From positions 1-32,467 of the forward strand of contig JAPOIY010000029.1 of NCBI GenBank assembly GCA_029978705.1: a stretch of 32,467 nt of DNA, written 5' to 3'. Under the pieces are notes generated by a model. That model had not been told where the DNA came from. It made no database searches and worked only from the letters and a program-made list of their open reading frames with translations. A program made the translations under genes and the position numbers. Below are positions 1 through 32,467 of this stretch, piece after piece (positions within the stretch are counted from its first letter, which is position 1; each line of letters begins with the position of its first letter). Origin of the DNA: Actinomycetota bacterium. Lineage in GTDB: Bacteria; Actinomycetota; Actinomycetes; S36-B12; GCA-2699445.

Positions 1-160
1 CCGCCTTCTTGGCCGGTGCCGCCTTCTTGGCCGGTGCCGCCTTCTTGGCCGGTGCCGCCTTCTTGGCCGGTGCCGCCTTCTTCGCGGGTGCCGCCTTCTT
101 GGCCGGTGCCGCCTTCTTGGCCGGTGCCGCCTTCTTCGCGGGGGCCGCCTTCTTGGCCGG
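1..160 (-). repeat. 18-bp tandem repeat coding for PAKKAA
   Basis: Units begin on the plus strand at 3, 21, 39, 57, 75, 93, 111, 129 and 147, exactly 18 bp apart, and the array continues off the left edge. Units at 75 and 129 carry the synonymous variant TTCTTCGCGGG instead of TTCTTGGCCGG. They are 54 bp apart, which suggests a three-unit block was duplicated. The length is likely to vary between strains. Confidence 0.95.
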
Positions 161-232
161 CGAACGGCGGCTCACTTTGCCTGCTGCGCCGGAGACGGCG
201 CGCCGCAGACCTCCGATTGCGCTCTTGGCCAT
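1..232 (-). CDS. Lys/Ala-rich PAKKAA-repeat protein, N-terminal part (cut by window edge)
   Basis: Reading the minus strand from ATG at 232 gives MAKSAIGGLRRAVSG, then about 10 residues rich in Gly, Lys and Arg, then PAKKAA hexapeptides to the window edge. An in-frame TGA at 253-251 lies upstream of the ATG, so the start is well bounded. The tail is strongly basic and low in complexity, as in histone H1-like actinobacterial proteins and in the N-terminal extensions of TraR/DksA zinc-finger proteins found near ileS in Streptomyces. The fold-defining part is outside the window, so the family cannot be named. Nucleic-acid binding is inferred from charge only. A good promoter (TTGATC-17-TAGAGT) lies upstream. 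Many repeat units differ only synonymously, which argues that the peptide is translated. Confidence 0.75.
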   Translation of the reverse strand, partial: MAKSAIGGLRRAVSGAAGKVSRRSPAKKAAPAKKAAPAKKAAPAKKAAPAKKAAPAKKAAPAKKAAPAKKAAPAKKA

Positions 233-273
233 GGCGGGCTCGTCTCTTGATCAATGAGTCGGACAGCGCGAGC

Positions 274-302
274 ACTCTAGGTCGCCGCCGCGGTCAGATC
301 AA
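274..302 (-). promoter_or_regulatory. Promoter of the Lys/Ala-rich gene
   Basis: The minus strand has TTGATC (302-297), a 17-nt spacer and TAGAGT (279-274), a good sigma70-type match for a high-GC genome. Predicted transcription start is near 267, about 35 nt before the ATG at 232. The rest of the 169-bp divergent spacer up to 401 holds the ribosome-binding site of the next gene. No convincing plus-strand promoter was found there, only an isolated TACTTT at 368-373. Confidence 0.5.
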
Positions 303-401
303 CCACCGACGCGGCCCCGGGGCCGTCGGATTCCGGTATTCGTCCTGCGTCCGGCTGCTGATTTCGTTACTTTCGCTAGCACCGCAGGCCAGGAGGCAAT
401 C

Positions 402-1628
402 GTGAAACTGCAGAGTTGGACCTACCTAGGACTCGCCGGTGTCGTGGGCGCGGCCACCCTGCTGCCCCTGACCGCGGCGAACTCCGCCCCGACGGCACCG
501 GCGGCCACAGCGACCGCGAAGTACTGCCCCAAGGCGGTGGCACACCGCGGCGGCGAGGGTGACGTCACGAACGCCAACGAGAACTCCATGGGCGCTTTCA
601 ACCGGGCCGCCAACATCGGCGTCGACGTCATGGAGACCGACGTGTGGTTCACCAAGGACAAGGTCCCCGTGATCATGCATGACGCCACCCTGGACCGGAC
701 CACCGACGCCAAGGGCAACGTGAGCGACTACACGTGGGCCCAGCTCAAGCACGGGGTCCGCCTCAACAACGGTGAGCGCATCCCGTCGCTGCACGAGGCG
801 CTGGCCTACTTCGCCTTCCGTGACGTCCCGTCGTTCATCGAGTACAAGGACGCCGACGACCCGCAGTTGTACCGCATCTACCTGCGCACCATGAAGGACT
901 ACGGCGTCGACGCGTGGGCGGCCGGGTTCTCCGCCGACATGCTCGAGTGGATGCACGCCCACGACAAGAACCGCGACCTGATGTGGTTCGGCCTGCGCAG
1001 CGGGTCCATCCCCATCCCGACCACGCCCGCGGACGTGCCGTCGGGCGCGCAACCGGGGCTGATCAACGTCCTGCTGTCGAAGGAGACGGTGGCCTCGTTC
1101 ACGGACGCGGGCTACAAGATGAACGTCTGGTACAACACTAACACCAAGGGCGACAACCCCACCGGAACCCCGGGCGTCCCCGGCGACAAGGGCTGGGCGA
1201 CCATGACGCAGGCCGGGGTGCACTGGATGTCGACGGACTATCCGGACCACTACAAGGAGTGGACCATCAAGACGGGCCTGTGCCAGGAGCGGCCGGCCAA
1301 GCAGTCCATCCAGGACTGCCTCACCCTTCCCCACAAGATGAAGCGGGGCACGACCTACACGATCCTCCCGCAGGGCTGCATGACGAGCGCCGAGAAGAAG
1401 ATCTCGGTGAAGGTCTCCGCGAACAAGAGCACCGCCGTCATGAAGCGGCAGCAGGGGGCGACGCTGCTGAAGGTGAAGAACGCGGGCGGGAAGGTCACCC
1501 TCCGCTACCAGGCGCCGCACCGTATCTGGACCACCGGGAACGGCAACAGCTGGGAGTCGTACACGTCCTACCGGAAGTCCCGGACGTACCACGTCAAGGG
1601 CTCCGGGGGCACCCACGGCAAAGGCTGA
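402..1628 (+). CDS. Secreted glycerophosphodiester phosphodiesterase family protein
   Basis: The 408-residue product starts at GTG 402, five nt after a perfect AGGAGG (391-396). Residues 1-28 form a signal peptide (hydrophobic core about 8-24, Ala-rich end), so it is exported. Residues 45-285 are a GDPD TIM-barrel: HRG at 48-50, ENSMGAF at 60-66 (the PENTxxAF element without its Pro), E78 and D80 in METDVWF, and H93 in VIMHDATLDRTTD. These correspond to the catalytic and metal-binding residues of the family, which cleaves glycerophosphodiesters to glycerol-3-phosphate and an alcohol. Residues about 290-408 are a Lys-rich, beta-strand-like tail with Cys308 and Cys326 region cysteines, perhaps wall or polyanion binding. 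The gene stands between the repeat-protein gene and ileS with no obvious functional link. Substrate, and whether it cuts teichoic acid or lipid-derived diesters, is unknown. Confidence 0.88.
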   Translation: MKLQSWTYLGLAGVVGAATLLPLTAANSAPTAPAATATAKYCPKAVAHRGGEGDVTNANENSMGAFNRAANIGVDVMETDVWFTKDKVPVIMHDATLDRTTDAKGNVSDYTWAQLKHGVRLNNGERIPSLHEALAYFAFRDVPSFIEYKDADDPQLYRIYLRTMKDYGVDAWAAGFSADMLEWMHAHDKNRDLMWFGLRSGSIPIPTTPADVPSGAQPGLINVLLSKETVASFTDAGYKMNVWYNTNTKGDNPTGTPGVPGDKGWATMTQAGVHWMSTDYPDHYKEWTIKTGLCQERPAKQSIQDCLTLPHKMKRGTTYTILPQGCMTSAEKKISVKVSANKSTAVMKRQQGATLLKVKNAGGKVTLRYQAPHRIWTTGNGNSWESYTSYRKSRTYHVKGSGGTHGKG

Positions 1629-1644
1629 CGGGAACCGCCTGCGT

Positions 1645-1764
1645 TACGCTGTCCCCGGACCGCACGACGTCGCAGGGGACGCGCGGGCCGCCACCAAGGA
1701 CTGATCAGCGACCGGAGCAGGTGGGAGTCCGGCAGTCCATCGTGACCGTCCGACTGGAGCACCG
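1645..1764 (+). promoter_or_regulatory. ileS upstream region: -10 element and structured leader
   Basis: A TACGCT -10-like hexamer (1645-1650) is followed by GTCCCC (1651-1656) pairing with GGGGAC (1675-1680). A second stem pairs GGACTG (1698-1703) with CAGTCC (1733-1738) and CCGGA (1712-1716) with TCCGG (1728-1732), giving 11 bp interrupted only by the 5'-side bulge ATCAGCGA. CAGTC (1733-1737) can instead pair with GACTG (1752-1756), which overlaps the GGAG ribosome-binding site (1756-1759). The two pairings exclude each other, so this could be a translational switch. No T-box core (TGGNACC) is present, and no -35 match was found. Confidence 0.4.
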
Positions 1765-4700
1765 ATGTATCGCGAGGTACCCCCCCGGATCGACGACGCC
1801 GCCGCGATGGAGGAACAGATCATCGCGTGGTGGCGCGACCGGGACGTCTTCCGCCGCAGCCTCGCCCAGCGGGCCGACGCCCCCCGGTGGGTGTTCTACG
1901 AGGGCCCACCCACGGCCAACGGCAGCCCCGGCACCCACCACATCGAGGCCCGGGTCTTCAAGGACGTCTTCCCGCGGCACCGGACGATGAAGGGACATCT
2001 CGTGCCGCGGCAGGCCGGCTGGGACTGCCACGGCCTGCCCGTCGAACTGGCGGTGGAGAAGGAGCTCGGTTTCACCGGTAAGCAGGACATCGAGGCGTTC
2101 GGGGTCGCCGAGTTCAACGAGAAGTGCCGTGAGTCCGTCCTGCGCCATGTCGACCAGTTCGCCGCCCTCACCGAACGGATGGGCTACTGGGTGGACATGG
2201 ACTCCGCCTACTGGACCATGGACCCCCGCTATGTCGAGTCGGTGTGGTGGTCGCTGAAGCAGATCTTCGACAAGGGCCTGCTCGCCCAGGACCACCGGGT
2301 GAGCCCCTACTGCCCCCGGTGCGGCACGGGGCTGTCGGACCACGAGATCGCGCAGGGCTACGAGGATGTGGTCGACCCCTCCGTCTACGTACGGTTCCCC
2401 GTGGCGGGCGGCGACCTCGCGGACCGGTTCCCGGGCCTCGCCCTGTTGGTGTGGACCACGACCCCGTGGACCCTGGTGTCCAACGTCGCCGTCGCCGCGC
2501 AGCCGGCGGCCACCTACCAGGTGGTGCGCACCGGCGACGAGACCCTGCTCCTGGCAGCGGAGCGGGTCGCGGACGTGCTGGGCGACGCCGACTGGGAGGT
2601 CCTGGCCGAGGTGCCCGGAGCCGAGTTGGAGTACCTGCCCTACCAGGCGCCGTTCGACCTGGTGTCCGTCGCCGACGCGCACTTCGTGATCGACGGCGAC
2701 TACGTGACCACGGACGACGGCACCGGGCTGGTCCACATCGCGCCCGCCTTCGGGGCCGACGACCTGGCGGCGGCCCGCGGCTACGGCCTCCCGATGGTGA
2801 ACCCGGTGGGCGCTGACGGCACCTTCGCCGCCGACGTTCCCCTCGTCGGAGGCCTGTTCTTCAAGAAGGCCGACGAGCCCCTGATCGCGGACCTGGACCT
2901 GCGCGGGCTGCTCTTCCGGCACGAACCCTACGAACACGCGTACCCCCACTGCTGGCGCTGCCACACCCCGCTCATCTACTACGCCCAGCCGTCCTGGTTC
3001 ATCCGCACGACTGCCCGCAAGGATGACCTGCTGGCCCAGAACGAGGACACCCACTGGTTCCCGCCGACGACCCAGTGGGGCCGGTACGGCGACTGGCTGC
3101 GCAACAACATCGACTGGGCCCTCAGCCGCGACCGCTTCTGGGGTACTCCCCTGCCGATCTGGCGCTGCCCGGCCGACCACCTCACCGCGGTCGGGTCGTT
3201 GGCGGAGCTGTCCCGCGCCGCCGGACGGGACCTGTCCGGACTGGACCCCCACCGCCCCTTCGTCGATGACGTGACGATCCCGTGCCCGGACTGCGGCGAC
3301 ACCGCCACCCGCGTCCCCGAGGTGATCGACTGCTGGTACGACTCCGGGGCGATGCCCTTCGCGCAGTACGGGTACCCGCACACCGGCGAGGCCGAGTTCA
3401 CCGAGAACTACCCGGCCGACTTCATCTGCGAGGCGATCGACCAGACCCGCGGCTGGTTCTACACGTTGATGGCGGTGGGCACCCTCGTGTTCGACCGTTC
3501 CAGCTACCGCAACGTCCTGTGCCTGGGCCACATCCTCGACGAGGAGGGCCGCAAGATGAGCAAACACCTCGGTAATGTCCTCGACCCCATGCAGTTGATG
3601 GCCGAACACGGCGCCGACTCGGTGCGTTGGTTCATGCTGGCCAGCGGCTCTCCCTGGCAGGCCCGTCGGGTCGGCCACCAGGCGATCGCGGAGGTCTGGC
3701 GCAAGGTCCTGGCGACCTACTGGAGCACGGTGGCCTTCCAGGTCCTGTACGCCCGGGCCGCACAGTGGGAGGCGGGTGAGCTCACCGCGTCCGACCACGT
3801 CATGGACCGGTGGGCGCTGTCCCGGGCCCACCACACGGTGGCGGCCGTCGACGACCTGCTGGAACGGTTCGACTCCCAGGGTGCGGGACGCGAGCTCGCA
3901 TCGTTCATCGACGACCTGTCGAACTGGTACGTGCGCCGGTCGCGGCGCCGGTTCTGGGACGGCGACCCGGCCGCCCTGAGCACGCTGCACGAGTGCCTCC
4001 GGCTGCTGACCCTCGCCATGGCCCCGGTGACGCCGTTCATCACCGAGCGGGTGTGGCAGGACCTCTTCGCCGCCGACGGCCCCGAGTCGGTACACCTGGC
4101 CGACTGGCCCACCGTCGCCGACAGCGCCCGCGACCCGGGACTCGAGGAGCAGATGGCCCTCGTGCGGCGCCTCGTCGACCTCGGGCGCACGGCCCGCGGT
4201 GAGGCCGCCATCGGCACCCGGCAGCCGCTGGCCGAGGCTCTCGTGGCGGCCCCCGGCTGGTCGGATCTGGGGCCGGACCTGCGGGCCCTCGTCGCCGAGG
4301 AGTTGAACTGCCACCGGGTCGAGTCGCTGGCGGGCAGCGGGGACGGTCTGGTGGAGGTCTCCGTGAAACCCAACTTCCGGTCCCTGGGCCGGCGCTACGG
4401 CAACCGCACCCCCGAGGTGGCCCGCATCATCGCGGAGACCGATCCGGAGGACCTCGTGGCCCGGCTGCGCTCCGCGGCCGCCGAGGCGGAACTGCCCGGC
4501 GACGTGCGGATCGGCCCGGACGACGTGATCGTCACCGAGACCCCGCGGGAGGGCTGGGCCGTTGCGAGTCAGGACGGCGCCACCGTGGCCCTCGACCTGC
4601 ATCTCACCCCGGAACTGCTCCGGCTGGGGACCGCGCGGCAGGCGATCCGCGTCGTCCAGGACGCACGCAAGTCGTCCGGGTTCGACGTGAGCGACCGGAT

Positions 4701-4869
4701 CACGCTGCGCTGGGACGCCGCCGACCCCGAGGTCGCGCGCGCGTGGGAGGAGCACGGCGGGCTGATCGCGGCGGAGGTGCTGGCCACCGCCGTCGCCCGC
4801 GGCCCGGGCGCGGGGCCGGGCTTCACCGACAAGGACGACACGTTCCGGGTGTGGGTCGCCCGGGCGTGA
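1765..4869 (+). CDS. ileS: Isoleucyl-tRNA synthetase
   Basis: This class I aminoacyl-tRNA synthetase (1034 aa, cytoplasmic) charges tRNA-Ile. The HIGH element appears as PGTHHIEA (55-62), the form I recall for Streptomyces IleS. KMSKH is at 597-601. The CP1 editing insert lies between them and contains WTTTPWTLVSN and the DGTGLVHIAPAFG stretch of the editing site. Cysteine pairs (YCPRCG near 181-186, HCWRCH near 395-400, CPDCGD near 511-516) may bind zinc. The C-terminal part carries the helical anticodon-binding domain (NWYVRRSRRRFWDGD) and an accessory domain. Start ATG 1765 follows GGAG by 5 nt. The gene faces the dcw cluster and ends 3 nt from the end of yggT. In Streptomyces ileS neighbours the same cluster with divIVA between them. 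Here divIVA is absent. Confidence 0.97.
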   Translation: MYREVPPRIDDAAAMEEQIIAWWRDRDVFRRSLAQRADAPRWVFYEGPPTANGSPGTHHIEARVFKDVFPRHRTMKGHLVPRQAGWDCHGLPVELAVEKELGFTGKQDIEAFGVAEFNEKCRESVLRHVDQFAALTERMGYWVDMDSAYWTMDPRYVESVWWSLKQIFDKGLLAQDHRVSPYCPRCGTGLSDHEIAQGYEDVVDPSVYVRFPVAGGDLADRFPGLALLVWTTTPWTLVSNVAVAAQPAATYQVVRTGDETLLLAAERVADVLGDADWEVLAEVPGAELEYLPYQAPFDLVSVADAHFVIDGDYVTTDDGTGLVHIAPAFGADDLAAARGYGLPMVNPVGADGTFAADVPLVGGLFFKKADEPLIADLDLRGLLFRHEPYEHAYPHCWRCHTPLIYYAQPSWFIRTTARKDDLLAQNEDTHWFPPTTQWGRYGDWLRNNIDWALSRDRFWGTPLPIWRCPADHLTAVGSLAELSRAAGRDLSGLDPHRPFVDDVTIPCPDCGDTATRVPEVIDCWYDSGAMPFAQYGYPHTGEAEFTENYPADFICEAIDQTRGWFYTLMAVGTLVFDRSSYRNVLCLGHILDEEGRKMSKHLGNVLDPMQLMAEHGADSVRWFMLASGSPWQARRVGHQAIAEVWRKVLATYWSTVAFQVLYARAAQWEAGELTASDHVMDRWALSRAHHTVAAVDDLLERFDSQGAGRELASFIDDLSNWYVRRSRRRFWDGDPAALSTLHECLRLLTLAMAPVTPFITERVWQDLFAADGPESVHLADWPTVADSARDPGLEEQMALVRRLVDLGRTARGEAAIGTRQPLAEALVAAPGWSDLGPDLRALVAEELNCHRVESLAGSGDGLVEVSVKPNFRSLGRRYGNRTPEVARIIAETDPEDLVARLRSAAAEAELPGDVRIGPDDVIVTETPREGWAVASQDGATVALDLHLTPELLRLGTARQAIRVVQDARKSSGFDVSDRITLRWDAADPEVARAWEEHGGLIAAEVLATAVARGPGAGPGFTDKDDTFRVWVARA

Positions 4870-4872
4870 CGG

Positions 4873-5172
4873 TCAGCCGGCGGTGGCGGCGAGATTCGAC
4901 AGCACCGAGATGCCGACGCCGATGGCGAGGATGAGAACCAGGAACGACAGGTCCAGCGAGACCTGACCCAGCCGCAGCGGCGGGATGAATCGGCGCAGGA
5001 AGTTCAGGGGCGGATCCGTCACGGTGTAGATCGCCTCAGCGATCAGCAGCAGGACGCCCTTGGGCTGCCAGTCGCGGGAGAACACCTGCACCCAGTCCAG
5101 GACCAACCGGCCGATGAGGATGAGCCAGTAGATCCACAGGACGGTGGCGAGCAGCCCGAGGAAGGCCCCCAT
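4873..5172 (-). CDS. yggT: YggT family membrane protein
   Basis: A 99-residue integral membrane protein with a hydrophobic segment at about 3-25, the conserved RLVLDWVQ region, the TDPPLNFLRRFIPPLR loop (48-67) that defines the family, and a second hydrophobic segment at about 70-92. The start ATG at 5172 is 3 nt after the sepF stop, so the two are almost certainly co-translated. YggT proteins sit next to sepF and ftsZ in many Gram-positive bacteria and are thought to act in envelope or division processes, but no biochemical role is fixed. It is the last gene of the cluster. The usual next gene in actinobacteria, divIVA/wag31, is missing and convergent ileS follows. Confidence 0.92.
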   Translation of the reverse strand: MGAFLGLLATVLWIYWLILIGRLVLDWVQVFSRDWQPKGVLLLIAEAIYTVTDPPLNFLRRFIPPLRLGQVSLDLSFLVLILAIGVGISVLSNLAATAG

Positions 5173-5175
5173 CCG

Positions 5176-5673
5176 TCAGCTCTGGTTGAAGAAGCCGTCG
5201 CGCGCCTGCTGCACCGCCGGGGCGTCCCGGACGTCCACGTTGGCCGGCGACAGCAGGAAGACCTTCTGGGTGACCCGTTCGATGCTGCCGTGCATGGCGA
5301 ACACCAGACCGGCGGCGAAGTCGACGATCCGCTTGGCGTCCGAATCGGTCATCTCCGACAGGTTCATGATCACCGGAGCGCCGGCACGGTACTCCTCACC
5401 GATGCGGCGGGCATCGTTGTAGGACTTGGGGTGGATGGTGTGGATGGCGTACGGGTCCACGGACGGATCGGCGGCTGGGCTCGGGGCCGCCTCCCGCCGG
5501 TGCAGGGTGGCCACGCCGGCGGGGGCCGCCGCAGCGGGATCCGCCGCCCGCGGCATGGTCGTCGTGGGGGTGGGGTCGTGGTACCCGTACCCGGCGCCGG
5601 AAGCGCCCTCGTAGCCGGGGTCGTCCTCGACGAGGCCGAGGTACATACCCAGTCGCTTCATCGCCGTTGCCAT
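5176..5673 (-). CDS. sepF: Cell division protein SepF
   Basis: SepF (165 aa) anchors FtsZ filaments to the membrane at the septum. The N-terminal [17 protein letters not shown] is the typical amphipathic membrane-targeting helix. Residues 20-75 are a flexible linker rich in Pro, Ala and Gly. Residues 76-160 form the SepF core: [26 protein letters not shown], the [14 protein letters not shown] stretch and [10 protein letters not shown] 5673 is preferred over the in-frame ATG at 5661 because GAGGAG lies 5-7 nt upstream. That ribosome-binding site is part of a small hairpin carrying the ACUUCCCCG loop (see the leader entry). The gene lies 90 nt after yggS and 3 nt before yggT. Confidence 0.95.
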
Positions 5674-5680
5674 ATCCGCT

Positions 5681-5700
5681 CCTCGATCGGGGAAGTGAGG
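5681..5700 (-). promoter_or_regulatory. sepF leader hairpin with ACUUCCCCG loop masking the ribosome-binding site
   Basis: In the RNA, CCUC (5700-5697) pairs with GAGG (5684-5681), and GAGG belongs to the GAGGAG ribosome-binding site of sepF. The loop begins with ACUUCCCCG (5696-5688), the same nonamer found in both tandem hairpins between mraZ and rsmH. An alternative fold pairs GGGGGUG (5713-5707) with CAC-UU-CCCC, which would release the ribosome-binding site. The 4-bp stem is weak on its own, so a bound factor may be needed. Function is inferred. Confidence 0.45.
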
Positions 5701-5713
5701 CGCTCGCACCCCC

Positions 5714-5743
5714 ACCGGCCGACCCCGCAAGGGGACTGCCGGT
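5714..5743 (-). other. Hairpin in the yggS-sepF spacer
   Basis: ACCGGC (5714-5719) and GCCGGT (5738-5743) form a perfect 6-bp outer stem. CCCC (5723-5726) and GGGG (5731-5734) form the inner stem around a 4-nt loop, with a symmetric 3-by-3 internal loop between them. There is no U-tract, so an RNA processing or stabilising element is as likely as a terminator. Confidence 0.4.
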
Positions 5744-5763
5744 CGGGAACCCGCACTCCGACG

Positions 5764-6459
5764 TTACCTGACATCCGGCCGCCTCCCGAGCACCGCGCTG
5801 CCGACACGCACGTGTGTCGCGCCGGCGGCGATGGCCTCCTCGAGGTCGCCGCTCATTCCCGCCGACAGCCACGTGGCGTCCGGGAACTCCGTGAGGACCT
5901 GCTGCCGGAGCGGGGCGAGCCGGGCGAACGCCGCGGCCGGGTCCTCCCCCAGGGGCGCGACAGCCATCAGCCCGGCCAGCCGCAGCCGCTCGCTGGCGGC
6001 CACCGCGCGGGCCACCGCCAGCACGTCGCCGGGGTCCGCCCCACCCCGACCGGGGTCGCCGTGCAGGGACACCTGGACGAGCGCGTCGAGGTAGCGGTCC
6101 TCCCGCTGCGCGGCCCGGTCCAGGGCCGCCACGAGGGACACCCGGTCGACCGAGTGCACGACGTCGGCGTAACTCACCACGGAGGCCGCCTTGTTGCGCT
6201 GCAGCTGCCCGACGAAGTGCCACACGAGGTCCAGGTCGGCCAGATCGGCGGCCTTGACCGACGCCTCCTGGTCGCGGTTCTCGCCCACGTTGCGCACCCC
6301 CAGGTCGGCGAGCAGCCGCACGTCCGACTCGGGCCACGTCTTGGTCACCACGACGGTGGTCACCTCAGCGGGGTCGCGGCCGCACCCGCGGCACGCGGCG
6401 GCGATCCGTTCCTGCACGACCGCCAGGTTGTCGGCCAGCTCGTCGCGGCGGCCCGTCAC
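5764..6459 (-). CDS. yggS: YggS/PROSC family PLP-binding protein
   Basis: This 231-residue cytoplasmic protein is the alanine racemase-fold PLP carrier that buffers pyridoxal phosphate and influences amino-acid balance. It has no known enzymatic reaction of its own. K40 in VVVTKTWP is the expected PLP lysine. Other family elements are GVRNVGENRDQEASVKA, WHFVGQLQRNK, HSVDR, LAGLMAVAP, LSAGMSGDLEEAIAAGATHVRVGSAVLG. GTG 6459 overlaps the pgeF stop by 4 nt (GTGA), so translation is likely coupled. The place between pgeF and sepF is the standard actinobacterial order. Confidence 0.95.
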   Translation of the reverse strand: MTGRRDELADNLAVVQERIAAACRGCGRDPAEVTTVVVTKTWPESDVRLLADLGVRNVGENRDQEASVKAADLADLDLVWHFVGQLQRNKAASVVSYADVVHSVDRVSLVAALDRAAQREDRYLDALVQVSLHGDPGRGGADPGDVLAVARAVAASERLRLAGLMAVAPLGEDPAAAFARLAPLRQQVLTEFPDATWLSAGMSGDLEEAIAAGATHVRVGSAVLGRRPDVR

Positions 6460-7190
6460 GAGCCGGCCCCGGGCAGGCGCACGACGATGCCCTGGCGACC
6501 CGTGACACCGTCGCGTCGGTAGGAGAACAGGTCGGGAGACTCGGCGGTGCAGGAGTCGTCGGCGGTGATGTCGGTGACCCCGGACCGGCGCAGCTGCAGC
6601 GTGACCCCGCGGTGCAGGGCGACCCCGGGGGTGCCCGACCGGGTGGTGGCCGCCGCGTCGGGCGCGGCGCGCGCCACCTCGTCCCGCACCGCGTCGGAGA
6701 CCTCGTAGCAGTCGGGGCAGATGGCCGGCCCCAGGTGGGCGCGGATCCCCGGCGCCGCGGCGCCGGCCGCCACCATGGCGGCGACCGCGGCCCCGGCGGC
6801 GTCGGCGGCCACCCCGCGCCACCCGGAGTGGACCGCTGCGACGACCCCGCTGCCGGGATCGCACAGGGCCAGGGGCACGCAGTCGGCGGCGAGCGCCATC
6901 AGGGCGACCGCGGGATCGGTCGTGACCAGGATGTCGCCGGGCGGCGGCGGGCCGGGGGCCGTGACGCGGTGGGCGGTCCGACCGTGTTCGGCCATCATGA
7001 CCACCAGGTCCGCTCCGGTCAGCCCGACGAGGCCGGCCGCCCGCTCCCGGTTGGCCGCGACCGCGGCCGGGTCGTCGCCGACGTGGTCGGCGAGGTTCAG
7101 CGAACGGTACGGGCCGTCGCTGACCCCGCCGGACCGGCCGGTCACCCGGAACCAGGATCCGGTGGGCGCCGGGGCGCCCTCCGGGTTCAC
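6456..7190 (-). CDS. pgeF: PgeF/YfiH (laccase-domain) purine nucleoside/peptidoglycan editing factor
   Basis: A 244-residue protein of the DUF152/LACC1 family. The zinc and active-site residues are visible as H69 (MAEHG), C104 ([11 protein letters not shown]) and H121 (HSGWRG), followed by [12 protein letters not shown]. coli PgeF is reported to prevent misincorporation of Ser into the peptidoglycan stem peptide. Homologues cleave purine nucleosides. Which activity matters here cannot be told. GTG 7190 overlaps the ftsZ stop by 4 nt (GTGA). The gene is flanked by ftsZ and yggS as in other actinobacteria. Confidence 0.93.
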
Positions 7191-8320
7191 TTCAGGAAGT
7201 CGGGGATGTCGATGTCATCCTCGGCATCGTCGAACGGCGTCCGCTGCGGCTCCACGGGGGTGCCGCTGCCCACCGGCTGGGCCACCGCACCCTGCGGGCG
7301 CGCCGTGCTCGGCCGGACGGCGACCGTCTCGGTCTCGGGCACGCGCACCTCGACGACCTCGCGGGCCTTGGGCAGGCCGCCGTCGAAGCCGGCGGCGATG
7401 ACCGTGACCCGCACCTCGTCGCCGAGGGTGTCGTCGATGACCGTCCCGAAGATGATGTTGGCTTCCGGGTGGGCCGCCTCCGACACCAGGCGCGCGGCCT
7501 CGTTGATCTCGAACAGACCGAGGTCGCTGCCGCCCGCGATCGACATGAGCACCCCGTGGGCGCCGTCGATGCTGGCTTCCAGCAGTGGCGAGTTGATCGC
7601 CCCTTCGGCCGCGGAGATGGCGCGGTCGTCGCCACGGGACGACCCGATGCCCATGAGGGCGGATCCGGCGCCCTGCATGACGCTCTTGACGTCGGCGAAG
7701 TCGAGGTTGATCAGGCCCGGGGTGGTGATCAGGTCGGTGATCCCGGAGACGCCCTGCAGCAGGACGTGGTCGGCCTGCTTGAAGGCATCGATGACGCTGA
7801 TCTGGCGGTCCGTCAGGGACAGCAACCGGTCGTTGGGGATCACGATGAGGGTGTCGACCTCGCCACGCAGCGACTCGATGCCCGTCTCGGCCTGTGTGCC
7901 GCGCCGCCGGCCCTCGAACCCGAACGGCCGGGTCACGACGCCGATGGTCAGCGCGCCGAGGCTGCGGGCGATGCGGGCCACGACGGGGGCGCCGCCGGTG
8001 CCGGTGCCGCCGCCTTCACCGGCGGTGACGAAGACCATGTCGGCGCCCTTGAGCACCTCTTCGATCTCGTCGGCGTGATCCTCGGCGGCCTCAGCGCCGA
8101 CGTCGGGGTTGGCGCCGGCGCCCAACCCGCGGGTCAGATCCCGGCCGATGTCGAGTTTGACGTCGGCGTCACTCATGAGCAGCGCCTGAGCATCGGTGTT
8201 GATCGCGATGAACTCGACGCCTTTGAGGCCCACCTCGATCATGCGGTTGACGGCGTTGACGCCACCGCCACCGATCCCCACGACCTTGATGACGGCCAGA
8301 TAATTCTGCGGAGCAGCCAC
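7187..8320 (-). CDS. ftsZ: Cell division GTPase FtsZ
   Basis: FtsZ (377 aa) is the tubulin homologue that forms the division ring. The GTP-binding signature [10 protein letters not shown] is at 104-112, the T7-loop region is [11 protein letters not shown], and the C-terminal peptide [10 protein letters not shown] is the conserved tail that binds SepF and other anchors. A variable Pro/Thr-rich linker separates core and tail. GTG 8320 ([12 protein letters not shown]) is chosen because it matches the conserved FtsZ N-terminus and lies 10 nt after GGAGG. An upstream in-frame GTG (8344) and ATG (8329) are unlikely: the first lies before the ribosome-binding site and the second abuts it. The gene has its own promoter and a structured leader and is followed by pgeF with overlap. 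Confidence 0.98.
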
Positions 8321-8402
8321 TTTTCCCATTCCTCCCCACGTCACCGCGGTGACGGTTGATTACCCACCACCCGGATCTCGACCTGTAGTTGAGATCGGGC
8401 TG
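8321..8402 (-). promoter_or_regulatory. ftsZ 5' leader with two hairpins and a 16-bp palindrome
   Basis: The predicted leader of about 82 nt begins almost directly with a hairpin: CCC (8370-8372) with GGG (8397-8399) and GATCTC (8374-8379) with GAGATC (8391-8396), one bulged base. A second element, CGTCACCGCGGTGACG (8339-8354), is a perfect 16-bp DNA palindrome just 5' of the GGGAGGA ribosome-binding site. As RNA it is a 6-bp stem with a CGCG loop. It could be an operator for a dimeric regulator or an mRNA stem that tunes translation. Confidence 0.5.
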
Positions 8403-8408
8403 TCACGC

Positions 8409-8437
8409 AGATTAGGCAGGGGGTCACCACCCCTCAA
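8409..8437 (-). promoter_or_regulatory. ftsZ promoter
   Basis: TTGAGG (8437-8432), 17-nt spacer, TAATCT (8414-8409). Start of transcription is predicted near 8402. The spacer carries the inverted repeat GGGGT-CACC-ACCCC (8420-8433). GTCAC occurs at 8402-8406 and 8423-8427 and again inside the palindrome downstream, so a GTNAC-binding response regulator is conceivable but unproven. Confidence 0.6.
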
Positions 8438-8541
8438 GCAGATCTGACCCCGTTTCCTGGGGCAATGTCTCGACCTCAACTCAAGATGTTGGGTTGGTCC
8501 ACATCATCGGGCCTCCCCGTCCACAGTGCGCCCGGCGCGTT

Positions 8542-8566
8542 CCACAGGAGCCACAGCGGCCTGTGG
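8542..8566 (-). terminator. Possible terminator after the apbE-like gene
   Basis: CCACAGG (8542-8548) and CCTGTGG (8560-8566) form a perfect 7-bp stem with an 11-nt loop, starting 10 nt after the stop codon at 8577. An alternative stem CCACAG-GCCG-CTGTGG overlaps it. No U-tract follows, as is common in high-GC genomes. It would separate the upstream transcript from ftsZ. Confidence 0.4.
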
Positions 8567-8576
8567 ATCGTCGGCC

Positions 8577-9452
8577 TCAGAGTTGGCGCACGGTTCCGGT
8601 CCGGTCCTGCAGCAGTCCGGCCCCCCGGTGGCGCCGTACGAGCCGGCGGCCGGTGCGGTCGGAACTGATCATCAGTGCCTTGCTGAGGGCCTCGGCCACC
8701 CACGCCGTCGGCGCGATGGCCGTGGCCGCCGCCGCACCACCGGTCACGGGCCGGCCGGTGCGCGGGTCGATGAGGTGATGGGCCGGGCCGCGGTCGGTGT
8801 GCCACACCCGCCGGGTGCGGCTGCTGGTGGCCAGGGCGCCGCCGGTGAGACGCACACTCAGCGGTGGCCCGCCGGGGACCTCGTTGTCGATCCCGATCTC
8901 CCACGGCGCGTCCCGGGTGCCCCGCACGCGCAGGTCACCGCCGACGTTGACCAGGCAGGCGGTGGCGCCTGCCCGGCACAGTTCGGCGGCCACGAGGTCG
9001 GCGGCGAATCCTTTGCCGATCCCGCCGGTGTCCAGTTCCGCGCCGGGCGCCAGCACCACCGTGCGGGAGCGGCGGTCGAGTCGCAGCACGGGATCAGGGA
9101 TGGCGGGCGTGGTCGGCCGCATCGTCTGCCGGTCCAGGTCCGCGAAGTCCCGGTCGTAGCCGGCAGCCACGACCTGCCGCACCATGAACGGGTCGAACCG
9201 GCCGCGCGTGAACCGCCGGGCCACCAGCCCGCGCACGAGCAGGTCCCACGTCTCGGGCTGCAGCCGACCGCCGCCGGCCCGGTTGACGCGCATCACCGGA
9301 CTGCTGGGGTCGAAGCGGGTCCACATGCGCTGCAGCTCCGCGATCCGGTCCACGGCGTAGCCGGTGAGCCGCCGGGGCCCCTCCACGATCACGTGGCACT
9401 CGGTCCCCATCGCGGGGAAGCGCCGTTCCCAGCGCTGCGTGACGGGGCTCAA
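8577..9452 (-). CDS. ApbE-like FAD:protein FMN transferase, no signal peptide
   Basis: A 291-residue ApbE family protein. Family enzymes move FMN from FAD onto a Thr/Ser of target proteins, using Mg2+. Visible elements: MGT at 15-17, FTRGRFDPFM (81-90), LDTGGIGKGFAADLV (140-154), NVGGD (169-173), HLIDPRTG (226-233). The C-terminal metal motif, usually ADALATAL, reads AEALSKAL (253-260), so the usual Asp is Glu and the usual Thr is Lys. I believe some actinobacterial members show similar changes, so activity is uncertain rather than lost. There is no signal peptide or lipobox, unlike the exported ApbE that flavinylates extracytoplasmic proteins. TTG 9452 overlaps the lipoprotein stop (TTGA). 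An ATG at 9410 would remove the residues before MGT. The position between ftsQ and ftsZ is unusual. Confidence 0.85.
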   Translation of the reverse strand: MSPVTQRWERRFPAMGTECHVIVEGPRRLTGYAVDRIAELQRMWTRFDPSSPVMRVNRAGGGRLQPETWDLLVRGLVARRFTRGRFDPFMVRQVVAAGYDRDFADLDRQTMRPTTPAIPDPVLRLDRRSRTVVLAPGAELDTGGIGKGFAADLVAAELCRAGATACLVNVGGDLRVRGTRDAPWEIGIDNEVPGGPPLSVRLTGGALATSSRTRRVWHTDRGPAHHLIDPRTGRPVTGGAAAATAIAPTAWVAEALSKALMISSDRTGRRLVRRHRGAGLLQDRTGTVRQL

Positions 9453-10033
9453 CTGCCGTGGCTGTGGGAATCCTGGTGCTGCTGGTGGTCGTGCTGGCTG
9501 CGGTTCTCGCAGTGGTCCCGGCTGCTGCTCTCCGAGCCCACACAGACCTCGTAGTACGTGGCGGAGCCCGACTCACCGCCCGCCTGGACGTCCTGCACGG
9601 TGCTGCCCTTGGTGGCGGTCATGCCGTAGTCGGAGCCGCCCCAGCCGCCCCAGCCGCCGCCGCTGCCGCCCGAGTTCTTGATCGTGTAGCCGTCGTTGCG
9701 GGCCTGGTTCTTGTACTTGTTGACGACCTGCTTGGGCGCCATGTCGATCTTGTATCGGGCGTACTCCCCGGCCGCCGTGGTGTGGTTGCTGAGCAGTTTC
9801 GCACCGGCGGGAGCCTTGGGCAGCTTGCCGGAGCTGCTGGCGGTCTTGGTGGGCCGGTCGGTCGGCAGCTCGGACGGGCGATCCGTGGGCAGCTCGGACG
9901 GCCGGTCGGTGGGCAATTGCGACGGCACGGCGGTCGGGGTGGCGCTGGGGGCGGGAGTCGACGAGCTGGAGCAGCCGGCGGCCGCGAGGGCGACGCCGGT
10001 GAGGCCGACGGCGATCAGGGACGAGCGGGGCAT
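9449..10033 (-). CDS. Putative lipoprotein with PTDRPSEL repeats and His-rich tail
   Basis: A 194-residue protein I do not recognise by name. Residues 1-20 are a lipoprotein signal ending LAAAGC with Cys21 as the lipidation site. Residues 22-62 are a Ser/Thr/Pro linker with three octapeptide repeats (PTDRPSEL type). Residues about 66-170 form a small domain (PAGAKLLSNHTTAAGEY, APKQVVNKYKNQARNDGYTIK, a Gly/Trp-rich loop, YGMTATKGSTVQDV, ATYYEVCVG). The last 25 residues are rich in His, Gln and Ser and may bind metal. ATG 10033 has GGAGG 4 nt upstream. It is 74 nt after ftsQ and overlaps the apbE-like gene, so the pair is probably co-expressed. It would sit on the outer face of the membrane. 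It lacks a clear flavinylation motif, so a substrate link with ApbE is only a guess. Confidence 0.82.
   Translation of the reverse strand: MPRSSLIAVGLTGVALAAAGCSSSSTPAPSATPTAVPSQLPTDRPSELPTDRPSELPTDRPTKTASSSGKLPKAPAGAKLLSNHTTAAGEYARYKIDMAPKQVVNKYKNQARNDGYTIKNSGGSGGGWGGWGGSDYGMTATKGSTVQDVQAGGESGSATYYEVCVGSESSSRDHCENRSQHDHQQHQDSHSHGS
9852..9923 (-). repeat. Three 24-bp repeats in the lipoprotein linker
   Basis: Units 9852-9875, 9876-9899 and 9900-9923 are similar 24-mers that encode LPTDRPS-type octapeptides. They form an extended, Pro-rich spacer between the lipid anchor and the folded domain. Confidence 0.9.
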
Positions 10034-10061
10034 GGGGCCTCCAATAGCGGAATGTGCTGGC

Positions 10062-10089
10062 ACCCTACCGTGGCGCGCCCGGCGGTCGA
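10062..10089 (-). promoter_or_regulatory. Weak candidate promoter for the lipoprotein-apbE pair
   Basis: TCGACC (10089-10084), 16-nt spacer, TAGGGT (10067-10062) lies in the 74-nt ftsQ-lipoprotein gap, about 30 nt before the start codon. The -10 fits TANNNT but the -35 is poor. The pair may instead be read through from ftsQ. Confidence 0.3.
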
Positions 10090-10107
10090 GGTCCCCGGGG
10101 CGATCCG

Positions 10108-10878
10108 TTACGGAATCGGCGTCGGGGTGGCCAGCCGGTTCTGCTTCGGCAGGTCGAGATCGCCGGTGAGCGCGGGCCGCTGCGGCACCGCCACGTTGAT
10201 GGTCTTCGGTCGGTACCGCAGCAACTGCCCGACGACCTGCCCCTTCAGCGCCTCCTCCCCGGCGCGGCCCCACAGCACCGTGACCCCGTCGGCCAGGCGC
10301 AGGGTGACCTCGCCGGACTCGGCGACGGTGGTCTCCTGGACGTCGGTGCGCAGTTCCGGGGACAGCGCCGCGAGCGCGGCCACGGCCGGGTGCGGGTCGG
10401 CGCCGGTCACGTGCGCCAGCCCGGCGGGCCGGTCGGGTCCTTCGCTGATGGGATCCCCGTGCTGATCCAGCACCGTCCAGCCACCGGCGGTCTGGGTCAC
10501 GGCGAAAGGTACCCGCTCGACGACCGCGAGAGCGATGGTGAACGGACGTTCGAGTACGAGATCCACCGACTCGATCCCGGGCACCGCGCCGACCCGTTCC
10601 GTGACGGCAGCGCGGTCGATGTCCCGGATGGCCGTTCCCGTGGGGATGCCCGCCGCAGCGAGGAGTTCGTCCTGCTTCTCGGGAGCGGCCCCGGTCACGG
10701 TGACGGCCCGCACCGGCACCGGGGACTGCCACGACAGCAGCCACAGGAAACCGACGAGCACCCCCACGGCCAGCACGGCGAAGACGACGAAACGCACCGG
10801 GAGGGGCAGGCGCCGACGGCGCCGCGGTGGCTCGGCCGCGGGGGCGGCCACCTCATCGGGAGCCAGGGTGGTGGTCAT
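10108..10878 (-). CDS. ftsQ: Cell division protein FtsQ/DivIB
   Basis: FtsQ (256 aa) is a bitopic membrane protein that links early and late divisome proteins. Residues 1-28 are cytoplasmic and end in a run of arginines, 29-49 form the single membrane helix, and 55-125 are the POTRA domain (VRAVTVTGAAPEKQDELLAAAGI, then GIESVDLVLERPFTIALAVVERVPFAV). The FtsQ/DivIB C-terminal domain follows, with VTLRLADGVTVLWG. ATG 10878 overlaps the murC stop (ATGA). Unlike in many actinobacteria, it is not followed directly by ftsZ. Confidence 0.94.
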   Translation of the reverse strand: MTTTLAPDEVAAPAAEPPRRRRRLPLPVRFVVFAVLAVGVLVGFLWLLSWQSPVPVRAVTVTGAAPEKQDELLAAAGIPTGTAIRDIDRAAVTERVGAVPGIESVDLVLERPFTIALAVVERVPFAVTQTAGGWTVLDQHGDPISEGPDRPAGLAHVTGADPHPAVAALAALSPELRTDVQETTVAESGEVTLRLADGVTVLWGRAGEEALKGQVVGQLLRYRPKTINVAVPQRPALTGDLDLPKQNRLATPTPIP

Positions 10879-12281
10879 GTTTCCTCCTGCCGTTCACGCA
10901 GCAACGCCAGCACCTCGGGGCCCAGCAGCGAGATGTCCCCCGCGCCGAGCGTCATCACCAGGTCCCCCGGGGCGGCGCGCGCCGCCAGTTGCCCGGCGAC
11001 CTGGCTCCACGAGGGTTCGAAGACGACCTGGCCGGGGGGCAGCGGCACGTTGGCGGCCATAGCCTGCCCGCTGGCTCCGGGGATGGGTTCTTCGCCGGGG
11101 GCGAAGACCTCGAGCACGACGACCTCGTCCGCCAGCCCGAGGGCCTCCCCGAACTCGCGCGAGAACATCGCGGTCCGGTAGTAGTGGTGGGCCTGGAAGG
11201 CCACGACGAGGCGCCCCCCGCCGACGAACTCGCGGGCGGCGGTCAGGGTGGCGGTCAGTTCCGTCGGGTGGTGGGCGTAGTCGTCGTAGACGCGCACCCC
11301 TCCGACCTCGCCGCGGAATTCGAAACGCCGCCGGGCGCCGGTGAAGGAGGACAGCCCCGCGCGCACGTCGCCCGCGGAGAACCCCAGCCCCATACACACC
11401 GCAAGGGCCGCAGTGGCGTTGAGGGCATTGTGCCGCCCCGGTACCTTGAGCACGATGTCGCCGAGCCGCACCCCGCGGTGCACGACGTCGAAGCGGTAGC
11501 CGGCCTTTTCGCTGCCGAGGATCTCGGTGCGGAAGTCGGCGGCCTCGTGGGTGCCGTAGGTGACGACCCGCGTACCGCGCGCGCGGGCCCGTTCGGCCAG
11601 CCGAGCGCTGCCCGGCTCGTCCAGGCACACGACCGCGAACCCGTCCTGCGGCACCACCAGGTCGACGAACTCGTCGAACGCCCGCTCGAGCGCGGCGAAG
11701 TCCCCCCAGTGGTTCAGGTGGTCGGGTTCCACGTTGGTGACGACCACGGCCGTGGGCGCCATGTGCAGGAAGGCGCCGTCCGACTCGTCGGCCTCGACGA
11801 CGAACAGATCCCCGGTGCCCGTGTGGGCGTTGCTCCCCAGGTCGTTCACCTCGCTGCCGATGGCGAACGACGGGTCGACGCCGCAGTGCTGCAGGGCCAC
11901 CGTGATCATCGAGGTCGTCGTGGTCTTGCCGTGGGTGCCGCCGACGCCGATCACGTCGCGGTCGGCCATGACGAGGGCCAGCGCCTGCGCGCGGGACAGC
12001 ACCGGGATGCCGCGGTCGCGGGCGGCCGCGATCTCGGGGTTGTCGTCGGGGATGATCGGGGTGTCGATGACGGCGTCGACCTCGGCGTCCACGTACGCCG
12101 CGTCGTGGCCGATGTGCACGGTGGCCCCCTGAGCCCGCAGCGTCGCCAACCGGCCCGAGTCGCGCATGTCGCTGCCGGAGATGGTCACGCCACGGTCGAT
12201 CAGGAGGCGGGCGAGCCCGCTCATCCCGGCCCCCCCGAGCCCCACGAGGTGCACCCGGCGCAGCTGAGCGACGTCGTTCAT
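10875..12281 (-). CDS. murC: UDP-N-acetylmuramate--L-alanine ligase
   Basis: MurC (468 aa, cytoplasm) adds the first amino acid, L-Ala, to UDP-MurNAc with ATP. The N-terminal nucleotide-sugar domain has HLVGLGGAGMSGLA (11-24). The central ATPase domain has the P-loop GGTHGKTTTT (114-123), and DDYAHHPTE near 321-329 belongs to the C-terminal domain. The N-terminal stretch VIDTPIIPDDNPE differs from the more usual VVSSAI form but aligns in place. Start overlaps the murG stop (ATGA), and the end overlaps ftsQ. Confidence 0.97.
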   Translation of the reverse strand: MNDVAQLRRVHLVGLGGAGMSGLARLLIDRGVTISGSDMRDSGRLATLRAQGATVHIGHDAAYVDAEVDAVIDTPIIPDDNPEIAAARDRGIPVLSRAQALALVMADRDVIGVGGTHGKTTTTSMITVALQHCGVDPSFAIGSEVNDLGSNAHTGTGDLFVVEADESDGAFLHMAPTAVVVTNVEPDHLNHWGDFAALERAFDEFVDLVVPQDGFAVVCLDEPGSARLAERARARGTRVVTYGTHEAADFRTEILGSEKAGYRFDVVHRGVRLGDIVLKVPGRHNALNATAALAVCMGLGFSAGDVRAGLSSFTGARRRFEFRGEVGGVRVYDDYAHHPTELTATLTAAREFVGGGRLVVAFQAHHYYRTAMFSREFGEALGLADEVVVLEVFAPGEEPIPGASGQAMAANVPLPPGQVVFEPSWSQVAGQLAARAAPGDLVMTLGAGDISLLGPEVLALLRERQEET

Positions 12282-13360
12282 GCTCGCTCCTCGGCTGCTT
12301 CCGCCGCCAGGTCGGCCAACCGGGCGGCACCATCACGGATCCCGTAGGCGGCTGCCCGCTCCCCCATCGCAGCCAACCGGCCCGGCCGGTCCAGGATCTC
12401 CCGCACGGCCGCGTCCAGGACGTCGCCGGTGAGGGCGGCGTCCTCGATCATGATGCCACCCCCCGCCGCCACCACCGGCTCGGCGTTGAACCGCTGCTCG
12501 CCGTTGCCGACGGGGTAGGGCACATAGACGCAGGGCAGCCCGACGGCCGCGACCTCGGCGCACGTCATGGCGCCGGCGCGGCACACCGCGATGTCGGCAG
12601 CGGCGTAGGCCAGGTCCATCCGGTCGATGAAGGCGACCGGATGGTACCCGGGCGGCGGCTGGGGGTCCGGCACCTGGCGCGGGCCGACCGCATGCACCAC
12701 CTGGAGCCCGGCGGCGAGCAGCCGCGGCAACGCCCCCGCCAGGGCCGTGTTGAGGGTGGCCGCCCCCTGGGACCCTCCGAATACGAGCAGGACGGGGCCG
12801 GACTCGGTCAGCCCGAAGAACTCGCGGGCGGCCGGGCGTACGGCGGCCCGGTCGAGGTCGGCGATCGCCGGGCGCAGCGGGCAGCCGAGCCGGCGGGCAT
12901 GCGGCAGGCTGCCGGCGTAGTTCTCCGCCACGAACGGCGTGAGCCGCGCCCCGGCGCGGTTGGCCAGCCCCGGGCGGGCGTTGGCCTCGTGCACCACGAA
13001 CGGCACCTTGCTGCGACGGGCCGCGAGGTAGGCGGGGATGGACACGTAGCCGCCGAAACCGACGAGGACATCGCACTGCTCGTCGGCCAGCAGTTCCCGC
13101 GCCTGGGCGACACTGCGGCGCAGCCGGCCGGGCAGGCTCACCAGGTCGCGGCCGGGACGGCGGGGCAGGGGCACGGGGTCGATGAGGCGCAGGTCGTAGC
13201 CGCGGCGGGGCACCAGCTCCGTCTCCAGACCCTTCGCCGTACCGATGACCGTGATCGCGGTGCCGGGCGCGCGCCGGAGCATCTCGTCGGCGAGGTTCAG
13301 GGCGGGTTCGATGTGGCCGCCGGTGCCCCCGCCCGCGATCGCGACGCGCAGCGGGGTCAT
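12278..13360 (-). CDS. murG: MurG, lipid II-forming GlcNAc transferase
   Basis: MurG (360 aa, peripheral at the inner membrane) transfers GlcNAc from UDP-GlcNAc to lipid I to make lipid II. It has the GT-B fold with the N-terminal loop AGGGTGGHIEPAL (9-21), GFGGYVSIPAYLAARRSKVPFVVHEAN with the conserved HE, the second-domain loop VFGGSQGAATLN, and the C-terminal UDP-GlcNAc site CRAGAMTCAEVAAVGLPCVYVPYP. ATG 13360 overlaps the ftsW stop. The adjacent reading frames are open far upstream but lie inside ftsW. Confidence 0.97.
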   Translation of the reverse strand: MTPLRVAIAGGGTGGHIEPALNLADEMLRRAPGTAITVIGTAKGLETELVPRRGYDLRLIDPVPLPRRPGRDLVSLPGRLRRSVAQARELLADEQCDVLVGFGGYVSIPAYLAARRSKVPFVVHEANARPGLANRAGARLTPFVAENYAGSLPHARRLGCPLRPAIADLDRAAVRPAAREFFGLTESGPVLLVFGGSQGAATLNTALAGALPRLLAAGLQVVHAVGPRQVPDPQPPPGYHPVAFIDRMDLAYAAADIAVCRAGAMTCAEVAAVGLPCVYVPYPVGNGEQRFNAEPVVAAGGGIMIEDAALTGDVLDAAVREILDRPGRLAAMGERAAAYGIRDGAARLADLAAEAAEERA

Positions 13361-14550
13361 CGTGGGGCGGCCTGCATCCGCTCGGCGTGGCGACGCAACT
13401 GCGCCGGGTGCCGCCGGGCCGCGCCCAGGAGCAGCCCGATGGCGGCCAGCAGCGGGATCAGGGACGAGCCGCCATAGGACACCATCGGCAGCACGACGCC
13501 GGTGATCGGAAGCATCTTCAGCGCGGCGCCGACGTTCGTGACGACCTGGATGATCAGCCAGGTGCCCGTCCCGGCCGCCAGGAGGCGCGTGAACCGGTCC
13601 GGCGACTCCTTGGCCAGCCGCAGGATCGAGAACACCAGCACCGCGAACAGGACGAGGACCGTGATGGTGCCCACCAGACCCAGCTCCTCGCCGATGACGG
13701 GGAAGATGAAGTCGGTGTGGGCGGCCGGCAGGCTGCCCCACTTCTCCCGCGAGCCGCCGATGCCGGTGCCGAACCAGCCGCCGGTGCCCAACGCGTAGGT
13801 GCCCTGTGTCACCTGCCACGCGCCGTCGAGGGCGTCGGCGTTCGGGTCGAGGAACGCCGTCCAGCGGCGCATGCGGTAGGGGGTGGTGATGGAGGCCAGG
13901 ATGACGCCCACGGCCCCCACTGCGGCGAAGCCGGCGAACAGGCGCCACGGCGCACCGATGGCGAAGAACAGGCCCATCACGATGAACGCCACGATCATGG
14001 CGTTGCCGAAGTCGCCCTCCAGCGTGACGAGCACCAGCACCAGGCCGCCGACGGGGGCCAGCGGCACCAGGAGTGTGGGCCAGTCGGTGACGGGGCGGAA
14101 CTTGCGGGTGAGCACGTCGGCGCCCCACACGACGATGGCCAGTTTCGCGATCTCGGAGGGCTGCAGCCGGAAGGGCCCGCCCAGGTCGATCCAGTTCTGC
14201 TGACCGTGGACCTCGACACCGATGCCGGGGATCAGGACGAGCACCAGCAGGACGAGCGCGAGGGCCATGATCGGCCACGCCATACCCCGGATGGTGGCGG
14301 CCGGCAGCCGCGACGCGACGATCATGCACCCGACCCCCAGGAGGGCGTAGAGCGCCTGCTTGGACACCAGGTCGGTACTGCCGCCGGTCTCCCGGATGCT
14401 GTCGATCGCCGACGACGACCAGACCATGATCACGCCGAGGATGAGGAGGAAGACCGTCGATCCCAGCATGAGGTAGTAGATGCTCGCGGGATGGCTGGAC
14501 AGCCGGTCGCGCAGCGTCTCCGCACCGTCCTGTGTGCGCACGTCCGCCAT
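13357..14550 (-). CDS. ftsW: FtsW, SEDS peptidoglycan polymerase
   Basis: FtsW (397 aa) is the SEDS-family glycosyltransferase that polymerises septal glycan with FtsI. About ten membrane segments are visible, beginning IYYLMLGSTVFLLILGVIMV (about 25-44). Typical signatures are the loop GVEVHGQQNWIDLGGPFRLQPSEIAKLA and, near the end, GIVL-like TGVVLPMVSYGGSSLI. ATG 14550 is chosen because AGGGA lies 8 nt upstream. The frame is open further upstream but inside murD. It starts 29 nt after murD, one of the few non-overlapping junctions of the cluster. The C-terminal tail is short, basic and cytoplasmic. Confidence 0.96.
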   Translation of the reverse strand: MADVRTQDGAETLRDRLSSHPASIYYLMLGSTVFLLILGVIMVWSSSAIDSIRETGGSTDLVSKQALYALLGVGCMIVASRLPAATIRGMAWPIMALALVLLVLVLIPGIGVEVHGQQNWIDLGGPFRLQPSEIAKLAIVVWGADVLTRKFRPVTDWPTLLVPLAPVGGLVLVLVTLEGDFGNAMIVAFIVMGLFFAIGAPWRLFAGFAAVGAVGVILASITTPYRMRRWTAFLDPNADALDGAWQVTQGTYALGTGGWFGTGIGGSREKWGSLPAAHTDFIFPVIGEELGLVGTITVLVLFAVLVFSILRLAKESPDRFTRLLAAGTGTWLIIQVVTNVGAALKMLPITGVVLPMVSYGGSSLIPLLAAIGLLLGAARRHPAQLRRHAERMQAAPR

Positions 14551-14579
14551 ACCCGTTCCCTGCCCCTCCAGCCGTCCGA

Positions 14580-16004
14580 CTACGAACGGAGCCGGGCGAC
14601 CTCCCGTGCGAACGCGTCGCCACGAGCTGCGTAGTCCGTGAACATGTCCCATGACGCACACCCCGGCGCCAGCAGCACGGTGTCACCCGACTCGGCCAGG
14701 GCGGCGGCGGCAGCCACCACCTCGGCCATGGCACCAGTGTCGGTGGTCGGCACCGTGACGACGGGAACGTCGGGGGCGTGTCGCCGAAGAGCTGCGGCGA
14801 TGTCGTCCCGGTCCCGGCCCAGCAGGACCACGCCGCGCAACCGGTCCGCGCACGCGCGGACCAGGTCGTCGAAATCCTGGCCCTTGGCCAGGCCGCCGGC
14901 GATCCACACCACCGGCCGATAGGAGCGCAGCGAGGCGAGGGCGGCGTGGGCGTTGGTGGCCTTGGAGTCGTCGACGTACGCCACGTCCGCGACGGTGCCG
15001 ACGGCCGCGATCCGGTGGCCCGCCGGGGTGAACTCCCGCAGCCCCCGCGCCACCTCCTGCGGGGTCAGCCCGTAGGCGCGGGCGAGAGCCGCCGCGGCCA
15101 GGGCATTGGCGACGTTGTGCGCGCCGGGCGGCCGCACGTCGGCCACGCGGGCCAGCTCGACCGCGGTGGTGGCCCGGTCGGGGAGGAAGGCCCGGTCGAC
15201 CAGGTACTCGTCGACGACCCCCACCTCGCTGGGCGCGGGGGCGCCCAGCGTGAACCCGACGGCGCGGCAGCCCGCCACGACCTCGGCGTCGGCCACCATG
15301 GCCACAGTGGCGGGCTCCGCGCGGTTGTACACCGCCGCCACCTGGCAGCGTTCGTAGATCCGGCCCTTCACCGCGGCGTAGTCGGCGAAGGAACCGAAGT
15401 GGTCCAGGTGGTCCGGGGCGACGTTGAGGCATACCGCGGCCAGGGGGCTGACGGTGTGCCAGAACGGCAGCTGCGGCGCCCCGACCTCGACGGCGATCAC
15501 GTCCAGATCGTCGGCCATGACGGCGGCCACGAGCGAGAACCCGATGTTGCCGGCGGCCAGCGTGCGGCGCCCCGCGGCCCGCAGCATGGCCTCGAGCATG
15601 AGCGTGGTGGTGGTCTTGCCGTTGGTGCCGGTGACGACCAACCATGGCGCGGCGTCCGGCGCCCGCAGCCGCCACGCCAGTTCCAGCTCCCCCCACACGG
15701 GGACCCCGGCGGCTGTCGCGGCGGCGATGATCGGGGCGTTCGGCGGGAACCCCGGGGAGACGACGAGCAGCGCCAGCCCCTCGGGGAGGGTGTCGCCGTC
15801 GCCGAGCCGCACGGTCACGGCGTCGGCCCGCAGCTGCTCCGCCCACCGCTGGTGGTCCGGGGAGGTGCCCGCGTCGACGGCGACGACCCGGGCGCCCAGC
15901 CCGGCCAGCACGCGGGCACAGGCCGCCCCGGCCACCCGGATGCCCGCCACGCCGACCGTCACCCCGCTCCAGTCGCTGTCGCGCCCGAGGTCGGCCAGGT
16001 TCAC
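14580..16004 (-). CDS. murD: UDP-N-acetylmuramoyl-L-alanine--D-glutamate ligase
   Basis: MurD (474 aa, cytoplasm) adds D-Glu to UDP-MurNAc-L-Ala. The N-terminal Rossmann-like domain contains VTVGVAGIRVAGAACARVLAG and the VVSPGFPPNAP element. The P-loop is GTNGKTTTT (126-134), followed by NIGFSLV and, in the central domain, NVAPDHLDHFGS. DDSKATN and the C-terminal SGDTVLLAPGCASWDMFTDYAARGDAF are typical of MurD. GTG 16004 overlaps the mraY stop by 4 nt (GTGA), which settles the start against the long open frame upstream. Confidence 0.96.
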   Translation of the reverse strand: MNLADLGRDSDWSGVTVGVAGIRVAGAACARVLAGLGARVVAVDAGTSPDHQRWAEQLRADAVTVRLGDGDTLPEGLALLVVSPGFPPNAPIIAAATAAGVPVWGELELAWRLRAPDAAPWLVVTGTNGKTTTTLMLEAMLRAAGRRTLAAGNIGFSLVAAVMADDLDVIAVEVGAPQLPFWHTVSPLAAVCLNVAPDHLDHFGSFADYAAVKGRIYERCQVAAVYNRAEPATVAMVADAEVVAGCRAVGFTLGAPAPSEVGVVDEYLVDRAFLPDRATTAVELARVADVRPPGAHNVANALAAAALARAYGLTPQEVARGLREFTPAGHRIAAVGTVADVAYVDDSKATNAHAALASLRSYRPVVWIAGGLAKGQDFDDLVRACADRLRGVVLLGRDRDDIAAALRRHAPDVPVVTVPTTDTGAMAEVVAAAAALAESGDTVLLAPGCASWDMFTDYAARGDAFAREVARLRS

Positions 16005-17080
16005 TGGCCCGCCCACGGCACCACCCACTCGGCGTAGAAGATCGTCATGGCGAGAGCCACGCACAGCGCCTGGATGATCCAGAACCGTACGACGATCAGG
16101 ATCTCCGGCCAGCCCTTCAACTCGAAGTGGTGGTGCAGCGGCGCCATCCGGAACACCCGCTTGCCGGTGAGTTTGAAGGACCCCACCTGCAGGATCACGG
16201 ACACCGTGACGATGAAGAAGAGCCCGGCCATGAGGATCAGCAGCAGCTCGGTGCGCGTCATGATGGCCAGCCCCGCGATCGCGCCGCCGAGGGCCAGCGA
16301 CCCGGTGTCGCCCATGAAGATGCGGGCCGGGTGGGTGTTCCACCACAGGAACCCGAAACACGCGCCCGTGCAGGCGGCTGCGAAGACGGTGAGGTCGAGC
16401 GGGTCACGCACCTGATAGCAGTTCAGGGAGGTGCTGGCGCCGCAGGTCTCGTTGAACTGCCACAGGGCCAGGAGGGTGTAACCGCCGAAGGTGAGCAGCG
16501 CGGCGCCGGTCGCGAGCCCGTCGAGGCCGTCGGTCAGGTTGACCCCGTTGGTGGTGGCGGTGATGAGGAACCAGATCCACAACACGAACAGGACCGTCGG
16601 CAGGACCAGCGGCGTGTCCTTGACGAAGGAGACGGCCTGCGAGGCGGGGGTGTAGCCCTGCGGGTCGGGGAAGTTGAGGGCCAGCACCGCGAACGTCAGC
16701 GCGACGAACGCCTGCCCGATGAGTTTGGTGCGGGCCCGGATGCCGGTGGAGCGCTGCCGGAAGATCTTCAGGTAGTCGTCGGCGAACCCGACGGCGCCCA
16801 GCCCCAGCAGCAGCCACAGCGCCAGCAGCCCCGATACCGACGGCACCGTCCAGAACAGCAGGTGCGTGACCAGGTAGGCGATGACGACGGCCGCGATGAT
16901 GGCGGCCCCGCCCATGGACGGCGTGCCCACCTTCCCGGTGTGCTCGGGATACTGCACGTCGTCGGTGGACATGCGGATCGCCTGGCTGTAGCCGTGGCGC
17001 TGGAGCAGGCGGATGAGGGTGGGGGTGCCCAGCAGGGACACGATGCCGGCGATGCCGCCGGCGAGGATGATGAGGATCAC
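16001..17080 (-). CDS. mraY: Phospho-MurNAc-pentapeptide transferase MraY
   Basis: MraY (359 aa, about ten membrane helices) joins phospho-MurNAc-pentapeptide to undecaprenyl phosphate to form lipid I. Catalytic motifs are DDYLKIFRQRSTGI with the paired Asp, NLTDGLDGLATG, the FMGDTGSLALGG segment and the HHHFELKGWPE loop near the end. GTG 17080 (VILIILAGGIAG) overlaps the murF stop (GTGA). The codons for LNFPDP contain an exact copy of the ACTTCCCCG nonamer (16674-16666), possibly by chance. Confidence 0.97.
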   Translation of the reverse strand: MILIILAGGIAGIVSLLGTPTLIRLLQRHGYSQAIRMSTDDVQYPEHTGKVGTPSMGGAAIIAAVVIAYLVTHLLFWTVPSVSGLLALWLLLGLGAVGFADDYLKIFRQRSTGIRARTKLIGQAFVALTFAVLALNFPDPQGYTPASQAVSFVKDTPLVLPTVLFVLWIWFLITATTNGVNLTDGLDGLATGAALLTFGGYTLLALWQFNETCGASTSLNCYQVRDPLDLTVFAAACTGACFGFLWWNTHPARIFMGDTGSLALGGAIAGLAIMTRTELLLILMAGLFFIVTVSVILQVGSFKLTGKRVFRMAPLHHHFELKGWPEILIVVRFWIIQALCVALAMTIFYAEWVVPWAGQ

Positions 17081-18456
17081 GGAGCCGCCCCGAGGGCCGT
17101 GGCGACCTCTTCGAGAGCGACCCCGCGGGACGCCTTCACCAGCACGATGTCGCCGGGCCGCAGCTCGGCGTGCAGGAACTCGACGGCCGCCGCGGCATCC
17201 GGAACAGCGACGGACTCGCCGTTCCAGGATCCTTCGTGGGCGGCGCCGAGGTGGATCGCACGGGCCCCTTCCCCGACGGCGACGACCTGTCCGATGTTGA
17301 GCCGCACCGCGAGGCGTCCGATCTCGTCGTGCGCGACGGTTGCGCCGGGGCCCAGTTCCTTCATCTCGCCGAGGACGGCGAAGGTACGGCCGCCGCTGCG
17401 GCGCCCCATCTCGGCCAGCGCCTTCATCGCGGCGGCCATGGAGTCGGGGTTGGCGTTGTAGGCGTCGTTGACGACGACGACCCCGGAGTCCGTGGTCGTG
17501 ACCTCCATCCGCCACCGGCTGATGGCCCGGGTCTGCTGCAGGGCGTCGGCCGCGTCGGCCAGGTCGATCCCGGCGGTGACGCCGGCGAGTGCGGCGGCGG
17601 CGGCGTTCCAGGCGTTGTGCTCCCCGCTCAGGGCCAGCGCGACGGGCACTTCGCTGCCCTCGTGGACCAGCACGAAACGCGGCCGGGCCCACTCGTCGAC
17701 GGTGAGGTCGGCGATCCTCATGTCGGCCCCGGCGGCGACGCCGAAGGTGCGCACGGCGCCGGCGGCCGTGGCTCCCATCGCCGCCACCAGGGGGTCGTCG
17801 GCGTTGAGCACGGCGACCCCGGCGGGCGCGAGCGCCGTCACGAGCTCACCCTTGGCGGCGGCGATGACGTCGCGCGACCCGAATTCGCCCAGGTGGGCGG
17901 TGCCGACGTTGAGCACCACCGAGATGTCCGGGGGGGTGAGCGAGCACAGGTAGGCGATGTGGCCGAGCCCGCGAGCCCCCATCTCCGCGACCAGCGTGCG
18001 GGTGTCGGGGCCGCAGTCGAGCGCCGTGAGAGGGAGGCCCACCTCGGTGTTCATGGAGCCGGCCGGGGCGACGACGGGGCCGCGGCGGGCCATCACCTGG
18101 GCCAGGAGGTCCTTGGTGGACGTCTTGCCCGACGACCCGGTCACGGCGACGACCGTGAGGTCCGGGAGCGCGGCGACGACGCTGCGCGCCAGCTCGCCGA
18201 GGGCGGCGACCGGGTCCGGCACCACCACGGTGGGCAGGTCGGCGGGCCGCGTGCTGAGGGCGGCGACAGCGCCGGCGGCGGCGGCCGCCGGGATGAAGTC
18301 GTGGCCATCGACCCGGTCACCGGGGATCGCGACGAAGAGGTCGCCGGGGGCCACGGCGCGCGAGTCGGCCACGACGTGCCGCACGACGGGGTCGCCCGGG
18401 CCACTGGTGGGGGCGGAGAGGGCGGCGGCGACGGCGGACAGCGGCAGGGGGATCAC
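17077..18456 (-). CDS. murF: UDP-MurNAc-tripeptide--D-alanyl-D-alanine ligase
   Basis: MurF (459 aa) adds D-Ala-D-Ala and completes the cytoplasmic pentapeptide precursor. VVADSRAVAPGDLFVAIPG (28-46) is the uridine-binding N-terminal domain, TGSSGKTSTKD (106-116) the P-loop, and EMGARGLGHIAYL, NVGTAHLGEFGS and NDAYNANPDSM further Mur ligase motifs. ATG 18456 overlaps the murE stop by 4 nt (ATGA), and its own stop overlaps mraY. A strong anti-parallel open frame exists here but lacks any family signature. Confidence 0.97.
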   Translation of the reverse strand: MIPLPLSAVAAALSAPTSGPGDPVVRHVVADSRAVAPGDLFVAIPGDRVDGHDFIPAAAAAGAVAALSTRPADLPTVVVPDPVAALGELARSVVAALPDLTVVAVTGSSGKTSTKDLLAQVMARRGPVVAPAGSMNTEVGLPLTALDCGPDTRTLVAEMGARGLGHIAYLCSLTPPDISVVLNVGTAHLGEFGSRDVIAAAKGELVTALAPAGVAVLNADDPLVAAMGATAAGAVRTFGVAAGADMRIADLTVDEWARPRFVLVHEGSEVPVALALSGEHNAWNAAAAALAGVTAGIDLADAADALQQTRAISRWRMEVTTTDSGVVVVNDAYNANPDSMAAAMKALAEMGRRSGGRTFAVLGEMKELGPGATVAHDEIGRLAVRLNIGQVVAVGEGARAIHLGAAHEGSWNGESVAVPDAAAAVEFLHAELRPGDIVLVKASRGVALEEVATALGAAP

Positions 18457-19949
18457 GGTCCCTCCTCCCGCGCGGCGAGCGCCGCAGCCAGTTCCGTGCG
18501 GTCGTCGAACGGGGTGACGACGCCGGCGGCCTCCTGGCCCTGCTCGTGACCCTTGCCCAGGATGAGGACCGTGTCCCCGGCCCCGGCCTGGGCGACCAGG
18601 GTGCGGATGGCGGTGCGGCGGTCACCGATCTCGCTGATCGCGGCGGCGGACTCCGCGCGCCGGGCCCCCGCGAGCACGGTCTGCCTGATCACGGCGGGGT
18701 CCTCCGATCGGGGGTTGTCGTCGGTCACCACGAGCACGTCCACCCCCTGGGCGGCCACCCGCCCCATGAGGGGCCGTTTCGCCGCGTCCCGGTCACCCCC
18801 GCAGCCGAGGGCCACGAGGAGCCGGCCCGGGGTGAACTCCCGGGCGGCCGCCACGGCCCGCGCCACAGCGTCCGGGGTATGAGCGTAGTCAACGAAGGCG
18901 CCGATCCCCGCACCCGGCACGGGTTCCATGCGTCCCGGGACACCGCGGCACGCCTGCAGCCCCTCGGCCGCCACGGCCGGCGGGACCCCCGCGACAGCCG
19001 CGGTGGCGAGGGCCCCCAGCACGTTGGCCTGGTTGAACGGGCCCGGCAGCGGCGAGCCCACCGGCACGGGTGTGCCGTCCGGTCCCACCGCCTCGGCCTG
19101 CCAGGACCCGAAGGCGCCCACGCGGGTCCCGGTGAGGCGCCAGTCCGGTTCGCCGGCCAGGCCGTAGGTGGTGACGGGGCAGTCGGCCCGGGCGGCCAGG
19201 GTGGCGCCCCACTCGTCGTCGGTGCAGATGACCGCGCGTCGGCTGATCCCGGTGGTGAACAGACGGGTCTTCGCCGCGAAGTAGTCACCCATGCTGCCGT
19301 GGAAGTCCAGGTGGTCCTGGCTCAGGTTCGTGAACACCGCCACATCGAAGGTCAGCCCGGCGACGCGGTCGAGCACGAGCGCGTGGCTGCTGACCTCCAT
19401 GACGACGCAGTCGCTGCCGTGCTCCCGCATGACGGCCAGCAGCGCGTGGACGTCGGGTGATTCGGGGGTGGTGCGCGCCGACGGCAGTTCCCGGTCGCCC
19501 ACCCGCACGCCGATGGTCCCGATCACTCCCGGCCGGTGGCCCGCCGCCCGCAGGGCGGCCGCCAGCAGATACGTCATCGTGGTCTTGCCGTTGGTGCCCG
19601 TGACTCCGATGACCAGAAGATCCCGGCCCGGCTCGCCGTAGACGAAGGCGGCGACCTCCCCCAGCAGGCCGCGGGGGTCGGGGACCACGACCACCGGCAG
19701 GCCGGTCGCCCGGCACTCCGCCTCCCCCTCCGGATCGGTCAGGACGGCCGCGGCGCCGGCGGCCACGGCGCCCGCCGCGAAGTGGGCGCCGTGAGTGGTG
19801 GCCCCCGGCAGGGCGGCGTAGAGGTCCCCGCGGCGCACCCGGCGGGAGTCGAGCGTGACCCCGGTGACCGGGACGGCGGGGGGAGCGACGGACTGGAGGA
19901 CCGGCACGTCGGCCAGCGAGACCGCCCGGGTACCTGGTCGCTCGTCCAC
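18453..19949 (-). CDS. murE: UDP-MurNAc-L-alanyl-D-glutamate--diaminopimelate ligase
   Basis: MurE (498 aa) adds the third residue of the stem peptide. GTLDSR-type VTLDSRRVRRGDLYAALPG (31-49) is the N-terminal domain, GTNGKTTMTYLL (118-129) the P-loop, and MEVSSHAL, TNLSQDHLDFHGSM and DYAHTPDAV follow. The DNPR motif at 411-414 marks diaminopimelate-specific enzymes, so the wall probably contains DAP rather than Lys at position 3. GTG 19949 is 2 nt after the ftsI stop. The frame is open 78 codons further upstream but that stretch lies inside ftsI. Confidence 0.97.
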   Translation of the reverse strand: MDERPGTRAVSLADVPVLQSVAPPAVPVTGVTLDSRRVRRGDLYAALPGATTHGAHFAAGAVAAGAAAVLTDPEGEAECRATGLPVVVVPDPRGLLGEVAAFVYGEPGRDLLVIGVTGTNGKTTMTYLLAAALRAAGHRPGVIGTIGVRVGDRELPSARTTPESPDVHALLAVMREHGSDCVVMEVSSHALVLDRVAGLTFDVAVFTNLSQDHLDFHGSMGDYFAAKTRLFTTGISRRAVICTDDEWGATLAARADCPVTTYGLAGEPDWRLTGTRVGAFGSWQAEAVGPDGTPVPVGSPLPGPFNQANVLGALATAAVAGVPPAVAAEGLQACRGVPGRMEPVPGAGIGAFVDYAHTPDAVARAVAAAREFTPGRLLVALGCGGDRDAAKRPLMGRVAAQGVDVLVVTDDNPRSEDPAVIRQTVLAGARRAESAAAISEIGDRRTAIRTLVAQAGAGDTVLILGKGHEQGQEAAGVVTPFDDRTELAAALAAREEGP

Positions 19950-19951
19950 GC

Positions 19952-21769
19952 TCAGGACAGGCCGCCCCAGTCGAGCGGGAAGTTCGCCCGCTTGCCGCCG
20001 GTGGGGGGCACGTTGTGGTTGGCGAGCGCCGCGGTCATGAGTTTCTGCACGACCGGGGCGGCGACCTCGCCGCCGTAGTAGCTGCCCTGGGGGTTGTCGA
20101 ACCAGGCGCCGACCACCAGTTGCGGGTCGTCGGCGGGAGCCATGCCGACGAAGCTGCCCGTGTACCCGCTGTAGCAGCCACATTTCTCGTCGTACCGCTG
20201 AGCCGTGCCGGTCTTGCCGCCCATGAGGTAGCCCGGGACCTCGGCCACCTTGGCGGTGCCGCCCTCCCCCACGACCATCTGCATCATGCTCTGCATGGTC
20301 TGCGCGGTGTCGGGGGTCAGCACCGGCTCCCCTTCGACGGGGGCCGTCTGCTCCACGGTGCCGTCGGGGGCGGTGTAACTGTCGATGAGTCGCGGGGTCA
20401 CGGGAACGCCGTCGTTGCCGATCGTGGCGGCGGCGTTGGCGATCTGCAGCGCGGTCAGGGACATGCCCTGCCCGAAGGCGAGGGTGGGGAACGTGGTGTC
20501 CGACCAGTCCGCCGGCTCGGGGACGTAACCCGTCTGCTCGCCGGGGAAGTCGAGCCCGCTGGGCTCCCCGACGCCGAACTTCTTGAGGTACTCGTACAGT
20601 TTCTTGCCGCCGATCTTCTCCGACGCCAGCACCGTGCCGATGTTGCTGGACTCGGCGAGGATGCCCGCGAGGGTCAACTGCAGGCCACCGTGCTCATGGG
20701 AGTCCTTGAACCACTGGCCCCCGCGGTACAGCGCCCCCGGTACGGAGAAGTGGCTGCGCGGCTTGGCTTTGCCTTCGTTCAGGACAGCGGACAGCGTGAG
20801 CAGTTTGGCCGTGGACCCCGGCTCCATCGCCCACGTGGCGGGTTTGTTGGCCCAGTCCTCGGGCTTGACGGTGTCCGGGTTGAGGGGGTCGAAGGCCGGG
20901 GCCGTGGCCATCGCCAGGATGCGGCCGGTGCCGACCTCGAGGATGACCGCGGTCCCGAAGTCCGACCCCGAGGCCTTCACCTGCTTGGCCAGCGCCTCCT
21001 GGGCCATCCACTGCAGGTCCGAGTCGAGGGTGAGCCGCACGTCGCTGCCCGCCACCGGGTCCACCTGATCCACGTCCGAGGTCGGGATCTCGGTGCCGCC
21101 GGCGGCCTGCTCGAACGTGACGCTGCCCGGTGTGCCGGCCAGGCGGTCGTCCAGCGCCGCCTCCAGACCGACGGCGCCGTGGCCTTCGGAGTTGGTGAAC
21201 CCGATCACCGTCGAGGCCAGCTGGCCGTTTGGGTAGTCGCGAATGGTGCGCCGCTCGCTGAAGATCGCCTGCAGGACCTCGGGGTCGTTGGCGGGGTCGC
21301 TGCGCCACGTCTGGATGGTGCGCCACACCTGCGGGTCGGTGGCTTTCTTGAGGTAGGTGAACCTGCTCTCCCCGGTGAGCAGCGGCTGCAGTTCGGCCGG
21401 GTCCATGCCGAGGATGGGTCCGAGCACGGCTGCGGTCTGGGCGGGGTCGACGACAAGGGTCTGGTCGGCGGTGATGTCGCGCACCTCGATGGACGTGGCC
21501 AGGGGCCGTCCGGCGATGTCGCTGATCTCGCCCCGGGTCGCCGGGATGTCCTGCGTGAGGATGCGCTGGTTGAGTGCGGCCTCCGCCAGTTCCGGCCCGC
21601 GCAGCGCCTGCAGTTCCACCAGGCGGGCCCCGAACAGGGTGAGGATGAACGCGAAGGCGATGATCAGCGCCCGCAGTCGGCCCCGCGAGTCGGACAGGGC
21701 GAACGGTTTGTGCGGGGGCGGCGGTGAGCCGGCGGGGCGCCGGGTGCGCTCGGGGGCGGGGGCGCTCAT
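19952..21769 (-). CDS. ftsI: FtsI/PBP3, septal peptidoglycan transpeptidase
   Basis: A 605-residue class B penicillin-binding protein that cross-links septal peptidoglycan with FtsW. A Pro/Arg-rich cytoplasmic stretch (1-31) precedes one membrane helix (33-50), then the PBP dimerisation domain (RGEISDIAGRPLATSI). The transpeptidase domain has the nucleophile motif STAK (Ser319-Lys322), SSN (374-376) and KTG (519-521). The catalytic residues are therefore complete. No PASTA domain is present. ATG 21769 overlaps the ftsL-like stop (ATGA). LDFPGE codons contain a copy of ACTTCCCCG (20550-20542). Confidence 0.97.
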   Translation of the reverse strand: MSAPAPERTRRPAGSPPPPHKPFALSDSRGRLRALIIAFAFILTLFGARLVELQALRGPELAEAALNQRILTQDIPATRGEISDIAGRPLATSIEVRDITADQTLVVDPAQTAAVLGPILGMDPAELQPLLTGESRFTYLKKATDPQVWRTIQTWRSDPANDPEVLQAIFSERRTIRDYPNGQLASTVIGFTNSEGHGAVGLEAALDDRLAGTPGSVTFEQAAGGTEIPTSDVDQVDPVAGSDVRLTLDSDLQWMAQEALAKQVKASGSDFGTAVILEVGTGRILAMATAPAFDPLNPDTVKPEDWANKPATWAMEPGSTAKLLTLSAVLNEGKAKPRSHFSVPGALYRGGQWFKDSHEHGGLQLTLAGILAESSNIGTVLASEKIGGKKLYEYLKKFGVGEPSGLDFPGEQTGYVPEPADWSDTTFPTLAFGQGMSLTALQIANAAATIGNDGVPVTPRLIDSYTAPDGTVEQTAPVEGEPVLTPDTAQTMQSMMQMVVGEGGTAKVAEVPGYLMGGKTGTAQRYDEKCGCYSGYTGSFVGMAPADDPQLVVGAWFDNPQGSYYGGEVAAPVVQKLMTAALANHNVPPTGGKRANFPLDWGGLS

Positions 21770-22368
21770 CGGCCACCCCCGCTCACGACGGCCCGGTCGT
21801 AGGCGGTGGTACCCGGCGGCGTGCCCCCGACGGTGGCGCCGTCGGCGGTCTCGCCGGCAGGCTCCGGCGTCGTCCCGGCGTCAGGCGCGGTCCCGGCGTC
21901 AGGCGTCGTCCCGGCCGTCGCCGGCAGCCCGGTGGCGGGGTCGACCGCGGTGGGGTCGGTCAGCGGGTCGGCTGCCGCGGCCCCGGCCTCGGCCGCGCCG
22001 GCGCGTACCGGGACGCCCAGGATCTGACCGCTCACCGGGTCGAAGTAGACGGTCGTGGCGGCCGGCACCAGGCCCGCCGCCCGGGCGGCCTCCCGCACCC
22101 GGGTGGGGGACGACAGGCGCTCCACGTCCTGGCGCAGCGCCTGTTCCTGCTCGCCCAGCAGGATCCGTTCGGACTTCAGCTGCGACTGTTCGAAGGACCC
22201 GGCGGCCAGGGTGTTGTTGACCATGAGCAGGGCCACCAGGGCCACCCCCAGGAGGGCTGCCACGCCGAGGAGGAAGGGCAGCGACGACACCCGCGGAACG
22301 CCGCGCAGCGCGGGGCGAGTCCGGCGTGGGGCGGTGGCCTGCGGCACCGGCGGGGCCATGGTCGTCAT
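21766..22368 (-). CDS. ftsL: FtsL-like divisome membrane protein with long Pro/Ala/Thr tail
   Basis: A 200-residue bitopic protein in the usual ftsL place between rsmH and ftsI. Residues 1-29 are a basic, Pro-rich cytoplasmic stretch, 30-51 a membrane helix, 58-86 a coiled coil (SQLKSERILLGEQEQALRQDVERL), then PTRVREAARAAGLVPA, the usual FtsL/FtsB turn. In the FtsQLB complex it helps activate FtsWI. Unusually, about 90 residues follow that are rich in Ala, Thr, Pro and Asp, with PDAGT(T/A) repeats. Sequence conservation in FtsL is low, so the name rests on topology and position. ATG 22368 overlaps the rsmH stop (ATGA). An in-frame ATG at 22359 is possible. Confidence 0.82.
   Translation of the reverse strand: MTTMAPPVPQATAPRRTRPALRGVPRVSSLPFLLGVAALLGVALVALLMVNNTLAAGSFEQSQLKSERILLGEQEQALRQDVERLSSPTRVREAARAAGLVPAATTVYFDPVSGQILGVPVRAGAAEAGAAAADPLTDPTAVDPATGLPATAGTTPDAGTAPDAGTTPEPAGETADGATVGGTPPGTTAYDRAVVSGGGR
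21868..21914 (-). repeat. 18-bp repeat in the FtsL-like tail
   Basis: Two full units (21868-21885, 21886-21903) and a partial third encode PDAGT-type hexapeptides in the extracytoplasmic tail. The arrangement suggests slippage-prone, low-constraint sequence. Confidence 0.8.
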
Positions 22369-23333
22369 GACGCCGCCTGCCAGGCCGGGGGCACGGGACC
22401 GATGACCTCGGCCACCCGCAGCCGGGCCGACGCGGCCCGGGGGTTGGCGGCGACCTCGGCGGCGTCGGGCCGTTCGGCGCCCCTCGTGACGAGGCGCAGG
22501 AAGGGGCGGGCGTCGGGCGGTACCACCGGCAGGCCGGGCGGTACGGGCGGGTGGGCCCCGGCGGCGAAGGCCCGCTTCACGATGCGGTCCTCGAGGGAGT
22601 GGTAGGCCAACACGACGATCCGGCCGCCGGGTGCGGTGGCGCGGACGGCAGCCGTGAGGCCCCGGCGCAGCGCGCCCAGTTCGTCGTTGACCTCGATGCG
22701 CAGCGCCTGGAAGACCCGCTTCGCCGGGTGCCCGCGTCGCCGGCCCTGTTCCGGGACCGCGGCGGCCACAAGGTCGGCCAGTTGGGTCGTGGTGACGATC
22801 GGGGTGGTGTCCCGTTCCCGCACGATGCGGCGTGCGATGCGGTGGGAGAACCGCTCCTCGCCGTACTGGGAGAACACCCGCGCCAACTCCTCCGTGCTGT
22901 ACTCGTTCACCACGTCCGCAGCGGTGACCTGGTCCGCGGAGTCCATCCGCATGTCCAGGGAGGTCTCCCGACTGTAAGCGAAGCCCCGCGCGTCGCTGTC
23001 CAACTGGAGGCTAGACACGCCGAGGTCGAACAGAACCCCACGGGTGCTGTCGGCCCCGGCGGCCGCCAGCGCCCCCGGGATGTCGTCGAAGACGGCGCGA
23101 TAGGGCGTGAAGCGGGGGGCGAAGTCCGCGAGGCGGGCGGTGGCCAGCGCGAGGGCTTCGGGGTCGCGGTCGATGCCCACGACGTGGAGGGCGGGGAACT
23201 CCCGGAGCAGCCGTTCGGTATGTCCCCCCAGGCCGAGGGTAGCGTCGACCAGCAGGCCCCCTCCGGCGACCGCCGGCGCCACCAGGTCGGTGATGCGGTC
23301 CAGCAGCACCGGGTCGTGGCGGAACTCAGCCAT
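22365..23333 (-). CDS. rsmH: 16S rRNA m4C1402 methyltransferase RsmH
   Basis: RsmH (MraW, 322 aa) methylates N4 of C1402 in 16S rRNA using SAM. The SAM site is LLVDATLGLGGHTERLL (27-43) with VVGIDRDPEAL. GVLFDLGVSSLQLD, the SLDMRMD motif, RRGHPAKRVFQALRIEVNDEL and LAYHSLEDRIVKRAF are diagnostic. ATG 23333 has GGAGG 5 nt upstream. The ribosome-binding site lies in a possible 5-bp stem, CCCGG (23354-23350) with CCGGG (23345-23341). Upstream are two ACUUCCCCG hairpins. Confidence 0.97.
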   Translation of the reverse strand: MAEFRHDPVLLDRITDLVAPAVAGGGLLVDATLGLGGHTERLLREFPALHVVGIDRDPEALALATARLADFAPRFTPYRAVFDDIPGALAAAGADSTRGVLFDLGVSSLQLDSDARGFAYSRETSLDMRMDSADQVTAADVVNEYSTEELARVFSQYGEERFSHRIARRIVRERDTTPIVTTTQLADLVAAAVPEQGRRRGHPAKRVFQALRIEVNDELGALRRGLTAAVRATAPGGRIVVLAYHSLEDRIVKRAFAAGAHPPVPPGLPVVPPDARPFLRLVTRGAERPDAAEVAANPRAASARLRVAEVIGPVPPAWQAAS

Positions 23334-23380
23334 CGTGCCTCCCGGGAGTCCGGGCTGACCGTGCCATCAGGTCCCCTCCC

Positions 23381-23464
23381 GCATCCTCCGGCGCCGGGGA
23401 AGTGCGCCGGAAGGTGCCGGGGATCAGGCACTCCGGCCGTCGGGGAAGTACGGCCGGAAGGTGC
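23381..23464 (-). ncRNA. Tandem mraW-type RNA hairpins between mraZ and rsmH
   Basis: Hairpin 1: TCCGGCGC (23387-23394) with GCGCCGGA (23404-23411), loop 23395-23403. Hairpin 2: TCCGGCCGT (23432-23440) with ACGGCCGGA (23450-23458), loop 23441-23449. Both loops read ACUUCCCCG in the RNA while the stems differ in sequence and length yet stay paired, which is compensatory change within one molecule. Outer GCA/TGC pairs extend both. This fits my recollection of the mraW motif, a structured element found upstream of mraW/rsmH in actinobacteria with a conserved CUUCCCC loop. Its ligand is not known to me. Confidence 0.75.
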
Positions 23465-23491
23465 GGGCGGAGGCCTCACCACACGGTCAGC

Positions 23492-23923
23492 TCAGAACAG
23501 TCCCGGGACCACCTCCTCGCCGAGTTCGGAGAAGGTCTGCTCCTGGGCGGCCAGGTAGTCCTGCCAGGCGGGCTCGTCCCAGATCTCGGCGGTGGCCCCG
23601 TTGCCCGCGATGACCACGTCGCGGCCCAGGCCGGCGTAGTCGCGCAGCGGCTGGGGCAGGCCGACCCGTCCCTGTTTGTCCGGTACCTGGTCGAAGGCGC
23701 CGGAGAACAGCACCCGCAGATACGACCGCACGGCGGCGTTGGAGCGGGAGGCCTCGTTGAGCCGCGCTGCGTACGTCTCGAACTCCGCGGCGGGCCACAG
23801 GACGACACACCGGTCCTGCCCCTTGGTCAGGACGATGCCGTCGGCGAGGTCCTCGCGGAATTTGGCGGGAAGCACGAGGCGGCCCTTGTCGTCGAGGCGG
23901 GGGGTATGCGTGCCGAGCAGCAT
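23492..23923 (-). CDS. mraZ: Transcriptional regulator MraZ
   Basis: MraZ (143 aa) is a ring-forming DNA-binding protein with two AbrB-like halves, each carrying a DxxGR element: DDKGRLVLPAKFR (11-23) and DKQGRVGLPQPLRD (second half). It binds TGGG/TGGAG-type direct repeats in front of its own operon and represses or modulates it. ATG 23923 gives MLLGTHTPRL, the conserved N-terminus and the usual family length. GTG 23926 directly before it is also possible. The promoter upstream carries four matching repeats. The gene is followed by 158 nt that hold the mraW-type hairpins. Confidence 0.96.
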   Translation of the reverse strand: MLLGTHTPRLDDKGRLVLPAKFREDLADGIVLTKGQDRCVVLWPAAEFETYAARLNEASRSNAAVRSYLRVLFSGAFDQVPDKQGRVGLPQPLRDYAGLGRDVVIAGNGATAEIWDEPAWQDYLAAQEQTFSELGEEVVPGLF

Positions 23924-23981
23924 CACGCACCTGCCTCTCCGCTGGGCCTCGGCCGGGAATCACCCCGAGCGTGGCCTTCGA

Positions 23982-24016
23982 CTCCATATTGCTCCACCGT
24001 ACTCCACTTCGCCCCA
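23982..24016 (-). promoter_or_regulatory. MraZ box: four TGGRG repeats, 10-bp period
   Basis: On the minus strand TGGGG (24016-24012), TGGAG (24006-24002), TGGAG (23996-23992) and TGGAG (23986-23982) are spaced exactly 10 bp, one helical turn, so all face one side of the DNA. This is the expected MraZ recognition pattern. The repeats cover the spacer and -10 of the promoter, which fits autorepression. Confidence 0.8.
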
Positions 24017-24024
24017 CTCGCCAA
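23996..24024 (-). promoter_or_regulatory. Promoter of the mraZ operon
   Basis: TTGGCG (24024-24019), 17-nt spacer, TACGGT (24001-23996). Start of transcription is predicted near 23989, giving a leader of about 65 nt. It overlaps the MraZ box. The stretch from 24025 to 24221 shows no gene and nothing else clear except the palindrome at 24198-24212. Confidence 0.6.
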
Positions 24025-24197
24025 CCGATCTGCCCCAATTCGGCTCTGGGGATGGCGCAGGGACGTCGGCCGCGATCCGGGCGCGTGGTGGGATTCGCGC
24101 GCGACGGGCGACAAGAGGGCATCGACGGCGGCCGCGGACGGGGCGCCGCGTCGTGGAGCCCCGCCGGGCGCGGCGCCCCGGCGGCAGGGGGTTGTCG

Positions 24198-24212
24198 CCG
24201 ACCTGAGGTCGG
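24198..24212 (-). terminator. Palindrome after the SDR gene, possible terminator
   Basis: CCGACCT-G-AGGTCGG is an inverted repeat with 7-bp arms about 10 nt after the SDR stop. The loop is too short for all pairs to form, and no U-tract follows. It could also be a protein-binding site. Confidence 0.25.
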
Positions 24213-24221
24213 GCGCCTACC

Positions 24222-25031
24222 TCACTTCACGATCTGCGCGACCGCGCGGTCATAGAGGCCGTCGCCGCCGAAGCGCCGAAGCAGCCACATCGGTTTGGCC
24301 AGGTACCCCGCCATGTACCGCGACTTCGGCTTCGAGGCCGTCAGGGCCGCCAGGATCGTGTCCGCGATCACCGACGGCGGCGACGACTTGCTGCGGAACT
24401 GCGGGTCATTCATCGTGCGACCCACCTTCTGCGTCAGCTCCCGGTAGGGACCGTCCCCCTCGGTGATGTGACTGTCCAGCACCTCGGAGAACTCCGTCGC
24501 GATACTGCCCGGCTCCACGATCACCACGTCGATACCCTGGGGCGCGAGCTCCACCCGCAGGCAGTCCGACCAGCCCTCGAGCGCGTGCTTCGTGGCGTGG
24601 TACCAGGCACCGAGCGGGGTGTAGATCCGACCGCCCATCGAGGAGATGTTGACGATGGTCCCGCCGCCGTTGGTCCGCATGTGCGGGATCACCAGCTGGG
24701 TCAGCCGCGCGAGGCCGAACAGGTTCACCTCGAACTGCCGACGCGCGGCCTCGATGGGCACCTCCTCCACCGGCCCGTACTGGGCGTACCCGGCATTGTT
24801 GATCAGCACATCGATACGACCCCGCTCGGAGATCACCCGGCGGACACCGGCGACCACCTGTTCCTCGACCGTGACGTCCATGACGAGCGGGATGACACCT
24901 TCGAGCGCCTCGAGCCGGTCGGCGCGCCGGGCCGCCCCGTAGACGGTGAAGCCGGCGGCGGCCAAGCGGATTGCCGTGGCCTCACCGATACCGCTGGACG
25001 CTCCGGTGATGAGCACTACGCGTGATTCCAT
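24222..25031 (-). CDS. Classical SDR-family oxidoreductase
   Basis: A 269-residue NAD(P)-dependent short-chain dehydrogenase/reductase. TGASSGIG (9-16) binds the cofactor, and INNAG is at 77-81. The catalytic set is Ser131, Tyr144 and Lys148 (YHATK). PGSIATEF follows. AARR at 33-36 after the second strand suggests NADPH preference. The substrate cannot be read from the sequence. ATG 25031 is preceded by GAGGAGGAG. The gene is divergent from a TetR regulator and shares with it a palindromic operator lying on its -10, so repression by that regulator is likely. Confidence 0.9.
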   Translation of the reverse strand: MESRVVLITGASSGIGEATAIRLAAAGFTVYGAARRADRLEALEGVIPLVMDVTVEEQVVAGVRRVISERGRIDVLINNAGYAQYGPVEEVPIEAARRQFEVNLFGLARLTQLVIPHMRTNGGGTIVNISSMGGRIYTPLGAWYHATKHALEGWSDCLRVELAPQGIDVVIVEPGSIATEFSEVLDSHITEGDGPYRELTQKVGRTMNDPQFRSKSSPPSVIADTILAALTASKPKSRYMAGYLAKPMWLLRRFGGDGLYDRAVAQIVK

Positions 25032-25054
25032 GGACGCTCCTCCTCAGTTATCGC

Positions 25055-25071
25055 TACGCTACCGTAGCGTA
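25055..25071. promoter_or_regulatory. Palindromic operator between the SDR and tetR genes
   Basis: TACGCTAC-C-GTAGCGTA is a perfect inverted repeat with 8-bp arms, the usual size of a TetR-family site, in the divergent intergenic region. Confidence 0.75.
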
Positions 25072-25090
25072 TTGATCCAGGGGGTGTCAG
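25061..25090 (-). promoter_or_regulatory. SDR gene promoter
   Basis: CTGACA (25090-25085), 18-nt spacer, TACGGT (25066-25061). The -10 sits in the centre of the palindrome, so a bound repressor would block RNA polymerase. Confidence 0.5.
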
Positions 25091-25151
25091 TGGATGCCCA
25101 CACGCGATCGGGCCCACTCGGGAGTCGACCGGCGCACGGCATACTGACCCG

Positions 25152-25733
25152 ATGGACCAGTTCGCCGAGGATCCGCGCATCCGCCGGTCGAAGGGCGCCG
25201 TACTCGCCGCCGCAGTGGAGCTGTTCGTCGCCGGTGGGCCGCGCGCGGTGACGGTCGATGCCGTGAGCGAGCGCTCCGGCGTCGCCAAGACGACCATCTA
25301 CCGGCACTGGCCCGACCGCGCTCACCTACTCGCCGACACCTATCGGTCGTGCTTGCCCGTGGTGGCGCAACCGGGTCCTGAGCTGGGGCCCGAGGAGTCG
25401 TTGCGGACCGTGACTCGCGCACTCGTGAGCGGAATGGGGACGGCCCCGACTCGCCCCGCACTGCCGCATCTGATCGCCACGCCACTGGACCCTGTCGAGT
25501 CGCGCGCGCTGCCGTCGGACGTGATGGACCAGACCTTCGCACCGGTGGTCGCTGCCATCGAACGGTGCGCGGCGGAGGGTGTCATCCCGGCGGACACGGA
25601 GGTGGCGGAGGCGAAGCACCAACTGGTCGGCTTCGTGATCATGTCCGGCATCGACGCGGGATGCGCGATGGATGAGGCCCTTGCGGACCGGATCGTCGAA
25701 CTCTTCGTGGCGGGCCGACGAGCGCGGGGATAG
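25152..25733 (+). CDS. TetR/AcrR family transcriptional regulator
   Basis: A 193-residue regulator. Residues about 10-58 are the TetR helix-turn-helix domain (SKGAVLAAAVELFVAGGPRAVTVDAVSERSGVAKTTIY split over two helices, then RHWPDRAHLLAD). The rest is a helical ligand-binding domain of unknown specificity. It probably represses the divergent SDR gene through the shared palindrome. No ribosome-binding site is evident, but CATACT at 25140-25145 is 7 nt from ATG 25152, so a leaderless mRNA is possible. It converges on the methyltransferase gene with 17 nt between stops. Confidence 0.9.
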   Translation: MDQFAEDPRIRRSKGAVLAAAVELFVAGGPRAVTVDAVSERSGVAKTTIYRHWPDRAHLLADTYRSCLPVVAQPGPELGPEESLRTVTRALVSGMGTAPTRPALPHLIATPLDPVESRALPSDVMDQTFAPVVAAIERCAAEGVIPADTEVAEAKHQLVGFVIMSGIDAGCAMDEALADRIVELFVAGRRARG

Positions 25734-25750
25734 GGACTCCGCGGCCACCC

Positions 25751-26578
25751 TCAGGGACGGAGGCGGCCGGTCAGCGTGTGGCGCCAGCGGGCGGGTAGCG
25801 CCCGGTCCCACGCAAGTCGGTCGGCCAGCGCCCCGGCGGCGGTCAGCCGTCGCCACGGCACGACTCCCGCCAGAGCGGGGTTGTGGCCATGCACCGCGTA
25901 CGACGCCGTCATCGCCAGGGTCTCGGCGAAGCCGGAGGCCGCCACGTCGATGTCCGCGTAGCCGGCGGCCGCCGCCAGGCGCACCAGATCCGTGCGGGTG
26001 AACGTGTGCAGGTTCGCAGCCATGGCCGCGAGCTCCCAGAACTCGTCCTCCGGCGCGAGACCGCCGCGCAGGCCGGGCAGGCGCAGCAACACGGACAGCA
26101 GCCAGCCGCCGTGGGTCTCGACCACGGGGGTGGGCTCCGACGAGAGCACCACTGCGCCGTCGGGGCGCAGCACCCGGCGCCATTCCCGCAGGGCGGCCAG
26201 CGGCTCGGGCAGGTGATGCAGCACGCCGCGGCCCACCACGACATCCACGGAGGCGTCGGCGAAAGGCAGACAGGTCGCGTCGCCCTGCACGAGCAGGCGG
26301 GCCCCGGCCGCCGCGGCGCGGCCCAGCATGCCCGCCGACAGGTCCAGCCCCACGACGGTGACGTCGGGGCGGGCCCGCTGCAGCCCGGCGGCGAACCAGC
26401 CGGTGCCACAGCCCACATCGACCACGACGTCACCGGGGCGCAGCGGCGCGCCCAGCAGCGCGGTGACCTCAGCCTCGGCGCGGGCGGCGGAGTCCTCGTC
26501 GTGGACGATGCCGAAACGTTCGTCGTAGTAGGCGCACTCGTGGTCGTGGAAGACCTTGTTCAGGGCGACGTCGTCCAC
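25751..26578 (-). CDS. Class I SAM-dependent methyltransferase
   Basis: A 275-residue protein with the SAM fold of the UbiE/Methyltransf_11 type. Motif I is VVDVGCGTGWFAAGL (53-67), the acidic end of strand 2 is VVGLDLS, and motif III-like DATCLPFADASVDVVVGRGVLHHLPEP follows. The C-terminal half (about 150-275) is a helical region that probably sets the substrate, which cannot be named. GTG 26578 has GGAGG 7 nt upstream. It lies 40 nt after the DUF3040 gene on the same strand and is probably co-transcribed with it. Confidence 0.88.
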   Translation of the reverse strand: MDDVALNKVFHDHECAYYDERFGIVHDEDSAARAEAEVTALLGAPLRPGDVVVDVGCGTGWFAAGLQRARPDVTVVGLDLSAGMLGRAAAAGARLLVQGDATCLPFADASVDVVVGRGVLHHLPEPLAALREWRRVLRPDGAVVLSSEPTPVVETHGGWLLSVLLRLPGLRGGLAPEDEFWELAAMAANLHTFTRTDLVRLAAAAGYADIDVAASGFAETLAMTASYAVHGHNPALAGVVPWRRLTAAGALADRLAWDRALPARWRHTLTGRLRP

Positions 26579-26618
26579 GCCTGGTCCTCCGGACGGCCCG
26601 GGCAGCCGGGCGCGGGTG

Positions 26619-27023
26619 TCAGAACTGGCCGCGCTGGTCGCGGCGGCGGCGCCACCGCTCCTCCAGCCGGTCCATGAACCCCTCGGAGGAGGAGGACGAG
26701 GACCGGGAGGGGTGGCCGGAGGCGGCGGCCTGCGCCGTGGCCTCGTCGGCGGGGGCCTGGGCCGTGACCGCGTTGTAGCTCACGACAGCTCCGGCGACCG
26801 TGACCAGGAAACCGAGGACCCCCACGAGGGGGATGGACGTGGCGACGCCGCCGACGAGGATCGCGAGCCCCAGCACCACCCCGGCCACGCCCAGCGCGAG
26901 CCGTTTGCGGTCGAGGCTGGCCCGCCGGGTCTTGCGCAGCGAGTCGGCGAACTTCGGGTCTTCCGCGTAGAGAGCCCGCTCCATCTGTTCGAGCAGTCTC
27001 TGCTCGTGATCTGACAGGGGCAC
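26619..27023 (-). CDS. DUF3040 family membrane protein
   Basis: A 134-residue actinobacterial protein of unknown function. The N-terminus VPLSDHEQRLLEQMERALYAEDPKFADSL is split over the first 30 residues and is diagnostic of DUF3040. Two membrane helices lie at about 42-60 and 64-84. The C-terminal cytoplasmic tail has a serine run and an Arg-rich end. GTG 27023 follows AAGGAGGT by 5 nt, which decides the start against a longer open frame. DUF3040 genes commonly lie near mraZ in actinobacteria, so a link to envelope or division is suspected but unproven. Confidence 0.92.
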   Translation of the reverse strand: MPLSDHEQRLLEQMERALYAEDPKFADSLRKTRRASLDRKRLALGVAGVVLGLAILVGGVATSIPLVGVLGFLVTVAGAVVSYNAVTAQAPADEATAQAAASGHPSRSSSSSSEGFMDRLEERWRRRRDQRGQF

Positions 27024-27048
27024 GCGGCACCTCCTTCGTCCTGTCTCC

Positions 27049-27077
27049 ACCATAGGCCCCGGCCACAGGTGTGCAAA
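27049..27077 (-). promoter_or_regulatory. Promoter of the DUF3040 gene
   Basis: TTTGCA (27077-27072), 17-nt spacer, TATGGT (27054-27049). Start of transcription is predicted near 27042, about 19 nt before the start codon. The divergent spacer to 27206 holds nothing else clear except TAACCT at 27193-27198, a possible -10 for the next gene. Confidence 0.5.
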
Positions 27078-27206
27078 GTCGGGTGATTGTTCAGTTTGGC
27101 GCGTCGGCGCACGCCGAGCCTAGCGAGGGGGCGCCAGGTTTTCCCGGCCGATGCACATTCTGGGACGGTGGGGCGGCCACCCCGGTTCCGGGTAACCTGC
27201 GGGTCC

Positions 27207-27878
27207 ATGACCGCAGCGACGGCGCCGTCGGGGCGCCCGATGCCCGGCCGGCGGTGGGTCACCCCCCTCGCGGCGGCCGCTGCGCTGTGTCTGGCCGCCG
27301 CAGGCGCGCTGACCGCCATGGTTCTGTCGGGTGTCCCCCTCGGGGTGGACGAACTCCTGGCGCAGCCGGTCCACGAGTGGGCCCACGGCAGCCTCGCGGC
27401 GGTGCCCGTCGCGGAGCTGCTGCGCTGGACCGGCAGCCCGTTGCTCCTGACCCCGCTGACCCTGGGGGTGGTGGTCGTGCTGGTCCTGCGGGGCCGCGGC
27501 GGGTACGGGGCCTATCTGGCGGCCACCGCCATCGGCGGCGTCGTCATCAGCGAGACGGTCAAGCGGCTCGTGGCCCGGCCGCGCCCGGTGTGGCCGGACC
27601 CGTTGGACACGGCCTCGAACTGGTCGTATCCCTCCGGCCACTCGCTGGCCGGGATCACCAATTGGGTGGTGTACGGGGTGATCGCGCTGCTGCTGGTACC
27701 GGGGCGCGGCGGCCGGGTGCTGGCGGTGGGTTGCATCCTGTGGGGGCTGCTGATGGCCCCGAGCCGGGTCGTGCTGGGGGTGCACTGGCCCACGGACGTG
27801 GTGGCGGGCTGGCTGTTCGGGTTCGGGTGGGTGGCGGCGGTCTCGGCGGTGGCGGTGAGCCTCGTCGGGCGCCGGTGA
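27207..27878 (+). CDS. PAP2-superfamily membrane phosphatase
   Basis: A 223-residue polytopic membrane protein with the three PAP2 motifs: KRLVARPRP (119-127), YPSGHS (141-146) and SRVVLGVHWPTD (186-197), with catalytic His145, Arg187 and His193 in place. Such enzymes dephosphorylate lipid phosphates, for example phosphatidic acid, phosphatidylglycerophosphate or undecaprenyl pyrophosphate. The last would feed the Mur pathway nearby, but the substrate is not shown. ATG 27207 is preferred because the upstream 40 codons lack family features, and TAACCT 9 nt before it could be a -10 for a nearly leaderless mRNA. It converges on dinB with 1 nt between stops. Confidence 0.9.
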   Translation: MTAATAPSGRPMPGRRWVTPLAAAAALCLAAAGALTAMVLSGVPLGVDELLAQPVHEWAHGSLAAVPVAELLRWTGSPLLLTPLTLGVVVVLVLRGRGGYGAYLAATAIGGVVISETVKRLVARPRPVWPDPLDTASNWSYPSGHSLAGITNWVVYGVIALLLVPGRGGRVLAVGCILWGLLMAPSRVVLGVHWPTDVVAGWLFGFGWVAAVSAVAVSLVGRR

Positions 27879-27879
27879 G

Positions 27880-29109
27880 TCAGCCGTCGGGAGGATCGAG
27901 CAACCGCGCCGGGCGCACGATGTGGGCCCCGAACCGGGCCGCCAGCCGGTCGACCGCCTGTTCGGCGTCCCGCCACCCGGGGCCCTCCTCGTCGAGGAGG
28001 AGCTGCCGCGGGGCGGTCTCCTCGTCGCGCAGCCCGCTCATCCGCACCCCGACGAGCCGGACCCGGGCCCGTTGCAGGTGCAACCCGTCGTACAGCCGCC
28101 GGGCGGCCGCGTAGACCTCGCGCGCCACGTCGGTGGGGTCGGCCAGCGTGCGGGAGCGGGTGAGGGTGGTGAAGTCGGCGAACCGGACCTTGAGGGAGAC
28201 GGTGCGGCCCACGTAGCCGCGGGCCCGCATCCGGGCCGCCACCTTCTCACTGAGCCGCAGCAGTTCGCGGGTGACCACCGCCGCGTCGTCGACGTCGGAG
28301 GCGAAGGTCTCCTCCGCCCCGATGCTGCGGTCGGTGGCGGTGCTCACCACCCGCCGCGGGTCGCGCCCCCACGCGAGGTCGGCGAGCTGTCGGCCGGTGG
28401 CGTCCCCCAGGACACGGGCCAGGGTCCGGGGCGGGGTGGCGGCGATGTCGCCGACGGTGCGCAACCCCAGCCGGGTCAACTGCTCGGCCGTCTTGTCGCC
28501 CACCCCCCACAGCGCCGACACCGGCAGGGGGTGCAGGAACTCCACCACGCGGTCGGGGGGCACGACCAGCAGGCCGTCCGGCTTGCTCAGGGTCGAGGCC
28601 AGTTTGGCGACGAACTTGGTGGCGGCCACCCCCACCGAACAGGTGATCCCCTGCTCGTCGTGCACCCGGTCGCGGATGAGCCGGGCGATGGCCCGGGGGG
28701 AGCCGAGGCGGCGCTGGGCGCCGCGGACATCCAGGAAGGCCTCGTCGAGGCTGAGGGGCTCGACCAGCGGGGTGAGCGACGAGAACAGGGCCATGACCCC
28801 CGCGCTGGCTTCGCTGTACCGCCGGAAGTCGGGGGCCACGACGTGGGCGTGCGGCGCGAGGCGGCGGGCCCGGGACATCGGCATGGCGGAGTGCACCCCC
28901 AGCGCCCGGGCCTCGTAGGTGGCGGACAGGACCACCCCCCGGCCGGCCGCACCGCCGACGATGACCGGCTGCCCCACCAGGTCCGGGTGCTCCAACAGGG
29001 ACACCGACGCGTAGAAGGCGTCCATGTCGACATGCAGGATCGGGCAGCCGCGGTCGTCGGCACCCACCGGTTGCGGCACCTGCGGTCGGTGCAGTTGTGC
29101 CCTGGTCAT
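27880..29109 (-). CDS. dinB: DNA polymerase IV, Y-family (DinB)
   Basis: A 409-residue translesion polymerase. The palm has HVDMDAFYASV (26-36) with catalytic Asp28 and Tyr33 in the steric-gate place, SATYEARALGVHSAM for the fingers, and SLDEAFLD (120-127) with the second acidic pair. Helix-hairpin-helix sequences (ALWGVGDKTAEQLTRLGLRTVGD) and the little-finger domain follow. RQLLLDEE near the C-terminus fits a beta-clamp-binding motif. ATG 29109 is 9 nt after the dnaE2 stop with AGGAG 8 nt upstream, so the two are an operon. No SOS box is seen in the short spacer. Confidence 0.96.
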   Translation of the reverse strand: MTRAQLHRPQVPQPVGADDRGCPILHVDMDAFYASVSLLEHPDLVGQPVIVGGAAGRGVVLSATYEARALGVHSAMPMSRARRLAPHAHVVAPDFRRYSEASAGVMALFSSLTPLVEPLSLDEAFLDVRGAQRRLGSPRAIARLIRDRVHDEQGITCSVGVAATKFVAKLASTLSKPDGLLVVPPDRVVEFLHPLPVSALWGVGDKTAEQLTRLGLRTVGDIAATPPRTLARVLGDATGRQLADLAWGRDPRRVVSTATDRSIGAEETFASDVDDAAVVTRELLRLSEKVAARMRARGYVGRTVSLKVRFADFTTLTRSRTLADPTDVAREVYAAARRLYDGLHLQRARVRLVGVRMSGLRDEETAPRQLLLDEEGPGWRDAEQAVDRLAARFGAHIVRPARLLDPPDG

Positions 29110-29118
29110 GTTCCTCTC

Positions 29119-32100
29119 CTACCACCCGGAACTGCCCGGGCTGCTGTGCCACACCTTGCCGGGGGACCGCGGGTCGGCGCCCGCGGGGGCGACGTCGGAG
29201 TAGGGGGACGTGCGGAAACCGCTGGCGTGGACCAGGACCCGGCGCTCCTGCCCCGCCCCCCCGGGACCGCGCCGCGGCACCCCCACGCCCGGCACGGTCG
29301 GGTCCGCGGACCGCAGCAGGTGCTGCACCCCCGCCACGCCCTGCTCCTGCCACACCTGCCGCACGCCGGACAGTTCCCAGCACCCCGTGGCCCGCAGCGA
29401 CAGCCCCCGCGGGCCCGTGCGGCGCACGTGCCCCCGCACCAACAGCAGCCACGAGTGGAACAGCGTGGCCGCATACGGGCCCTGGGCGTCCTCGAAGAAG
29501 GTGGCGTCCACCGGCCCGGTGCCGTCGTCGACCGTCAGGAACACCACCCGGCGGCCGCTGCGCACCGGCGGCGTCTGGGTCGCCACCTTGACGCCGGCGA
29601 CCAGGACCTCGGCGTCCGCCCGGCACGTCAGCAGCCGGTCGGCCCGCACCACCCCGAGGGCGCGCAGCAGGTCGTCGTAGAACGACACCACGTGGGAGCT
29701 GACGTCGAGGCCGAGGATCTCCATCTCGGCGCGGACCCGCTCACCGGCGTTCATCTCGGGCAGGCCGCTGGGTTCGATGTGGTCGGGGGCCAGGTCGAAC
29801 GTCAGCTGGGCGGGGCGTTCGGCGGCGGGCACCACGGGAGCGGGGGCCGCCGCCTGGCGCCGGGCGGCGGCGACCGGGTCCGTCCCGGCCGGGGGTGTAC
29901 GGCGCCCCCGGCGCTGGCCGGTGGACGAGTACCGGGCCAGGTCGCCCAGATGCAGCAGCAGGTCCCGCCGGGTGGCACGGCCCCCCCCCGCCGCACCTCC
30001 GACGCCGTGCAGGACGTCCAGACCACCGGCCAGCACCAGCCGTTCCGCCACCGGTCGGCTCAGTCCCGCCCGGCGCCACAGGTCCGTCAAGGAGTGGTAC
30101 GGCTGCCCGGCGACGATGCCCGCGACCTCGGTGCCGCTGATGCCGCTGATCTCGCTGAGGGGCACGCGGATCCCCCATCCCCGGTCGACCACCGCCTCCA
30201 CCCGGTAGTCGGCCCCGGACCGGTTGATGTCCACCCCCAGCACCGCCACGCCGTGTTGGCGGGCGTCGTCGAGCAGCAGCCGCTTGGGGTACATGCCCGG
30301 GTCGTGGGTGAGGACGCCGGCGAGGAACGCCGCCGGATGGTGGGTCTTCAACCAGGCCGACTGGTAGGTCGGCAGCGCGAAGGCGGCGGCGTGGGCCTTG
30401 CAGAACCCGAACGACGCGAAGGCCGCCAACACATCCCACACCTGCTCCACCACCGGCAGGTCGTACCCCCGGGCCAGCGCGGTCGGGTAGAACCAGGCCC
30501 GGACCCGCTCCTGGCCCGCAGGGCTGCCGAGGGTCCGCCGCGCCTCGTCGGCCGCGGCGAGGCTGCATCCCGTGATCACGGCGATCATGCGGATGACCTG
30601 CTCGTGGAACACCACCACCCCCGCCGTCTCGGCCAGGATGCCGCGCAGGTCGTCGTGGCAGTACTCGGCCTCCTGCCAGCCGTGCCGGGCCCGCAGGAAC
30701 GGGGTGATCATGTCGCTCTTCACCGGACCGGGGCGGAACAGTGAGATGTCGATGATGAGGTCGTCGAACGACTCGGGCGCGAACTTCCCGAGCAACTCCC
30801 GCTGCCCGGGGGACTCGATCTGGAAACACCCCAGGGTGCGGGAGCTGCGGATGAGGTCGAAGGTGGGACCGTCGGCGAGGTCGACGGCGTCGATGTCGAC
30901 CTCCTCCCCCGTCGTGCGCCGGATCTCGGTGACGGCGTGGGCCATGGCCGACTGCATCCGGATGCCGAGGACGTCGAGTTTGAGGAACCCCAGCTCCTCG
31001 ACGTCGTCCTTGTCGAACTGGCTCATGGGGAAGCCCTGCCAGGAGGCCTCGACCGGTGTGCGGTCGAGCAGCGACGTGTCCGACAGCAGGACCCCGCAGG
31101 GGTGCACGGCGATGTGGCGGGGCAGCCCGTCGAGGGACTGCACCAGGTCCAGGAACGGGTCCAGCTTCCCGCCGGCGGCCAGCCGGCCGACGCCGGACTC
31201 GCGCAGTTCGGGAAGCTCGGCCAGCGCGGCCCGGGCGTCGCGGGCGGCGATGCGGGGGAAGGCCTTCGCGAGGGCGTCGATCTCGCCGGGGGGGAACGCC
31301 AAGGCGGCGCCGACGTCGCGGATGGCGTGGCGGACGCGGTAGGTGTCCATCATCGAGACACACGCACACCGCTCCCCCCCGAACCGCTCGAGGATGAGCC
31401 GGTAGATCTCGGGGCGCCGCGCCGACTCGACGTCGATGTCGATGTCCGGCAGCGCCCGCCGCAGGGGGGACAGGAACCGCTCCATGAGCAGGCCATGGCG
31501 CATCGGGTCCACCCCGGAGACCCCGAGCAGGTGGTTCACCAGGCTGCCGGCCCCGGAGCCGCGGGCAGCCACCCGTACCCCGGCGTCGCGGATCAGGTCG
31601 ACGACGTCGGCGACGGTGAGGAAGTACCCGGCGAACCCCAGCCCCGCGATGACGTCCAGTTCCGCCGTCAGCCGGCGTGCGGCGGCGCGGTGGGCGGCCC
31701 CGTCCGGGTACCGCCGGTGCAGCTCCGCGTCGCACCGGCTGCGCAACAGCCGGTCGGGCGGGGCGGCGGGCAGCCCCAGGACCGACAGCTCGGGCACATG
31801 CACCGACCCGAGACCCAGGTCGGCCACGGGGTCGAGGGCCAGGGACCGCCCCAGGTCGGCGGTACGTTCCAGCCAGCGCCGGGCCCGCCCCGCGGCGTCG
31901 GGATACCCGGCGGCCGCCAGCACGCGTTCGGCCACGGCGCACATCTGCGCGCCGGACTTGAGGAAACCCTCGGCGTTGCCGCGGTCGAGATGCCGGGCGT
32001 CCAGGGGCACCAGGCGGCGGATCGCGTCGAGCACGTCCACCACGGGGGCCTGCGCCGGCTCGGCGTGCCGGACCGCGTTGCCGAGGACGGGCTCCACCCC

Positions 32101-32467
32101 CTGCGCCACCGCCCAGCGGTACAGCCGCGCCGCCACCGGCACGGACCGCCGGCTCACCCACGGCCGCGCGGGGTCGGCGTCCGGCACCGCCGTCAGGTGG
32201 CACACCACCTCGACCCGGACGTTGCCGGCTCCCATCAGGTCCTGCCACCGCCGCAGGGCGGCCGTGGCCACGTCGGGGCGCCGGGCCGCCACCGCCCGGC
32301 CGCACTCCGAGTCGGGGCCCAGCAGCGCGACGACGTCGCCCCCCGCCGCGTGGCGGGCCAGCATCTCCTCGGTGAGCACGGGCTGCCCCCGCTGCCCTGC
32401 CAGATGGGCCGCGGACACCGTCCGGCACAGCGCCGCCCACCCGCGCCGGTTGCGGGCCAGCAGCACG
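29119..32467 (-). CDS. dnaE2: Error-prone DNA polymerase DnaE2 (5' end outside window)
   Basis: At least 1115 residues of a C-family polymerase. Roughly the first 100 residues, with the start of the PHP domain, lie beyond the right edge. Visible parts: the rest of PHP, ARGSGAGSLVNHLLGVSGVDP, the catalytic PDIDIDVES (two Asp), and LGFLKLDVLGI (third Asp). SFGFCKAHAAAFALPTYQSAWLK and an OB fold (LVAGVKVATQTPPVRSGRRVVFLTVDDGTGP, split by position) follow. The end GKVWHSSPGSSGW is complete and typical of actinobacterial DnaE2. The enzyme does SOS-type mutagenic bypass together with a Y-family partner. Here dinB follows directly. An imuB/imuA' gene, the usual partner, is not in the window. Confidence 0.96.
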   Translation of the reverse strand, partial: VLLARNRRGWAALCRTVSAAHLAGQRGQPVLTEEMLARHAAGGDVVALLGPDSECGRAVAARRPDVATAALRRWQDLMGAGNVRVEVVCHLTAVPDADPARPWVSRRSVPVAARLYRWAVAQGVEPVLGNAVRHAEPAQAPVVDVLDAIRRLVPLDARHLDRGNAEGFLKSGAQMCAVAERVLAAAGYPDAAGRARRWLERTADLGRSLALDPVADLGLGSVHVPELSVLGLPAAPPDRLLRSRCDAELHRRYPDGAAHRAAARRLTAELDVIAGLGFAGYFLTVADVVDLIRDAGVRVAARGSGAGSLVNHLLGVSGVDPMRHGLLMERFLSPLRRALPDIDIDVESARRPEIYRLILERFGGERCACVSMMDTYRVRHAIRDVGAALAFPPGEIDALAKAFPRIAARDARAALAELPELRESGVGRLAAGGKLDPFLDLVQSLDGLPRHIAVHPCGVLLSDTSLLDRTPVEASWQGFPMSQFDKDDVEELGFLKLDVLGIRMQSAMAHAVTEIRRTTGEEVDIDAVDLADGPTFDLIRSSRTLGCFQIESPGQRELLGKFAPESFDDLIIDISLFRPGPVKSDMITPFLRARHGWQEAEYCHDDLRGILAETAGVVVFHEQVIRMIAVITGCSLAAADEARRTLGSPAGQERVRAWFYPTALARGYDLPVVEQVWDVLAAFASFGFCKAHAAAFALPTYQSAWLKTHHPAAFLAGVLTHDPGMYPKRLLLDDARQHGVAVLGVDINRSGADYRVEAVVDRGWGIRVPLSEISGISGTEVAGIVAGQPYHSLTDLWRRAGLSRPVAERLVLAGGLDVLHGVGGAAGGGRATRRDLLLHLGDLARYSSTGQRRGRRTPPAGTDPVAAARRQAAAPAPVVPAAERPAQLTFDLAPDHIEPSGLPEMNAGERVRAEMEILGLDVSSHVVSFYDDLLRALGVVRADRLLTCRADAEVLVAGVKVATQTPPVRSGRRVVFLTVDDGTGPVDATFFEDAQGPYAATLFHSWLLLVRGHVRRTGPRGLSLRATGCWELSGVRQVWQEQGVAGVQHLLRSADPTVPGVGVPRRGPGGAGQERRVLVHASGFRTSPYSDVAPAGADPRSPGKVWHSSPGSSGW

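Follow-up and report, generated by a model that had tools for sequence, protein, structure and literature searches.

A family-specific C-rich leader element at the ribosome-binding site of sepF and its likeness to the loops of mraW RNA in uncultured Nanopelagicales

Between yggS and sepF, on the minus strand of the 32,467-nucleotide stretch analyzed here (the window), the nonamer ACTTCCCCG precedes the ribosome-binding site (RBS) of sepF and raises the question of whether letters known from the mraW RNA mark an element that governs a second division gene. A sequence-only reading of the window had placed this nonamer, a CCTC arm, a GAGG arm and a GGGGGTG stretch before sepF, and all of them were found there, together with the following features.

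5176..5673 (−), sepF coding sequence, 165 aa (Pfam SepF PF04472, 2.1e-27)
5673-5671 (−), sepF ATG, with GAGGAGCGGAT directly 5' of the start codon
5679..5684 (−), sepF ribosome-binding site GAGGAG, in which GAGG (5684-5681) is the proposed 3' arm
5678..5703 (−), 26-nt conserved element of the sepF leader, GCGCCTCACTTCCCCGATCGAGGAGC, with the family consensus GCRCYTC-MCTTCCCC-N4-GAGGAGC
5688..5696 (−), nonamer with the same letters as both mraW hairpin loops
5697..5700 (−), CCTC, which as 5' arm is proposed to pair with the RBS (two near-identical relatives have CTTC, pairing retained)
5713-5707 (−), GGGGGTG, the upstream competitor proposed by the sequence-only reading, present in the window sequence
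5709..5748 (−), predicted 5' leader hairpin (z −2.2 in the window)
5766-5764 (−), yggS stop codon; the leader element sits between yggS and sepF
5761..5766 (−), putative sepF −10 hexamer TAACGT, proposed on its position and recurrence and sharing letters with the yggS stop codon

At the yggS stop, TCAGGTAACGTC (5760-5771, minus strand) is largely kept over the family, and in many sepF leaders across the class the end of yggS carries GGTA[AG]CGT or a similar TAnnnT string (GGTAACGT/GGTAGCGT); no match to the sigma-70 consensus was found at the putative sepF promoter. The −10 of sepF probably overlaps the yggS stop, which would give a leader of about 80 nt. A match to the DnaX frameshift element at 5713-5743 scored 19.4 bits, short of the cut-off of 35, and was discarded. 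Elsewhere in the division cluster, an ApbE-family gene (8577-9452, minus strand; Pfam 4.1e-49) lies directly upstream of ftsZ; it was also matched in genome G005 (L116) and not in the other clusters searched.

Conservation of the leader block

Recurrence of the nonamer alone is weak evidence, because two of its five copies in the window (0.26 expected), at 16666-16674 and 20542-20550, are in-frame codons (xAC TTC CCC G, translated ..NFP.. and ..DFP..) within the ORFs 16001-17692 and 19952-21769, and because the genome holds 73 copies in all. The sepF leaders were therefore compared across eight genomes from five genera of one family of uncultured Nanopelagicales (Actinomycetes), all of them MAGs of uncultured actinomycetes and one carrying the label Candidatus Nanopelagicales. 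This comparison revealed GCRCYTC-MCTTCCCC-N4-GAGGAGC directly before the sepF start in seven of the eight genomes (four of the five genera), with a block of 15 positions that is 13-15/15 identical across the family, while the preceding 56 nt of leader share only 14-43% identity and are essentially unrelated, one near-identical pair excepted. Persistence of the nonamer before sepF in close relatives, on which the sequence-only reading had staked its case, was thus observed, with constant spacing to the RBS. The eighth genome, G005, keeps CCUC..GAGGAGC and lacks the C-rich loop at sepF; its mraW loops are kept.

Either 4 or 6 nt separate the element from the ATG, and its variable positions lack 3-periodicity, so the leader block is not coding; a SepF N-terminal extension as the reason for conservation was likewise rejected, since the 2-nt spacing change breaks the frame in L003, L007 and L008. 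Scanning 166 genomes of the order with up to three mismatches recovered the seven family leaders at 0-1 mismatch and no match at two mismatches or fewer in the 158 other genomes, where only three-mismatch matches appeared, about as often as with the reversed control. A broader scan of 84,980 species returned four family members and scattered matches in unrelated groups, of which the only one inspected (L065) does not resemble a sepF leader, and a viral scan gave two matches. Inside the family, an RBS-linked CUUCCCC recurs over at least three genera only at sepF. In the SepF tree, the family is monophyletic with f4 as its sister, and the f4 sepF leader has CCCC-N4-GAGGAGC and is missing the CUU.

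This family-wide conservation is decisive support that the sepF leader observation is real, and the block is a genuine, family-specific and previously undescribed leader element. The sequence-only reading knew of no account of such an element at sepF, and none was found in the literature searched either, which included few subscription journals.

Structure of the leader and comparison with mraW RNA

The sequence-only reading had also folded the block into a hairpin that masks the RBS, and only part of that proposal stood. In all eight family genomes CYUC can pair with GAGG and, beyond an R/A mismatch, GC with GC, giving a stem of 4+2 pairs and a 12-nt loop. The stem itself gained no support from covariation, as no pair changed on both sides among the eight genomes: five of the six pairs are invariant, and in the remaining one a single strand changes, C becoming U opposite G, with the pair kept. 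Nor does minimum-energy folding set the element apart from shuffled sequence (z −0.1 to +1.3), and the hairpin is the optimal fold for only a minority of leaders; the predicted accessibility of the RBS is 0.2-0.6. Conservation at the sepF RBS is thus one of primary sequence. In the way it might work, the element resembles RBS-sequestering hairpins, among them the msiK motif (RF01747), with a pairing arm over the RBS and a possible leader-binding factor; unlike them, its stem is short, energetically unfavoured and without covariation support. Farther 5', seven of the eight family leaders have a predicted hairpin more stable than its shuffled counterparts (z −1.8 to −3.5; L003 is the exception, at +0.7), its position being shared and its sequence unrelated between genera, with most other leaders near zero z.

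The mraW RNA motif (RF01746) is listed in Weinberg et al. 2010 (PMC2864571), and no ligand for it was found in the literature covered, in which subscription journals were few. In the window it comprises the following features.

23349..23492 (−), mraW RNA (RF01746) between mraZ and rsmH (Rfam 32.3 bits, E 4.7e-5, below the gathering score of 50)
23430..23460 (−), mraW hairpin 1, loop ACUUCCCCG (38.2 bits, hairpin model built here)
23384..23414 (−), mraW hairpin 2, loop ACUUCCCCG (42.8 bits, hairpin model built here)

Both hairpins have 9-nt loops to which the sepF nonamer is identical, as had been claimed from the window alone. In 18 mraW hairpins from the order, CUUCCC is invariant, the fourth C nearly so and the G invariant, and compensatory changes occur at five of the eight stem pairs; because these stems covary, the CUUCCC loop acts as an RNA feature. 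CUUCCC[C/U] loops are kept in every family genome whose mraW region was read, and of 14 genomes searched with our hairpin model, 13 yielded the mraW hairpins. The same model gave no match on the family sepF leaders, so the element there is no mraW RNA and shares only the loop letters; Rfam likewise returned no mraW match between 5000 and 6500 at E ≤ 1. The letters common to both are MCUUCCCC, present in seven of the eight family sepF leaders. A random 15-nt block of the same composition would contain CUUCCCC with an estimated probability of about 1e-3, for a comparison that was made after the match had been seen.

The two elements are thus alike in their loop core CUUCCCC, which extends to 8-9 letters in the window, their lineage, their division and peptidoglycan-operon theme and their candidate role as cis-regulatory leaders. 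They differ in that the mraW hairpins have covarying 8-bp stems and loops of 8-10 nt, whereas the sepF stem does not covary and closes a 12-nt loop; the mraW outer helix AGGUCUC/GGGACCU is missing from the sepF element; and the mraW RNA lies before rsmH, the sepF element on the RBS of sepF.

Several observations concern the mraW region itself. In most family genomes its RNA carries two CUUCCC[C/U] hairpins inside a long outer stem (AGGYCUC...GGGACCU), most other families have a single hairpin, and f3 also has two CUUCCCC sites. Before mraZ, four TGGRG boxes spaced about 10 nt apart (23985-24025, minus strand) look like MraZ operator repeats. A possible uORF before rsmH (ATG in GGGACCUGAUG) was rejected on its unconserved start codon, and a search of the 14 genomes for extra mraW-type hairpins gave as its best match G005:C109 (E 0.008), which lies in the coding frame LAHFPG.

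Related letters occur in other sepF leaders, where UUCCCC was counted within 100 nt of sepF, genomes of one family not being independent samples. It was observed in six of seven f3 leaders (L235, L236, L237, L238, L240 and L110), in the loop of a short hairpin about 25-50 nt before the start (e.g. CCGGCGGCG-GAUUCCCCA-CGCGGUCGG), and in 5/19 f6 leaders, including ACUUCCCCA in G165 and ACUUUCCCCG in G012 and G160; f5 and f7 together gave 0/28, and the other families of the class 2/56. Most f3 and f6 sites lack the C or the G that invariantly flanks UUCCCC in mraW; these sites could either be related to the element or have arisen separately. Many f6 sepF leaders (L217, L218, L220-L223, L225) also show a GGGUAAGU...ACUUACCC hairpin just before AAGGAGC. 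Besides sepF and mraW, two further RBS-linked CUUCCCC sites recur in the family. The L134/L150 pair was set aside as non-hairpin and confined to the genus of the window. At nrdJ, small hairpins closing on UUCCCC were found in the leaders L153, L151 and L163 (G001, G004 and G010; three genera), namely UGAAC-UUCCCC-GUUCA, CAGUC-UUCCCCCC-GACUG and CGUC-UUCCCC-GACG; these sites stand as a weak lead, since G002, G005, G006 and G007 either lack the sequence or carry it in altered form, and an nrdJ N-terminus query found no counterpart in the window genome.

Possible control of sepF translation and competing explanations

Our preferred reading, to which we assign a probability of about 0.45, is that the block belongs to a cis-acting RNA element controlling sepF translation through a trans factor at CUUCCCC, perhaps one shared with mraW RNA. 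Its observed part is that the C-rich CYUC-MCUUCCCC adjoins the Shine-Dalgarno sequence GAGGAGC and is near invariant while the rest of the leader drifts. Beyond this, a trans factor (an RNA-binding protein, or possibly the ribosome or an RNA partner) would bind the single-stranded CUUCCCC and block or free the RBS; as CYUC pairs weakly with GAGG, factor binding and local pairing may compete. A bound factor is favoured because ACUUCCCC is invariant outside the pairing arms. From these features we infer that the element probably controls sepF translation. Against the proposal stand the want of a clear hairpin at sepF, the G005 leader without a C-rich loop and the choice of the mraW link after the fact.

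Local tuning without any trans factor is quite possible, if short of an even chance: CYUC and CUUCC would act as an anti-Shine-Dalgarno-like strand whose transient pairing with GAGGAG holds sepF translation at a fixed rate, the likeness to mraW being coincidence. The universal retention of the CYUC/GAGG letters, which extends to G005 despite its missing loop, the pair-preserving nature of the sole stem change and the intermediate RBS accessibility all fit this explanation; it leaves unexplained why ACUUCCCC, which is loop and not stem, is as invariant as the arms, and folding energy does not favour the hairpin. A DNA element, acting as an operator or as part of a promoter and recognised by a transcription factor, would account for conserved sequence without structural covariation, but we consider it unlikely, as the block adjoins the Shine-Dalgarno sequence with constant spacing, a good way downstream of the yggS stop where the putative −10 lies, and the letters that it shares with mraW sit there in RNA hairpin loops with covarying stems. 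Very unlikely is a switch that would free the RBS by pairing the C-rich loop to a G-rich stretch farther upstream (GGGGGUG): the window genome and L003 do fold CUUCCCC onto an upstream GGGGG/GGGGAG, but a G-run is present only in the genus of the window and, in another form and sequence context, in L003, so that with no partner in L004, L005 and L007, three of the six distinct leaders, this pairing cannot be a conserved function, and the competitor that the sequence-only reading had envisaged is not conserved. Chance recurrence of a common string, which the genomic copy number and the codon-borne copies might suggest, is barely credible, being refuted as regards conservation by a block kept at the same place in four genera amid randomised flanking leader, and possible only for the link to mraW.

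Returning to a factor bound at CUUCCCC, the most speculative step is that the same factor would read the CUUCCCC loops of the mraW RNA before rsmH. Such sharing is plausible from the identity of the C-rich sequence with the mraW loop, 7-8 letters in common being what points to it, and it would link SepF, and with it FtsZ anchoring, to the rsmH-mur operon; the shared factor and the coupling of division to wall synthesis are put forward as conjecture. In its widest and tentative form, which we hold to be somewhat doubtful, one RNA-binding factor would read CUUCCCC both in the mraW RNA of the rsmH-mur-fts operon and in the sepF leader, constituting a post-transcriptional regulon of Nanopelagicales that sets FtsZ anchoring together with peptidoglycan precursor synthesis, with the UUCCCC variants of f3 and f6 as possible further members. 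The sepF leader offers a second, independent site with mraW-loop letters, on the RBS of another division gene, and hence a small test RNA for finding the mraW ligand. If the proposal is true, anchoring of the Z-ring would be tied to the synthesis of wall precursors at the level of translation.
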